Shown piece by piece: positions 1 through 64,000 of a stretch of DNA of 64,000 bases (positions are counted from its first letter, which is position 1; each line of letters starts with the position of its first letter). The stretch is from Diaphorobacter sp. HDW4B (GTDB lineage Bacteria > Pseudomonadota > Gammaproteobacteria > Burkholderiales > Burkholderiaceae_C): assembly GCF_011305535.1 (NCBI RefSeq), contig NZ_CP049905.1, positions 3,035,001 through 3,099,000 of the forward strand, given 5' to 3'. Both the position numbers and the translations under genes were made by a program. The notes beneath the pieces are model-generated. The model did not search any database. It was given only the letters and a program-made list of their open reading frames with translations, and was not told the origin of the DNA.

Positions 1-1347
<1,347 letters not shown>

Positions 1348-1487
1348 ATAACTTTGATACAATCAAAGACTTGTAGTTATGCCAAGTACGCAATCAAATT
1401 AAGTTCAGCACAATCTGAATAAAACCTCAGCTGATTGAGATTCTATGAATTCGTTGTGAAGCCACAAGGCTCCACGACACCAAGTTA

Positions 1488-1602
1488 TGCCTGATGACCA
1501 TAGCAAGTTGGTACCACTCCTTCCCATCCCGAACAGGACAGTGAAACGACTTCGCGCCGATGATAGTGCGGGTTCCCGTGTGAAAGTAGGTCATCGTCAG
1601 GC
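1488..1602 (+). rRNA. rrf: 5S ribosomal RNA
   Basis: It starts TGCCTGATGACCATAG and ends CATCGTCAGGCT, so the two ends pair as helix I. At about 115 nt it has normal length, and the internal CCCATCCCGAACAG block is typical. It lies about 140 nt after the 23S end, the usual rrn arrangement, and is followed directly by a terminator. Ends are accurate to 1-2 bases. Confidence 0.97.
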
Positions 1603-1617
1603 TCTTACAGCCCAAGC

Positions 1618-1650
1618 CGCCCTCCAACTCGAAAGAGTGGAGGGCGTTTT
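1618..1650 (+). terminator. Rho-independent terminator of the rRNA operon
   Basis: A GC-rich stem (1618-1630 with 1635-1646, one bulged A, GAAA tetraloop) is followed by TTTT at 1647-1650. It sits 16 nt after the 5S gene and ends the rrn transcript. The convergent pseudopilin gene ends 150 bp further on. Confidence 0.85.
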
Positions 1651-1803
1651 GCTTTGCGCTTTGCGGAAGCCAAAAGACCTCCCGCTCTCGGCTCGCTAGG
1701 TCGACAGCGCGCCAACAACTATCCCCGCATCGGGTGCAGGCGGGCTTTGCCGCCACGCCTGGCCATCCCCAGAGCTCCGGGTGCACTCCGCGCCAAATTG
1801 GCA

Positions 1804-2391
1804 TCAAGAGCAATGGTCATCGAGTACAGTGCGAACCCTTCCGCCAGTCGAGACGCAGACCGTGATGACGAAATCTGAGCTTCCTGGTGATTGGGGCGAG
1901 ACAACGAAGCCCGCACCTACGCCATTGATCGTGCCCCAGCGATTGACGGTCAGCACGGATGCATTGCTGGTGAATCGAACCGTCGTGTCGATCGGTGCGG
2001 GAAATGAGCGAAGCAGCTCATCCGCTTCGCCGGTGTTTGTCTCGCTGTAGCTTGCATCGCCATCGTTGTCGAGGAAAACAATCCATCCACAACTCCAATC
2101 GTTCGCTGTGCCGGTGCAGTTTTTCCCTTCGGCCGAGTCTCTTTTGCGAAGCTTGATGTCTTCGGCTCGGCGAACGGCTTCGGAGCGGGCCACGTAGAGT
2201 GCGCCCTTGAGCTCCATGACGGCTTGGCGAACACGCATTCTTTGTATGAGGGCGGAGAAGTTTGGCGCCGCCAGGGTGACGACGATTCCCAGAAGGGTGA
2301 CTGCGCACAGCAACTCCACCAGTGTGAAGCCCTTGGCTCTGTGTGGATGGGTATCGAAGTGGCCGGACTGGACTGATGGGTGCTGCGGCAT
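1804..2391 (-). CDS. GspH/FimT-type pseudopilin
   Basis: A 195-aa protein with a type IV prepilin leader: a basic N-terminal stretch, then GFTLVELL at residues 21-28, where prepilin peptidase PilD would cut between G21 and F22 and methylate the new N-terminus. A hydrophobic helix follows to about residue 45, then a GspH/FimT-like globular domain with a Cys pair near 91/100 and another near the C-terminus. FimT/FimU proteins are minor pilins that help start type IV pilus assembly; GspH is the type II secretion equivalent. It stands alone, convergent with the rRNA operon, without other pilus genes nearby. Whether it serves pili or secretion cannot be told. The ATG at 2391 gives a normal leader length. 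Confidence 0.88.
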   Translation of the reverse strand: MPQHPSVQSGHFDTHPHRAKGFTLVELLCAVTLLGIVVTLAAPNFSALIQRMRVRQAVMELKGALYVARSEAVRRAEDIKLRKRDSAEGKNCTGTANDWSCGWIVFLDNDGDASYSETNTGEADELLRSFPAPIDTTVRFTSNASVLTVNRWGTINGVGAGFVVSPQSPGSSDFVITVCVSTGGRVRTVLDDHCS

Positions 2392-2665
2392 GGATGCTCA
2401 ATCGATGAGGAAATTTCTCAGCCGTTGTAGCGCTCTCTGTGGCGATGTGGCTTGATTCAGTGGGTCGTCATGTCGATACGAGAGGCAACAGATGTGTTTG
2501 CTGCATGGGCAAGAGCCTTGCGGTGAGGGGCAAGAGAAAAATGCCGATTTCCTTGCATTTCTCTTCGCATTTTCCCGAGAGAGGGTCTGAAGAGACGCTA
2601 CAATGCATGCTGCAGTTGAATGGGCTTCGATGGAGCCGAAGATTTCAAAGTATTTTGGAGTTTTC
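2392..2665. other. Intergenic region before the tRNA-tuf operon
   Basis: About 270 bp between the divergent pseudopilin gene and the promoter of the tRNA-Tyr operon. I see no convincing gene or RNA. It should hold the pseudopilin promoter and any upstream elements of the tRNA promoter. Confidence 0.5.
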
Positions 2666-2693
2666 TTGGCTAAACCAAAAAAGCTGCTATAAT
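2666..2693 (+). promoter_or_regulatory. Sigma-70 promoter of the tRNA-Tyr/Gly/Thr-tuf operon
   Basis: A perfect -10 box TATAAT lies at 2688-2693. A -35-like TTGGCT (4 of 6 matches to TTGACA) lies at 2666-2671, spacer 16. The -10 ends 12 nt before the mature tRNA-Tyr 5' end, so transcription would begin just upstream of the tRNA, as is usual for tRNA-tufB operons. Confidence 0.75.
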
Positions 2694-2705
2694 TGCAAAT
2701 TCTCC

Positions 2706-2791
2706 GGAGGGGTGCCCGAGTGGCTAAAGGGGGCAGACTGTAAATCTGTTGGCTTACGCCTACACTGGTTCGAATCCAGTCCCCTCCACCA
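2706..2791 (+). tRNA. tRNA-Tyr (anticodon GTA)
   Basis: 86 nt with a long variable arm. The acceptor GGAGGGG pairs with CCCCTCC (2781-2787), discriminator A, and CCA is encoded at 2789-2791. Anticodon GTA at 2740-2742. First gene of the tRNA-tuf operon. Confidence 0.97.
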
Positions 2792-2843
2792 AATTATGAG
2801 AGCCGAGGTCCTTGTTGGGGTGCGACGCTGATCGATAGATCAA

Positions 2844-2917
2844 GCGGGAGTAGTTCAATGGTAGAACCTTAGCCTTCCAAGCTAATGACGCGGGTTCGAT
2901 TCCCGTCTCCCGCTCCA
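2844..2917 (+). tRNA. tRNA-Gly (anticodon TCC)
   Basis: 74 nt. Acceptor GCGGGAG pairs with CTCCCGC, discriminator T, encoded CCA. The anticodon loop CTTCCAA gives TCC at 2876-2878. Second in the operon. Confidence 0.97.
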
Positions 2918-2961
2918 TAGCTGGTTTGTGAGAAGAGTTAAGCGCAATGCGCTGTGAAGTT

Positions 2962-3036
<75 letters not shown>

Positions 3037-3102
3037 CAAGTTTCCGGTGCGTCCGTTCGGGTAGCGCCTTTATTTTCAGGTGTAAGTTTTCGGAGTCAAG
3101 AA

Positions 3103-4293
<1,191 letters not shown>

Positions 4294-4306
4294 TTGGTGA
4301 GATCGT

Positions 4307-4382
4307 AGGGGTATAGCTCAATTGGCAGAGCGTCGGTCTCCAAAACCGAAGGTTGTAGGTTCGATTCCTACTGCCCCTGCCA
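4307..4382 (+). tRNA. tRNA-Trp (anticodon CCA)
   Basis: 76 nt. Acceptor AGGGGTA pairs with TGCCCCT (one T-G wobble), discriminator G, encoded CCA. Anticodon CCA at 4340-4342. It sits between tuf and secE, as in other Burkholderiales. Confidence 0.97.
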
Positions 4383-4400
4383 CCTAAGGGTGGTGCTCAA

Positions 4401-4423
4401 AGCCCGCCAAGTCTTGGCGGGCT
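4401..4423 (+). terminator. Hairpin between tRNA-Trp and secE
   Basis: A perfect 10-bp stem (AGCCCGCCAA at 4401-4410 with TTGGCGGGCT at 4414-4423) with a 3-nt loop. Only a weak T tract follows, so it may act as an attenuator or processing signal rather than a full terminator. Confidence 0.5.
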
Positions 4424-4469
4424 TCGGCGTCTTGTGCGACGCCGGAACAAGGAATGATTGCAGTCACTT

Positions 4470-4853
4470 ATGGCCACTTCTCAGGTTGAAACTGTTAGTA
4501 CCGGTGCGGACAAGGCGAAGCTCGCCTTTGCCGTCGTGCTGGTGTTGGCCTCTATTGCAGGGTTTTATGTGCTCGCCAAGCAAGGCCCGCTCGTGCAGTG
4601 GGCGGTGTTGCTGGTGGGCTTGGTCGCGGCAGCTGTGGTGTTTCTGGTGTCTGAACCAGGCAAGCAGTTTGTGGCCTTCGCGCGCGATGCGTGGAAGGAA
4701 GTGCACAAGGTCGTCTGGCCGACTCGCAAGGAAGCACTGCAGATGACAGGCTATGTGTTCGCCTTCGTGGTGATCATGGCTTTGTTCCTGTGGTTTACGG
4801 ACAAGACGCTTGAGTGGGTCTTGTACGATTTGATTCTCGGCTGGAGGAAGTAA
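4470..4853 (+). CDS. secE: Protein translocase subunit SecE
   Basis: 127 aa. SecE clamps SecY in the SecYEG channel of the inner membrane. Two helices lie near residues 20-57 and a third near 95-117, with the conserved cytoplasmic motif EVHKVVWPTRKEAL just before the last one. This three-helix layout is the longer proteobacterial form. The ATG at 4470 is chosen because it gives the usual N-terminus; an in-frame TTG at 4458 is closer to the AAGGA at 4449-4453 and cannot be excluded. nusG starts 3 bp after the stop, so the two are translated together. Confidence 0.95.
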   Translation: MATSQVETVSTGADKAKLAFAVVLVLASIAGFYVLAKQGPLVQWAVLLVGLVAAAVVFLVSEPGKQFVAFARDAWKEVHKVVWPTRKEALQMTGYVFAFVVIMALFLWFTDKTLEWVLYDLILGWRK

Positions 4854-4856
4854 CTG

Positions 4857-5459
4857 ATGACTGATGACGCCATGGAAAATGCTGGCGCGACAGCGGCGGT
4901 TCCTGCTCCTGTCGCATCCGGCAATCCGGATCTGCGCTGGTACATCGTGCATGCCTATTCGGGCATGGAAAAGGCGGTGGAGCGCAACATCACCGAACGC
5001 ATCGCCCGCGCGGGCATGCAGGACAAGTTTGGCCGCATTCTCGTGCCGACCGAAGAAGTGGTCGAAATGAAGAATGGCCAGCGCAAGACGACCGAGCGTC
5101 GTCTGTATCCTGGCTATGTGTTCGTTGAAATGGTGATGGAAGATGACACTTGGCACTTGGTGAAGCACACCAGCAAGGTCACGGGTTTCGTGGGTGGTTC
5201 CAAGAACCGTCCAGCGCCCATCTCTGACGACGAAGTGCAGAAGATCGTCAGCCAGATGGAAGAGGGCACCGAGAAGCCGCGTCACAAGATCGAGTTCACC
5301 GTGGGTGAGCTGGTGCGCGTCAAGGAAGGCCCGTTCACCGACTTCAATGGTTCGGTGGAAGAAGTCAATTACGAAAAGAGTCGTCTGCGTGTGTCGGTCA
5401 TGATTTTTGGCCGTTCCACTCCGGTCGAACTGGAATTCGCTCAGGTCGAGAAGACATAA
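4857..5459 (+). CDS. nusG: Transcription elongation/antitermination factor NusG
   Basis: 200 aa. NusG binds the RNA polymerase clamp, suppresses pausing and links polymerase to Rho or to ribosomal protein S10. An N-terminal low-complexity extension (about 1-25) precedes the NGN domain, with [19 protein letters not shown] and the [10 protein letters not shown] segment. A C-terminal KOW domain starts near residue 145 ([19 protein letters not shown]). It forms a pair with secE upstream; rplK follows after a 151-bp leader. Confidence 0.98.
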
Positions 5460-5553
5460 GTCTTCTGCAAGGACCTGATCCTCGCAAGAGATCGGTGAGT
5501 CGGCGCTTTACAGCTCTGTGCCGGCAATCACTTCATGTTCGAGCTGCAACCCC

Positions 5554-5590
5554 GGGGAGCCGGTCTTGTCCATGACGAGGCTTGCGTTAT
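5554..5590 (+). promoter_or_regulatory. Candidate ribosomal protein L1 autoregulatory site in the rplK leader
   Basis: The leader can fold as two short helices, AGCC (5558-5561) with GGCT (5579-5582) and GG (5562-5563) with CC (5570-5571). They are separated by an internal loop with bases only on the 3' side, ATGACGA (5572-5578). That asymmetric shape is the hallmark of the L1 site on 23S rRNA and on the L11-L1 mRNA, where free L1 represses translation of both genes. It lies 20 nt before the rplK Shine-Dalgarno. Assignment is by shape and position only. Confidence 0.45.
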
Positions 5591-5610
5591 GACCCGTAAG
5601 GAAATTAGCC

Positions 5611-6042
5611 ATGGCGAAAAAAATCGTCGGCTTTATCAAGCTGCAAGTTCCAGCTGGTAAGGCAAATCCATCTCCTCCAATCGGTCCAGCGCTGGGTCAG
5701 CGCGGTCTGAACATCATGGAGTTCTGCAAGGCATTCAATGCGCAGACTCAAGGTGTTGAGCCAGGTCTGCCACTGCCAGTGGTGATCACGGCGTTTGCTG
5801 ACAAGAGCTTCACGTTCGTCATCAAGACTCCTCCAGCCACCGTGCTGATCAAGAAGGCCATCAAGCTCGACAAGGGTTCTTCGAATCCTCTGAAGACCAA
5901 GGTCGGCAAGATCACCCGCGCTCAGCTGGAAGAAATCGCCAAGACCAAGCTGAAGGACATGAACGCCGCTGACGTGGACGCAGCTGTGCGCACTCTGGCT
6001 GGTTCGGCCCGCTCCATGGGCGTGACTGTGGAAGGACTGTAA
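5611..6042 (+). CDS. rplK: 50S ribosomal protein L11
   Basis: 143 aa, normal length. L11 binds the GTPase-associated centre of 23S rRNA together with L10-L7/L12 and is needed for RelA activation. The N-terminal domain carries [20 protein letters not shown] with its conserved prolines; the C-terminal RNA-binding domain ends RSMGVTVEG. An AAGGAA Shine-Dalgarno lies upstream of the ATG. rplA follows after 2 bp. Confidence 0.99.
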
Positions 6043-6044
6043 TC

Positions 6045-6740
6045 ATGGCAAAGTTGACCAAGAAGCAAAAAGCATTGGCCGGCAAGGTTGACAGCACCAA
6101 GCTGTACGCATTCGCTGACGCTGTGGCTATCGTGAAGGAAGCCGCTACCGCCAAGTTTGACGAATCCATCGACGTTGCTGTGCAACTCGGTGTGGATGCC
6201 AAGAAGTCGGACCAAGTGGTTCGTGGCGCTGTCGTTCTGCCTCACGGCACCGGCAAGACCACCCGCGTGGCTGTGTTCGCCCAAGGCGCCAAGGCTGACG
6301 AAGCCAAGGCCGCTGGTGCTGACATCGTCGGCATGGACGACCTGGCTGCCATGGTCAAGGCTGGCGACATGCCTTTCGACGTGGTGATCGCTGCTCCAGA
6401 CGCAATGCGTATCGTTGGTACCCTGGGTCAGATCCTGGGTCCACGTGGCCTGATGCCTAACCCCAAAGTGGGCACCGTGACTCCTGACGTGGCTACCGCC
6501 GTCAAGAACGCCAAGGCTGGTCAGATCCAGTTCCGCGTTGACAAGGCCGGCATCATCCACGGCACGATCGGTCGTCGTTCGTTCGACAACGAGAAGCTGC
6601 AGGGCAACCTGGCCGCTTTGGTTGACGCTCTGAACAAGGCCAAGCCTGCTACCAGCAAGGGTGTGTACCTGCGCAAGGTTGCTGTGTCCTCCACCATGGG
6701 CGTTGGCGTCCGTGTGGATACACAGACCATCGCAGCGTAA
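6045..6740 (+). CDS. rplA: 50S ribosomal protein L1
   Basis: 231 aa. L1 forms the mobile L1 stalk that handles E-site tRNA and represses its own mRNA. The conserved motif [15 protein letters not shown] lies near residues 127-142. It starts 2 bp after rplK, so the pair is translationally coupled. The C-terminus is normal. Confidence 0.99.
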
Positions 6741-6994
6741 TTGCTTTGAAAAGATCTTGAGGCACTCGCAAGAGTGCCTCAGTGGTGGGTCGATGCAGCG
6801 ATGCATCGAGTCATCCAAGACCGTTGGCGTGCAGGTGTTGAAAGACAGGCTGCACTTAAATCGAGAAGAGATGCCAACGCAGATGGCGATCCCGCTGCAG
6901 ATGGAACGAGAAATTTTTCCTCAACAGTTGGTCGCTGAAACTTAAGCGCGCATGGAGAACCCCGGTTCGAAGTGCGCAAATGAAGGAGTAGACC
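6741..6994 (+). promoter_or_regulatory. rplJ leader (probable L10-L7/L12 autoregulatory region)
   Basis: A 254-nt untranslated stretch between rplA and rplJ. It starts with a perfect 9-bp hairpin (6759-6767 with 6772-6780, loop GCAA) without a T tract. Further on it has several imperfect inverted repeats, including GCCAAC/GTTGG-type pairings around 6825-6890. In proteobacteria a long leader here binds the L10-(L7/L12)4 complex and controls rplJL. The length and position support this; the exact binding fold was not worked out. Confidence 0.55.
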
Positions 6995-7507
6995 TTGAGT
7001 CTTAATCGCAGTGAGAAAGAAGCGGTCATCAATGAAGTGACCAGCCTCGCCGCAAAAGCTCAAACGCTGGTGATCGCGGAATACCGTGGCATCACGGTCG
7101 CTGACATGACCAAACTGCGCGTTGATGCACGCAGCAAGGGCGTTTCCCTGAGCGTTCTGAAGAACACTCTGGCACGTCGTGCTGTGGCTGGCAGCCAGTT
7201 TGACGTTGTGGCCGACCAGATGACCGGTCCTCTGATCTATGGCTTCTCCGAAGACGCTGTGGCCGCCGCCAAGGTGGTGGCCGATTTCGCGAAGACCAAC
7301 GACAAGTTGGTGATTCGCGGTGGCGCATTCGGTGGCAAGGCCCTGGACGTGAACGGCGTTAAGGAACTGGCGAACATTCCATCCAAGGAAGTTCTGCTGG
7401 CTCAAATTTGTGGCTTGCTCATGTCGCCTATCTCGCGTACAGCCGTTGTGCTGGGCGCCCTGGCGGCAAAGAAGAGCGAAGGCGAAGGCGAAGCTGTTGC
7501 CGCTTGA
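6995..7507 (+). CDS. rplJ: 50S ribosomal protein L10
   Basis: 170 aa. L10 forms the base of the ribosomal stalk and binds L7/L12 dimers through its C-terminal helix. Translation starts at TTG (6995): the AAGGAG at 6983-6988 is well spaced, the product begins [11 protein letters not shown] as in related L10 proteins, and there is no in-frame ATG in a suitable place. A TTG start in a highly expressed ribosomal gene is worth noting and may help keep L10 matched to L7/L12. rplL follows after 50 bp. Confidence 0.97.
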
Positions 7508-7557
7508 TTGAAAAGCGCACAGTTACCCTCAAATCAACCAATTGTTAGGAAATAAAA

Positions 7558-7935
7558 ATGGCATTCGATAAAGACGCATTCTTGACCGCGCTCGACAGCA
7601 TGACGGTTCTGGAACTCAATGACCTGGTGAAGGCCATTGAAGAGAAGTTCGGCGTGTCCGCCGCTGCTATGGCTGCTCCCGCTGCTGGCGGCGCTGGCGC
7701 TGGCGCTGCTGCTGCTGAAGAAAAGACTGAATTCAACCTGGTTCTGCTTGAAGCAGGTGCCAACAAGGTTGGCGTGATCAAGGCCGTGCGTGAAATCACT
7801 GGTCTGGGTCTGAAGGAAGCCAAGGACATGGTCGACGGCGCTCCCAAGACTCTGAAGGAAGCTATGCCTAAGGCTGACGCTGAAGCCGCTGCCAAGAAGC
7901 TGGTGGACGCAGGTGCCAAGGCTGAACTGAAGTAA
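7558..7935 (+). CDS. rplL: 50S ribosomal protein L7/L12
   Basis: 125 aa, acidic. An N-terminal dimerisation helix is followed by an Ala/Gly-rich hinge (about residues 36-52) and the C-terminal factor-binding domain with [16 protein letters not shown]. It recruits EF-Tu and EF-G to the ribosome. Its own strong Shine-Dalgarno (TTAGGAAAT) agrees with the need for four copies per ribosome. Confidence 0.99.
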
Positions 7936-7951
7936 TTCGCTCAGTTTTGAG

Positions 7952-7984
7952 GGCTGGAGGTTCCAAAAGGGGCCTCCAGCCTTT
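7952..7984 (+). terminator. rplL-rpoB attenuator hairpin
   Basis: A stem GGCTGGAGG (7952-7960) with CCTCCAGCC (7973-7981) has inner pairing and an AAAA loop, followed by only TTT. A leaky terminator at this place is a known feature of rplL-rpoB operons; it lowers rpoBC transcription relative to the ribosomal genes. Confidence 0.75.
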
Positions 7985-8297
7985 GGCGCTTCTAGCGTAA
8001 GGGTTTGTCCTGTAGCTGGAAGACTCCTTGTCTGACGACCACGACGGTCGTTTTGTTGTCAGATCGGGATGGTAATTTCGGACCATTGTGTCCAGAGCGC
8101 ACCAGAAAGCGGTTCCCATCGAGAGAACTTTTTTCTAGTGCCTTCTGATTCATCCGACAGCAGAAGGTGCCTTGGTTCGGGCGATGTGCAACGCATCGCC
8201 GTCCGCCATGGTTGGTAGTGGCCAACCGCCAAGCCTACAAGTGTGCCTTGTAGGGCAGTCGTCGAAGACCAGTTTCATGTCTTTGCCTGGAGATCTC
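7985..8297 (+). other. rplL-rpoB spacer with serial hairpins
   Basis: No gene is seen. Several hairpins stand in a row: CCTTCTG (8141-8147) with CAGAAGG (8161-8167); GGCGATG (8180-8186) with CATCGCC (8194-8200); CCTACAAG (8234-8241) with CTTGTAGG (8247-8254). In enterobacteria this spacer contains an RNase III processing site, so these may be processing structures. The rpoB Shine-Dalgarno CTGGAG is at 8288-8293. Confidence 0.6.
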
Positions 8298-12422
<4,125 letters not shown>

Positions 12423-12444
12423 TTATTGAAAAGGGAAAGAGTCC

Positions 12445-15400
12445 ATGAAATCGTTACTCGACCTGTTCAAGCAATTCACGCCTGATGAGCATTTCGATGC
12501 CATCAAGATCGGCATGGCTTCGCCCGAGAAGATCCGTTCGTGGTCTTTCGGCGAGGTGAAGAAGCCTGAGACGATCAACTACCGCACGTTCAAGCCAGAG
12601 CGCGATGGTCTGTTCTGCGCAAAGATCTTCGGCCCCATCAAGGACTACGAATGCCTTTGCGGCAAGTACAAGCGCCTCAAGCACCGCGGTGTGATCTGCG
12701 AGAAGTGCGGCGTTGAAGTCACGCAGACCAAGGTTCGCCGCGAGCGCATGGGTCACATCGACCTGGCCGCTCCTTGCGCGCACATCTGGTTCCTGAAGTC
12801 GCTGCCGTCGCGTCTGGGCCTGGTGCTCGACATGACGCTGCGCGACATCGAACGCGTGCTGTACTTCGAAGCCTACGTGGTGACCGACCCGGGCATGACT
12901 CCGCTGAAGAAGTTCGGCATCATGTCCGAGGACGACTACGACGCCAAGCGCAAGGAATACGGTGATGAATTCATCGCCAAGATGGGCGCTGAAGGCATCA
13001 AGGATCTGCTCGAAGGTATCGACATCGATATGGAAATCGAGCGCCTGCGTGGCGATCTGACCGGCTCCGAAGTCAAGGTCAAGAAGAACGCCAAGCGCCT
13101 GAAGGTTCTGGAAGCGTTCAAGAAGTCCGGCATCAAGCCCGAGTGGATGGTGCTGGAAGTGCTGCCCGTGCTGCCACCGGACCTGCGTCCGCTGGTGCCG
13201 CTGGATGGTGGCCGCTTCGCTACGTCCGATCTGAACGATCTGTATCGCCGCGTCATCAACCGCAACTCGCGTCTGCGTCGCCTGCTGGAGCTGAAGGCTC
13301 CTGAAATCATCGCGCGCAACGAAAAGCGCATGCTGCAGGAAGCGGTTGACTCGCTGCTGGACAACGGCCGTCGCGGCAAGGCGATGACTGGTGCGAACAA
13401 GCGTGCCCTCAAGTCGCTGGCCGACATGATCAAGGGCAAGAGCGGTCGTTTCCGTCAGAACTTGCTGGGCAAGCGCGTGGACTACTCCGGTCGTTCCGTG
13501 ATTACCGTGGGTCCTTACCTCAAGCTGCACCAGTGCGGTCTGCCAAAGCTGATGGCTTTGGAACTCTTCAAGCCATTCATCTTCTCGCGCCTCGAAGCGA
13601 TGGGCATCGCCACGACCATCAAGGCTGCCAAGAAGGAAGTGGAAGCCGGCACGCCAGTCGTGTGGGACATCCTGGAAGAGGTCATCAAGGAACACCCGAT
13701 CATGCTGAACCGTGCGCCTACGCTGCACCGTTTGGGCATTCAGGCGTTCGAGCCCATCCTCATCGAAGGCAAGGCCATCCAGCTGCACCCACTCGTCTGC
13801 GCGGCGTTCAACGCCGACTTCGACGGTGACCAGATGGCTGTCCACGTTCCGCTGTCGGTGGAAGCGCAGCTCGAAGCCCGCACACTGATGCTGGCATCGA
13901 ACAACGTGCTGTTCCCGGCTTCGGGCGAACCTTCCATCGTTCCTTCGCAGGACGTGGTGCTGGGTCTTTATCACGCCACCCGTGACAAGATCAACGGCAA
14001 GGGTGAAGGCCTGGTGTTCGCTGACATCGGCGAAGTGCAACGCGCTCTGGACGCTGGTGAAGCCGAACTCGCAGCGCGCATCACCGTGCGTCTGACCGAG
14101 TGGACCAAGAACAAGGCCACGGGCGAATTCGAGCCCGAGACCGGCCTCGTGGAAACCACCGTCGGCCGCGCTCTGCTGTCCGAAATTCTTCCCAAGGGCC
14201 TGCCGTTCTCCAACATGAACAAGGCGCTCAAGAAGAAGGAAATCTCCAAGCTGATCAACACCAGCTTCCGCAAGTGCGGTCTGAAGGAAACGGTCGTGTT
14301 TGCAGACAAGCTGCTGCAAAACGGTTTCCGTCTGGCCACGCGTGCCGGTATTTCCATCTGCGTGGACGACATGCTGGTGCCGCCACAGAAGGCGGAAATC
14401 ATCGGTCGTGCCGAGAAGGAAGTCAAAGAGATCGAGCAGCAGTACGTCTCCGGTCTCGTGACCACGGGCGAACGCTACAACAAGGTCGTGGACATCTGGG
14501 GCAAGGCAGGTGACGAAGTCTCCAAGGTCATGATGGCCCAGTTGGCCAAGCAAAAGACCATTGACCGTCACGGCAACGAAGTCGATCAGGAATCGTTCAA
14601 TTCGATTTACATGATGGCCGACTCCGGCGCCCGCGGTTCCGCGGCTCAGATTCGCCAGCTCGCAGGTATGCGTGGTCTGATGGCCAAGCCTGACGGCTCC
14701 ATCATCGAGACGCCTATCACCGCGAACTTCCGCGAAGGCCTGAACGTGTTGCAGTACTTCATCTCCACCCACGGTGCCCGTAAGGGTCTGGCGGATACGG
14801 CGTTGAAGACGGCGAACTCGGGTTACCTGACACGTCGTCTGGTGGACGTGACGCAAGACCTCGTGGTGAACGAGCAGGATTGCGGCACCCACAATGGTTC
14901 GCTGATGCGCGCCATCGTCGAAGGCGGTGAAACCATCGAATCGCTGCGTGACCGTATCCTCGGCCGCGTGGCTGCCGAAGACATCCTGCACCCCGAAACC
15001 CGTGCGGTGCTGGTGACTGCCGGCACGATGCTGGAAGAAGACCTGATCGAAGAGATCGAAGCTCAAGGCGTGGACGAAGTGAAGGTGCGTACAGCCCTGA
15101 CCTGCGAAACCCGCTACGGCCTGTGCGCCAAGTGCTACGGTCGCGACTTGGGCCGCGGCGGCCTGATCAACCATGGCGAAGCCGTGGGTGTGATCGCTGC
15201 CCAGTCCATCGGCGAACCAGGTACCCAGCTGACCATGCGTACGTTCCACATCGGTGGTGCGGCTTCGCGTGCAGCCATCGCCTCGAGCGTGGAAGCCAAG
15301 TCGAATGGTTCGATCAGCTTCAACAGCACGATGCGCTACGTGACCAACACCAAGGGTGAACTGGTGGTGATTTCCCGTTCCGGCGAAATCGTCATCAGCG

Positions 15401-16683
15401 ACAACGGTCGCGAGCGTGAGCGTCACAAGGTGCCATACGGTGCCACGTTGACCGTGAAGGCCGATCAGGTGATCAAGGCTGGCGCGATTCTCGCCAACTG
15501 GGATCCACTGACACGCCCGATCATCACCGAATACGCTGGTCGCGTGAAGTTCGAAAACGTCGAGGAAGGCCTCACCGTTGCGAAGCAGGTCGACGAAGTG
15601 ACCGGTCTGTCCACGCTGGTGGTGATCGATCCGAAGCGTCGTGGCTCCGCCAAGGTGGTGCGTCCACAGGTCAAGCTGATCGACGCGAACGGTCAGGAAG
15701 TGAAGATCCCCGGCACCGATCACTCGGTGACGATCGGCTTCCAGGTCGGCGCGCTGATCCAAGTGCGTGACGATCAGGACGTGGGTCCAGGCGAAGTGCT
15801 GGCCCGTATCCCGGTCGAAGGTCAGAAGACCCGCGACATTACCGGTGGTCTGCCACGTGTGGCCGAACTGTTCGAAGCGCGTTCGCCAAAGGACAAGGGC
15901 ATGCTGGCCGAAATGACCGGCACGATCTCGTTCGGCAAGGAAACCAAGGGCAAGGTCCGTTTGCAGATCACCGATCCGGAAGGCAAGGTCTGGGACGAAC
16001 TGGTTCCGAAGGAAAAGAACGTGCTGGTCCACGAAGGCCAGGTCGTGAACAAGGGCGAACTGGTCGTCGACGGCCCGGCAGATCCACAGGACATCCTGCG
16101 TCTGCTCGGCATCGAGGAACTGGCACGCTACATCGTTGACGAAGTGCAGGACGTGTACCGCTTGCAGGGCGTGAAGATCAATGACAAGCACATTGAAGTG
16201 ATCGTGCGCCAGATGCTGCGTCGCGTTGTGGTCGAGAACACTGGCGAGTCCACCTACATTGCAGGTGAACAAGTCGAGCGTTCGGAAATCCTCAACACGA
16301 ACGAAGCGCTGCAAAAGGACGGCAAGATCCCGGCAACGTACTCCAACATTCTGTTGGGTATCACGAAGGCATCGCTGTCCACCGACTCGTTCATCTCGGC
16401 CGCTTCCTTCCAAGAAACGACCCGCGTGCTCACCGAAGCTGCCATCATGGGCAAGCGCGACGAGCTGCGTGGCCTGAAGGAAAACGTCATCGTGGGTCGT
16501 CTGATCCCCGCTGGTACCGGTCTCGCATACCACGAGGCCCGCAAGGCCAAGGACACGATGGACGAAGCCGAGCGCCGTGCGATTGCCGACGCCGAAGCCG
16601 AAGAACTGGCGACTGCCGGTGATTCCTCGGACGACGTCACCGAGCCGACCGCTCAGGACCAAAGCGCTGCTGCTGCGGATTGA
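12445..16683 (+). CDS. rpoC: DNA-directed RNA polymerase beta-prime subunit
   Basis: 1412 aa, full length. It holds the catalytic Mg2+ with NADFDGDQM (456-464). The N-terminal zinc finger has Cys pairs in CLCGKYKRL and CEKCGVEV (about 70-88); the second zinc site is around residues 810-898 ([15 protein letters not shown]). The trigger loop and bridge-helix regions look normal. The C-terminal tail is Ala/Glu/Asp-rich. AAGGGAAAGAG lies upstream of the ATG. It is the last gene of the rplKAJL-rpoBC transcript. Confidence 0.99.
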
Positions 16684-16726
16684 GCCGTAGCCCGCGCTGA
16701 GATCGGCCCTTCGGGCTGATCGGAGC

Positions 16727-16776
16727 ACTCCCGCCCTGCCGTGCATTGCACGGATAGTGCGGGAGTTTTTCTTTTT
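16727..16776 (+). terminator. Rho-independent terminator of the rpoBC operon
   Basis: An outer stem ACTCCCGC (16727-16734) with GCGGGAGT (16759-16766) encloses an inner hairpin CCGTGC/GCACGG (16739-16753). TTTTT-C-TTTTT follows. This is one of the strongest terminators in the window. Confidence 0.92.
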
Positions 16777-16870
16777 GTGAGCAGTGCAGATCGCGAAAGT
16801 GCTCTACATTGCGAGGCATGCACCGCACGACCCGTCGTTCTCAACGTCTCCATTCACCGGACCGCAACCC

Positions 16871-17434
16871 ATGTTCCTGACAGGCTGGCTCATCGTTCTT
16901 GCCGTGCTGGTGTTCTGGGCCGTGGGGGCGTACAACCGTCTGGTGCGATTGCGTTCGGCGGCCATCCAGGCCTTCGGTGCGCTGGATGCCGAGCTGCTTC
17001 GGCGCACCGCGCTGCTGGGCGAGTACGACGCAGCCGTCAGCGGTCCGCGCGTGCCTCGGGATGCGCAACTGCACGAGGCCTTGCGCGCATCGGGCACGCA
17101 GTACGCGGCATCGCTGGCGGTGATGCGCTCACGCCCGCTTGACGAGCATGCGGGCTCGGCGCTCGTGGCAGCAGGCAAGGTGCTGGACGCGGCATGGACG
17201 GCGCTGGTGGATGCATCGCAGGCTCAGCCCTCGCAAGAGGGCGACGATGCGGATGCGAGTGGCGCGACGGTGCTCAATTCACTCATTGAACGAAGTGCAC
17301 ATCAACGCACTCAAATCGATCTCGCTATCGCGCAATTCAATGCAGCGGTGGATCATTACAACAAGGCCGTGACTCAGTTTCCCGCCAACGTGCTGGCCTG
17401 GGTTTTCGGCTTCAAGCAGGCACTGATGCTTTGA
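16871..17434 (+). CDS. LemA-family membrane-anchored protein
   Basis: 187 aa. One N-terminal membrane helix (about residues 3-20) is followed by a helical domain starting YNRLVRLR and ending FNAAVDHYNKAVTQFP...GFKQA, the LemA-family pattern of paired helices with an N-terminal anchor. LemA proteins have no firmly established biochemical role in bacteria. The middle (about 125-135) is acidic and variable. The ATG at 16871 places the helix at the N-terminus. It lies between the rpoBC terminator and rsmB, in the same direction as rsmB and 45 bp before it. Confidence 0.75.
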   Translation: MFLTGWLIVLAVLVFWAVGAYNRLVRLRSAAIQAFGALDAELLRRTALLGEYDAAVSGPRVPRDAQLHEALRASGTQYAASLAVMRSRPLDEHAGSALVAAGKVLDAAWTALVDASQAQPSQEGDDADASGATVLNSLIERSAHQRTQIDLAIAQFNAAVDHYNKAVTQFPANVLAWVFGFKQALML

Positions 17435-17479
17435 TCGGTTTCGATCAGCACCTGGCTGCCTTGATTGGTTTTTCGGCTT

Positions 17480-18880
17480 ATGGCGACTCAGTCCAAGAAG
17501 ACAACATCCTCACAACCACGCGCGCAGAACGGCTCGCCGGAGCAGCAGGGCGTCGCCTTGTGGAAGCAGCTCGACGCGGCCGCCAAGTGCCTGCAATCCG
17601 TGCGCGAAGGCCAATCGGCCACGGCCGTGCTCGAACAGGTCGAGCGCAGTCTGCGCCCCGGCGTGCAGGCTTTGCTGTTCCAGTCCCTGCGCCAACTGGG
17701 CCGCGCGCAGGCGCTGCGCAAGGAGCTGGCTCCGCGCAATCCACCGCCGCGCGTGGACAACCTGCTGTGCACGGCGCTCGCATTGGCATGGCAGGAAGAA
17801 GCGGCTCCGTATCCTCCGTTCACGCTGGTGAGTCAGGCCGTCGAAGCGGCCAAGCGCAATTCGGCGATGCGTGGTCAGGCGGGCTTTGTGAACGCCTGCC
17901 TGCGCCGTTTTCTGCGCGAGCGCGATGCGCTGGTCGCCGCGACTGACAAGGACCCCGTCGCGCAGTGGAACCATCCGCTGTGGTGGATTCGCGCTGTGCA
18001 GAAGGACTATCCGGATCACTGGCAACAGATTCTCGCGGCCAACAACGCGCATGCTCCGATGACGCTGCGGATCAACGCGCTGCGCAGCACGGTCGACGAA
18101 TACCTGTCCCAGCTTGAGGCCAAAGGCCTTGCAGGCACGCGCGTGGGTGGCCACGGCATCGAACTTCAACAGGCGGCGCCGGTTTTGCAGTTGCCGGGCT
18201 TTGACGTGGGCGATGTCTCGGTGCAGGATGCGGCCGCGCAACTGGCCGCTCCGCTGATCACGGCGGGGCTGGATCAGAATCAGCCGCTGCAGGTTCTCGA
18301 CGCCTGCGCCGCACCGGGCGGCAAGACGGCTCACCTGCTTGAACTGGCTGGACCTCAGCAGAACTGGCAAGTGACGGCGCTGGAGATGGACGGCGAGCGT
18401 GCCCGCCGCATCGGCGAGACGCTGGAGCGTTTGCAGCTCAAGGCGCAGGTGCTCGTGACCGATGCCGGCCTGGTGGATGAATGGTGGCCCAAGGCCAATG
18501 GCAAGGCGCAGTTCGACGCCATCTTGCTCGACGCGCCTTGCAGCGCTGCGGGCATCGTGCGCCGCCATCCCGATGTGCGCTGGCTGCGCCGCGAGAGCGA
18601 TCTGCCGCAGCTCGCCAAGCTGCAGGAGCGACTGCTCGCTGCGCTCTGGCCGCTGCTCAAACCGGGCGGCAAGCTGCTTTACTGCACCTGCTCGATCTTC
18701 CATGTGGAAGGGCAGAGCCAAGTCAAAGCGTTTCTCTCGCGCAACACTGATGCCGCTTTACTCACCTCGCCAGGCCATTTAATGCCCGGTCATCCTGCGG
18801 GAGATGACAAGCTCCGCGAGAATGCGATAGGTGACCATGACGGCTTTTACTACGCACTTCTGCAAAAGCTGGCTGCGTGA
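17480..18880 (+). CDS. rsmB: 16S rRNA (cytosine-967-C5)-methyltransferase RsmB
   Basis: 466 aa. It transfers methyl from S-adenosylmethionine to C967 of 16S rRNA. An N-terminal NusB-like RNA-binding domain spans about 20-160. The SAM-binding Rossmann domain has DACAAPGGKT near 274, the motif DAPCSAAG near 350 and the catalytic-cysteine motif CTCSIF near 401. The ATG at 17480 gives the usual basic N-terminus (MATQSKKTT). Its 3' end overlaps the next gene by 44 bp. Confidence 0.95.
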   Translation: MATQSKKTTSSQPRAQNGSPEQQGVALWKQLDAAAKCLQSVREGQSATAVLEQVERSLRPGVQALLFQSLRQLGRAQALRKELAPRNPPPRVDNLLCTALALAWQEEAAPYPPFTLVSQAVEAAKRNSAMRGQAGFVNACLRRFLRERDALVAATDKDPVAQWNHPLWWIRAVQKDYPDHWQQILAANNAHAPMTLRINALRSTVDEYLSQLEAKGLAGTRVGGHGIELQQAAPVLQLPGFDVGDVSVQDAAAQLAAPLITAGLDQNQPLQVLDACAAPGGKTAHLLELAGPQQNWQVTALEMDGERARRIGETLERLQLKAQVLVTDAGLVDEWWPKANGKAQFDAILLDAPCSAAGIVRRHPDVRWLRRESDLPQLAKLQERLLAALWPLLKPGGKLLYCTCSIFHVEGQSQVKAFLSRNTDAALLTSPGHLMPGHPAGDDKLRENAIGDHDGFYYALLQKLAA

Positions 18881-19523
18881 GTTGAATGCACGCGGCAGGA
18901 TGATTGCGTGGTGGCTGCGCTTGGCGCTTCTGGTGGGTGCGCTGGCCGGCCTGTGGGCTCCGGTGACGGGTTTTGCCGATCAGGCGCAAAGCCGCAGCGA
19001 GATCGCCGACTTCAAACTCCATCAGACTGCCGACGGCCTGCTGCTGTCGACCAGCATGCGCTTCGAGCTGCCCGATCAGGTCGAGGACGCGCTCTACAAA
19101 GGCATCGCCATGTACTTCGTGGCCGAGTCGCAGATCGTGCGCGAGCGCTGGTACTGGTCCGACAAAGTGGTCGCGCAGGCCACGCGCCACATGCGCCTGA
19201 GCTACCAGCCGCTCACGCGCCGCTGGCGACTGAGCCAATCCTCTGCACCGTTTGCCGACAATGGCCTTGGCGTGTCGCTGGGACAGAACTTCGAAGAGCT
19301 GGGTGATGCGCTGGCCGTCATGCAGCGGATCTCGCGCTGGAACGTGGCGGGCAGCGATGTGCTCGATGACAACGGCACGCAGACGCTGCATTTTCAATTC
19401 CGCCTCGACATGTCGCAGCTTCCAAGGCCGCTGCAGCTCAGCACCGTGGGCCGCTCGGGATGGAGCCTTTCACTCTCTCGCAGCGTGCGCCTGAACAGCA
19501 CGACGGTGGAGACCACCAAGTGA
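18837..19523 (+). CDS. DUF4390 family exported protein
   Basis: 228 aa from ATG 18837; an internal ATG at 18900 would give a compact signal peptide (MIAWWLRLALLVGALAGLW, ending near GFA-DQ) and may be the true start. The rest is a beta-rich domain of the DUF4390 type, which is regularly encoded between rsmB and an NtrY-like kinase in Burkholderiales. Its role is unknown; a periplasmic sensor partner of the kinase is a reasonable inference. It overlaps rsmB by 44 bp and the kinase by 4 bp (GTGA), so the four genes form one operon. Confidence 0.8.
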   Translation: MTAFTTHFCKSWLRELNARGRMIAWWLRLALLVGALAGLWAPVTGFADQAQSRSEIADFKLHQTADGLLLSTSMRFELPDQVEDALYKGIAMYFVAESQIVRERWYWSDKVVAQATRHMRLSYQPLTRRWRLSQSSAPFADNGLGVSLGQNFEELGDALAVMQRISRWNVAGSDVLDDNGTQTLHFQFRLDMSQLPRPLQLSTVGRSGWSLSLSRSVRLNSTTVETTK

Positions 19524-21817
19524 CCGCGCCGCAGCAGCCCGCACAGATTTCGGAGGCTGCTCGCAAGCAGAAAAGCCGTGGCCGCACCATGCGCTGGGCT
19601 CTCGGAATCGGCGCGGCGCTGATGTGCGCGATCGGCCTGGTGCTGCTGTTCCTGCTCACCCAGGCCACCAACAACCGCGATCTCTACGAGCGCAATTTCG
19701 CTTGGCTGATGGGCGTGAACGTGCTGGTCGCGGTGCTGCTTCTGGCCGTGCTGGCCTGGGGCGCGCTGCGGCTTGCCATGCGTCTGAAGCGCGGGCGTTT
19801 CGGCAGCCGCCTGCTGATGAAGCTGGCAGGCATCTTCGGCGTGGTCGGCGTGATTCCCGGGCTGCTGATCTATGTGGTGTCCTACCAATTCGTTTCGCGC
19901 TCGATCGAGAGCTGGTTCGACGTGCGTGTCGAAGGCGCACTGTCCTCGGGCGTGAGCCTTGCGCGCGTGACGCTCGACACCATGGGCGCGGATATCGGCT
20001 CCAAGACCCGCGAATCCAGCACCCAGCTCGCGCAGGTGCCGGACGCCGCTGCCGGGCTGGTGCTCGATCGCATCAAGGACCAGTTGGGTGCTTCCGACAT
20101 CGTTCTCTGGAACGCGTCTGGCCAACCAGTCGCGAGTGCCGGGCAGTCGCGCTTCTCGCTCAATCCGGATCGCCCCACGCCGCAGCAGTTGCGCAATGCG
20201 CGGCAGGAGCGCATGACGTTCCAGATCGAGGGGCTGGACGACATCACCACCGCCAAGGCGGAAGACAACGCGCGCGTGAAGGCGCTGGTGTTGGTCAGCA
20301 CGCCGACGCTCGGCTTGCTGGTCGAGCCGCGCTTTCTGCAGGCCACGGTTTCGCTGCCACCCGCGCTCGTGGCCAACGCCATCGCGGTGCAGGAGGCCAA
20401 TCGCGAGTATCAGGAGCGGGCGCTCGCCCGTGGCGGCCTGCGGCGCATGTACATAGGCACGCTCACGCTCAGCCTGTTCCTCGCGGTGTTCGGCGCGGTG
20501 CTGCTGGCGGTGCTGCTCGGCAATCAACTGGTGCGACCGCTGCTGTTGCTGGCCGATGGCGTGCGCGAAGTGGCTGCGGGCAATCTGAGTCCGAAAGCGG
20601 TGATCCAGAGCAACGACGAACTCGGCGGCCTCACGCGCTCGTTTGCGACGATGACCCAGCAGCTTGCCGACGCACGTGCGGCGGTCGAGCGCAGCATGGG
20701 CGAGGTCGATGCCGCGCGCGCCAATCTGCAGACGATTCAGGACAACCTCACCGCTGGCGTGATCGTGCTGGATGCCATGGGCACGATTCTTTCGTCCAAC
20801 CCCGGCGCGACGCGCATTCTGCGTGCGCCGATGGCCGCGTTCGAAGGCAAGCCGCTGGCCGATGTGCCGGGGCTTGCCGAGTTCGCGACTGCGGTGCAGA
20901 ACCATTTCGACGAGTTCCATCGCGAGCGCACGCACCATGGGCTCGATCACTGGCAACATCCTTTCGAACTTGATGCGCCGCCCTCGGGCGTCGTCGGCAC
21001 GCAAGGCACCAGCCTGGTGGCGCGTGGTGCAGAGTTGCCCGGCGGCGCGCGCCTGCTGGTGTTCGATGACATCTCCGAAATCGTCTCCGCCCAGCGCGCA
21101 CAGGCCTGGGGCGAAGTGGCGCGGCGTCTGGCGCACGAGATCAAGAACCCGCTCACGCCGATTCAGTTGTCGGCCGAGCGCCTGGCGATGAAGCTCGACG
21201 GCAAGGTCCCGCCAGCCGAGCAGGCTGTGCTCAACAAGTCGGTCAAGACCATCGTCGAGCAGGTGGATGCGATGAAGCGGCTGGTCAACGAATTCCGCGA
21301 CTATGCGCGCCTGCCCGCCGCCGAACTGCACCAACTCGATCTCAATGCGCTGGTCAACGACGTGCTGCATCTCTATGGTTCCGAGAACGCCACCGTGACC
21401 GTGGATGCCGATCTGGACCCCCGCAACCCGCACATCAACGGGGATGCCCAGCAGTTGAGGCAGGTCATACATAATCTTTTACAAAATGCCCAGGACGCCA
21501 CGCAACAGGCGGCGGAGCAAAGCGCAGAGCCCGCCAAGCCGGTACGGATCAGCACCGTTTTGAGTGACACATCCAATCGTGTGCGCCTGACTGTGTCAGA
21601 CTCGGGGCCGGGCTTCCCGGCGCATATACTGCAACGGGCGTTTGAGCCTTACGTTACGACTAAGCCGCGCGGCACGGGATTGGGGCTCGCGGTGGTGAAA
21701 AAAATAGCAGATGAACACGGCGCGCGTGTCGATTTGGTCAATCGTGTGGAAAACGATGTGGTGAAAGGGGCACAAGTGTCGCTATCATTCCCTTCGGACA
21801 TCGCTTCAGCACTTTAA
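19520..21817 (+). CDS. NtrY-type sensor histidine kinase
   Basis: 765 aa. Three N-terminal membrane helices (about 26-46, 62-83, 100-121), a periplasmic section to about 300, a fourth helix, HAMP (about 330-385) and PAS (about 400-510). HisKA has RRLAHEIKNPLTPIQLSAER with the phospho-accepting His near 539. The ATPase domain has NLLQNAQDA, DSGPGF and GTGLGLAVVKK. NtrY kinases phosphorylate NtrX; in other bacteria they respond to nitrogen or redox state. The GTG at 19520 overlaps the previous stop as GTGA and is preferred; an ATG at 19460 would add 20 residues. The regulator follows after 40 bp. Confidence 0.9.
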   Translation: MTAPQQPAQISEAARKQKSRGRTMRWALGIGAALMCAIGLVLLFLLTQATNNRDLYERNFAWLMGVNVLVAVLLLAVLAWGALRLAMRLKRGRFGSRLLMKLAGIFGVVGVIPGLLIYVVSYQFVSRSIESWFDVRVEGALSSGVSLARVTLDTMGADIGSKTRESSTQLAQVPDAAAGLVLDRIKDQLGASDIVLWNASGQPVASAGQSRFSLNPDRPTPQQLRNARQERMTFQIEGLDDITTAKAEDNARVKALVLVSTPTLGLLVEPRFLQATVSLPPALVANAIAVQEANREYQERALARGGLRRMYIGTLTLSLFLAVFGAVLLAVLLGNQLVRPLLLLADGVREVAAGNLSPKAVIQSNDELGGLTRSFATMTQQLADARAAVERSMGEVDAARANLQTIQDNLTAGVIVLDAMGTILSSNPGATRILRAPMAAFEGKPLADVPGLAEFATAVQNHFDEFHRERTHHGLDHWQHPFELDAPPSGVVGTQGTSLVARGAELPGGARLLVFDDISEIVSAQRAQAWGEVARRLAHEIKNPLTPIQLSAERLAMKLDGKVPPAEQAVLNKSVKTIVEQVDAMKRLVNEFRDYARLPAAELHQLDLNALVNDVLHLYGSENATVTVDADLDPRNPHINGDAQQLRQVIHNLLQNAQDATQQAAEQSAEPAKPVRISTVLSDTSNRVRLTVSDSGPGFPAHILQRAFEPYVTTKPRGTGLGLAVVKKIADEHGARVDLVNRVENDVVKGAQVSLSFPSDIASAL

Positions 21818-21857
21818 CAACACGCGCATATCGTGCAACAAGGGTGTATCTAAACAC

Positions 21858-22586
21858 ATGGCAAACATTCTGGTGGTTGACGACGAGCTGGGAATCCGGG
21901 ACCTGTTGTCTGAAATCCTGAACGACGAGGGTCACAGCGTGGACCTCGCAGAAAACGCCACCCAGGCTCGCAACGCACGTCTGGACAATGTCTACGATCT
22001 GGTGCTGCTCGACATCTGGATGCCTGATACCGATGGCGTGTCTCTGCTCAAGGAATGGGCCACATCCGGCATGCTGAACATGCCCGTCATCATGATGAGC
22101 GGCCACGCCACCATCGACACGGCGGTGGAAGCCACGCGCATCGGCGCCTTCTCGTTCCTCGAAAAGCCCATCACCATGCAGAAGCTGCTCAAGGCAGTGG
22201 AGCAGGGTCTGGCGCGCAGCACGGGCAACGGCAGCAGCTCGCAGGCGCAGGCTTCGGGCGCACCCGGTCAGAACGGTGCTCCGGCCAAGGTCGCGAGCAA
22301 CGGTACAGGTGCTCCGGCGCTCAATGGCGTGGCAGGCGCATCGCCAACCGCTGTCGCCATGGTCGCCGAAGTGGACCAAGGCCCCATGTCGCATCAGGGC
22401 TTCGATCTCGACAGACCGCTGCGCGAAGCACGCGACGGATTCGAAAAAGCGTACTTTGAGTTTCATCTAGCCCGCGAAGGCGGCTCCATGACCCGCGTCG
22501 CGGAAAAAACAGGTCTCGAGCGCACCCATCTTTACCGAAAGCTGCGCCAACTCGGTGTAGACTTGGGCCGCAACAAACGAGGATGA
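21858..22586 (+). CDS. NtrX-type response regulator without an AAA+ domain
   Basis: 242 aa. An N-terminal receiver has the acidic pair D8-D9, phospho-acceptor D52 (LLDIWMPDTDG) and FLEKPI around residue 102. A Gly/Ala/Ser/Asn-rich linker covers about 120-175. A C-terminal Fis-type helix-turn-helix ends RVAEKTGLERTHLYRKLRQL. Classical NtrX has a sigma-54-interacting AAA+ module between receiver and HTH; here it is absent, so this protein should act as a plain DNA-binding regulator like the ActR/PrrA type. It is encoded with the NtrY-like kinase. Confidence 0.9.
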   Translation: MANILVVDDELGIRDLLSEILNDEGHSVDLAENATQARNARLDNVYDLVLLDIWMPDTDGVSLLKEWATSGMLNMPVIMMSGHATIDTAVEATRIGAFSFLEKPITMQKLLKAVEQGLARSTGNGSSSQAQASGAPGQNGAPAKVASNGTGAPALNGVAGASPTAVAMVAEVDQGPMSHQGFDLDRPLREARDGFEKAYFEFHLAREGGSMTRVAEKTGLERTHLYRKLRQLGVDLGRNKRG

Positions 22587-22620
22587 CGAAGAATTCAAAA
22601 AACAGAAATTTTTCGGCGAT

Positions 22621-22652
22621 TTGCAAAAAAAGCAAAAAAATCTGTATATAAT
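22621..22652 (+). promoter_or_regulatory. Probable promoter of tRNA-Phe
   Basis: A -10-like TATAAT lies at 22647-22652, 17 nt before the mature tRNA. TTGCAA at 22621-22626 could be the -35 box, but the spacer to that -10 is 20 nt; a shifted -10 (GTATAT) would give 17. The A-tract between them may bend the DNA. Confidence 0.5.
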
Positions 22653-22669
22653 TCAAGTCTTCCCCAAGT

Positions 22670-22745
22670 GGCCCGGTAGCTCAGTTGGTAGAGCAGCGGA
22701 TTGAAAATCCGCGTGTCCGTGGTTCGATTCCGCGCCAGGCCACCA
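22670..22745 (+). tRNA. tRNA-Phe (anticodon GAA), island attachment gene
   Basis: 76 nt with encoded CCA. The anticodon stem GCGGA/TCCGC encloses TTGAAAA, anticodon GAA. T-stem CGTGG/CCGCG has one wobble. The acceptor GGCCCGG faces CCAGGCC, which leaves a C5-A68 mismatch in an otherwise normal tRNA. The 3' half is the left attachment site of a genomic island: two further copies of its 3' end lie at 25635 and 33295. Confidence 0.95.
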
Positions 22746-22755
22746 CTTGATTCTC
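22701..22755 (+). repeat. Attachment repeat 1 (inside tRNA-Phe)
   Basis: A 55-bp stretch from the anticodon loop through the tRNA 3' end to ATTCTC. It is identical to 33295-33349, and from 22705 onward identical for 86 bp to 25635-25720. This is the left end of the island; a crossover here keeps the tRNA intact. Confidence 0.92.
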
Positions 22756-22757
22756 AG

Positions 22758-22787
22758 AAGCCCGTTCAAGAAATTGGACGGGCTTTT
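22758..22787 (+). terminator. tRNA-Phe terminator
   Basis: Stem GCCCGTTC (22760-22767) with GGACGGGC (22776-22783) and TTTT. The same terminator is repeated after attachment copies 2 and 3, so it travels with the att block. Confidence 0.88.
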
Positions 22788-22865
22788 GTCGTTCTGGCTT
22801 CCAGCAAAGTAGCTTGCCCGAACGTCAGGCGAACTCACTCAGCCACTGAGTCAGTTCTTGTCTCT

Positions 22866-23117
22866 CTACGACTTGCTCACGCCTTCAAGTGCCAGCAATA
22901 GTCGCGCACATTGATCGTCTTCACAGTACAGGTAGGCGAGGGGCACACCAAGTGTTTCTGCAATCAATCGTGCCGTCTTCACCGGGAGCTCATGCGTCCT
23001 CAACTCATATCGGCTGATCCGAGCACGGCTCGACGATTCTTCAATGCCGATCAGCACCTCCACTTTTTCCTGAGACCAGCCCAGCTCCTCACGTCGTGAT
23101 CTCAAATGGCGGTTCAA
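22866..23117 (-). pseudogene. XRE-family regulator, C-terminally truncated (copy A)
   Basis: 83 codons. An N-terminal XRE-type helix-turn-helix is readable (SRREELGWSQEKVEVLIGI, then ISRYELRTHELPVKTARLIA). The related copy at 25755-25955 continues for 14 residues after the shared GVSK (PQRDKKLTQWLSEFA), but here CCGCAG has become TCGTAG, giving a stop, and one base is missing just downstream. The DNA-binding half is intact, so the protein might still bind DNA. It lies directly after the tRNA terminator, on the opposite strand. Confidence 0.7.
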
Positions 23118-23568
23118 GATCTTGCCTTGCGTCAGGTTGGGGTTCGAGTCTTTTGGCTGATTGAAAAGGGATTGACTATCGCGGCTGTCTCGATACTAGC
23201 CAAGCAATTCTATGGGAGACACGCTTAGCAGGCGGCTGAAATACTGATTGATTTCTAGTTGAAAATTTGACCAAACAGGAGTGCCTTACCCCTTGCCTGT
23301 CTCGAAAGAATCGCTTGTAGGACGTTCTACTCGATTGGGGATTTTTCGTGGCAAGTGTCTGGGGGATTTTGGCAGTCCGTTAGGCAAGAAAATCAGGGCG
23401 AAGTCTTCGAACATCCTTTTGAATGGTCGCCCATAGGCATGGATATTTCCAATTCTGTGTCGCAGGTTGTTGAACAATTTTGAACAATCATGCGATTTCT
23501 GCTGGAGGAGGGTGAATTGTGACAGTTATATGTAGAATTTATTACTCCTCGAAATTGGTAGTTATTTC
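23118..23568. other. AT-rich intergenic stretch in unit 1
   Basis: About 450 bp with low GC compared with the chromosome. I find no convincing gene. It should contain the promoters of the xre remnant (leftward) and of the sorting-signal protein (rightward). There is no clear Shine-Dalgarno just before 23569. Confidence 0.5.
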
Positions 23569-25278
23569 ATGGAAAAAATTACACTTGATACATTCATGAT
23601 AAATCCACGGAGAGCGCATTTGCCGACGGGCGCCCTAGTCACAGGGCTTCTGGGACTTGTCCCCGGTAAAATGGCGTTTGCGCAGTCAGCTGCATCATGC
23701 TCCGTGAATTTGGTTTACACGGCAGAGCCAGTGGTCCCCCCAGCCGCTGTGCCGTCACTCTCGGGCTTTGGCTTGGCGTTGCTGCTTCTGGGGGTGCTTG
23801 CCTTAGCTTGGCGCCAACTGGCAATCACTGGCAGGGTGGCCTCGCTGATGATGGGCTGTGTGCTAGCCTTGAGCGCGATGACACCCACAGACCTGATGAG
23901 TCAGGTGTTGACCGCATTGTCGCTGGACAGCAGTTCTGGCGGCACGCTCAGCATCACTGGTACCAACGCCAATACCGTCAAAAATAATACCAACGTCTTG
24001 CTCAAAATTACGGCGCTGACTCCGGGCACCGGCACCAGTTTGTTGAGTCCTCCCACAGACTGTGTGGTGGGCACTCAACTGTCGCCTAATCAGAGCTGTA
24101 CTGTGCAACTTGCCTGTGCCAGCGCCGGTCCTGTGGTTCCTGTTGTTACGGCTGTGGATGATACGGCCAGCTGGCCTGCCGGTGCCGTTGGCGCCAACTC
24201 AGACGTAACGCCAAACGACTCTTATCCACCAGGAAGTTTGTTCACGTTGCAACCCGGCGGCACCTGCACCAACTCCAGCGTAAGCAACACCGGCACGGCG
24301 ACCTACGATGTGCCGGGAAGCGGCAATTGCACAGTGAATTATCAGGTTTGCGCACCGTCACCCAATGCCGCCGTGTGCAGCACAGCTGTGCTGACCGTCA
24401 TTCCTGTGGTTCCTGTTGTTACGGCTGTGGATGATACGGCCAGCTGGCCTGCCGGTGCCATTGGCGCCACCTCAGACGTAACGCCAAACGATACCTATCC
24501 ACCAGGAGGTTTATTCACGTTGCAACCCGGCGGCACCTGCACCAACTCCAGCGTAAGCAACACCGGCACGGCGACCTACGATGTGCCGGGAAGCGGCAAT
24601 TGCACAGTGAATTATCAGGTTTGCGCCCCGTCACCCAATGCCGCCGTGTGCAGCACAGCTGTGCTGACCATCATTCCTGTCGTTCCTGTGGTTCCCGTCG
24701 TTACTCCTGTGGATGATGAGGCCCTTCAGCTTGCGAATACTGTTGGCGCCACATCAGACATAACGCCAAACGACACCTATCCGCCAGGAAGTCTGTTCAC
24801 TTTGGAACCCGGCGGCACCTGCACCAACTCCAGCGTGAGCAGCACCGGTATGGCGACCTACGATGTGCCGGGGAGCGGCAATTGCACAGTGAATTATCAG
24901 GTTTGCGCCCCCTCACCCAATGCCGCCGTGTGCAGCACTGCGGTGCTGACCGTGAACACGAAGTGTCAGTATGACTTTGATTTATCTTGGTATTATTTCG
25001 GTACTGATGGAGCTACCCATGTGGTTGGGCTGCCTACAGATGCGTTGGTTTTGAACACGATCGAGCTCACTATCGATAATGGGACGCCGTTTGCCAGTGG
25101 ATTTACTTACGGGCCCGCATCTTTCACCCTCTTCGACGGAGTGACATCCTCCTCCACCGCTGCTGGCCTGTCCTGGGTGCCGGGATCGGCTGGATCGCCA
25201 CCGGCTCTGACGGATGAGAACACCCCTGTGCACGTTAGATATGAGGGAGTTTGCGGTGGTGGTGGGGGCAACAACTAA
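23569..25278 (+). CDS. Repeat-containing exported protein with internal exosortase (XrtH-type) sorting signal
   Basis: 569 aa. A signal peptide (about 1-38, cut near AFA-Q) is followed by a short mature part. Then comes a sorting-signal-like block at 62-83: PSLSGFGLA, a Leu-rich helix and W-R. Such tripartite signals normally end a protein and are cut by exosortase; here it is internal, as in the family called midcut-by-XrtH in Burkholderiales. A second helix spans 89-104. Residues 188-463 are three near-identical repeats of about 91 aa; the C-terminal 105 residues have Gly-rich end GGGGGNN. It would end up at the cell surface, function unknown. Start uncertain; ATG 23596 is an alternative. 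No exosortase gene is in the window. Confidence 0.75.
   Translation: MEKITLDTFMINPRRAHLPTGALVTGLLGLVPGKMAFAQSAASCSVNLVYTAEPVVPPAAVPSLSGFGLALLLLGVLALAWRQLAITGRVASLMMGCVLALSAMTPTDLMSQVLTALSLDSSSGGTLSITGTNANTVKNNTNVLLKITALTPGTGTSLLSPPTDCVVGTQLSPNQSCTVQLACASAGPVVPVVTAVDDTASWPAGAVGANSDVTPNDSYPPGSLFTLQPGGTCTNSSVSNTGTATYDVPGSGNCTVNYQVCAPSPNAAVCSTAVLTVIPVVPVVTAVDDTASWPAGAIGATSDVTPNDTYPPGGLFTLQPGGTCTNSSVSNTGTATYDVPGSGNCTVNYQVCAPSPNAAVCSTAVLTIIPVVPVVPVVTPVDDEALQLANTVGATSDITPNDTYPPGSLFTLEPGGTCTNSSVSSTGMATYDVPGSGNCTVNYQVCAPSPNAAVCSTAVLTVNTKCQYDFDLSWYYFGTDGATHVVGLPTDALVLNTIELTIDNGTPFASGFTYGPASFTLFDGVTSSSTAAGLSWVPGSAGSPPALTDENTPVHVRYEGVCGGGGGNN
24130..24959 (+). repeat. Three in-frame tandem repeats (273-282 bp units)
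   Basis: Units start at 24130, 24403 and 24685, each with CCTGTGGTTCC and ending after GTGCTGACC. Units 1 and 2 are almost identical at the DNA level; unit 3 is more diverged in its first third and unit 2 has a 9-bp extension (one more VVP). Each encodes an Ig-like surface repeat with four Cys (GGTCTN, GNCTVNYQVC, AAVCST). Not CRISPR: units are too long, coding and unspaced. Confidence 0.92.
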
Positions 25279-25634
25279 TTTGCCAAGGAAAGCCGCTGCG
25301 ACAGTGTGGGGGGAATTCACCTGTTACGGGTGTCAGTGGAGTCGTTCTGCGGCTGTTGGAACGCACCATACCTCCCTGGATTCGCCGAGGTCGCCGGAGC
25401 CCGCGCTTTGACTCCGGCGGCAGTCCCCCCCAGCATTTCTTGCCACGCTACGTTGCCGCTGGTGTTCTGCCCAATCGCGCTTGACCCTACTCGTGTAGGA
25501 CGGCGCGTAGTCCGACTTGCCCTTGGTCTTGCTTTCCCACTGGACGGGCACACATCTGTACGGCCGTAGAAAAGGCTCGCTGAGGAGCGCGATCTTCTCA
25601 TCGGTGGACAGTCTCGATGGCTCAGCAGATGTTG
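25279..25634. other. Right end of unit 1, no supported gene
   Basis: About 355 bp before attachment copy 2. The minus strand is open for about 70-120 codons in two frames, but neither gives a product I recognise, and the longest one reads through the tRNA-derived repeat. It might be the decayed end of a gene, possibly a lost integrase, but the sequence does not show this. Confidence 0.45.
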
Positions 25635-25720
25635 AAATCCGCGTGTCCGTGGTTCGATTCCGCGCCAGGCCACCACTTGATTCTCAGAAGCCCGTTCAAG
25701 AAATTGGACGGGCTTTTGTC
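25635..25720 (+). repeat. Attachment repeat 2 (internal)
   Basis: 86 bp identical to 22705-22790: tRNA-Phe 3' end, CCA, and the terminator hairpin. Upstream the match stops at once (one A is missing from the anticodon-loop run), so only the 3' part of the tRNA is present and no functional tRNA is made. Homology to unit 1 continues, with substitutions, to about 25955. Confidence 0.92.
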
Positions 25721-25754
25721 ATTTTGGCTTCCAGCAAAGTAGCTTGCCCGAACG

Positions 25755-25955
25755 TCAGGCGAACTCACTCAGCCACTGAGTCAGCTTCTTGTCTCTCTGC
25801 GGCTTGCTCACGCCTTCAAGTGCCAGCAATAGTCGCGCACATTGATCGTCTTCACAGTACAGGTAGGCGAGGGACACACCCAGTGTCTCTGCAATCAATC
25901 GCGCTGTCTTCACCGGGGGCTCATGCGTCCCCAGCTCCGAGCTTCGTGATCGCAT
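25755..25955 (-). pseudogene. XRE-family regulator with its HTH deleted (copy B)
   Basis: 66 codons, homologous to copy A at 22866-23117. Alignment by eye shows an in-frame loss of 27 codons: SRSSELG joins directly to THEPPVKT, while copy A has the helix-turn-helix between these. The C-terminus is complete (SKPQRDKKLTQWLSEFA), unlike copy A. Without the recognition helix it should not bind DNA. Together the two copies preserve a full gene but neither is whole. Confidence 0.7.
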
Positions 25956-25999
25956 GCATCACCCAATCACTGACGTTGTTCGGCTGGGTTCGAAGAACA

Positions 26000-26347
26000 T
26001 CAGCGCAATCGATCACACAGCCGCTTCACAACATCCGTGACAAGTGCTCGATCATTGGGCGTCAAATCGGAAAGCCATGCGCTGATGCGCGTCGCTTGAT
26101 CATCAGGAGCTGTGGAGCTTTCCACCAGTAACTCCCCAATGCTGGCCCGCAGCACTTGAGCAAGCTTTTCGAGCGTGTGCAGTGACGGTACCGTCGCTCC
26201 TCGTTCAAAGCGGCTAATTGTTTCTGGCTCAACCTCAATGCGCTCGGCCAGTTGCGCCTGAGTCCATTGCCGGGACTTTCGCAATTCTGCGATTCGTACT
26301 CCCAACAATTCTGCTAACGGCTTGCTTGTCGCCTTCTTCTTGACCAT
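26000..26347 (-). CDS. XRE-family transcriptional regulator
   Basis: 115 aa from ATG 26347. The helix-turn-helix is clear: RIAELRKSRQWTQAQLAERI, then VEPETISRFERG and PSLHTLEKLAQVL, the classical Cro/C1 pattern. The C-terminal 45 residues are helical. A GTG at 26386 would extend the N-terminus by 13 residues; neither start has a good Shine-Dalgarno. It reads away from the membrane-gene operon at 26712, so it likely controls the shared region between them and may act as the element's repressor. Confidence 0.85.
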   Translation of the reverse strand: MVKKKATSKPLAELLGVRIAELRKSRQWTQAQLAERIEVEPETISRFERGATVPSLHTLEKLAQVLRASIGELLVESSTAPDDQATRISAWLSDLTPNDRALVTDVVKRLCDRLR

Positions 26348-26711
26348 ATCTGTCCATTTGGAATTCGACAGTAATGGTTGTTTCACGTTGAAGATTCAGC
26401 CAGAATCTAATTTGTTGAAATAGACATTATTTGTCATGTACTGTGACGTCCGATTTGCCAGCCTCATATGCCGCTAGGCGCGTTTGGCGGAGGCGCTGCA
26501 ATGCGACCTGACATCACATGCACAGAGTCAGTACGTTCGCCTCGCTCTACCCATTCATCTGAATCTGTCCCCCGAATTGCACAGCACTGTTGCAGCACGC
26601 TTGTGCGTCGCGGTTGGCTCGGCGGGGGGCATCTTGGGCGCGTTTGCGCGAGCGAGGTCATTTCATTGATCAATCAATTCATTCATCAACCACCTGAAAG
26701 GAGTCAACGCA
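26348..26711. other. Divergent control region of unit 2
   Basis: About 360 bp between the xre gene and the three-gene operon. The left 110 bp are AT-rich and include a short dyad GTCA-N7-TGAC around 26435-26449, a possible repressor site. AAAGGAG just before 26712 is the Shine-Dalgarno of the operon. No gene is supported here. Confidence 0.5.
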
Positions 26712-27092
26712 ATGGAGTACGAATACAAGGTCATCGACGTGGCCGATGGGGCGATCAGCTCGCTCCTGCTTGGAGAGGGCCGGATCGAAACCGAAGTGCT
26801 GGAAGCCTACATCAATGCCATGGCGTCGGAGGGCTGGCGCTTGGTGTTCATGGAGAAGGTCATGCAGCGGCACCTTGTCGTTGCAGACAGGGAAACCTTG
26901 ATGGTCACTTTTGAGAGGCGGGTGCCGGAATCCGAGCGTGCAGCAAGAGCAGCCAGATGCATTGACGACGTGATCCATGCGGAGGACGTTGCCAAGCGCA
27001 GGGGCCGTGGAGCTGCTATCGGGGCAGCGGGCGTGGTCGTTGGCTCTGCTGTTGCGGGGTCAGTGCTGAACAACCTACTGAGCGAGGAATAA
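26712..27092 (+). CDS. DUF4177-like small protein
   Basis: 126 aa. It begins MEYEYKVIDV and has NAMASEGWRLV near residues 36-46, then a beta strand (LMVTFERR), which together resemble DUF4177 proteins, a small family of unknown function. The C-terminal 45 residues are a basic stretch followed by a Gly/Ala/Val-rich segment (RGRGAAIGAAGVVVGSAVAG) that could insert in or lie on a membrane. A strong AAAGGAG precedes the ATG. First gene of a three-gene operon; the next gene starts 1 bp after its stop. Confidence 0.65.
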   Translation: MEYEYKVIDVADGAISSLLLGEGRIETEVLEAYINAMASEGWRLVFMEKVMQRHLVVADRETLMVTFERRVPESERAARAARCIDDVIHAEDVAKRRGRGAAIGAAGVVVGSAVAGSVLNNLLSEE

Positions 27093-27093
27093 A

Positions 27094-27546
27094 TTGGATC
27101 TGAACACAAAGATTGCCGAGCGAAGGGCGGAGCTTCAAAGGGAACAGGCCGCTGAGATTGAACTCAGGCGCAGCGAGGAGAGAGCGCAAGCCCAACTGAG
27201 ACAGGCAGAAGAAAAGGCCATTCAGGAATCAGTCCAGAAGGAGGCTGAACAACAGATTCAGGCGATCGAGAGCCGACTGCAAGGCAGCGCAACGGCTGAA
27301 CAAGATGAGCCGGTAAGCCCAGCGGCCCAGAAGAAGGTCGATGCGCATATCCGCTCGCTTGCAAACAAGCGATTCACGAAAGGAGAGAACTGGACGCAGG
27401 GCTTGCTTCTGGGCGGTTGCGTCATTGGATTCTTCATCGCGTGGTGGATTGGCGTGTGCTTGCTTGTTTTGGCAGGCTACTACATCACCAAAGTCACAGA
27501 GCGTCATGAAGCCGAAATCAGAGCAGAGATAAAGAAGGGAACATAG
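27094..27546 (+). CDS. Coiled-coil protein with C-terminal membrane hairpin
   Basis: 150 aa, TTG start 1 bp after the previous stop with GAGGAA just upstream. Residues 1-65 are a highly charged heptad-like coiled coil rich in Glu, Gln, Arg and Ala. After a linker, about 103-133 form one long or two short membrane helices (LLLGGCVIGFFIAWWIGVCL), then a charged tail with further heptads. No known family is recognised. It sits between two other membrane-related genes and is translated with them; a scaffold or adaptor role is only a guess. The third gene starts 0 bp after the stop. Confidence 0.7.
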   Translation: MDLNTKIAERRAELQREQAAEIELRRSEERAQAQLRQAEEKAIQESVQKEAEQQIQAIESRLQGSATAEQDEPVSPAAQKKVDAHIRSLANKRFTKGENWTQGLLLGGCVIGFFIAWWIGVCLLVLAGYYITKVTERHEAEIRAEIKKGT

Positions 27547-28176
27547 ATGAAGAGGATTTCAACTGCGATCATTTTTGTGGGCATCGCCATGCTGATCTTT
27601 GCCTTGAGCAGCGATGTGGCGCTGGATGGAATGGGAGGAAGGCGGATCACGAACTATGGACTGATGCACGACCGCTTGGTCAACACCATTCTGAGCGTGA
27701 CGATGATCCTTGGCGGCTTGCTGCTGAAGATGTTCGGAGGGCCTCTGTCAGGGCCGCATTTGCAGGCCATCGATCAGTTGCCAAAGAGCGAGTACATCGC
27801 ACGCTGGGCCACAACCATTTTGGTATCGGCCTGTGTTTGGACGCTGGTCGTGATGTACCTCTGGCCCACAACCTTGGTAGCGGTTACGTTGCTTGCTGTG
27901 ATTGCGTGGTGCTCGTTCCTGCCGCAAGCGACCTACACCGTACTCAAAAGAGTGTGGCTCGGGGCACTGCTGCTTGCCTTGGTCATGGTGATATGGCATG
28001 GGATCGCGCTGGCCAAGCCATGGTTCAATGACTTGACATACAGATTGATCGATAAAGGTGTCACCTTGCTTGGCACAGGTGACTTGCCACCCCTGTTTGC
28101 TGCATTGCTTGGTGGCCCTTTACTGATCGCTATCGCTGGATTCACCGTGTCCATGCGCAAGGCCAGACGCAACTGA
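27547..28176 (+). CDS. Polytopic membrane protein of unknown function
   Basis: 209 aa with about six hydrophobic segments (about 7-20, 45-63, 86-104, 108-127, 136-155, 181-201). Between the first two lies GGRRITNYGLMHDR, which resembles a short motif (G-R-x-x-N-x-G-L-M-x-x-R) seen in many small bacterial membrane proteins of unknown function. The C-terminus is basic. It begins immediately after the preceding stop and is followed by a terminator, so it closes the operon. Confidence 0.75.
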   Translation: MKRISTAIIFVGIAMLIFALSSDVALDGMGGRRITNYGLMHDRLVNTILSVTMILGGLLLKMFGGPLSGPHLQAIDQLPKSEYIARWATTILVSACVWTLVVMYLWPTTLVAVTLLAVIAWCSFLPQATYTVLKRVWLGALLLALVMVIWHGIALAKPWFNDLTYRLIDKGVTLLGTGDLPPLFAALLGGPLLIAIAGFTVSMRKARRN

Positions 28177-28193
28177 CCATCTAACCCTTCATC

Positions 28194-28231
28194 ACCCGCC
28201 CTGGAGAAATCCTCGGCGGGTTTTCTTTTTT
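28194..28231 (+). terminator. Terminator of the three-gene membrane operon
   Basis: Stem ACCCGCC with GGCGGGT (28194-28200 with 28215-28221) and an inner pairing, followed by TTTTCTTTTTT. It clearly separates the membrane operon from the next gene. Confidence 0.88.
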
Positions 28232-28247
28232 CACCACAAGGAGTTCT

Positions 28248-28598
28248 ATGCATGTGTACGCGGATTCAGACGCTATCTATCTGGCCCAAGCCGCAGTCAG
28301 CGGGACGGAGCTGGGTGAGTTGATTGGACGCTGCATCGAGGAGCTGGAGCCTTATGACGTCCCCGATCTGGGTTCCCTGATCAAGGTCTTGGTCGTGGAG
28401 CCTGACGACGATATGACGGCAGTCGATGGAGCGCTGGGCTTCCCGCTTCTGGATCGTCAATGTGACGTGGCACAGCGCCATCAGGATTGGTTCGAGCTGA
28501 CCTTGGTGCTCAGTGATGACGGCTTTGGAGTCGTCCTCTATGTGCCGCGAAACGCTGACCCAACATTGCTGTCCTATTGCCATCGCGCCACCCGCTGA
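28248..28598 (+). CDS. Small acidic hypothetical protein
   Basis: 116 aa. CAAGGAG precedes the ATG at good distance. The product is acidic, without membrane helix or signal peptide, and has an alternating alpha/beta pattern (ELGELIGRCIEELEPYDV; LIKVLVVEPDDD; WFELTLVLSDDGFGVVLYVP). I recognise no family. It lies between two terminators, so it is its own transcription unit or is read from a promoter within the small gap. Confidence 0.65.
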   Translation: MHVYADSDAIYLAQAAVSGTELGELIGRCIEELEPYDVPDLGSLIKVLVVEPDDDMTAVDGALGFPLLDRQCDVAQRHQDWFELTLVLSDDGFGVVLYVPRNADPTLLSYCHRATR

Positions 28599-28612
28599 GG
28601 TGGCATTTTTTT
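28587..28612 (+). terminator. Terminator overlapping the stop of the preceding gene
   Basis: GCCACC (28587-28592) pairs with GGTGGC (28599-28604); the stop codon TGA lies in the loop. A run of eight T follows after one A. A ribosome finishing the gene would cover the stem, so termination and translation could interfere. Confidence 0.8.
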
Positions 28613-28656
28613 GGACGCGATGTTTTCGCCACCTTATTTGAAACAACGGAGAACTC

Positions 28657-29058
28657 ATGAACGACCCCATCAAACCCCTGTACACCGGCGACTGCCCATC
28701 AGTCTCTGGTCGCAGCACGCTGACCTACATCGTGGGCAAGCACGAGACCGAGAACACCTTGCACCTGCGCATTGCCGAGAACAGCGGCAAAGGAATGTGG
28801 TGCAACGAATGGGCCTCGGCTCAGGCCATTGAGGCGATTGTCAGCAAAGAGCCCAAGCTGAAAGCCAGAAGCTTCTGCGCCCTGCACCCGGGCAAGTCCA
28901 TCAACACCGGAGGCTTTGTGCTGGCGGCACTGCGGGATCTGGGCTTGATCCGCAGCAGTGAGGCAAACACGCGCATTCATGAACACGTTCCGAAAGCCAC
29001 TCTGGAGAACGTCGTGATGGCAAAGACCCGCCGCAAGAAGCCCAAGGAGACGATCTGA
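28657..29058 (+). CDS. Hypothetical protein of the island
   Basis: 133 aa, preceded by an ACGGAGAA Shine-Dalgarno. No known domain is recognised. It has strand-rich N-terminal half with SGRSTLTYIVGKH, then GKGMWCNEW, a helix around SAQAIEAIVSK, and a basic C-terminus (MAKTRRKKPKE) that could bind nucleic acid or a membrane. Its stop overlaps a possible start of the next small gene as CTGA. Confidence 0.65.
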   Translation: MNDPIKPLYTGDCPSVSGRSTLTYIVGKHETENTLHLRIAENSGKGMWCNEWASAQAIEAIVSKEPKLKARSFCALHPGKSINTGGFVLAALRDLGLIRSSEANTRIHEHVPKATLENVVMAKTRRKKPKETI

Positions 29059-29222
29059 CATCGAGCATTTTCGCTGCCCTGCTCACGGTCTTTGTACTGG
29101 GGCTGTGGTTCAACTGCACGCGACCCATGTCGATTGCAGCAGCCGCAAGCCTGACCTTTATGTATCCGCAACTGCTGGTGCTTGTCCTCATCGGGGCTGC
29201 ACTGGTCTACCTAAGAAAGTAA
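29055..29222 (+). CDS. Small two-helix membrane protein, probable CTG start
   Basis: 55 codons. The frame has no ATG/GTG/TTG upstream of its first hydrophobic segment, but AAGGAGA (29044-29050) lies 4 nt before CTG at 29055, which overlaps the previous stop as CTGA. The product would have two membrane helices (FAALLTVFVLGLWF and LLVLVLIGAALVYL) split by NCTRPMS, ending YLRK. An internal ATG at 29127 would give only the second helix. Continuous hydrophobic coding and the well-placed ribosome site argue for a real gene; the CTG start is inference. Confidence 0.5.
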   Translation: MTSSIFAALLTVFVLGLWFNCTRPMSIAAAASLTFMYPQLLVLVLIGAALVYLRK

Positions 29223-29225
29223 ACC

Positions 29226-29378
29226 ATGAACCTTGATCATTGCATTTTTGAAGCTGCCCAACGTGTCCTTGATATGGACGGCCTGCCAGATGAGTTGTTG
29301 CCACTGGTGATCATCTCGGAAGTTGCGCCCCTGCACGGCCTCGATAGTGGTCCGCTGGCGGGCACGGGGTGGAGGTGA
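29226..29378 (+). CDS. Small hypothetical protein
   Basis: 50 codons, ATG 3 bp after the stop of the previous small gene. The sequence MNLDHCIFEAAQRVLDMDG, then LPDELLPLVIISEVAPL, looks like an amphipathic helix pair. There is no clear ribosome site except overlap with the upstream frame, so it would be translated by coupling. The last codons run into the GC-rich block. Unknown function. Confidence 0.45.
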   Translation: MNLDHCIFEAAQRVLDMDGLPDELLPLVIISEVAPLHGLDSGPLAGTGWR

Positions 29379-29660
29379 GGAGGGGGGCCATGGCCCGCCC
29401 CCGGTCGCTGCGCCTGCGCACAACCTGGCCCCCACTCGTGGCCCCCGCCGGGTCGGCCACCCCCCGGCCCCGCCGCCCGCCCGGTGGGGGTGCCCCCTGC
29501 AGGGTGCCGCAACATCCGCAACAGCGCCACGCCACGGCCCGGGCCCATGTCAGGCATGGAACGTTGCGGCGTTGCGGATGTTGCGGCAACTGGCGGGAGG
29601 CCCCCCGGGGGATATAGAAAAACAAGGGGGCTTGGTCCCCCGTCCTTATATATATTTTTT
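29379..29660. other. Very GC-rich block with structured repeats, no supported gene
   Basis: About 280 bp dominated by G and C runs (for example GGGGGG near 29382 and CCCCCC near 29458 and 29601). Frames are open on both strands simply because stop codons are rare. It contains the inverted heptamers at 29506-29587 and ends in a hairpin GGGGG/CCCCC (29626-29641) followed by TATATATATTTTTT, a possible terminator. Confidence 0.6.
29506..29587. repeat. Perfect 17-bp inverted repeat with five GTTGCGG heptamers
   Basis: GCCGCAACATCCGCAAC (29506-29522) and its exact reverse complement (29571-29587), separated by 48 bp. The heptamer GTTGCGG occurs at 29563, 29571 and 29580, and inverted (CCGCAAC) at 29507 and 29516. 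Such clustered short repeats suggest a protein-binding array, for example an origin or operator for the ATPase/integrase element, or a long RNA stem. Confidence 0.8.
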
Positions 29661-30218
29661 CCTTGCGATCTGCATTCGCTGTCTGCACACGGCGAATTGA
29701 GATGTGCTGAATGTCACAACTAATTGACCTTCAATTTTATCGGATAATTTTTTGATTAATCCATTATTTAGTTGACATTGTTTTACATTTCATAATAAGG
29801 AATGATCACGCAGTTCATATGGAGCTGACTCCCTTGCTGAAGGCACTTTAAATACTGAGCTCTCGTTTATTAAGGCTTAACGGTCGATATTTGAAGGGGG
29901 GTGAAGTTGCCTTGAAAAATGCAAATACAGTGCTGGAAGGTACTCTGGAAAGGGATTTTCTATTTCTACTGCTGGAAATACTTTATTCATTAGGTTTTTT
30001 GAGTTCAGTGCTGAAAGCGCGTTAGCTCCTGTAGGTCATGTTTTTTCGAGTTTTTGGGGAAAACGGCTGATTTTTTGCGAAAAATCGTATGTCATAGTTC
30101 GTCCGGATTTGCTTGAAATGCAGGGCAAATTCAGGTTGGCCAACCTTCTTCTCCGCATATAGCTGGGTGCAGGGATTCCCCCCCGAATCTCAAACTTCAC
30201 ATTGAAATAGGATGGACC
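29661..30218. other. AT-rich region before the ATPase gene
   Basis: About 560 bp, strongly AT-rich and without a supported gene, directly after the GC-rich block. TTGACA occurs at 29772-29777 with AT-rich sequence 15-18 bp downstream, a possible promoter. A GC-rich repeat array next to an AT-rich stretch is a common look of replication origins. Only a weak Shine-Dalgarno (AATAGGA) precedes 30219. Confidence 0.5.
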
Positions 30219-31448
30219 ATGACGAGAAAAATGAAACCAGTAGCCAATGCCGTTGGAAAAATGTTCGACGATGGCGGTCTAGAACCCTGCTCGCAACCTG
30301 TCGATAAAAATGCATTGATGGGAGATTTGATCAAGTTGATCAAGAAATATGTCGTGATCTCAGACCAAGCTGCTCTGGCAGTGTCGTTGTGGATCATTCT
30401 CAGTTGGAGCTATAAGGAATTCACACGCTGCCCGCTTCTCCTGATCAACGCACCGGAACGAGAGTGCGGCAAAACTCAGTTGTTGAAGGTTGTAGAGAAG
30501 TTGGTGTGTCGTCCCTTTGAAACAGCCAATATCACGTTGGCAGCTCTTTTCAGAATGATCTCAAACCATGGCCCGACCTTGCTGATCGATGAAGCCGATA
30601 CGTTTGTGGCTGGCAAAGATGAGCTGATCGGCGTCGTGAACAAAGGCTATGAATTTGGCGGGTATGTCGTGCGCGTGGAGAACATCAATGATGAGATGCT
30701 CGAGTGCGCGTTCTTTGTCTATGGCCCTAAAGCCTTGGCAGGGATTGCTCTTGAGCGGCATCTGCCCGACGCGACCATGAGCCGGGGCATCCAGGTGCCC
30801 ATGAGGCGTAAGACGAAGGATGACCACATCGAGCGGCTGCGAACCATTGATCCAGAGGCCATCAAGAATCTTCAATCACGCATCCTGCGGTTCGTTATGG
30901 ATCACAAAGAAGTCTTGAGCAAGGGCTGGGACAAGCTGCCTGAGCAGCTCGGTGACCGCCAGCAGGACAACTGGGAGCCATTGCTCGCAATCGCCCATTG
31001 CATGGGGCTTGATTGGTACGACAAGACGGTCGAGGCGGCGCTTGCTATCTGCGTCGAAACGAGTCCTCCGAAGTCTGCCGCCAACCAATTGCTGGAGGAT
31101 ATTCGTGAGGTGTTGAGCGACTATAAGAAGGGCCCGTACATTCCAACGGCAACGTTGTTGGCAAAGCTGCTTGAACACCCCGATATGGATTGGGACAAGT
31201 ACAACCGTGGGAGCTCCATGTCATCGCGGCAATTGGCCCGCAACTTGAGCGGCTATGGGGTCAAGCCCAAGACCGTGCGCATGAGTGCAAAGGAAACCCC
31301 CAAGGGCTATGAGGTGCGTGATTTCCAGGATGCCTTTGATCGCTATCTTCCTGAAACGGTATTCGACCCTGACGCCCCTGAACATGCAGGGCCGGGCTTT
31401 CAGCCCGTGGGCATGTCTACGGCAACTTACTCCATCCCGGCGCTCTGA
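30219..31448 (+). CDS. DUF3631-type P-loop ATPase, probable replication protein
   Basis: 409 aa. The P-loop is an altered Walker A, APERECGKT (78-86), followed by Walker B LLIDEAD (121-127); an Arg-rich block GIQVPMRRKTKDDHIERLR lies near 191-209. The C-terminal half matches the pattern of DUF3631 proteins (WEPLLAIAHCMGLDW near 248, SSRQLARNLSGYGVKPKTVR near 338), which are often fused or linked to primase domains in mobile elements. It probably remodels DNA or a primase during replication of the excised element. The last 30 residues are low-complexity. The integrase follows after 173 bp. Confidence 0.8.
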   Translation: MTRKMKPVANAVGKMFDDGGLEPCSQPVDKNALMGDLIKLIKKYVVISDQAALAVSLWIILSWSYKEFTRCPLLLINAPERECGKTQLLKVVEKLVCRPFETANITLAALFRMISNHGPTLLIDEADTFVAGKDELIGVVNKGYEFGGYVVRVENINDEMLECAFFVYGPKALAGIALERHLPDATMSRGIQVPMRRKTKDDHIERLRTIDPEAIKNLQSRILRFVMDHKEVLSKGWDKLPEQLGDRQQDNWEPLLAIAHCMGLDWYDKTVEAALAICVETSPPKSAANQLLEDIREVLSDYKKGPYIPTATLLAKLLEHPDMDWDKYNRGSSMSSRQLARNLSGYGVKPKTVRMSAKETPKGYEVRDFQDAFDRYLPETVFDPDAPEHAGPGFQPVGMSTATYSIPAL

Positions 31449-31515
31449 GCGCACTGCGGTTTCGACTAGATCGATGTTTTTGATCACGTCACAAGCCGCA
31501 CGGTAGGGGGTCTCA

Positions 31516-31552
31516 AACCTGTCTCGCGACGGGTTCCTCTACCTTCTTTTTT
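31516..31552 (+). terminator. Probable terminator between ATPase and integrase genes
   Basis: AACCTGTC (31516-31523) pairs with GACGGGTT (31528-31535) with one G-T wobble, loop TCGC. A pyrimidine-rich tail with a final TTTTTT follows. Confidence 0.65.
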
Positions 31553-31621
31553 CAATCCCAAGTGTCACGCCCCCTTTGTCTGGGGCTAGGCACTGCTACG
31601 TCCAAACACAAGGAGACTCCT

Positions 31622-32773
31622 ATGCCTGTTGTGCATTTCACCCCCGCCTTCATGGCAACCGGTCTGGTGTGCCCACCGGACAAGAAGAAGATCGAGTACA
31701 GCGTGGCCGATACCCCCGGCCTGTTTGTCGAGTGCAGGGCCTCCAAAACTGCCGTGCCTACGTGGTATCTGCGCCTGAAGAACGAGAACGGTACCAACTG
31801 CTATAGAAAGCTCGGCACGATCGATGATCTGACCCTCGTGCAGGCCAAGAAGAGAGCTGCACAGATCAAAGCCGAGCATCTGCTGATGCAGAAGGAAGAG
31901 GAGGTCATCAAGCAGAACCCGGGTCAAATGACCTTGGACAAGTTCTTCCATGAGCACTACATGCCGCATGCGAAGCAGCACAAGCGATCGTTCAACCGGG
32001 ATGAGTCCTTGTACCGGGTTCACATTGCGCCTGTTTTCAAGGATCTGCCGCTGCAGTCCATCTCTCGCCGTGAGGTGCAGAAGTTCCACAATGACCTGCG
32101 AGAAAAGAAGGGACTCAGTCCTGCGTCCGCCGATCACGGTGTCCGGTTGATGTGTCAGTTTCTGAATCTGGCCCTGAAATGGGAGTTTGTCGAGAAGAAT
32201 GTGCTCAGGAGCATTGAGCTGTTCAAGGTGGACAACCAGGTCGAGAACTACCTCGATGAGGAGCAACTGGGTCGCCTGCTGCATGTCCTGAAAACGGATC
32301 ACAACCGGCCAATCTGTCACATCCTGATGTTCCTGCTCAGTACAGGCGCACGCTTGAACGAGGCGCTGGCAGCGACATGGGACAACGTGAACGAGGAAAC
32401 CCGGACATGGAAGGTGGATGCCAAGCGATCGAAGTCCAAGAAGCCGCGATTCATCCCGCTGAATGACTCGGCCATGTGGGTGCTGGGGGAGCTGGAAAGG
32501 AAGTCAGAGTATCTGTTCCCTTCGCCTGTGACATACAAGCCCTACACAGCGATCACTTGGCAGTGGTACCGGATCAGGGAGCTGGCTGGGGTGAATCTGC
32601 GTATCCACGATCTGCGGCACACGTTTGCATCCTTCTTGGTGTCCAACGGGCGCAGCCTGTTCGAGGTGCAGCAGATCTTGGGCCATAGCGATCCCAAGGT
32701 GACGATGTGGTATGCGCATTTGTCGTCCAAGGCATTGCAGGAGGCGGCTAACGCTGGGTCGATGATTGTGTAA
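31622..32773 (+). CDS. int: Tyrosine site-specific integrase
   Basis: 383 aa. It catalyses recombination between the tRNA-Phe site and the element. An N-terminal arm-binding domain (about 1-95) and a SAM-like core-binding domain (about 105-190) precede the catalytic domain. Catalytic residues: R244 (STGARLNEAL), H329 and R332 (HDLRHTFAS), H355 (GHSDPKVT) and nucleophile Y364 (MWYAHLS). AAGGAGAC precedes ATG 31622; the upstream open frame overlaps the terminator and is rejected. All catalytic residues are present, so the enzyme should be active. It lies 520 bp from the right att copy. Confidence 0.95.
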   Translation: MPVVHFTPAFMATGLVCPPDKKKIEYSVADTPGLFVECRASKTAVPTWYLRLKNENGTNCYRKLGTIDDLTLVQAKKRAAQIKAEHLLMQKEEEVIKQNPGQMTLDKFFHEHYMPHAKQHKRSFNRDESLYRVHIAPVFKDLPLQSISRREVQKFHNDLREKKGLSPASADHGVRLMCQFLNLALKWEFVEKNVLRSIELFKVDNQVENYLDEEQLGRLLHVLKTDHNRPICHILMFLLSTGARLNEALAATWDNVNEETRTWKVDAKRSKSKKPRFIPLNDSAMWVLGELERKSEYLFPSPVTYKPYTAITWQWYRIRELAGVNLRIHDLRHTFASFLVSNGRSLFEVQQILGHSDPKVTMWYAHLSSKALQEAANAGSMIV

Positions 32774-33294
32774 GGGGTGCCCCGATTGCTTGGAGGTGGT
32801 CGGGGCAGTGACTCAGATCGGCCAACGGCTCAAAAGTGTCTAGGGAATCAGGGGCGATTCAAGTGACGAAGGCTGCGGTGACCGCAAGGCACTTCGGTGC
32901 GGTCGTTCGAGCCATTCAAGCTAACAGATACATAAACGACCGCAAACTGGCTCAGAGCATTTGCTCGCTCGCTAGGTGGAGAAGGTGGCAGTTGCTGCAC
33001 AGCAGGCTTAGATCGAGGCCCCGCAAATGACTCAACGCATGTAAATGCGATGAGTGCGACTCTCACCGGCAGCGCCAAGGCAACGCAACTGACCCTGGAG
33101 CCGAGCCGTTCGGTAGAGTTCGTCACAACCGAGCGCCACTGCATTGATTTACATGACGAAAACCGAGACCGAGTCGAAAACAGTAGCAACCGTTTGGCGT
33201 CAGGTTCGGAACGGACGCAGGAAAGACACTGAAAACTGAAAAAATTGCTTGTAAATCTTCAACTTACGGCATAAATGCGAATTATTTCGCTGTT
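32774..33294. other. Right end of the island, no supported gene
   Basis: About 520 bp between the integrase stop and attachment copy 3. A hairpin TGCCCCGA/TCGGGGCA (32778-32785 with 32800-32807) just after the stop lacks a T run. The rest has inverted and direct short repeats but nothing I can name; integrase arm sites would be expected here. The last 60 bp are AT-rich. Confidence 0.5.
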
Positions 33295-33349
33295 TTGAAA
33301 ATCCGCGTGTCCGTGGTTCGATTCCGCGCCAGGCCACCACTTGATTCTC
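33295..33349 (+). repeat. Attachment repeat 3 (right end of the island)
   Basis: 55 bp identical to 22701-22755, followed after two changed bases by the same terminator stem-loop (33354-33381). It marks the displaced original 3' end of tRNA-Phe and the return to chromosomal sequence. Confidence 0.92.
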
Positions 33350-33466
33350 TAAAAGCCCGTTCAAGAAATTGGACGGGCTTTTGTCGTTCTGGGGGCGAGG
33401 TTTTTCGCTCTGCCGTGATCCGTGCTGAAATGCGCAGAGATCAACTTTGCTTTCCGGGAGTGGCTG

Positions 33467-34348
33467 GTGGAGGATGCGACCAAAATCTTCGAGGGGCTGC
33501 GGCGGCGCTTGCAGGGCATTGCGTACCGCATGCTGGGTTCGGTCGCCGAGGCCGAGGACGTTGTGCAAGACGTCTGGCTGCGCTGGCACGATGCGGACCA
33601 GCTTGGCATTGCCAATCCCGAAGCCTGGCTGGTCACGACCACCACCAGAGCCAGCATCGATCACCTGCGATCGGCCAAGGCCCGGCGCGAGAGTTATGTG
33701 GGCTTCTGGTTGCCCGAGCCGCAGATCGACGAAGCACAACACCCGTCACCCGAGCAGGAGCTGGAGCGCGCCGGGGATCTGTCCGTGGCGTTTCTGACGG
33801 TGTTGGAGCGCTTGTCGCCCGAGGCGCGTGCGGCGTTCCTGATGCGCGAGGTGTTCGATGCCGACTATTCGGACATTGCGAGCACCCTTGGCAAAAGCGA
33901 GGCTTCGTCGAGGCAACTGGTCAGCCGTTCCAAGGCGCTGCTGCGCGATGGCGGTGCGCCCAGACGCAAGGTGCCGGCTGCGGCGCAGTACACAGTCATG
34001 CGCCAATTTTCCGATGCGATGCAGAGCGGCGATTTTGCAGCGCTCCAATTCCTGCTGGCCGACGACGCGCAACTGGTGGGCGATGGCGGCGGCAAGGTGA
34101 CGAGTTTCCCCAAGCCGTTGCTGGGGGCCAGACGCATCGCGCAATTGTTCTTTGCCGCTCATCGCCGTTATCAGGACGCGCAGCGCGTCGAGCTGGCGTT
34201 GGTCAATGGTCAGTGGGGCGTGCTGCGCTTCATCCACGGCGAACTGGAATCGGTGCTCGCATACGAGACCGATGGCGAGCGCATTCTCCAGATCCATGCG
34301 CAGAGAAATCCGGACAAGCTTGCGCGCATTGCCGCCGCTTTTTTGTAA
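33467..34348 (+). CDS. ECF sigma factor of the ECF41/SigJ type with SnoaL-like C-terminal domain
   Basis: 293 aa from GTG 33467. Region 2 (EGLRRRLQGIAYRMLGS, then AEAEDVVQDVWLRWH) and region 4 (RLSPEARAAFLMREVFDADY, then IASTLGKSEASSRQLVSRSK) are followed by a domain of about 110 residues of the SnoaL/NTF2 type. In ECF41 sigma factors that domain replaces an anti-sigma factor and tunes activity. GGGAG at 33456-33460 supports this start; a GTG at 33422 would add 15 residues. The gene begins about 120 bp after the island end. Its likely target, an AhpD-like gene with an ECF41-type promoter, follows directly. Confidence 0.88.
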   Translation: MEDATKIFEGLRRRLQGIAYRMLGSVAEAEDVVQDVWLRWHDADQLGIANPEAWLVTTTTRASIDHLRSAKARRESYVGFWLPEPQIDEAQHPSPEQELERAGDLSVAFLTVLERLSPEARAAFLMREVFDADYSDIASTLGKSEASSRQLVSRSKALLRDGGAPRRKVPAAAQYTVMRQFSDAMQSGDFAALQFLLADDAQLVGDGGGKVTSFPKPLLGARRIAQLFFAAHRRYQDAQRVELALVNGQWGVLRFIHGELESVLAYETDGERILQIHAQRNPDKLARIAAAFL

Positions 34349-34363
34349 AGAGTGGAGGGCAGC

Positions 34364-34390
34364 CGTCACAAACAGGAGGGCTCGAACGTC
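34364..34390 (+). promoter_or_regulatory. ECF41-type promoter before the AhpD-like gene
   Basis: CGTCACA at 34364-34370, 16-bp spacer, CGTC at 34387-34390. The known ECF41 consensus is TGTCACA-N16-CGTC, so only the first base differs. It lies between the sigma gene and its probable target. Confidence 0.75.
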
Positions 34391-34433
34391 TTGGAGGTGT
34401 ATCTCAACCACCTTCATCGAAAGAGAGTCCTTC

Positions 34434-34913
34434 ATGACGCAACGTGTGAACTATGCCGAGCAATCTCCCGAATTCTTCAAGAAGCTGAGCGCGTTCAGCA
34501 TGGCCGCTGGCAGTTCGTCGATCGATGCGACCACGCGCCATCTGGTCGAAATCCGCGCGTCGCAGATCAACGGCTGCGGTCTGTGCGTGGACATGCACAT
34601 CAAGCAGGCGGCTATCCACAACGAGCGGCCGCTGCGCTTGCACCATCTGGTCATCTGGCGCGAGTCGCCGCTGTTCTCCGAGCGCGAGCGTGCGGCGTTG
34701 GCGTGGACGGAAGTGCTCACCAGAATTCCGGAGCATGGCGTGTCCGACGAAATCTTCCAGCAGGTGCGCGAGCAGTTCAGCGAGAAGGAGATCTCCGACC
34801 TCACCTTCATCATCATGGCGATCAACGCATGGAATCGCGTCAATGTGGCGTTCCGCACGGTGCCTGGTTCGCTCGATGCGGCGTATGGATTGGACAAGGC
34901 CCAGCTCGGTTGA
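34434..34913 (+). CDS. AhpD-like / carboxymuconolactone decarboxylase family protein
   Basis: 159 aa. The catalytic motif is C48-G-L-C51-V-D-M-H55, the CxxC-x3-H of AhpD-type alkylhydroperoxidases, inside an all-helical CMD fold (RHLVEIRASQINGCGLC). Proteins of this class reduce peroxides or work as disulfide carriers; the CMD partner of ECF41 systems is a standard genomic neighbour. It starts 44 bp after the ECF41-type promoter core and should be switched on by the sigma factor upstream. Confidence 0.9.
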   Translation: MTQRVNYAEQSPEFFKKLSAFSMAAGSSSIDATTRHLVEIRASQINGCGLCVDMHIKQAAIHNERPLRLHHLVIWRESPLFSERERAALAWTEVLTRIPEHGVSDEIFQQVREQFSEKEISDLTFIIMAINAWNRVNVAFRTVPGSLDAAYGLDKAQLG

Positions 34914-35126
34914 TGGATCGGGTTGGGGAGCGATTCGGGGCAGGGTGCGCGGCAGTGCCTGCATCTTTCTTGAGGCAGTGAGACCTGCCCAGTCCTGCAA
35001 GTGGCTGGCGGCCCTTTAGAATCCGTGCGGAATCTACTGTCGCCTCGGTGAGTGAGGGTGCACTGCGCGTGCGTCGAATCTGCCGTTTGCGATATGCTGT
35101 TTATCGCTCCAACCCGTGAATCATTG

Positions 35127-35402
35127 ATGACTACCTACAAAGAACTTCTGGCTCAGAAGCAGGCACTGGACCAACAAATCGCCGAAGCCAAGAAATCCGA
35201 ATCGAAGGCCGCTCTCGCCACCGTGCATGCGCTGATTGCCGAGTTTGGCTTCACCGCCCAGCAAGTGATTCCCTGGAAGCCGGCCGGTGTGAAGGCTGCC
35301 GCCAAGTACCGTGACCCGGTCAGCGGCGCCACCTGGAGTGGTCGCGGCAAGCCGCCGAAGTGGATTGCGGACAAGGATCGCGCCGAGTTCGAGATCCAGT
35401 GA
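35127..35402 (+). CDS. H-NS-family nucleoid protein
   Basis: 91 aa, shorter than enteric H-NS and typical for beta-proteobacteria. An N-terminal oligomerisation helix (YKELLAQKQALDQQIAEAKK) is followed by the DNA-binding domain with YRDPVSGATWSGRGKPPKWI, where the GRGKPP loop enters the minor groove of AT-rich DNA. It likely helps silence AT-rich regions such as the nearby island. It has its own terminator. Confidence 0.92.
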   Translation: MTTYKELLAQKQALDQQIAEAKKSESKAALATVHALIAEFGFTAQQVIPWKPAGVKAAAKYRDPVSGATWSGRGKPPKWIADKDRAEFEIQ

Positions 35403-35413
35403 GTTCTGTGAAG

Positions 35414-35439
35414 AAGGCAGCCCGTGTGGCTGCCTTTTT
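35414..35439 (+). terminator. Terminator of the H-NS-like gene
   Basis: AGGCAGCC pairs with GGCTGCCT around a CGTGT loop, followed by TTTTT. Confidence 0.88.
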
Positions 35440-35502
35440 GCTTTTTGGGGCATGAACAAAACACAGCCGCACCCGCCCCCGACGAACCATTGACGATTCG
35501 CG

Positions 35503-36414
35503 ATGCCGACAAAGAACGAGTCACCCGAGCCGAGTGAAGAACGGAAAGAAGCCGCGACGGTTCACGCCGATGCGGGCAAGAAGGCGCACGCGCACAGCCT
35601 GAGAAGTCTGGGCGTTGCGGCGACGGGTGTCATCGGGCTGTTCTTCGTGTTCGTGCTGGGCGATCTGCTTGCGCGTTCCGGCATTGGATGGATGCGCGAC
35701 ATCTCGCCGAACGTGTTCTGGTTCGGCATCGTGTTTCTGGTGTTCTACCTGATCGCCTACATCAGTCACTCGGAGTTCACCAGACACATCGGTGGGCAGT
35801 TGGCTTCGCAGGCGGCGCTGGCGGTGTTCGTGTGGTTCATGTACACGCAGGCGGCGTTGCAGGCGAGTGTGCTGCTGAACCGCGTTTACGGTGTGGACGT
35901 TGCGGCATTTCCTGGATCGAGTCAGGTGCTGACCTTCGTGCAGATGTTTCTGGCGAGCAGGCCGCTGATCTATCTGATGATCCTCTGGAGTCTGCTGCAC
36001 TTTGTTCGCTACGCGTTCGGCAAGGCGCGTGCCACGCGCATCTCCATGTTTTCGTCGCTGATCATGCTGTCGGGCGCGACCATCGGCGTGATGGCGCTGG
36101 TGTTCATTCACGAACGTCTGTCCGAGCCGCTGCTGCTCAAGAAGACCTATCTCATCGCGAAGGAGCTCGACTTCAATCCGCGCGTGAACTGCGGGCGATT
36201 CGATCTGCAAGGCGTCGGTGTTTTTCTCGGGCCCGAACAGCAGCGCGTGATGATCGACGCCGTACCGTCCACCGCCTCGTGGACGGAGTCGATCTACGCG
36301 ACGGAGGCATCGTTGCGGTCGGTGGACGTGCCGACGAGTTTTCCGATCTACCGCTGCTCGGAGCGCGATGAGGCGCTGCCGACACCTGCACCCATTCCGA
36401 CGCCGACAAGCTGA
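35503..36414 (+). CDS. Multi-pass membrane protein of unknown function
   Basis: 303 aa. A charged, His/Ala/Lys-rich cytoplasmic tail (1-35) is followed by about five membrane helices (about 38-60, 72-90, 100-122, 147-170, 178-200). The C-terminal 100 residues look soluble, with two Cys (NCGRFDL and YRCSER) that could pair if periplasmic. I recognise no family. It stands alone between the H-NS-like gene and a phosphatase gene. Confidence 0.75.
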   Translation: MPTKNESPEPSEERKEAATVHADAGKKAHAHSLRSLGVAATGVIGLFFVFVLGDLLARSGIGWMRDISPNVFWFGIVFLVFYLIAYISHSEFTRHIGGQLASQAALAVFVWFMYTQAALQASVLLNRVYGVDVAAFPGSSQVLTFVQMFLASRPLIYLMILWSLLHFVRYAFGKARATRISMFSSLIMLSGATIGVMALVFIHERLSEPLLLKKTYLIAKELDFNPRVNCGRFDLQGVGVFLGPEQQRVMIDAVPSTASWTESIYATEASLRSVDVPTSFPIYRCSERDEALPTPAPIPTPTS

Positions 36415-36491
36415 ATTCCGCATGTGGAATGCTGACTCCGAAGTCCAGTACGTGTCACACCAAACGCGGGCTTTTCCAATACAGTGTCGGC

Positions 36492-37250
36492 ATGGATCAT
36501 CAATTCACACGTACGCTCAATCTCGCAGGCGCCTCCAACTTCCGCGACATCGGTGGATATCGGGGCCATGAAGGTAGGCAGGTGCGCTGGCGTCGCATTT
36601 TCCGCTCGGACCATCTCGCTGCGCTGACCCCGCAGGACACCCGCACGCTGGCCGACATCGGCGTGTCGCGCGCGCTGGATTTTCGCGGCGATGCCGAACG
36701 CGCGGCGCAGGCTTATGCGATTCCCAATGTGCGTTATCACGCGCTTTCCATCGAGCCGACCGTGGTGCAGCGCGCCAAGGAAATGGCTTTGGCAGGCAAG
36801 CAGATGACGGCATCGATTGCGGTGGGGCTGATGCAGGACACCTACCGCGCATTCGTTGCGAACAACGCGCAGCAGTATGCGGAGCTGTTCGAGCATCTGC
36901 TCGAAGACGATGCGCCGCTGGTGTTCCACTGCACCGCTGGCAAGGACCGCACAGGCTTTGCGGCGGCGCTGATTCTGATGACGCTGGGCGTTCCGCGTTC
37001 GGTGGTGATGGAAGACTATCTGCTCACGAATGCGTTGTATCGTCGGCCCGCGACCCTCAACAACGGAGCGCCCGAAGAAGTGCTCAACGTGCTGTGGCGT
37101 GTGCAGGAAGATTTTCTGGAAGCCGCATTGCAATCGGTCGATGCCGATTTTGGAGGGCTTGAAAAGTACATGGAAAAGCAGCTCGGCGTGGGAGCCAAGG
37201 AGCGAGCGCGACTGGGGCAACTCTATCTTGCGGAGCCATCGCAAAGCTGA
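36492..37250 (+). CDS. Tyrosine/serine protein phosphatase (Y_phosphatase3 type)
   Basis: 252 aa. It opens with NFRDIGGY (16-23), typical of this family, and has the P-loop HCTAGKDRTG with nucleophile C147 and R153; the GKDR variant is common in the bacterial lipid/protein phosphatase group. Members act on phosphotyrosine, phosphoserine or phosphoinositides. Start ATG 36492 puts the conserved N-terminus in place. Substrate unknown. It converges with the HU-like gene through a bidirectional terminator. Confidence 0.9.
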   Translation: MDHQFTRTLNLAGASNFRDIGGYRGHEGRQVRWRRIFRSDHLAALTPQDTRTLADIGVSRALDFRGDAERAAQAYAIPNVRYHALSIEPTVVQRAKEMALAGKQMTASIAVGLMQDTYRAFVANNAQQYAELFEHLLEDDAPLVFHCTAGKDRTGFAAALILMTLGVPRSVVMEDYLLTNALYRRPATLNNGAPEEVLNVLWRVQEDFLEAALQSVDADFGGLEKYMEKQLGVGAKERARLGQLYLAEPSQS

Positions 37251-37285
37251 TGGGGGCTCACGCCGTTCGTGCTGCGAGCGGACAA

Positions 37286-37315
37286 GAAAAAACCGGCACA
37301 TGTGCCGGTTTTTCT
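37286..37315. terminator. Bidirectional terminator
   Basis: A perfect palindrome AACCGGCACATGTGCCGGTT (37291-37310) flanked by AAAAA on the left and TTT-C-TTT on the right. It ends the phosphatase transcript from the left and the HU-like transcript from the right. Confidence 0.88.
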
Positions 37316-37354
37316 TTGCGTGAGCCGTGACGATCCTGAAGATCGTCCTGGTGA

Positions 37355-37813
37355 TCAGGCCGCTGCGTCCTTGAGCTTCTTCAGGGCGCGGGTCTTGATC
37401 TTCACGGTGGCTGGCTTGGGTTCGAACCAGCGCTCTTGGCCGGTGAACGGATCCTTGCCGAAGCGCTTCTTCTTGGCGGGAACTTGCAGCACGCCGATCT
37501 TCAGCAGACCAGGCAGTGTGAATTCGCCAGCACCCTTCTTGTGCACCGATGCCAGGATCGCGCTTTCGAGGGCGGCGAGCACGGCCTTGACGGCCTTGGC
37601 ATCGACCTGGGCGGTCTCGACCAGATGAGCGATCAGAGTGGACTTGTTGAACGCGTCCTTGATCGGCTTCAGGGCTGCAGGAGCAGCGGGAGCTGCAGCA
37701 GTCTTCTTGGCTGCAGGAGCAGCCTTCTTCGCTGCGGGTGCAGCCTTAGCTTTCGCTGTCTTTGCTGGAGCGGCCTTCTTGGCGGGCGCGCTCGCTTTTT
37801 TTGCAGTTGCCAT
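37355..37813 (-). CDS. HU-family DNA-binding protein with Ala/Lys/Pro-rich histone-like tail
   Basis: 152 aa. Residues 1-48 are made of AAPAKKAA-type repeats, as in histone H1-like and AlgP-like tails. The rest is an HU/IHF domain (KDAFNKSTLIAHLVETAQV; GAGEFTLPGLLKIGV; RFGKDPFTGQERW) with the DNA-binding beta arm. Such tailed HU proteins are known in beta-proteobacteria, where the tail adds non-specific DNA affinity. The gene has no co-directional neighbour. It lies near phaM, whose product ends in a similar basic tail. Confidence 0.9.
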   Translation of the reverse strand: MATAKKASAPAKKAAPAKTAKAKAAPAAKKAAPAAKKTAAAPAAPAALKPIKDAFNKSTLIAHLVETAQVDAKAVKAVLAALESAILASVHKKGAGEFTLPGLLKIGVLQVPAKKKRFGKDPFTGQERWFEPKPATVKIKTRALKKLKDAAA

Positions 37814-38074
37814 GATGAAGTTGGTTGTTTATCTGTTTACTTGGAATACACGCCAGCAGTGCTGGTCTCGGCATTCTAGGGCGAGATTTCCAAGGCGTGT
37901 GAAGAGTGCGGGTTCAAATCGGCGGGAAAACTGCATTCTGCAGAGGTTTTGCTGCGAAAGTGCCACGCAGCAAGCAGTTTTTGGGGCTCATGGAGCATTG
38001 GCGTTAAGCTGTGAGCCGCGCGTGGTTCTTTCATTTCGCCATCACCTTTCGCGTGCACACAACGGAGACACATC

Positions 38075-38944
38075 ATGAGCGACAGTGACAACACACCTTT
38101 CGGTTTCGGACGCTTTGTGCCGGGCTTCGATTTTCTGCAGAGTCTTGCCAAAGGCGCTGCCACAGGCGTCGCTTCGATGCCGGGATTGAGCAACTGGGTG
38201 GCGCCCACCGTGAGCGTCGAAGAGCTTGACAAACGCATCGGCGAATTGAAGTCGGTGCAGTTCTGGCTGGAGCAGAACTCCCGCGCGCTGGCGGCCACCG
38301 TGCAGGCGCTGGAGGTGCAGAAGATGACGCTGGCGACGCTGGAAAACATGAACATGGCCATGGGTGATCTGGCGGGCTCGTTCGGCGCGAAGATGACCGA
38401 TGCCGCCAATGCAACCCAGGCTGCTGCGGCCGCTGCCGTCAAGCGCGCGGCTCCCAAGACCGCCACGCCGGAGCCGCAGGCCGCAGCACAGAGCGCGCCA
38501 TCTGCGGCGGCCAAAGAAGAGCCAGCACAAGCTGCTGCGCCCAACGCGGCAGCCGCAGGCGCGGCCTTCATGCCGGGTGCTGCGGGCATGGTGGATCCGG
38601 TGCAGTGGTGGACTTCGCTCACCAACCAGTTTCAGGAAATCGCCACCAACGCCATGCGCGATGTGTCGCAGCACGCGGCCAATGCTCCGGCGATGGCGGG
38701 CGTGGGCGTGGGTGGTGGGGCGGCTCAGGATGCGCTCAAGAAAGCATCCGACATGGCCACCCAGTTCGCTGCCGAAAGCGTGAAGGGCGCGCAGGCGATG
38801 ACGCGCTCCGCCATGGCCGCTGCAGCCAAGGCCACAGGCGCATCCGCAACCGCCAAAAAACCAGCGGGAAAAGCCACCACGGCTGCAAAGAAGACCGCAC
38901 CATCGGCCGCCGCCAAGAAGGCCAAGCCGAAGGCACCGAAGTAA
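38075..38944 (+). CDS. phaM: PhaM-type PHA granule regulatory protein
   Basis: 289 aa. The N-terminal part (GFGRFVPGFDFLQSL; VSVEELDKRIGELKSVQFWL; LEVQKMTLATLE) matches the PhaM pattern. A long Ala/Pro/Gln-rich middle is followed by a phasin-like segment (DPVQWWTSLTNQFQEIA) and a Lys/Ala-rich C-terminal tail (KKTAPSAAAKKAKPKAPK) like histone tails. In Ralstonia PhaM activates PHA synthase PhaC and ties granules to the nucleoid through this tail. No pha synthesis genes are in the window. Good separation of PHA granules at cell division is the expected role. Confidence 0.85.
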   Translation: MSDSDNTPFGFGRFVPGFDFLQSLAKGAATGVASMPGLSNWVAPTVSVEELDKRIGELKSVQFWLEQNSRALAATVQALEVQKMTLATLENMNMAMGDLAGSFGAKMTDAANATQAAAAAAVKRAAPKTATPEPQAAAQSAPSAAAKEEPAQAAAPNAAAAGAAFMPGAAGMVDPVQWWTSLTNQFQEIATNAMRDVSQHAANAPAMAGVGVGGGAAQDALKKASDMATQFAAESVKGAQAMTRSAMAAAAKATGASATAKKPAGKATTAAKKTAPSAAAKKAKPKAPK

Positions 38945-38975
38945 TCGACGCGGTCATGGGATTGACGCTTCAGCG

Positions 38976-40274
38976 ATGACGGCGAGATTGTTTCCTTCCG
39001 GGCATGCCACCCATCCCCAGTGGCGCATGGCAGCGGCTTTGGTGCTGGCGCAGCTCAAGGCGCAGATGGCCTTGCCCGGCTATGCGCGCTCGCCGTCGTT
39101 GGGGCTGCTGTACATCACCGATCACTACGCCGACGAAGCTGCGCAGTTGCTCGAATTCATGTCGCAGCAGCTTCCTGAAGTGAAGGCCTGGAGCGGCACC
39201 GTCGGCATGGGTGTGGCGGCGAACAACGCGGAGTATTTCGATGAACCTGCGCTCTCCGTGCTGCTGTGCGACATTCCGCCGGAGCAGTGGCGCATCTTCT
39301 CCGGCATTGCGCCGATTCCGCGCAAGGGGCTGAGCGACTTCGCGGCGCAGACGGCGCTCGTGCATGCCGACGAGTTCACGCCCGACCTGAGCGAGGTACT
39401 CGAAGAAATGGCGCAGCGCACCAGCGCGCACTATCTGTTTGGCGGAGTGACGGCCAGTCGTGGACCCAAGGTGCAGTTTGCGCTCGACCTGCTGCGCGAG
39501 CATCAGCGCGAGCAAGATGGCGAGGACTCCGGCGTGCTGCAGGGCGGCTTGTCGGGCGTGGCGTTCAGTCCGCAAGTGCAGTGGATTTCGCGCGTCACGC
39601 AAGGCTGTCGCCCGATCGCCCCATGGGGCGTGGTGACGGCGTCGCAGGACAATCTGGTGCTGGAGCTCGATGGCGTTCCGGCGCTGGACGTGCTGCTCGA
39701 AACGCTGGGCATCACGCTCGAAGGTGATACGCAACCGGCGATTCAGGCCGTGAATTCAACGATGGCGGCGCTGCTCGATGCGGGCTCGCGCCAGCCACAC
39801 AACACCGGGCATTTCGGTGCCCAAGCGCGTGTGCGGCATATCGTGGGGCTGGACGCCACGCGCCGCGGCGTGGCGCTGGAGACATTGGTCGACGTGGGCT
39901 CGCTGCTGGCTTTCTGCCAACGCCACCAGAGCACGGCGCGGGCGGACCTGATGCGCATCTGCGCCGAGATTCGCGAAGAGCTGGAGCCTGCCGAAGATGT
40001 GCTTCCCGTGCATGGCAGCACCCGCGTGGACGAGGTGGCTGCCTACGAACGCACCGCCGCTTCCAGACGCATTCTGGGCGCTGTGTATGTGAGCTGTTCG
40101 GATCGCAGCGGGCAGTTCTTTGGAGGCAGCAGCGCCGAGCTGCAGATCGTTCGTCGTGCGCTCGGCGATGTGCCGCTGGTGGGATTTTTCGCACGCGGCG
40201 AGATCGCCGCGCATCGCCTGTATGGCGACACCGGCGTGCTGACCGTGTTTGTCGGCAGCACGGGCGTGGCGTAG
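38976..40274 (+). CDS. FIST N/C-domain sensory protein
   Basis: 432 aa. The N-terminal FIST domain (SLGLLYITDHY near 41; GTVGMGVAANNAEYFD near 75; LFGGVTASRG near 155) and C-terminal FIST_C domain (YVSCSDRSGQFFGGSSAELQ near 369; VPLVGFFARGEI near 398; GDTGVLTVFVG) are complete. FIST proteins are thought to bind small ligands such as amino acids and to feed signal transduction. Here it stands alone, without receiver or kinase fusion. It starts 31 bp after phaM, so they may share a transcript. Confidence 0.9.
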   Translation: MTARLFPSGHATHPQWRMAAALVLAQLKAQMALPGYARSPSLGLLYITDHYADEAAQLLEFMSQQLPEVKAWSGTVGMGVAANNAEYFDEPALSVLLCDIPPEQWRIFSGIAPIPRKGLSDFAAQTALVHADEFTPDLSEVLEEMAQRTSAHYLFGGVTASRGPKVQFALDLLREHQREQDGEDSGVLQGGLSGVAFSPQVQWISRVTQGCRPIAPWGVVTASQDNLVLELDGVPALDVLLETLGITLEGDTQPAIQAVNSTMAALLDAGSRQPHNTGHFGAQARVRHIVGLDATRRGVALETLVDVGSLLAFCQRHQSTARADLMRICAEIREELEPAEDVLPVHGSTRVDEVAAYERTAASRRILGAVYVSCSDRSGQFFGGSSAELQIVRRALGDVPLVGFFARGEIAAHRLYGDTGVLTVFVGSTGVA

Positions 40275-40318
40275 CGCAGGGCGTTTTTGCTTTCTCTTTT
40301 TCAGTGGCCTCAGTGGCC

Positions 40319-40720
40319 TCAGTTGCGATAAGGATTGTCCGGACGGCGGTCGTGGCGATTGGGCACGCCGTCACCGTCGCGATCCCAGCCGCCACGGTTG
40401 TACTGCCAGCGGTCGCCGCGTTGCTCCCACGCCGGTTGGTGGTAGTTGTAGCCGGGGCGCACGCGCACCCAGGTTCCGGGCACCCACACGTGGCGATGGC
40501 CGCGCCATTCCCAATGACCTTGCGACCAGACCATGCCGCGACGCGGGGCCGGTGCGCGTTCATAGCGAGGTGGCGGAGGCGCGCCATATTGCACGGGCAC
40601 GACGGCGGGATACGGCGTGCCGATCTGTACGTTGATGTTGGGGCCGGCATGGGCTGCACTTGCTGCGAGGCCGAATGCTGCGGCAGCGATGCTGGCGGCG
40701 ATGAGCGGTGTGCGAATCAT
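40319..40720 (-). CDS. WxxGxW-repeat exported protein
   Basis: 133 aa. A signal peptide (MIRTPLIAASIAAAAFGLA, cut near AHA-G) is followed by a Pro/Tyr-rich linker and WxxGxW-type motifs (SQGHWEWRGHRHVWVPGTWV; WEQRGDRWQYNRGGW), then a DRDGDGVPNRHD segment that looks like a calcium-binding loop. Proteins with these repeats are periplasmic or outer-surface and of unknown role. GAAGGAG precedes ATG 40720. It converges with the FIST gene. Confidence 0.82.
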   Translation of the reverse strand: MIRTPLIAASIAAAAFGLAASAAHAGPNINVQIGTPYPAVVPVQYGAPPPPRYERAPAPRRGMVWSQGHWEWRGHRHVWVPGTWVRVRPGYNYHQPAWEQRGDRWQYNRGGWDRDGDGVPNRHDRRPDNPYRN

Positions 40721-40870
40721 GTGATGCTCCTTCAAACAAGTGGCTGGGTTGGTGCCACGGTGAAGTGAATCATGAACGCCGCATGTGAAGCGCGGGGCTG
40801 CTCAATTTGAGCGCTTGGCAAAGTGTTGTGAACAAATGTGTTGCGTCGCACTGTGTTGCACTAGGCGGCA

Positions 40871-41614
40871 CTACCCGGCATTCGTGCGCCGCATCTGCCC
40901 GAACACGGCGAACTCCCAACTGCGCATTCCCAGCACCAGCGTATAGCCCTCCAGCTCGCGCGGCGGCAGTTTCTGATCGGCCTGATGCTGCTGTGAAAAG
41001 TCTTGCGCAAGCCGCTGCATGCGTTCGTTGAACGCGGGTGCCACCGCGCGGCTGATGGAGCCGTGCACCAACAGCATGCCTTCTCCGGGGCCGTCGAAGC
41101 TGCCTGAAAAATAGTCGAGCAGCGCGTGCTCGCGAAAGAAATCCATCACAGCGCCGTGCGGTCGCCAGCGGAAGGTCTTGGCGAGTTTGAGGCGGTAGCG
41201 GTTGAGTGGCCGCAGCTCGATGATGCCGATGCGGTCGAGTTGCGCGAGGTATTTCACGCCCTCGGCTTCGGTCAGGCGGTAGGTGCCGATGATCTGTTCG
41301 AGCGTCCACTGGCTGAGCACGCAGATCGCCATCAGCAGCAGCTTCTTGTCGGCGACGACGGCGCGCTCCTGCTCGGGCGTGAGTTCCTTGAGCAGCGGTT
41401 GGTCATCGGCCACGCGGCGCGCGAGGTCGGCGAAATCGATGCGCAGCGCACGGCAGATCGCGTCGATGCGCGTGAGCGGCATGTCGCCTTTGGCCAGCAT
41501 GCGCTTGACGCTGGACTCGGCCATGTCGAGTTCTTTCGCCAGATCGGCATAGGTCATCTGGGCGGACTTGAGCTCTTTCTTCAGAGCGGTGATGAGGTCG
41601 GCGGTGGTGCTCAT
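40871..41614 (-). CDS. XRE-family helix-turn-helix regulator with ligand-type C-terminal domain
   Basis: 247 aa. The N-terminal HTH (MTYADLAKELDMAESSVKRM; LTRIDAICRALRI) is followed by about 175 residues with a second winged-helix-like part (LEQIIGTYRLTEAEGVKYLA) and a C-terminal effector-like region. It resembles chromosomal XRE regulators common in Burkholderiales with no assigned target. Divergent from the membrane gene at 41733, 118 bp away, which is its most likely target. Confidence 0.85.
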   Translation of the reverse strand: MSTTADLITALKKELKSAQMTYADLAKELDMAESSVKRMLAKGDMPLTRIDAICRALRIDFADLARRVADDQPLLKELTPEQERAVVADKKLLLMAICVLSQWTLEQIIGTYRLTEAEGVKYLAQLDRIGIIELRPLNRYRLKLAKTFRWRPHGAVMDFFREHALLDYFSGSFDGPGEGMLLVHGSISRAVAPAFNERMQRLAQDFSQQHQADQKLPPRELEGYTLVLGMRSWEFAVFGQMRRTNAG

Positions 41615-41732
41615 GGGTATCGATTATCTATACCGGCGGTTTCTCGCATTCAGGCTGGTTCGGAAAAACGATGCTTTGTACGCGCCAAGTTTGCAGACTG
41701 CGCTCCATTGTCATTTCAGTGAGAGCCACTCC

Positions 41733-42566
41733 ATGCTGCACGATTCACGCTCCAGATCACCTTCCCGACTTCCCCGCCAACTCATCGTCGCAGCCAGCGT
41801 GCTCTGGTTGTTGCTGACGCTGTTCGGGCCCATGCTCACGCAGTCGCCGAGCTACCACGCATTTGCCGATCAGCGCGCGTTCGGCGCCTTGCCGCATGCG
41901 ATGGATGTGCTCAGCAATCTGGGTTTTCTGGTGGCGGGCGTCGCTGGTTTGTGGGCGCTGCATCGCACGCGTTTTGTGGCCATCGCGCCGACCGCACGCT
42001 GCATGGTGGCCGTGTTTTTCGTGGGGCTGATCGGCTGCTTTGCCGGATCGTCGTACTACCACTGGGCCCCCGACAACGCTGCCTTGGTCTGGGACCGCCT
42101 CGCCATGTGCGTGCCGTTTGCAGGCATTCTGGGGCTCGCGGTGCAGCAGACCTGCGACGACGATGCCGCCGCATGGCTTGCCGCCATCGCCATGCTGGTC
42201 GCGGCGGTCTCTTCCACGCTGATCTGGCAGCATGGCGGCAATATGCTGCCTTGGGCGGTGGCGCAGGGTGGCGGCATGTTGGCGCTGATCGCTCTGGCGT
42301 TTCTGCCGAGCCGAAAGGGCGGTCTGCATGTGCATCTGGGCGTGGTGATCGGCTTCTATGCGCTCGCCAAGGTGTTCGAGTTGGCCGATGCGCAGGTGTT
42401 CGGGATGAGCGGAGAACTGTTCTCGGGCCACAGCGTGAAGCACCTGCTTGCCGCCGCAGCCGCTTGGCCACTGCTGAGTGCGTTGGGCAAACTGCGTGTG
42501 AACGCCGCCACAGCTTTTTGGCCGAACAAAGGCACAATGCCTGTCAGCAACAAGCTGCGCTGCTGA
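41733..42566 (+). CDS. Ceramidase-like (CREST-type) membrane protein
   Basis: 277 aa with about seven to eight membrane helices. Candidate metal-binding and catalytic residues in ceramidase-like positions are visible: GSSYYHWAPDN near residue 103, LVWDRLAM near 116 and GHSVKHLLAA near 236. CREST hydrolases use one zinc with three His, an Asp and a Ser. A role as a lipid amidase is inferred from these motifs only. The ATG at 41733 has GAGAG upstream. The next gene, a lysophospholipid transporter/acyltransferase, begins 28 bp after the stop, which supports a lipid function. Confidence 0.72.
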   Translation: MLHDSRSRSPSRLPRQLIVAASVLWLLLTLFGPMLTQSPSYHAFADQRAFGALPHAMDVLSNLGFLVAGVAGLWALHRTRFVAIAPTARCMVAVFFVGLIGCFAGSSYYHWAPDNAALVWDRLAMCVPFAGILGLAVQQTCDDDAAAWLAAIAMLVAAVSSTLIWQHGGNMLPWAVAQGGGMLALIALAFLPSRKGGLHVHLGVVIGFYALAKVFELADAQVFGMSGELFSGHSVKHLLAAAAAWPLLSALGKLRVNAATAFWPNKGTMPVSNKLRC

Positions 42567-42594
42567 ACAACGACCCTTGGAAAACAACAAGACC

Positions 42595-44541
42595 ATGAAC
42601 CCATCGCCAGTGGACGACCGCACTGCCAGCGCATCGGCGCATGAGCAGCATCCCAACCAGTTCGCTCTGCTCAAGCAACGGCGCTTCGCTCCCTTTTTCT
42701 GGACACAGTTTGCGGGCGCAGCCAACGACAACCTGTTCAAGTTCGCCTTCACCGTGATGGTGACCTACCAGCTCAGCGTGAGCTGGATGCCGCCTTCGCT
42801 GGCGGGGCTGGTGATCGGGGCGCTGTTCATCCTGCCGTTTCTGCTGTTCTCGGCAACGGCCGGGCAGATCACCGACAAGCTGGAGAAGACGCGCATCATC
42901 CGCTTCGTGAAGGATTTCGAGATCGTGGTGATGCTGATCGCAGCCGCCGGTTTCGTCATGGGCAACGCCGCCATTCTGCTGGGCTGCGTGTTTCTCATGG
43001 GCCTGCATTCGACGCTGTTCGGCCCCGTCAAATTCGCCTATCTGCCGCAGGCGCTCAACGAGCGCGAACTCACGGGCGGCAACGGCATGGTGGAGATGGG
43101 CACCTTCGTCGCGATTCTGCTGGGCAACGTGGCGGGCGGCCTGCTGGTTGCCATGCCGCAGATCGGCCATACCGCCGTGGCCGTGGCTTGTGTGGGGCTG
43201 GCGCTGATCGGCCGACTGGTGGCGCAGTGGATTCCCAAGGCCCCCGCGACCGATCCGAATCTGGTGATCAACTGGAACCCCTTCACCGAAACCGTGCGCA
43301 ATCTGAAGCTCGCGCACGGCAACATCGTGGTGTTCCGTTCGCTGCTGGGCATCAGCTGGATGTGGTTCTTCGGCGCGGTGTTTCTGAGCCAGTTTCCGAG
43401 CTTCGCCAAGGACGTGCTGCATGGCAACGAGCAAGTGGCGTCGCTGCTGCTGGTGGTGTTTTCCATCGGCATCGGCGTGGGTTCGCTGCTGTGCGAGGTG
43501 CTGTCGCGCCGTCAGGTGGAAATCGGTCTGGTGCCGCTCGGTGCCATCGGCATGAGCGTGTTCGCCATCGATCTGTACTTCGCTTCGCGCGGACTGAAGG
43601 AAGTTTCATCGCCGCTGAGTGCCGCCGAATTTTTGAACGTGGCCGCGCACTGGCGCGTGATGGCCGACCTGCTGCTGCTCAGCCTGTTCGCGGGCCTGTA
43701 CAGCGTGCCGATGTATGCGCTGATCCAACTGCGCAGCCAGCCAACGCACCGCGCGCGCATCATCGCGGCGAACAATATTCTCAACGCGCTGTTCATGATC
43801 GCCAGTTCGGTGCTGGCGGGCGCGCTGCTTGCCGCCCAATTCACCGTGCCGCAGATCTTTCTGTTCACCGGCATCGCCAACGCCATCGTCGCGTTCTACA
43901 TCTTCATGCTGGTGCCGGAGTACCTGTTGCGCTTTTACGCGTGGGTGCTCTCGCGTATCATTTACCGCTTCAAGGTGCGCGGCGACGAGCACATTCCCAC
44001 GCAAGGCGCTGCCATTCTGGCCTGCAACCACGTGAGCTTCGTCGATGCCGTGCTGCTGATGGCCGCGAGCCCACGTCCGATCTATTTCATCATGGACCAC
44101 CGCATCTTCCGCGTGCCGGTGATGGGCTGGATCTTCAAGCTGGCCAAGGCGATTCCGGTGGCTTCGCAAAAGGAAGACCCCGCCACGTACGAAGCGGCTT
44201 TTGCTCACGCGGCGAAGGTGCTGCGCGATGGCGATCTGCTGGCGATCTTTCCCGAGGGCGGCATCACGCGCGACGGCGAGTTGCAGGAGTTCAAGGGCGG
44301 CATCATGAAGATCATCGAGCGCGCGCGTGCGGATGGTCTGGATGTGCCCGTGGTGCCGATGGCGCTGACCAATCTGTGGGGCTCTTTCTTCAGCCGCATC
44401 GAGCAGGGCGGCGCGATGGTGCGCCCGTTCCGCCGCGGCATGTTCAACCGCGTGGGGCTGAATGTGGGCGCGCCCATGCCCGCATCGCAGGTGCAACCGG
44501 CCACCTTGCGCGCGCGCGTGGCGGCGCTGCTCAAGGCATGA
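42595..44541 (+). CDS. LplT-like MFS transporter fused to PlsC-type acyltransferase
   Basis: 648 aa. Residues about 20-430 form an MFS transporter of the lysophospholipid transporter type (FFWTQFAGAANDNLFKFAF; TLFGPVKFAYLP). Residues about 450-648 form an acyltransferase with the catalytic H(x4)D in N478-H-V-S-F-V-D484 and FPEGG near 553. LplT flips lysophospholipid inward and the acyltransferase rebuilds the phospholipid. This combination is known for Aas-type proteins, here without the acyl-ACP synthetase domain. ATG 42595 is preferred over a TTG at 42577. It overlaps the next gene by 4 bp (ATGA). Confidence 0.9.
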   Translation: MNPSPVDDRTASASAHEQHPNQFALLKQRRFAPFFWTQFAGAANDNLFKFAFTVMVTYQLSVSWMPPSLAGLVIGALFILPFLLFSATAGQITDKLEKTRIIRFVKDFEIVVMLIAAAGFVMGNAAILLGCVFLMGLHSTLFGPVKFAYLPQALNERELTGGNGMVEMGTFVAILLGNVAGGLLVAMPQIGHTAVAVACVGLALIGRLVAQWIPKAPATDPNLVINWNPFTETVRNLKLAHGNIVVFRSLLGISWMWFFGAVFLSQFPSFAKDVLHGNEQVASLLLVVFSIGIGVGSLLCEVLSRRQVEIGLVPLGAIGMSVFAIDLYFASRGLKEVSSPLSAAEFLNVAAHWRVMADLLLLSLFAGLYSVPMYALIQLRSQPTHRARIIAANNILNALFMIASSVLAGALLAAQFTVPQIFLFTGIANAIVAFYIFMLVPEYLLRFYAWVLSRIIYRFKVRGDEHIPTQGAAILACNHVSFVDAVLLMAASPRPIYFIMDHRIFRVPVMGWIFKLAKAIPVASQKEDPATYEAAFAHAAKVLRDGDLLAIFPEGGITRDGELQEFKGGIMKIIERARADGLDVPVVPMALTNLWGSFFSRIEQGGAMVRPFRRGMFNRVGLNVGAPMPASQVQPATLRARVAALLKA

Positions 44542-45047
44542 GCGCGGAAAACGAAGCGCTGGCGCTGCGCATCGTCGGTTTTCTGCGGGAGATCGGCCTG
44601 AACGTGGCGCAGTGCGAGTTGCCTGACGGCAGCTTTCTGCCCGGTGTACGCATTCGGCAAGGGGGCCTGCAGGTCGATCTTGCCAAGCTGCGCTGGCCCG
44701 GTGATCTGCTGCACGAGGCCGGGCATCTTGCGGTCGTTCCCACCGCCTTGCGGGCGACGATGGACGACGCTCTGCAGGACATGCCCAAGGTGCCGCATGG
44801 CGGCGAAATCGAAGCCACTGCCTGGGCGTGGGCGGCCTCGCGCCATCTGGGGCTGGATTCCGACGTGCTGTTCCATGACGGCGGCTACCACGGCCATGCT
44901 GCGGGGCTGCGCATGAATTTCGAACTGGGTGTCTATCTGGGCGCTTCGGGGCTCGCCAGTGCGGGCATGACGCATCTGGCGGGGCATGCCGACACGCCAG
45001 AGGGAGCCGTTGTCTATCCGCAGATGCGACTTTGGCTGCGGGTTTGA
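44538..45047 (+). CDS. Small HEAGH-motif protein, possible zinc metalloprotein
   Basis: 169 aa. The motif H59-E-A-G-H63 (LLHEAGHLAVVP) has the HExxH form of zincin metallopeptidases. A further GGEIEATAWAWA near residue 93 could supply a third ligand (Glu), and YHGHAAGLRMNFE near 131 has more His. There is no signal peptide. It starts inside the stop of the transporter/acyltransferase gene (ATGA), so the two are coupled. Peptidase activity is only inferred from the motif; the family is not recognised. Confidence 0.75.
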   Translation: MSAENEALALRIVGFLREIGLNVAQCELPDGSFLPGVRIRQGGLQVDLAKLRWPGDLLHEAGHLAVVPTALRATMDDALQDMPKVPHGGEIEATAWAWAASRHLGLDSDVLFHDGGYHGHAAGLRMNFELGVYLGASGLASAGMTHLAGHADTPEGAVVYPQMRLWLRV

Positions 45048-45193
45048 GTGTCACGGGTCGAAAAGTATCGTTTTTCGGTACTTGAGGTGGATATCGACAC
45101 CACTCTCCATCCTTTCGACTACTTTTTGAAGCCGCTGCGGCAACATTCGTTCCGTGTTCAACAACGAGCTTGTTCCAAACAGCTCCAACTCAC

Positions 45194-45700
45194 ATGTCCT
45201 CCAGCAACTTCACCGTCGTTCAACGTGACACCAAGGCCTGGCAACTGCAGGTGTGGGTCTCTTTCGGCATCGCAGTGTTCCTCTGCGCCACAGGTTTGGC
45301 CTGGCTGCCGGGCGAACGACTGGAGCAGGTCTTCATGGTGATGGGTTATGTGTTCTGTCTGTCGGCCACCTTCGTGCTGGCCAAGTTCACCCGGGACAAC
45401 CAGAACAAGCGCGGCGCCACAGCCGACACGCCGATGTGGCGATTCGTGGTGTGGGGCGGTTTTGCGATCGCCATGGCGCTGACGGGCTGGGGCCTGCTGG
45501 GCATGAACATCAACCCCACTTACAAGGCCTTCATGGCGGTGAGCTGGTTGTACCTGATCACCACGGCCTTCACGCTGGCCAAGATGCTGCGTGACCGCTA
45601 CGACGCCGACCTGTTCGAAGCCCGAGTGCAAGGTCGCCGTGAAGCGCAGATGCAGCAAGGCGCGGCGGCTGTGGCGGAAGACAGCGGCGTCGCCAAGTGA
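45194..45700 (+). CDS. YiaA/YiaB-type inner membrane protein
   Basis: 168 aa with four membrane helices in two similar pairs (about 20-40 and 48-66; 85-103 and 112-132). Each pair matches the YiaAB two-helix pattern (WVSFGIAVFLCATGLAWLP and FVVWGGFAIAMALTGWGLLG). The charged C-terminal tail is cytoplasmic. Function unknown. ATG 45194 is preferred; a TTG at 45170 is an alternative. Confidence 0.88.
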   Translation: MSSSNFTVVQRDTKAWQLQVWVSFGIAVFLCATGLAWLPGERLEQVFMVMGYVFCLSATFVLAKFTRDNQNKRGATADTPMWRFVVWGGFAIAMALTGWGLLGMNINPTYKAFMAVSWLYLITTAFTLAKMLRDRYDADLFEARVQGRREAQMQQGAAAVAEDSGVAK

Positions 45701-45791
45701 TCGCCCACCCGTTGAAAAGCGTTCGAGTCATCCATTGAAAAGCAAATGCGTGTGGCTGCAATGTGCAGCCAGCGCGAGAAAGGGAAACATC

Positions 45792-46250
45792 ATGCGTTCG
45801 ATCATTCGCAAGACCATTGTTCATACGGCTCTTCTGGCCTGCATGTTGGGCGGATTCACCGCCCGGGCCGACGCCCAAAGCGATGCCTCGCTGGCCCTGT
45901 CGGTGATGCCGATTGCCTCGGTGGTGCTGGGCGTGGGGGCCAGCGGTGCGGCCGCCGGTGCGGTGGTGGCGATTCCTGCGGCGCTGTCGGTGGGTGGTGC
46001 GGTGCTGGTGGTGAAGACGGTGGAAGCCTCTGCAGTCGGCACGGTGTATCTGCTGGAGCGCGCATCGGATGGCGCCCAAGCCAGCGTGGAAGTGGTCGGC
46101 AAGGGCTCGCGTGCTGTGGCTTACGGTGTGGGCACGACGGTGGAGTGCAGTCTGGTGACGGGCGGCGTGGTGCTGTCGGTGGCGGGTGCAGTGATCGCCT
46201 TTGTGCCCGATGCCATCGGCACGGCGCTGCTGCATAACGAACGTCTGTGA
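45792..46250 (+). CDS. Exported hypothetical protein rich in small hydrophobic residues
   Basis: 152 aa. A signal peptide (MRSIIRKTIVHTALLACML, cut near ADA-Q) is followed by alternating Gly/Ala/Val-rich stretches (SVVLGVGASGAAAGAVVAIP; GGAVLVVKTVEAS; TGGVVLSVAGAVIAFVP), which could form beta-strands or membrane segments. I recognise no family. AGGGAAA precedes the ATG. The next gene, DUF2145, starts 14 bp after its stop, so they form an operon. Confidence 0.75.
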   Translation: MRSIIRKTIVHTALLACMLGGFTARADAQSDASLALSVMPIASVVLGVGASGAAAGAVVAIPAALSVGGAVLVVKTVEASAVGTVYLLERASDGAQASVEVVGKGSRAVAYGVGTTVECSLVTGGVVLSVAGAVIAFVPDAIGTALLHNERL

Positions 46251-46264
46251 TCGGGAGCCATCGC

Positions 46265-47077
46265 ATGCCAAAGACACCAACAACGATTCGACAGGGCGTG
46301 GTGATGGCGCTGGCCGCCGCTGCGCTGACCACGGCGGGCGGCGCGGCTTACGCAGGCCGCTCCTGCGAGCAGAAGCCGGTGAGCGTTCAGACCATCAAGA
46401 AGGGCATGGAGCTGGCCGCGCAGTCCGCCAAGGCGCTGGACGCGACCGGCGCGAAGGTGATCGTGCTGGGCCGCGCGGGGCAGGATCTGAGCAAGTACAA
46501 CCTGCGTTACTCGCATCTCGGCTGGGCCTACAAGACGCCGGAAGGACACTGGCGCGTCGAGCACAAGCTCAACGAATGCGGCACGGCCGAGGCGCATGTC
46601 TACAAGCAGGGGCTGGGCGAGTTCTTCCTCGATGACCTGTGGCGCTACGAAGCCGTGTGGGCCGTGCCCACGCCCGAGGTGCAGGAGCGCATGCTGCCCA
46701 TCCTGCTCGACCGCCGCAAGGTGCTGGCGCTGCACCAGCCCAAGTACAGCATGGTGAGCTACCCGTGGGCCACCAAGTACCAGCAGTCCAACCAGTGGGC
46801 GCTGGAGTCGCTGGCCATGGCGATGGAGCCGACGGTGACGACGCGCGAGCAGGCGCAGGCCTGGCTCAAGTTCAAGGGCTACGAGCCCAGCGCGATGAAG
46901 ATCGGTGCGATGACGCGACTCGGCGGTCGCATGACGGCGGCGAACATTGCGTTCGACGACCATCCGAACGAAAAGCGCTTTGCCGACCGTATTGAAACGG
47001 TGACGGTGGATTCGGTGATGGGCTTTCTGCAGCGGACCCAATTGACGGGCGCGCCGCAGACCTTGAAGCTGAATTGA
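46265..47077 (+). CDS. DUF2145 family exported protein
   Basis: 270 aa. A signal peptide (about 1-27, near AYA-G) precedes a domain with RYSHLGWAYKTPEGHWRVEH, LNECGTAEAHVYKQGLGEFF and SYPWATKYQQSNQWALE. This pattern fits DUF2145, whose Cys, His and Asn/Gln-rich motifs recall papain-like NlpC/P60-type hydrolases; activity is not shown. GGGAG lies before ATG 46265. Encoded with the preceding exported protein. Confidence 0.82.
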   Translation: MPKTPTTIRQGVVMALAAAALTTAGGAAYAGRSCEQKPVSVQTIKKGMELAAQSAKALDATGAKVIVLGRAGQDLSKYNLRYSHLGWAYKTPEGHWRVEHKLNECGTAEAHVYKQGLGEFFLDDLWRYEAVWAVPTPEVQERMLPILLDRRKVLALHQPKYSMVSYPWATKYQQSNQWALESLAMAMEPTVTTREQAQAWLKFKGYEPSAMKIGAMTRLGGRMTAANIAFDDHPNEKRFADRIETVTVDSVMGFLQRTQLTGAPQTLKLN

Positions 47078-47097
47078 AGGCCGCGACTGCGCAGTAG

Positions 47098-48543
47098 TCA
47101 GTAAACGGCGTGCGGGCACATCACCACGCGGTTGCGGCCCGTGCCCTTGGCCTCGTAGAGCGCGTGATCAGCCTCGCGCAGCAGTTGCTCGATCAGCGCG
47201 TGCTTGGGCGGAGCCTCCTGGTGCACCACGCCGATGCTGACCGTGACGTGCAACTGCACTTCATCATTGAAGGTGAAGATATGGCGGCGCGTGGCGTCGC
47301 ACAGGCGCTCGGCGATGTCGTGCGCCTCGTCGCGCGTGACGTTGGGCAGCATGAGCGCGAACTCCTCGCCGCCCATGCGGCCCAGCACGTCGGCGGGGCG
47401 CAGGTGCAGGGTGACGAGCTGGGTGAATTCGCGCAGCAGCTCGTCGCCAGCCGCGTGGCCGTGGGTGTCGTTCACGCCCTTGAAGTTGTCCAGATCGATC
47501 ATCAGCACGGCCGCGGGGCGGCGTTCCAGCCCGAGCTTCTGCAACCAGTGCGCGCATTGTTCGAGGAAGGTGCTGCGGCCAAGCACGCCGGTCAGAGCGT
47601 CGTGGCGTGCGGCGTAGTTCAGCTTGCTCAGCAGCTCGTTGCGCACGGCCTGGAAGCTCGCCACCGCCAGCGGTCCGAGCGACAGCAGCGTGATGCCCAA
47701 GCGCAGCGAAATCGCATCAATCATGTGATCGGGCGTATAGGTGATGATGCCGAGCGATGCGGTGTACGACTTGAGCAGACCCACCGCAAAGCACAGCAGC
47801 GACACCGAAAACAGCTTGTAGCGCAGCGCACACCAGATCAGCGCGGGCACGCCGAACACCAGCGAGCCGGGCCCGCCGATCAGCACCGCACCAGCCTCGC
47901 AGGCAACCAGCGTGAGCAGCGGTGCGATGTGGACGATGTCCCACTGTCGGAAGAATTTCTTCCAGTCGGTTCGGCGAATCTGTTGCAGCGTGGGCGCGCT
48001 CAACACGATGGGCAGGATCAGCATGCTGCACATCAGCGCGCTGGTGAACCACATGAAGAAAGCACCCACGGAGGTGCCGCCGAACAGGAACGGCGTGGCC
48101 GGAAAACCGACGACGGATTCGCCTGCCGCCTGCACCAGACAGCCGCACAGCAGAAACAGCGCCGAGAGCGTGCCGCGCAGCAGCACGGTGTTGCGATCAA
48201 AGCCCTTGAAGAACTGAAACCCCGCGACGACGCCCGCCAGATTGGCAAACGACAGCCAGATGGCGGCGGCCGGGCCATCGCCCATCATCAATGAGGAAAA
48301 TACAAAGGCGCAGGTGCTCCAGACCCAGGCACGGGGATCGCGCGCCAGAGACGGGCGGCGCAGGATCAGGCCGAGCATCAGCGCATTGGCGGGCCAGAAC
48401 GAGGCGAGAAAGGCCACCGGGCGGCTCAGCGTGCCGATGATGCAGGCCACGAAGATGGCGATGCCCAGCGCCGCAGCCGCGTGCGAATCCGACAGCGTGC
48501 GCGGCGCTGATGCGGGCTCGATGGTGGCTCGTTGAGAATCCAT
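47098..48543 (-). CDS. Diguanylate cyclase with MASE1-like membrane domain
   Basis: 481 aa. About eight N-terminal membrane helices (residues about 20-300) resemble a MASE1 sensor. The GGDEF domain carries G391-G-E-E-F395, the active-site variant that is normally functional, and an inhibitory I-site R382-P-A-D385 five residues before it. It should make cyclic di-GMP from two GTP and be product-inhibited. There is no EAL domain. Convergent with the DUF2145 gene 20 bp away. Confidence 0.92.
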   Translation of the reverse strand: MDSQRATIEPASAPRTLSDSHAAAALGIAIFVACIIGTLSRPVAFLASFWPANALMLGLILRRPSLARDPRAWVWSTCAFVFSSLMMGDGPAAAIWLSFANLAGVVAGFQFFKGFDRNTVLLRGTLSALFLLCGCLVQAAGESVVGFPATPFLFGGTSVGAFFMWFTSALMCSMLILPIVLSAPTLQQIRRTDWKKFFRQWDIVHIAPLLTLVACEAGAVLIGGPGSLVFGVPALIWCALRYKLFSVSLLCFAVGLLKSYTASLGIITYTPDHMIDAISLRLGITLLSLGPLAVASFQAVRNELLSKLNYAARHDALTGVLGRSTFLEQCAHWLQKLGLERRPAAVLMIDLDNFKGVNDTHGHAAGDELLREFTQLVTLHLRPADVLGRMGGEEFALMLPNVTRDEAHDIAERLCDATRRHIFTFNDEVQLHVTVSIGVVHQEAPPKHALIEQLLREADHALYEAKGTGRNRVVMCPHAVY

Positions 48544-48940
48544 GGCGGCAGAAGGCTTGGAGCGTGGTGCCTGAACAGTGAATGGAACGAAGGGCGAGAT
48601 TTCCGTTTATTACTATCGGTCGGCTGGAGTTTCCTGTACGTTAGCTTACAACGGCTGATCGCCATTGCGTATGTCTGATCGCCGAGACCTAGGGTTATCA
48701 AGGTCCGGGAAATACGCACAATGGCGCACAAAAACGGGGCAGTGCGCACCGATTTGGGGCTTCGCCAGCGTGCGTGAAATGGCGAAGTTCAGGCCGTGCT
48801 GCGCGGTGGGCAGGGGCGCGAGATGGGTTGGGGTGCGCAAGCTCTGCGCAAAAAAGAGAGCGCTGCCACGCTGAAGCACAAGCGCTGGCAAGCCCTTGAA
48901 CGAGAGCGCTCACCCACTGAGCGCTCTTTTGCGGATTCGC
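48544..48940. other. Intergenic region between tgt and the diguanylate cyclase gene
   Basis: About 400 bp. It ends in a perfect stem GAGCGCTCA (48904-48912) with TGAGCGCTC (48918-48926) and TTTT on the plus strand, just beyond the tgt stop. It could stop leftward transcription from tgt only weakly. Nothing else is recognised; promoters for the cyclase gene should lie around 48560-48620. Confidence 0.5.
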
Positions 48941-50152
<1,212 letters not shown>

Positions 50153-50214
50153 TCACAAGCCCATTCGTCGTTCTACACTGTTCATAGCAGGGGTAAATAA
50201 CGAAAGGAAGTCAC

Positions 50215-50703
50215 ATGGTAAGAATTCTTGTTGCGGTCGATGGATCCGAACTGGCGCTCGATGCGGTGCGCCACGCGCTGATGCTGGTTCGCGAAGGGTT
50301 GAAAGCAGTCGTCGTGCTGGGCCATGTGCAGGAAGAAGCGTCGTTTCTGGAGTTGGCAACCCAAGGGGGCGACGCGATTGCCGAGGCTGCAGTCGAGGCT
50401 GGCAAGCACCTGACCCGTCCCGCCGAAAAGCTGGTGCGCGATGCCGGTGTGCCGTTCGAAACCGAAATCGTGCTCGGCTCGCCCGCTGCGGCGCTGTGTG
50501 ATCTGGCCGAGGCGCAGGGTTGCGACTTCATCGTGATGGGCGCGCGTGGCGTCGGCGCGATGCGTGCGGCGGTGATCGGGTCGGTCTCGCAGGCCGTGGT
50601 GCACCAGTGCAATCTGCCGGTGATGGTCGTCAAGCACATTGATGCGCTCGAAGACGAGAACGCGAGCGAAGAGGAAGATCTGGACGCTGCCGAGGCAGAG
50701 TAA
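50215..50703 (+). CDS. Universal stress protein (UspA family)
   Basis: 162 aa, single Usp domain. It begins VRILVAVDGSELAL and has the ATP-binding motif GARGVGAMRAAVIGSV (G-x2-G-x9-G-S). It likely binds ATP. The last 22 residues are an acidic extension (EDENASEEEDLDAAEAE) not usual in the family. Divergent from tgt by 100 bp. Confidence 0.93.
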   Translation: MVRILVAVDGSELALDAVRHALMLVREGLKAVVVLGHVQEEASFLELATQGGDAIAEAAVEAGKHLTRPAEKLVRDAGVPFETEIVLGSPAAALCDLAEAQGCDFIVMGARGVGAMRAAVIGSVSQAVVHQCNLPVMVVKHIDALEDENASEEEDLDAAEAE

Positions 50704-50726
50704 GGCGCAAAAACAGGGCCGTTCGT

Positions 50727-51119
50727 TCAGGCGGCCTTGCGCATCGGTTCTTCATGAAAACCGCGTTGCAGCTTGCCGTGCGGCAGGCTGCCGATGCGCT
50801 GAAAAATCCGGCGACAATAGATGCGGCTCCACAGGCACTTGTTGAGCTCTTCGACAGGCCACGGGCCGCTCACCACCACCAGGTCATTGGCCTTGTCCCA
50901 TTCGCCCGCAGCGCGCAGGCGGCGGCGCGTGTGGGCCGCCCAGGACTGGATCCGCGTGGGTGCGCCATGTTCGTGGATTTCGCCAGTCTGGCGATTGAAG
51001 GCGACCGCGACCTGGTCGGTCTGCAGCTTGTAGCGGCGCTCGCCGGTGATCTGGCTGGGCGCTTCGCTCAGGTCGTACAGAAAGTAGCTGCTCGCTTTGA
51101 GCTGGTACTGCAGGTCCAT
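50727..51119 (-). CDS. Conserved hypothetical protein
   Basis: 130 aa. GGAGGAAT lies 5-12 bp before ATG 51119, so this start is preferred over a longer reading. The product begins MDLQYQLKASSYFLYDLSEA and has YKLQTDQVAVAFNRQTGEIH, WDKANDLVVVSGPWP and a basic C-terminus. No signal peptide or membrane helix. I do not recognise a family. It converges with the Usp gene; the MarR gene is 216 bp upstream. Confidence 0.7.
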   Translation of the reverse strand: MDLQYQLKASSYFLYDLSEAPSQITGERRYKLQTDQVAVAFNRQTGEIHEHGAPTRIQSWAAHTRRRLRAAGEWDKANDLVVVSGPWPVEELNKCLWSRIYCRRIFQRIGSLPHGKLQRGFHEEPMRKAA

Positions 51120-51335
51120 GGCGGATTCCTCCGGACATTGGTGTTGAAGATGAAACAGCGACGGTGGGGCGCCGGTTCGGCGCAACGCTGTGGTGGCAGA
51201 GAAATGCCAACAATCTTCAAACAACGCCGGAGCCAGCGCGAAAGTGCTACGCATTGTGTAGCTGCCCTCGCCAATGCGCAAGGGTTGGATGCGGTTTTCT
51301 GTGACGAATTGAAGGGCGGATGAGCCGCAGACCGC

Positions 51336-51857
51336 TCAGTCGGGCTGGTCGCCGGGCCGATCCAGCACCCGCCGCAGCTCGCCCAATTGCTCGTAGAGCG
51401 CCTTCACATGCGTGCCGCCAAGCGGCGCAAACATCTGTTCCAGCCATTGCTCGTGCTCGGCCGCCATGCGGTTGAATTGCTGCTGGCCGTTCTTCGTGAG
51501 CCGCACGAACATCGCGCGGCGGTCGCTGTCGTCCACCACGCGCTCGACCCAGCCTTCGGCCACGAGCTGGTCGGTCAGGCCCGTCACATTGCCGCCGGTG
51601 ACCATCAGATATTCCGACAGCGTCTTCATGCGCAGCCCTTCGGGAAAGCGGCTGAGCTGGGCCATGTAGTCAAAGCGCGAGAGCGTGGTGCCGAACTGCG
51701 CCTGCAGGTTGCTGCGGATCGTCTGCTCGATCTGCGTGCTGCAGGTGAGCAGCCGCAGCCACAGCCGCACGGCCTGATGGTCGTCGTGCGACAGGCCCGC
51801 CTCGCGGCCGGGGCGGTCGCTGGCGTAGGGCGGAGAGTCGGGGGCGCGTGACGTCAT
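51336..51857 (-). CDS. MarR-family repressor of the aryl-CoA cluster
   Basis: 173 aa. A winged helix-turn-helix is clear: RFDYMAQLSRFPEGLRMKTL, EYLMVTGGNVTGLTDQLVAE and the wing VVDDSDRRAMFVRLTKNG. Helices at both ends serve dimerisation. It is transcribed divergently from the catabolic operon at 51984, with two direct TTAGTTCTA repeats between them. MarR regulators of such clusters usually leave the DNA when the aryl-CoA ester binds; that effector is inferred. Confidence 0.9.
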   Translation of the reverse strand: MTSRAPDSPPYASDRPGREAGLSHDDHQAVRLWLRLLTCSTQIEQTIRSNLQAQFGTTLSRFDYMAQLSRFPEGLRMKTLSEYLMVTGGNVTGLTDQLVAEGWVERVVDDSDRRAMFVRLTKNGQQQFNRMAAEHEQWLEQMFAPLGGTHVKALYEQLGELRRVLDRPGDQPD

Positions 51858-51908
51858 GGCTGGCTGCTGCGTATCGAAAGAGTCTGTAAAGGACGGCGGT
51901 CTTAAGGG

Positions 51909-51959
51909 TTAGTTCTATCTTAGCTCATCATTGAGTTGTGAATAATTTAGTTCTAAAGT
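51909..51959. promoter_or_regulatory. Operator/promoter region of the aryl-CoA operon
   Basis: TTAGTTCTA occurs at 51909-51917 and again at 51947-51955. Between them is an imperfect dyad around CTCATCATTGAG. A weak promoter, TTGAGT (51931-51936) and TAAAGT (51954-51959) with spacer 17, overlaps the second repeat. These are likely binding sites of the divergent MarR protein. Confidence 0.5.
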
Positions 51960-51983
51960 AATTTCCCGAATCGGAAGACAACC

Positions 51984-54344
<2,361 letters not shown>

Positions 54345-54345
54345 C

Positions 54346-55137
54346 ATGATGAACATGGCATCCACACATCCGACGCCGCTCGCAGGTCAGCACGCCTTGG
54401 TGACAGGCGCGGGACAGGGCATTGGCGAAGCGATTGCGCGGCAACTGCTGGCACGCGGAGCAAAGGTCACCGTGCTCGGCAGACGCGCCGCGCCATTGCA
54501 AACTTTGGTCGAAGAATATGCCGGTCAATGCCAGGCCGTGCAGGCCGATGTGGCGAACGCAGAAGCGGTGCAGGCGGCATTTGAAAACGCGGCCAGCACG
54601 TTCGGCGGCATCGACATTCTCGTGAACAACGCGGGGCAGGCTGCGAGCGCGCCGTTCATGAAGATGGACCTGGCGACATGGAACGCCATGCTGGCCGTGA
54701 ACCTCACCGGCACCATGTTGTGCATCCAGCAGGTGTTGCCCGGCATGGTGGCGCGCGGTGCGGGGCGCATCGTGAACGTGGCGAGCACGGCGGGGCTCAA
54801 GGGCTACGGCTATGTGTCGGCTTACTGCGCGGCCAAGCATGGCGTGATCGGGCTCACGCGCTCGCTCGCGCTGGAGCTGGCATCCAAAGGCATCACCGTC
54901 AACGCCGTGTGCCCCGGCTACACCGAAACCGACATCGTGCGCGACAGCATTGCGCGCGTGGTGCAGAAGACCGGTCGCAGCGAGGAGCAGGCCATGGCCG
55001 AGTTCGTCAAGGGCAATCCGCAGGGGCGTCTGGTGCAGCCGAACGAAGTCGCAGACGCGGTTCTGTGGCTTTGCGGCTCTGGCGCAAGTGCGATCACCGG
55101 GCAAAGCATTGCGGTCGCCGGTGGCGAGGTGATGTGA
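54346..55137 (+). CDS. SDR-family dehydrogenase of the aryl-CoA pathway
   Basis: 263 aa. Rossmann motif GAGQGIG (21-27), NNAG near 97, and the catalytic Y-x3-K in YCAAK near 160. The C-terminus ends with AITGQSIAVAGG, typical of NAD(P)-dependent 3-hydroxyacyl-CoA dehydrogenases. It would oxidise the hydroxyacyl-CoA formed by the hydratase. ATG 54346 has GGAGCGGAG upstream and directly follows the abmA stop. Confidence 0.88.
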   Translation: MMNMASTHPTPLAGQHALVTGAGQGIGEAIARQLLARGAKVTVLGRRAAPLQTLVEEYAGQCQAVQADVANAEAVQAAFENAASTFGGIDILVNNAGQAASAPFMKMDLATWNAMLAVNLTGTMLCIQQVLPGMVARGAGRIVNVASTAGLKGYGYVSAYCAAKHGVIGLTRSLALELASKGITVNAVCPGYTETDIVRDSIARVVQKTGRSEEQAMAEFVKGNPQGRLVQPNEVADAVLWLCGSGASAITGQSIAVAGGEVM

Positions 55138-55179
55138 ACGAACACGAACAACGAACTCAGAAGAAAGCGAGACAAGCAA

Positions 55180-56046
55180 ATGAATGAAAAGCAAACCGGC
55201 TCCACCATCGATCCAGGGCTGCTCGCGGGCAATCGCAAGCAGTTGGCGGGCTATGCGGCGCAGCATTTTCAGTGGCAGGTGGAGAACGGCGTCGGCACCA
55301 TCACGCTGAATCGGCCCGATCGCAAGAACCCGCTGACGTTCGAGTCGTATGCCGAACTGCGCGACCTGTTCCATGAGCTGAAGTGGGCCACCGATGTGAA
55401 GGCCGTGGTGCTGGTGGGCGCGGGCGGCAATTTCTGCTCGGGCGGCGATGTGCATGAAATCATCGGCCCGCTGGTGCAGTTGAAAGCGCCCGAGCTGCTG
55501 ATGTTCACGCGCATGACGGGCGAGCTGGTGAAGATGATGCGCACCTGCCCGCAACCCATCATCGCGGCCATCGATGGCGTGTGCGCGGGAGCAGGCGCGA
55601 TCATGGCGATGTCGTCCGACATGCGGCTTGGCACCGCACGCAGCAAGACCGCGTTTCTGTTCAACCGCGTGGGCCTTGCCGGTTGCGACATGGGGGCCTG
55701 CGCGATCCTGCCGCGCATCATCGGACAGGGCCGTGCGAGCGAGCTGCTCTACACCGGTCGCAGCTTGGGTGGCGAAGAGGGCGAACGCTGGGGCTTCTTC
55801 AATCGCTTGTGCGAGCCGGACGCGGTGCTTGCCGAAGCGCAGAAGCTTGCGGCCGACTTGGTTGCGGGCCCGAGCTTTGCCAACGGCATCACCAAGACCA
55901 TGCTGCACCAGGAATGGGCCATGACCATCGAGCAGGCCATCGAGGCCGAAGCGCAGGCGCAGGCGATCTGCATGCTGACCGAAGATTTCTCGCGTGCGTA
56001 TCACGCCTTCGTCGCCAAGCAGAAACCACAATTCGAGGGGAACTGA
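55180..56046 (+). CDS. Enoyl-CoA hydratase/isomerase of the aryl-CoA pathway
   Basis: 288 aa, crotonase fold. Oxyanion-hole segments are visible: [12 protein letters not shown] (near 84-95) and [10 protein letters not shown] (near 137-146). A 25-residue N-terminal extension precedes the fold. It likely hydrates or opens the reduced ring CoA ester. It lies 42 bp after the SDR gene and 1 bp before the acyl-CoA dehydrogenase gene. Confidence 0.88.
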
Positions 56047-56047
56047 C

Positions 56048-57220
56048 ATGGCCGATCAAAGCTATCTGAAATGGCCGTTCTTCGATGCGCGGCATGAAGC
56101 GCTGGCATTGGAGCTTGATGCATGGGCCGCGCAAAACATCGCGCATGAACATGGCTCCGATGTGGATGCGGAGTGCCGTCAGCTTGTCCAGCAATTGGGT
56201 GCCGCCGGGTGGCTCAAGCACGCGGTTGCCGGTGCGGTGTTTGGCGGCGCGGGCGAGCAGATCGACACACGCGCCATCTGCCTGATTCGTGAAACGCTGG
56301 CGCGACACAGCGGCTTGGCCGATTTCGCATTCGCCATGCAGGGACTGGGGTCGGGTGCGATCTCGCTGGCGGGTTCGGGCGCGCAGAAGGAGCGCTATCT
56401 CACGCGCGTGGCCAAGGGCGAATCGATTGCGGCGTTTGCGCTGTCCGAGCCGAATGCGGGATCGGATGTGGCGGCCATGAGTTGCGAGGCGCGGCTTGAA
56501 GGCGATCACTATGTCATCAACGGCGAGAAGACCTGGATTTCCAACGGCGGCATTGCCGATTTCTACGTCGTGTTCGTGCGCACCGGCGAAGCGCCCGGTG
56601 CGCGCGGCATCACCGCATTGATCGTCGATGCGGGAATGCCGGGCTTCGAGATCGCAGAGCGCATCGATGTGATTGCGCCGCACCCGCTTGCGCGCTTGAA
56701 ATTCAGCAACTGCCGCGTACCGGTGACGCAGCGTGTGGGCGCTGCAGGCGAGGGCTTCAAGGTGGCGATGCGCACGCTCGACGTGTTCCGCACCTCGGTG
56801 GCGGCTGCGGCATTGGGCTTTGCGCGCCGCGCGTTGGATGAAGCGTTGCAGCGCGCCACGTCGCGCAAGATGTTTGGCGGCGTGCTCGCCGACTTCCAGC
56901 TCACGCAGGCCAAACTCGCGCAGATGGCCACGCAGATCGACAGCGCCGCGCTGCTCACTTACCGCGCGGCATGGCAGCGCGATCAGGGCCAGAACGTCAC
57001 GCGCGAAGCGGCCATGGCCAAGATGACCGCGACGGAAAACGCGCAGCAGGTGATCGACGCTGCAGTGCAGATGTGGGGCGGCTTGGGCGTTGTCAGCAAG
57101 CAGCCGGTGGAGCGCCTGTATCGCGAGATTCGCGCCTTGCGCATCTACGAAGGCGCAACCGAAGTGCAGCAACTCATCATCGCGCGCGAGCTGCTCAAAG
57201 AGGTTGCCGCGCGCGCCTGA
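56048..57220 (+). CDS. Acyl-CoA dehydrogenase of the aryl-CoA pathway
   Basis: 390 aa. FAD-binding signatures [14 protein letters not shown] (near 137) and WISNGG (near 168), and C-terminal [20 protein letters not shown] with [12 protein letters not shown]. The Glu in YEG is the family's usual catalytic base position. It would introduce a double bond into the ring or ring-opened CoA intermediate. It starts 1 bp after the hydratase gene. Confidence 0.9.
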
Positions 57221-57268
57221 ATGCGCCTGCCCATCCGTCCATCATGTGTTTGCGAGAGGTTGATTTTC

Positions 57269-58888
57269 ATGTCCTACACCGCTCACGTCGATACCTTTGC
57301 GGCCGATCATCTGCCGCCACCTGAGCAGCAGCCGCAGTTCCATTTCGATCTGCCCGAACTGCAGTTTCCCGCGCGCTTGAACTGCGCCACCGAACTGCTC
57401 GACCGCCATGTGCGCGAAGGTCGCGGCGAGCGTCTGGCGCTGCAGGCGCCCGGCGTGCGCTGGACATACGCGCAGTTGCTCGAGCAGGCCAATCGCATTG
57501 CCAATGTGCTCGTGCGTGATATGGGCCTCGTGCCCGGCAATCGCGTGCTGCTGTTTGGGCCCAACAATCCGATGATGGTGGCGAGTTGGTTCGGTGTGGT
57601 CAAAGCAGGCGGCATTGCGGTGAGCGCCATGCCGCTGCTGCGCGCCAAGGAGTTGTCGGCCATCGTCGACATTGCACAGATCAGCCACGCGCTGTGCGAC
57701 GAGCGCCTGCGCGAAGAGGTCGAAGGCACGCAGCAGAAATCGCCCGCGCTGCGCCATGTGCGCTACTTCAATGCGCCTGCGGGCGATGCGCAATCGCTGG
57801 AAGACATGATGCAGAAGGCGTCGGCCGAGTTCAGCAATGTCGATACCGCAGCGACAGACACTTGCCTGTTCGGCTTCACTTCGGGAACGACCGGTGTGCC
57901 CAAGGCCACCATGCATTTTCATCGCGATGTGATGGCGGTCTGCGCCTGCTGGCCCCGGCATGTGCTGCGCGCAAATGCGGACGATGTATTCATCGGTAGC
58001 CCGCCGATCGCGTTCACGTTCGGGCTGGGTGGTCAGGTGCTTTTTCCGATGTCGATTGGCGCGTCGATGTCGCTGATCGAGAAGGTCGGACCACAGCAGT
58101 TGGTGGAAGGCATCGAGCAGTTCGGTGCAACGGTGATGTTCACTGCTCCCACCTCGTATCGCACCATGTCAGCGTATGCGGATCGCCTTCGCCGGAGCAC
58201 GCTGCGCAAATGCGTTTCGGCGGGCGAGGCGCTGAATGCGTCCACGCGTGCGATGTGGAAGGACGGCACGGGCATCGAGATCATCGACGGCATTGGCTCG
58301 ACCGAGCTGCTGCATATTTTCATCTCGCACCGCGAAGACGAAGCGCATGCGGGTGCCACCGGCAAGGCCGTTCCGGGTTATCGGGCGAAAGTGGTGGACG
58401 ACGATGGCAATGAGGTGCCCGTCGGCGCGGTGGGAAAGCTGGCGGTGCAAGGCCCGACGGGTTGCCGTTATCTCAACGACGAGCGGCAGCGCAAGTACGT
58501 GGTGGGCGGCTGGAACATGACGGGCGATGCTTACGTGATGGACGAGAACGGTTATTTCATCTACCAGGCGCGCACCGACGACATGATCATCTCGGCGGGC
58601 TACAACATCGCCGCGCCCGAGGTGGAGGACGCGTTGATGGCCCACGCAGCCGTCGCCGAATGCGCAGTGATCGGTGCGCCGGATACGGAGCGCGGGCAGA
58701 TCGTCAAGGCGTTCGTGGTGCTCAAGGAAGGCAGCGCGGGCGACGATGCGATGGTTCGCCAACTGCAGGATTTCGTGAAGCAGACGGTCGCGCCGTACAA
58801 GTACCCGCGCGCTGTCGAATTCGTGAAATCCCTGCCGCGCACCGCGACCGGAAAACTGCAGCGCTTCAAGCTGCATGCGAAGACATGA
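57269..58888 (+). CDS. abmG: Aryl-CoA ligase (2-aminobenzoate-CoA ligase-like)
   Basis: 539 aa of the ANL superfamily, benzoate-CoA ligase branch. P-loop FTSGTTGVPKA near 204-214; GIGSTELLHIF near 341; GYNIAAPEVEDAL near 449; catalytic Lys in RTATGKLQR near 527. It activates the acid as acyl-AMP and then forms the CoA thioester. The pathway context suggests 2-aminobenzoate, but benzoate or salicylate are possible. ATG 57269 is chosen for its GAGAGG; an upstream ATG at 57221 adds 16 unlikely residues. The stop overlaps the next gene as ATGA. Confidence 0.85.
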   Translation: MSYTAHVDTFAADHLPPPEQQPQFHFDLPELQFPARLNCATELLDRHVREGRGERLALQAPGVRWTYAQLLEQANRIANVLVRDMGLVPGNRVLLFGPNNPMMVASWFGVVKAGGIAVSAMPLLRAKELSAIVDIAQISHALCDERLREEVEGTQQKSPALRHVRYFNAPAGDAQSLEDMMQKASAEFSNVDTAATDTCLFGFTSGTTGVPKATMHFHRDVMAVCACWPRHVLRANADDVFIGSPPIAFTFGLGGQVLFPMSIGASMSLIEKVGPQQLVEGIEQFGATVMFTAPTSYRTMSAYADRLRRSTLRKCVSAGEALNASTRAMWKDGTGIEIIDGIGSTELLHIFISHREDEAHAGATGKAVPGYRAKVVDDDGNEVPVGAVGKLAVQGPTGCRYLNDERQRKYVVGGWNMTGDAYVMDENGYFIYQARTDDMIISAGYNIAAPEVEDALMAHAAVAECAVIGAPDTERGQIVKAFVVLKEGSAGDDAMVRQLQDFVKQTVAPYKYPRAVEFVKSLPRTATGKLQRFKLHAKT

Positions 58889-59367
58889 CTACGACAAAGA
58901 CGATGAACCTGACGAATGCCGCGCGTCGTTTTTTGCGGCCCGTTCCCATCCGCTTTGCGCATTGCGATCCGGCGGGGATCATCTTTTTTCCGCAATACCT
59001 CGTGCTGTTCAACGGACTGGTCGAGGACTGGTTCAACGAGGGGCTGGGAGTCTCTTACGCAGCGATGCTCGCCGAGCAGCGCACGGGGCTACCCATCGTG
59101 CATCTGGAGTGCGACTTTCGCGCGATCACGCGCATGGGCGAGACGGTCGATCTGGGGCTGATGGTGAGCCGATTGGGATCGCGTTCCATCACGCTGGATA
59201 TGGAATGCCGAGGCACTGCCGATGGCGTCCTGCGCGTGGCGGCGCGCAAGGTGCTGGTGTTCACCAGCTTGGATACGCACGAAGCCATTGCCGCACCTGC
59301 GCACATCCGCGCAGCGATCGAGCGCTGGATGGATGAACCGAACCCACACACAAGTGAATCTGAATGA
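58885..59367 (+). CDS. 4-hydroxybenzoyl-CoA-type hotdog thioesterase
   Basis: 160 aa. The conserved N-terminal motif of the family is intact: RFAHCDPAGIIFFPQY with the catalytic D28. One hotdog domain. It probably releases CoA from dead-end or unused aryl-CoA esters and protects the CoA pool, as in other aryl-CoA clusters. It overlaps the ligase gene by 4 bp. Confidence 0.9.
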   Translation: MTTTKTMNLTNAARRFLRPVPIRFAHCDPAGIIFFPQYLVLFNGLVEDWFNEGLGVSYAAMLAEQRTGLPIVHLECDFRAITRMGETVDLGLMVSRLGSRSITLDMECRGTADGVLRVAARKVLVFTSLDTHEAIAAPAHIRAAIERWMDEPNPHTSESE

Positions 59368-59388
59368 GTCGAAAGGATGGATGAGAAC

Positions 59389-59808
59389 ATGACCACAACC
59401 ACATCAAACACACCAACCAAACAAGCACTGCTTCCAGAGGGCTGGCCGCGTCCCAAGGGCTATGCCAACGGCGTCGCCGCGAGCGGGCGCATGGTGTTCG
59501 TGGCCGGGATGATCGGCTGGGATGGGCAGGGTGTCTTCCACACGGACGACTTTGCGGGGCAGGTGCGGCAAGCGCTGCAGAACGTGGTCGATGTGCTGGC
59601 GGCGGGTGGCGCAAAGCCCGAGCACATCGTGCGCATGACGTGGTATGTGACGAGCAAGAAGGAGTATCTGGCTGCGGGGCGCGAAGTGGGGCAGGCTTAC
59701 AAGGAGGTGATTGGGTCGTTCGACATTGCGATGACGGCCGTTGAAGTGGCGGATCTCATCGAAGACCGGGCCAAAGTGGAAATCGAGTGCACCGCCGTCG
59801 TGCCTTGA
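59389..59808 (+). CDS. RidA-like protein lacking the usual catalytic arginine
   Basis: 139 aa, YjgF/YER057c/UK114 fold: VAASGRMVFVAGMIGWDG, QALQNVVDVLAAGGAKPEHI, and the C-terminal EIECTAVV. In RidA the motif FPARSxVEV supplies the Arg that drives imine deamination; here the aligned stretch reads SFDIAMTAVEV, so Met seems to replace it. It may bind an amino-dienone intermediate of 2-aminobenzoyl-CoA breakdown or help release ammonia by another way. ATG 59389 is preferred over 59377. Last gene of the operon. Confidence 0.85.
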   Translation: MTTTTSNTPTKQALLPEGWPRPKGYANGVAASGRMVFVAGMIGWDGQGVFHTDDFAGQVRQALQNVVDVLAAGGAKPEHIVRMTWYVTSKKEYLAAGREVGQAYKEVIGSFDIAMTAVEVADLIEDRAKVEIECTAVVP

Positions 59809-59830
59809 GTTGATTTTGCTTTGGTGTTTA

Positions 59831-59961
59831 CGAAGCCTTGCGGCTTCGATTGGTCATTCGTTTGGAGGCGGCAATACAGCCCTTCATACTTTGTTGCGAA
59901 GCCTTGCCGTATAGGAATACTGTCTGCGGCTTCGCGTCGCGTCTGAAGGGCTGTCTTGCCG
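59831..59961. repeat. Nested inverted repeats after the aryl-CoA operon
   Basis: A small hairpin CGAAGCC/GGCTTCG (59831-59837 with 59842-59848) comes first. Then a large one: CGGCAATACAGCCCTTCA (59869-59886) pairs with 59944-59961 with one mismatch, and inside it GCGAAGCC (59896-59903) pairs with GGCTTCGC (59928-59935). CGAAGCCTTG is shared by both. No T run follows. It may end transcription from both sides or be a small repeat element. Confidence 0.7.
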
Positions 59962-60027
59962 TTGTGGTGCGAGTTCTAGGCGTGCGAATGCTGCTTGGCT
60001 TTGCTGGCGCTTGCGCGCCTATTTGTT

Positions 60028-61230
60028 TTAGAAGTCCAGCAGGCTGAAGCCCACTGACAGCACGTTGCGCTTGAAGTTGTAGTCGATCAGGCTGTCGCCA
60101 TAACCGCTGAAGAAGCTGGCGTGCAGGCGCAGGTTGCTTTTGCCGCCGAGCCAGCCTTCGCCCAGGGTGTGCATCCAGTCGATCTTGCCGGAGCCCTTGC
60201 CGTGGCCGTTGAGGGAGCCGCGTGCGGTCAGGCCGAGGTAGTTGCGTTGATTGACGTTCCAGCCCAGGCGCAGTTCGCCGCGTCCGAGGTAGTTCTGGAT
60301 GTTGGGGTTGTTGTCGTCTTCGGCGCTTTCTTTGATGCGTTTCCAGAGCTTGGCTTCGATGTTGACGCGGTTGGGCAGCTCGAAGCCGGTCATCACGTAG
60401 TAGCGGTTCCAGCTGCGCGAGAGCGGGTCGCTCTGGCCGTTGGACTGGTGGGCCAGGCCCACGCCGGAATAGCGCCAGCGCCAGCCGCCGGGCAGCTCGG
60501 CGGTGGTGGGGTAGACGTACATGATTTCCGGCTCGTGGTCCGTGTTGCGGAAGGGGCGGGAGATCTTGGAGTTGAACAGCTGCCACGACGATTGCTGTGT
60601 GTAGCCGAGCCACAGCGAATCGCGGTACTTGGAATCAGCGCTTGTGAGCAGGCCCGATGCGAGCTTGGTGCGCACCGAGAATTGCAGACGCATTTCCTGT
60701 TTCTGATAGGGCCGCTCGAAGTTGGCACTGTTGACCGGATTGCCCGATGTGGGCTGGCGGTTGATCTCGTCCGCGCCCGAGGCCATGACGGACACCGGAC
60801 GGTAGCCACGGAAGCTGAAGGCTCCGCAGTCCGTGCCTTCTTCGAGTTCCCAGAAGCGCGAGACTTCGGAGAACGAGGCATCGCGGCAGCCGCCGTTGGG
60901 CTGGGCTGCTGGTTGCGCATCGGCCACGAGTTCCGCAGGCGGGCGCAGTTGCGCTTGTGCGCCGCTGTCGTTGTTGCTCGTCGCTGCGGTTTGCGTGGTG
61001 ACAGGCTCTGGCGAACTGGGGCCGATGACGGTTGGCTTGGGTTGGGCGCTGGCCCATTGGTCAAAGCAGGCGAGACGCGCGGCGCTGTCCGTCTGCGCCG
61101 TGCACTGGCGCCATGCGGTTTCAGGCGACGAATCGGCGGATTGCGCCTGAGCGGCCATGGGCAGAGAACCGCACAGCATGGCTGCAGCAGCGGCAGAGGC
61201 GCGAAGAAGGGTGTGTGACATGGTGGTCAT
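60028..61230 (-). CDS. pldA: Outer membrane phospholipase A
   Basis: 400 aa from ATG 61230 (a second ATG at 61221 is possible). A signal peptide (cut near AQA-Q) and an unusual 100-residue Pro/Gln/Thr-rich N-terminal region precede the 12-strand barrel. Catalytic residues are H261 and S263 in GLAHQSNGQSDP, where S/T-R-S-W-N-R-Y-Y follows as usual. The C-terminus ends in Phe, as outer-membrane barrels do. It cleaves phospholipids that reach the outer leaflet. The barrel part looks complete, and the added N-terminal part is longer than in E. coli OmpLA. Confidence 0.9.
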   Translation of the reverse strand: MTTMSHTLLRASAAAAAMLCGSLPMAAQAQSADSSPETAWRQCTAQTDSAARLACFDQWASAQPKPTVIGPSSPEPVTTQTAATSNNDSGAQAQLRPPAELVADAQPAAQPNGGCRDASFSEVSRFWELEEGTDCGAFSFRGYRPVSVMASGADEINRQPTSGNPVNSANFERPYQKQEMRLQFSVRTKLASGLLTSADSKYRDSLWLGYTQQSSWQLFNSKISRPFRNTDHEPEIMYVYPTTAELPGGWRWRYSGVGLAHQSNGQSDPLSRSWNRYYVMTGFELPNRVNIEAKLWKRIKESAEDDNNPNIQNYLGRGELRLGWNVNQRNYLGLTARGSLNGHGKGSGKIDWMHTLGEGWLGGKSNLRLHASFFSGYGDSLIDYNFKRNVLSVGFSLLDF

Positions 61231-61293
61231 GCAAAGTGTGGAGTGCAGGAACAAGGCAGCGCTGACGATGTGCAAGCTGCCTTGTCTCGAAAA

Positions 61294-61722
61294 TCATTTC
61301 GCGGACTTGCGCATGGTGAATTTGAGGCTGCGGTCGTCGCTGCCCGCCCATTCGCCGCGAATGACGCGTGCGCAACTTCCTTCGGCCACGGTGCCGTACC
61401 AGTTGCCGCTCACGCTTTTGCCGTCGCGCGATTCTTCCATGGTGAGTTCGCCCTTGTTCACATCACCGACGACGATGGTCTGAAAGCCGGGTCGGGTGAT
61501 CGAGCCCTTGACGGTGCCGTCCCATTCGGGGTGAGGGCCGAGGTCGATGGTGATGGGGCCGGGTTCGCCGTCCATCTGCACGCTCCAGCGGCCTAGCAGT
61601 TCGGGCTGCTCCATCTGCTGCGCAGTGGGGCAAGCGGGACGTGGCGCGGGGAGGCTGGAGCAGGCCGCCAGCAGCGTGGTGATCGAAGCGATGGCCCATG
61701 TCTTGAAGAAGGCTGTTTGCAT
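61294..61722 (-). CDS. Small lipoprotein of unknown function
   Basis: 142 aa. Lipobox LLAAC with Cys21, then SSLPAPRP. Residue 22 is Ser, so sorting to the outer membrane is expected. The domain is beta-rich (GRWSVQMDGEPGPITIDLG; GKSVSGNWYGTV), like a lipocalin-like or META-like small barrel, but no family is certain. It ends 64 bp before pldA on the same strand and is likely transcribed with it. Confidence 0.78.
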   Translation of the reverse strand: MQTAFFKTWAIASITTLLAACSSLPAPRPACPTAQQMEQPELLGRWSVQMDGEPGPITIDLGPHPEWDGTVKGSITRPGFQTIVVGDVNKGELTMEESRDGKSVSGNWYGTVAEGSCARVIRGEWAGSDDRSLKFTMRKSAK

Positions 61723-61764
61723 ATCCGGTCGGTTCGTATCTCGGTTCGTCAGAGCTTCAGCACG

Positions 61765-63834
61765 TCAGGCGCTGGGCGGCGTGGCGGCTTGGGCCTTGCG
61801 TGCGAATTCGTCGCGCAGTGCGCGCAGCTTGGCGCGCGGATCTTCGCGCGCGGTGGAGGCATCGAGGCCCATCTCGGCGATGAAGCGGCTGGGCATGGTG
61901 GTCACCATATCGCGGCCCTTCTTGCGGCGTTTGGTCCAGCTCACGGCCAGCGTGCGCTGCGCACGCGTGATGCCCACATACATCAAACGCCGCTCTTCCT
62001 GCAGGCGCAGCGCGGTCTCTTCGCTGACCTTCTGCTGTTTGCCATTTTCGTCGTCGAGCTTGAACGGCAGCATGCCTTCGGTGACGCCCGCAAGCACCAC
62101 GTGCGGCCATTCCAGGCCCTTGGATGCGTGCAGGGTGGAGAGCACGACCATGTCCTGCTCCTGTTCGCGCTCGCTGATGGTGGACAGCAGCGCAATGTTC
62201 TTGGCCACTTCGAGCAGGCTCTTGGTTTCGGTCTGCATCGTCGTGCCAGCGGCGTCTTCGATCTTGCCGCCCGCGCGCTGCACCATCCAGTCGCAGAATT
62301 CGAGCACGTTGCTCCAGCGCGCGGCGGCGATGGTCTCGCTGTCTTCGCTGTCGTAGAGATGCTGCTCGTAGCCGATCTCTTTCAGCCAGTCCATCATGAA
62401 GGCGCGCGATGCGTCCACGCCCAGCGTGTGGCGCGCACGGTATTCCAGATCGTTGATGTAGCGACCGAACTCGACCACACTTTCATGCGCCTTGCGCGGC
62501 AGCACGGCTTCGAGCATGTGGTTGAACAGCGAGCCGAACATGCTGAGCTTGTGCTGCGCCGAAAACTCGCCGAGCTTGCCAAGCGTCGTGTGGCCGATAC
62601 CGCGTTTGGGCGTGGTGATGGCGCGCAGGAATGCGGGGTCGTCGTCGTTGTTGATCCACAGGCGAAACCAGGCGCACAGGTCCTTGATTTCCGCGCGATC
62701 GAAGAAGCTCGTGCCGCCCGAGACCTTGTACGGAATGCTCGCCTTGCGCAGCGCTTTCTCGATGGGCTTGGCCTGGTGGTTGGCGCGGTAGAGCACCGCG
62801 AAATCCTTCCACGCGGGTTGCGGGTTGTGCGATGCGCGCAGGCCCTGGATGCGCGCGACGATGCGTTCCGCCTCGTGCTCTTCGGTGTCGCAATCGACGA
62901 TGCGTACCGGCTCGCCTTCGCCCAGTTCCGAGAACAGCGTTTTCGGGAACAGCTTGGGGTTGGGCTGGATCACGTTGTTGGCCGCGCGCAGGATGGACGA
63001 GGTCGAACGGTAGTTCTGCTCCAGCTTGATGAGCTTGAGGTTCGGGTAGTCGATCGGCAGCTTCTTCAGATTGTCCAGCGTCGCGCCGCGCCAGCCGTAG
63101 ATGGACTGGTCGTCGTCGCCCACGGCGGTGAAATGCGCGCGCTCGCCCACCAGCATTTTCAGCAACTCATATTGAGTGGCGTTGGTGTCCTGGTATTCAT
63201 CGACCAGCACGTGACCGAGCAGGCGTTGCCATTTCTCGCGCACTTCGGGATGGTTTTTCAGCAGCCGCATCGGCATGCCGATCAGGTCGTCGAAATCGAC
63301 GCTCTGGTAGGCCGACAGACGTTCTTCGTAGCGCTGCATGATCAGCGCGATGCTGCGGTCGTTGTCGTCCTGCGCCATGGCGAGCGCCTTGCGGGCATCC
63401 CAGCCATTGTTCTTCCAGCCGCTGATGGTCCACTGCCATTGGCGCGCGGTGGCCGCATCGGTGGTGCCGCCAGCGCAGTCTTTCAGGATGCCGGTCACGT
63501 CGTCCTGATCGAGGATGCTGAACTGCGGCTTCAGGCCGAGCGCGTGGCCGTCCTCGCGCACCATGCGCACGCCCAGCGCGTGAAAGGTGCAGACCAGTAC
63601 GTCTTTGGCCTGTCTGCCGATCAGGCCGGTGGCACGCTCGCGCATTTCGGCGGCGGCCTTGTTCGTGAAGGTGATGGCAGCGATGCGCTTGGGCGCCAGC
63701 CCGTTTTCGATCAGCTTCGCGATCTTGTGCGTGATCACCCGTGTCTTGCCCGAGCCCGCACCGGCAAGCACGAGGCAGGGGCCTTCTGTGTAATGGACGG
63801 CTTGGAGCTGAGCCAGATTGAGTCCAGCGGACAT
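61765..63834 (-). CDS. Rep/UvrD-family ATP-dependent DNA helicase
   Basis: 689 aa, superfamily 1A. Motif I GAGSGKT (25-31), Ia ITFTNKAAAEM, II VDEYQDTN, III GDDDQSIYGWRGA, IV LEQNYRST, V TLHASKGLEWPHV and VI EERRLMYVGITRAQ are all present. Length and layout fit Rep (3'-5' helicase that helps restart stalled forks) better than UvrD, as the C-terminal part is short. The rep assignment is by resemblance. Confidence 0.93.
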   Translation of the reverse strand: MSAGLNLAQLQAVHYTEGPCLVLAGAGSGKTRVITHKIAKLIENGLAPKRIAAITFTNKAAAEMRERATGLIGRQAKDVLVCTFHALGVRMVREDGHALGLKPQFSILDQDDVTGILKDCAGGTTDAATARQWQWTISGWKNNGWDARKALAMAQDDNDRSIALIMQRYEERLSAYQSVDFDDLIGMPMRLLKNHPEVREKWQRLLGHVLVDEYQDTNATQYELLKMLVGERAHFTAVGDDDQSIYGWRGATLDNLKKLPIDYPNLKLIKLEQNYRSTSSILRAANNVIQPNPKLFPKTLFSELGEGEPVRIVDCDTEEHEAERIVARIQGLRASHNPQPAWKDFAVLYRANHQAKPIEKALRKASIPYKVSGGTSFFDRAEIKDLCAWFRLWINNDDDPAFLRAITTPKRGIGHTTLGKLGEFSAQHKLSMFGSLFNHMLEAVLPRKAHESVVEFGRYINDLEYRARHTLGVDASRAFMMDWLKEIGYEQHLYDSEDSETIAAARWSNVLEFCDWMVQRAGGKIEDAAGTTMQTETKSLLEVAKNIALLSTISEREQEQDMVVLSTLHASKGLEWPHVVLAGVTEGMLPFKLDDENGKQQKVSEETALRLQEERRLMYVGITRAQRTLAVSWTKRRKKGRDMVTTMPSRFIAEMGLDASTAREDPRAKLRALRDEFARKAQAATPPSA

Positions 63835-64000
63835 GGTGAGGGCGATGCGTGGGGGAGCGGAGAAGAAATGCCGGGGACGGGGCAGATGGCGTCGTCTGCG
63901 GCTGCGGGTTCGAAGCGTTGAATCATAGCGATCAGCGCATGTCCCTGCTGCTCCTCAAAGTGGTAGTCATTCTCAATTGCAAAGGTCTAGACCATTTAAG
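63835..64000. other. Upstream region of the helicase gene
   Basis: 165 bp to the end of the window. It should carry the helicase promoter. A stretch TAGTCATTCTCAATTGC near 63964-63980 resembles half of a Fur box, but the match is partial and the gene it might control would lie outside the window. Confidence 0.4.

Follow-up and report, generated by a model that had tools for sequence, protein, structure and literature searches.

Why is the 3′ end of one tRNA-Phe gene present three times in the chromosome of Diaphorobacter sp. HDW4B? The tRNA-Phe (GAA) gene lies at 22670–22745 on the plus strand (ARAGORN) of the window, the whole 64,000-nucleotide stretch of DNA analysed here (contig NZ_CP049905.1, positions 3,035,001 to 3,099,000), and is directly preceded by a gene that I take, from its sequence, to be ntrX-like. 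A repeat search found a 55-nt stretch at 22701–22755, 25631–25685 (95% identical) and 33295–33349 (100%), referred to as copies 1, 2 and 3. A recount reproduced the repeat lengths of the original prediction: copies 1 and 3 share exactly 55 nt from 22701 and 33295, the identity stopping at the left edge with zero further bases, while copies 1 and 2 share exactly 86 nt from 22705 and 25635. Exact matches as long as these would hardly arise by chance. The homology that had been noticed over the first ~300 bp of two units was also found, as 150 nt at 99% (22705–22854 and 25635–25784) followed by 152 nt at 93% (22855–23006 and 25786–25937). In copy 3, a short spacer change is followed by 40 nt more (33353–33392, 100%) through the terminator, which had not been listed before. 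Both units have a G+C content of 55%, against 61–63% in the flanks. The anticodon loop reads TTGAAAA in copies 1 and 3 and GTTGAAA in copy 2 (25631–25637), with three differences in seven positions base by base; in a gapped reading, copy 2 has lost one A and its left neighbour has changed. As attachment (att) sites, all on the plus strand, copy 1 (22701–22797) consists of the loop, the tRNA 3′ half, a spacer and an intrinsic terminator, copy 2 (25635–25727) of its loop, the tRNA 3′ half and a terminator, and copy 3 (33295–33392) of the loop, the tRNA 3′ half and the host's own terminator, followed by the chromosome. The tRNA-Phe end appears to be present three times because a small integrase-bearing element adjoins an integrase-less fragment.

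Is the sequence between the copies an insertion? The host genome (6.2 Mb in two contigs, rated 100% complete) was compared at the tRNA-Phe locus with those of other species, as had been suggested. The tRNA 3′ half is single-copy in all five other genomes of the genus (one of them, G005, only 83% complete), and no island-free relative holding all three copies, which would speak against an island, was seen among the five. G004 has a clean two-sided empty site, in which the tRNA and the terminator are followed by the flank found after copy 3 in the window (from 33481 on, a sigma-factor-like gene). In G001, G002 and G005, the flank after the single copy is unlike that of the window, and therefore these loci are counted as single-copy, not as clean empty sites. 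In G003, one tRNA copy is followed by the left arm of the element (to window position 22932), one ORF and three IPTL-CTERM proteins, all above the curated cut-off. The ORF beside the arm presumably resembles DUF1304, and no relative of the unit 2 integrase was found in G003 at E 1e-60 or better. The tRNA-Phe island is an insertion. It has an integrase gene, the tRNA 3′ end as a direct repeat on either border and an empty site in a relative (G004, of five other genus genomes), as a tyrosine-integrase element of tRNA-Phe should. Thus, the repeats and the empty site bear out the idea of an island that integrates at a tRNA gene and has one additional att copy inside it, and the 3′ half of the present tRNA-Phe gene (22670–22745) is the one supplied by the element after integration.

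The second part of the island, unit 2 (25635–33294), is an integrase-bearing element with relatives at tRNA-Phe elsewhere. It starts with a second copy of an HTH repressor gene, truncated to its 3′ part (25755–25955, minus strand), and a different HTH_3 regulator of 128 aa (26000–26386, minus strand). The latter lies upstream of a DUF4177 gene (26712–27092, plus strand), in the place taken by an 83-aa repressor in the G326 relative, whose DUF4177 protein is 89% identical over residues 1–99. Further genes on the plus strand are four small ORFs (27094, 27547, 28248 and 28657; 27094–29058), a DUF3631 protein of 409 aa (30219–31448) and an open tyrosine integrase gene of 383 aa from the ATG (31622–32773), and the right (P) arm follows at 33053–33294 (plus strand). 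Of 399 family genomes, 17 (the host among them) encode an integrase that matches this one at E 1e-60 or better. Outside the host there are 18 such places, and wide regions around 12 of them were compared: orf28248 was matched in 9/12 and orf28657 in 10/12, and DUF4177, orf28248, orf28657, DUF3631 and the 83-aa repressor recur beside the integrase relatives in varying sets. Five integrase relatives with 53–72% identity (G264, G326, G152, G012 and G299 contig 1) have a tRNA-Phe 3′-end copy in the region. The G299 element looks damaged, as its integrase is located beyond the last copy detected. The other seven regions (integrase identity 44–54%, including G370 with a split 54% match) have no tRNA-Phe 3′-end copy within four substitutions.

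What kind of element is it? No relaxase, mobilization, conjugation or capsid family was matched by the scanned island proteins (10 per scan in two scans). The island is not recognisable as a prophage, as the 10 scanned proteins matched only regulators, integrases and unknown-function PHROGs. Defence models gave regulator-type matches only, for two of ten proteins. A phage search found one record, with a 35% relative of the DUF3631 protein, and a plasmid search at the near setting found 21 records, all 20 matches listed hitting the tRNA only. Looking for arm-type sites as short repeats, I found none of 8–10 nt common to P and P′ and one 8-nt repeat within the P arm.

The first part, unit 1 (22746–25634), consists of a left arm in common with unit 2, a repressor gene, a gene for an exosortase substrate and a fragment of a TOTE-primase gene, and profile scans of its proteins recognised no integrase or transfer gene. 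The left arm (P′) has a minimum of 22746–22934 (plus strand) in common among unit 1, unit 2, a fossil junction at 557 kb (see below) and G003. The complete 83-aa HTH_3 repressor-like gene lies at 22866–23117 (minus strand); in the G326 relative, the 83-aa repressor stands divergently next to the DUF4177 gene. The cargo of unit 1 is a 569-aa midcut-by-XrtH (NF033207) exosortase substrate with three 273-nt repeats (23569–25278, plus strand; 65.7 bits, cut-off 45). Strong midcut matches occur only in the host (two loci) among six genus genomes, G003 having two weak ones, while the XrtH sorting enzyme is encoded in five of the six including the host, the sixth being the incomplete G005. In the open-access literature, the search returned no relevant paper on IPTL-CTERM with exosortase or on midcut/XrtH. 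At the right end of unit 1, a TOTE primase/helicase gene fragment (25474–25629, minus strand) starts from near the gene start and ends at copy 2. On its left, ~140 bp (25333–25473) carry no assignment. The ~150 bp left of copy 2 (25474–25626) match an early part of ~800-aa proteins, corresponding to residues 2–52 of the relic, and two scanned examples of these relatives have AEP-TOTE primase and helicase families. From a reading of its three frames, the fragment looks frameshifted. It was matched in 43/299 family genomes at E 0.01 or better (many of the matches are weak) and in three plasmid records, in helicase genes, with no match in phages. The match stops just short of copy 2, and ~45 residues from the start of the relatives are lost there. 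Since the sequence before the match is variable among the relatives, the exact break cannot be fixed.

Is copy 2 a working border between the two units? The flank on its left has no match to the P (integrase-side) arm and, as a whole, none to any compared locus outside the host genome. Elsewhere in this genome, only 62 bases of it are found, from a midcut gene end. Two candidate origins of this flank were rejected: a decayed tRNA 5′ half, as 27% of 2000 shuffles reach its local-alignment score, and a divergent P arm, as no blastn match (word size 7, E 0.1) was obtained among the loci compared. Since copy 2 has no integrase-side arm match and a mismatched core, it looks chimeric and is probably an impaired att site and not a functioning border; its left side is unrecognisable as the end of an element.

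A fourth copy of the tRNA end (91%) was found at 557 kb of contig C1 in the same genome, 2.5 Mb away, where there is no tRNA. At this place relatives of the right arm (window 33053–33294) and of the left arm are fused via the core; that is, the homologous P arm is joined to P′. When the left arm of copy 3 was joined by script to the right arm of copy 1 or copy 2, each product aligned to the fossil (L033) in one piece over ~500 bp at 89.4%, whereas the left flank of copy 2 joined to the right arm of copy 1 aligned over the right (P′) half only. Thus, a fossil attP of the form expected for this element family is preserved here, and neither of its arms corresponds to the left side of copy 2. Since the fossil fits the right arms of copies 1 and 2 equally, it does not tell which arm was used. 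A paralogous repressor-midcut block, with a midcut protein of 475 aa, lies ~1.65 kb beyond the fossil. Insertion-sequence ends and transposase-like ORFs, judged by eye, flank the fossil region.

How was the island formed? I suggest, with a probability of roughly two in three, a site-specific accretion at tRNA-Phe, in which unit 2 would be a small integrative element and unit 1 a decayed, related passenger, the composite moving mainly as one. In this account as a whole, unit 1 would be the decayed remainder of a related element that retained the left arm, the repressor gene and the cargo gene, its integrase and right end having disappeared. What happened in which order, where the crossover lies and whether the element is active are all inferred. 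The tyrosine integrase of unit 2 would cross over in the anticodon loop; such a loop matches the 7-bp overlap of these integrases in the available text of PMC8371274. Since the attP of unit 2 carries the tRNA 3′ half and the terminator, the tRNA would stay whole. In the likeliest course, the integrase would have joined a look-alike site in the TOTE gene of unit 1 to the old junction, a recombination that would delete the right end and the integrase of unit 1 and leave the chimeric copy 2. As the loops of copies 1 and 3 are the same and the P arm lies at copy 3, the composite should excise through these two copies, moving mainly as one 10.6-kb piece with unit 1 as the passenger. Through copy 2, whose loop is mismatched and which lacks its own P arm, either unit by itself should excise weakly and rarely. 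Seen in one strain, the two units may have arrived in either order. The unrecognisable left side of copy 2 is a point against this accretion.

Could the left end have been duplicated instead? Homologous recombination may have copied the repressor-midcut block from or with the paralogous 553–557 kb locus into the left end of a single element, in which case only one integration would ever have taken place and copy 2 would be a by-product. Unit 1 from 22832 to ~25331 is indeed collinear with L033:15573–13435 (85% over 22832–24669 and 97% over 24412–25331, the last 920 bp). The arms of copies 1 and 2 are 99% alike over the first 150 bp despite the differing contents of the units, which may be due to gene conversion or to duplication of a left end instead of two integrations. 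However, copies 1 and 2 become identical from a point within the 7-nt anticodon loop, a boundary that is not predicted by general recombination and that points to the integrase; moreover, the left flank of copy 2 is absent from the paralogous locus past its first 62 bases. I therefore regard a left-end duplication as doubtful, the strongest of the alternatives all the same. The original prediction suggested two elements in tandem, or one that had gained a second unit, and the reading as two functional tandem elements, each excising by itself, did not hold so well. Stacks with arms of their own in each unit do occur (the near-identical units of G288, and G152), and the left ends of the two units are related here. 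However, unit 1 has no recognised integrase and the two are not comparable elements; in copy 2 no P arm was matched and the loop differs from that of copies 1 and 3 at three of seven positions, and base mismatches between recombination partners are typically strongly deleterious according to the accessible part of PMC10865867. Two self-excising elements are thus improbable. The description of the units as related but diverged applies to the ~300 bp in common, which cover the attachment arm and the 3′ half of the repressor gene, and no further repeat between them was found. Repeats are a classic source of misassembly, but an artefactual third copy is hardly credible for a copy whose loop and arm differ from copies 1 and 3 and whose left flank is unique in the genome save the 62 bases of the midcut end, in a two-contig assembly rated 100% complete.

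The preferred accretion is of a known kind: the tRNA-Phe island is probably a CIME-like accretion with a degenerate internal att site. In the available sections of PMC5704250, a CIME is an element that has lost integration and transfer genes and kept attL and attR, and decay to a CIME is followed by accretion and a chimeric internal att site. In unit 1, a repressor gene, a midcut gene and the TOTE fragment were recognised and no integrase or transfer gene; copy 1 is intact, while copy 2 keeps the tRNA half, but its loop is altered and no P arm was matched. The island resembles the CIME-IME/ICE accretions at a tRNA gene described in these sections in its direct att repeats, its integrase-less unit beside an integrase-bearing one and its chimeric internal att site. 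In contrast to them, the passenger's right att site shows no arm for the active integrase, the cargo is an exosortase substrate and recognisable mobilization genes were not found. The tandem ssrA islands of Dehalococcoides, as far as described in excerpts of PMC3146451, are likewise stacked at one RNA gene with direct repeats between them, some without integration modules; they use a serine recombinase and tmRNA, whereas a tyrosine recombinase and tRNA-Phe are involved here. The tRNA-targeting temperate phages in the available text of PMC10865867 also have a common core consisting of the tRNA 3′ half that rebuilds the gene. Unlike them, the island has no phage structural gene among the scanned proteins, and its att site also carries a terminator. 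Together, the empty site, the relatives and the fossil junction make this case an example of how an integrase-less passenger may become locked to an integrase-bearing neighbour at a tRNA gene.

Is stacking at tRNA-Phe common? A pattern of the tRNA 3′ half with up to three mismatches was searched in 399 family genomes and was present in 338. Two or more copies in one direction were found in 32 of the 399, on the same contig in 26 by hand count, and three or more copies at one locus in three (also counted by hand), namely the host, G152 and G288. G288 is a clean tandem: its two units are 99.5% identical, and the inner and the far core have the same sequence on their left. G152 has four tRNA-end copies and three units with differing ends. 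Outside the family, G429 (one tRNA and two 3′-end copies) and G572 (one tRNA and three 3′-end copies) are further stacks.

Do these elements also replace the terminator of the tRNA gene? Identity running past the tRNA end has been noted before. A terminator carried in a tRNA attP was not found in the open-access literature searched, and the word "terminator" does not occur in the available text of PMC10865867 and PMC8371274. I scored hairpin-plus-T terminators in the 75 nt past the tRNA end in 25 of the 26 same-contig multi-copy genomes, with a scoring and a cut-off (≥15) devised in this analysis. G202 was excluded, its two copies being 126 bp apart and its tRNA copy scoring 0. All copies except the one farthest from the tRNA were called element-side, by position only. 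A score of at least 15 was reached by 27/29 element-side and 22/25 distal copies, compared with 0/29 and 1/24 of the respective control stretches 200 nt further on and 5/580 shuffles. Thus, elements at tRNA-Phe seem to bring their own transcription stop signal. The 60 nt past the tRNA copy and past the distal copy are clearly alike (0.74–0.93) in five of 25 genomes (the host, G006, G016, G065 and G367) and have a likeness of ≤0.61 in the other 20, and therefore most of these terminators are not copies of the distal one. As yardsticks, a likeness of up to ~0.52 covers 95% of 500 shuffles and one of up to ~0.57 covers 95% of 600 cross-genome comparisons; 13/25 pairs are over the shuffle level and 7/25 over the cross-genome level, so that some likeness beyond base composition persists in some pairs, the host itself being among the five alike.

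With about as much doubt as confidence, I propose that in tRNA-Phe elements of the host's bacterial order, the attP consists of a complete tRNA 3′ half and a private intrinsic terminator. Each insertion would replace both the tRNA end and its stop, stacks would leave a row of such cassettes, and selection may keep dead units like unit 1 recognisable. The testable rule would be that such elements must carry a stop signal besides the tRNA end. The terminator count was replicated outside the family in a hand-chosen sample of eight genomes with 20 copies. One of them, G461, has a terminator at neither copy, and in G453, G660 and G688 a complete tRNA gene forms the far copy, which may therefore not be an element border. 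A score of at least 15 was reached by 10/12 element-side copies (8/10 when G453 and G660 are left out) and 5/8 distal copies, compared with 0/20 controls and 4/480 shuffles.

It was found that a terminator follows nearly all tRNA-Phe end copies examined, in the window (22758-22797, 25688-25727 and 33353-33392) and in the 25 genomes scored. In most of the 25 genomes, the terminator is no duplicate of that at the distal copy, the one farthest from the tRNA. The tRNA 3' half and the terminator appear to be brought in by the elements themselves. Several tRNA-Phe end copies also occur at other loci of the family. G288 has a tandem pair of 8.9-kb units at tRNA-Phe, 99.5% identical (C1:2074000-2093999). 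Two 3'-end copies in G202 (C4:109234-109404) are spaced by only 126 bp and perhaps represent a minimal remnant.

The tRNA-Phe neighbours in HDW4B, in G003 of the same genus and in G012 of the family include exosortase-type substrates (midcut-XrtH, IPTL-CTERM and PEP-CTERM), encoded at window 23569-25278 and in loci L035 (9351-14855) and L063 (16047-16694). A scan restricted to an IPTL-like motif found none in 12 other island regions, 11 of them from other genomes. The midcut gene of unit 1 contains three 273-nt repeats (24129-24956), the other two being 97% and 86% identical to the first; its paralog has two. Elsewhere in HDW4B (L033:13435-17716; about 553-557 kb of contig C1), an attP-like fossil junction stands without any tRNA, and a paralogous repressor-midcut block comes after it. 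Insertion-sequence remains, judged by eye, flank this region.

In unit 2, a 45-nt inverted repeat (80%; 29487-29606), which may act as an origin or as a control site, lies in a GC-rich stretch ahead of the DUF3631 gene. A short way behind the integrase gene, an isolated stretch (32822-32861) has 92.5% similarity to the end of an element at L033:11626-12859, labelled IS3-like by eye.
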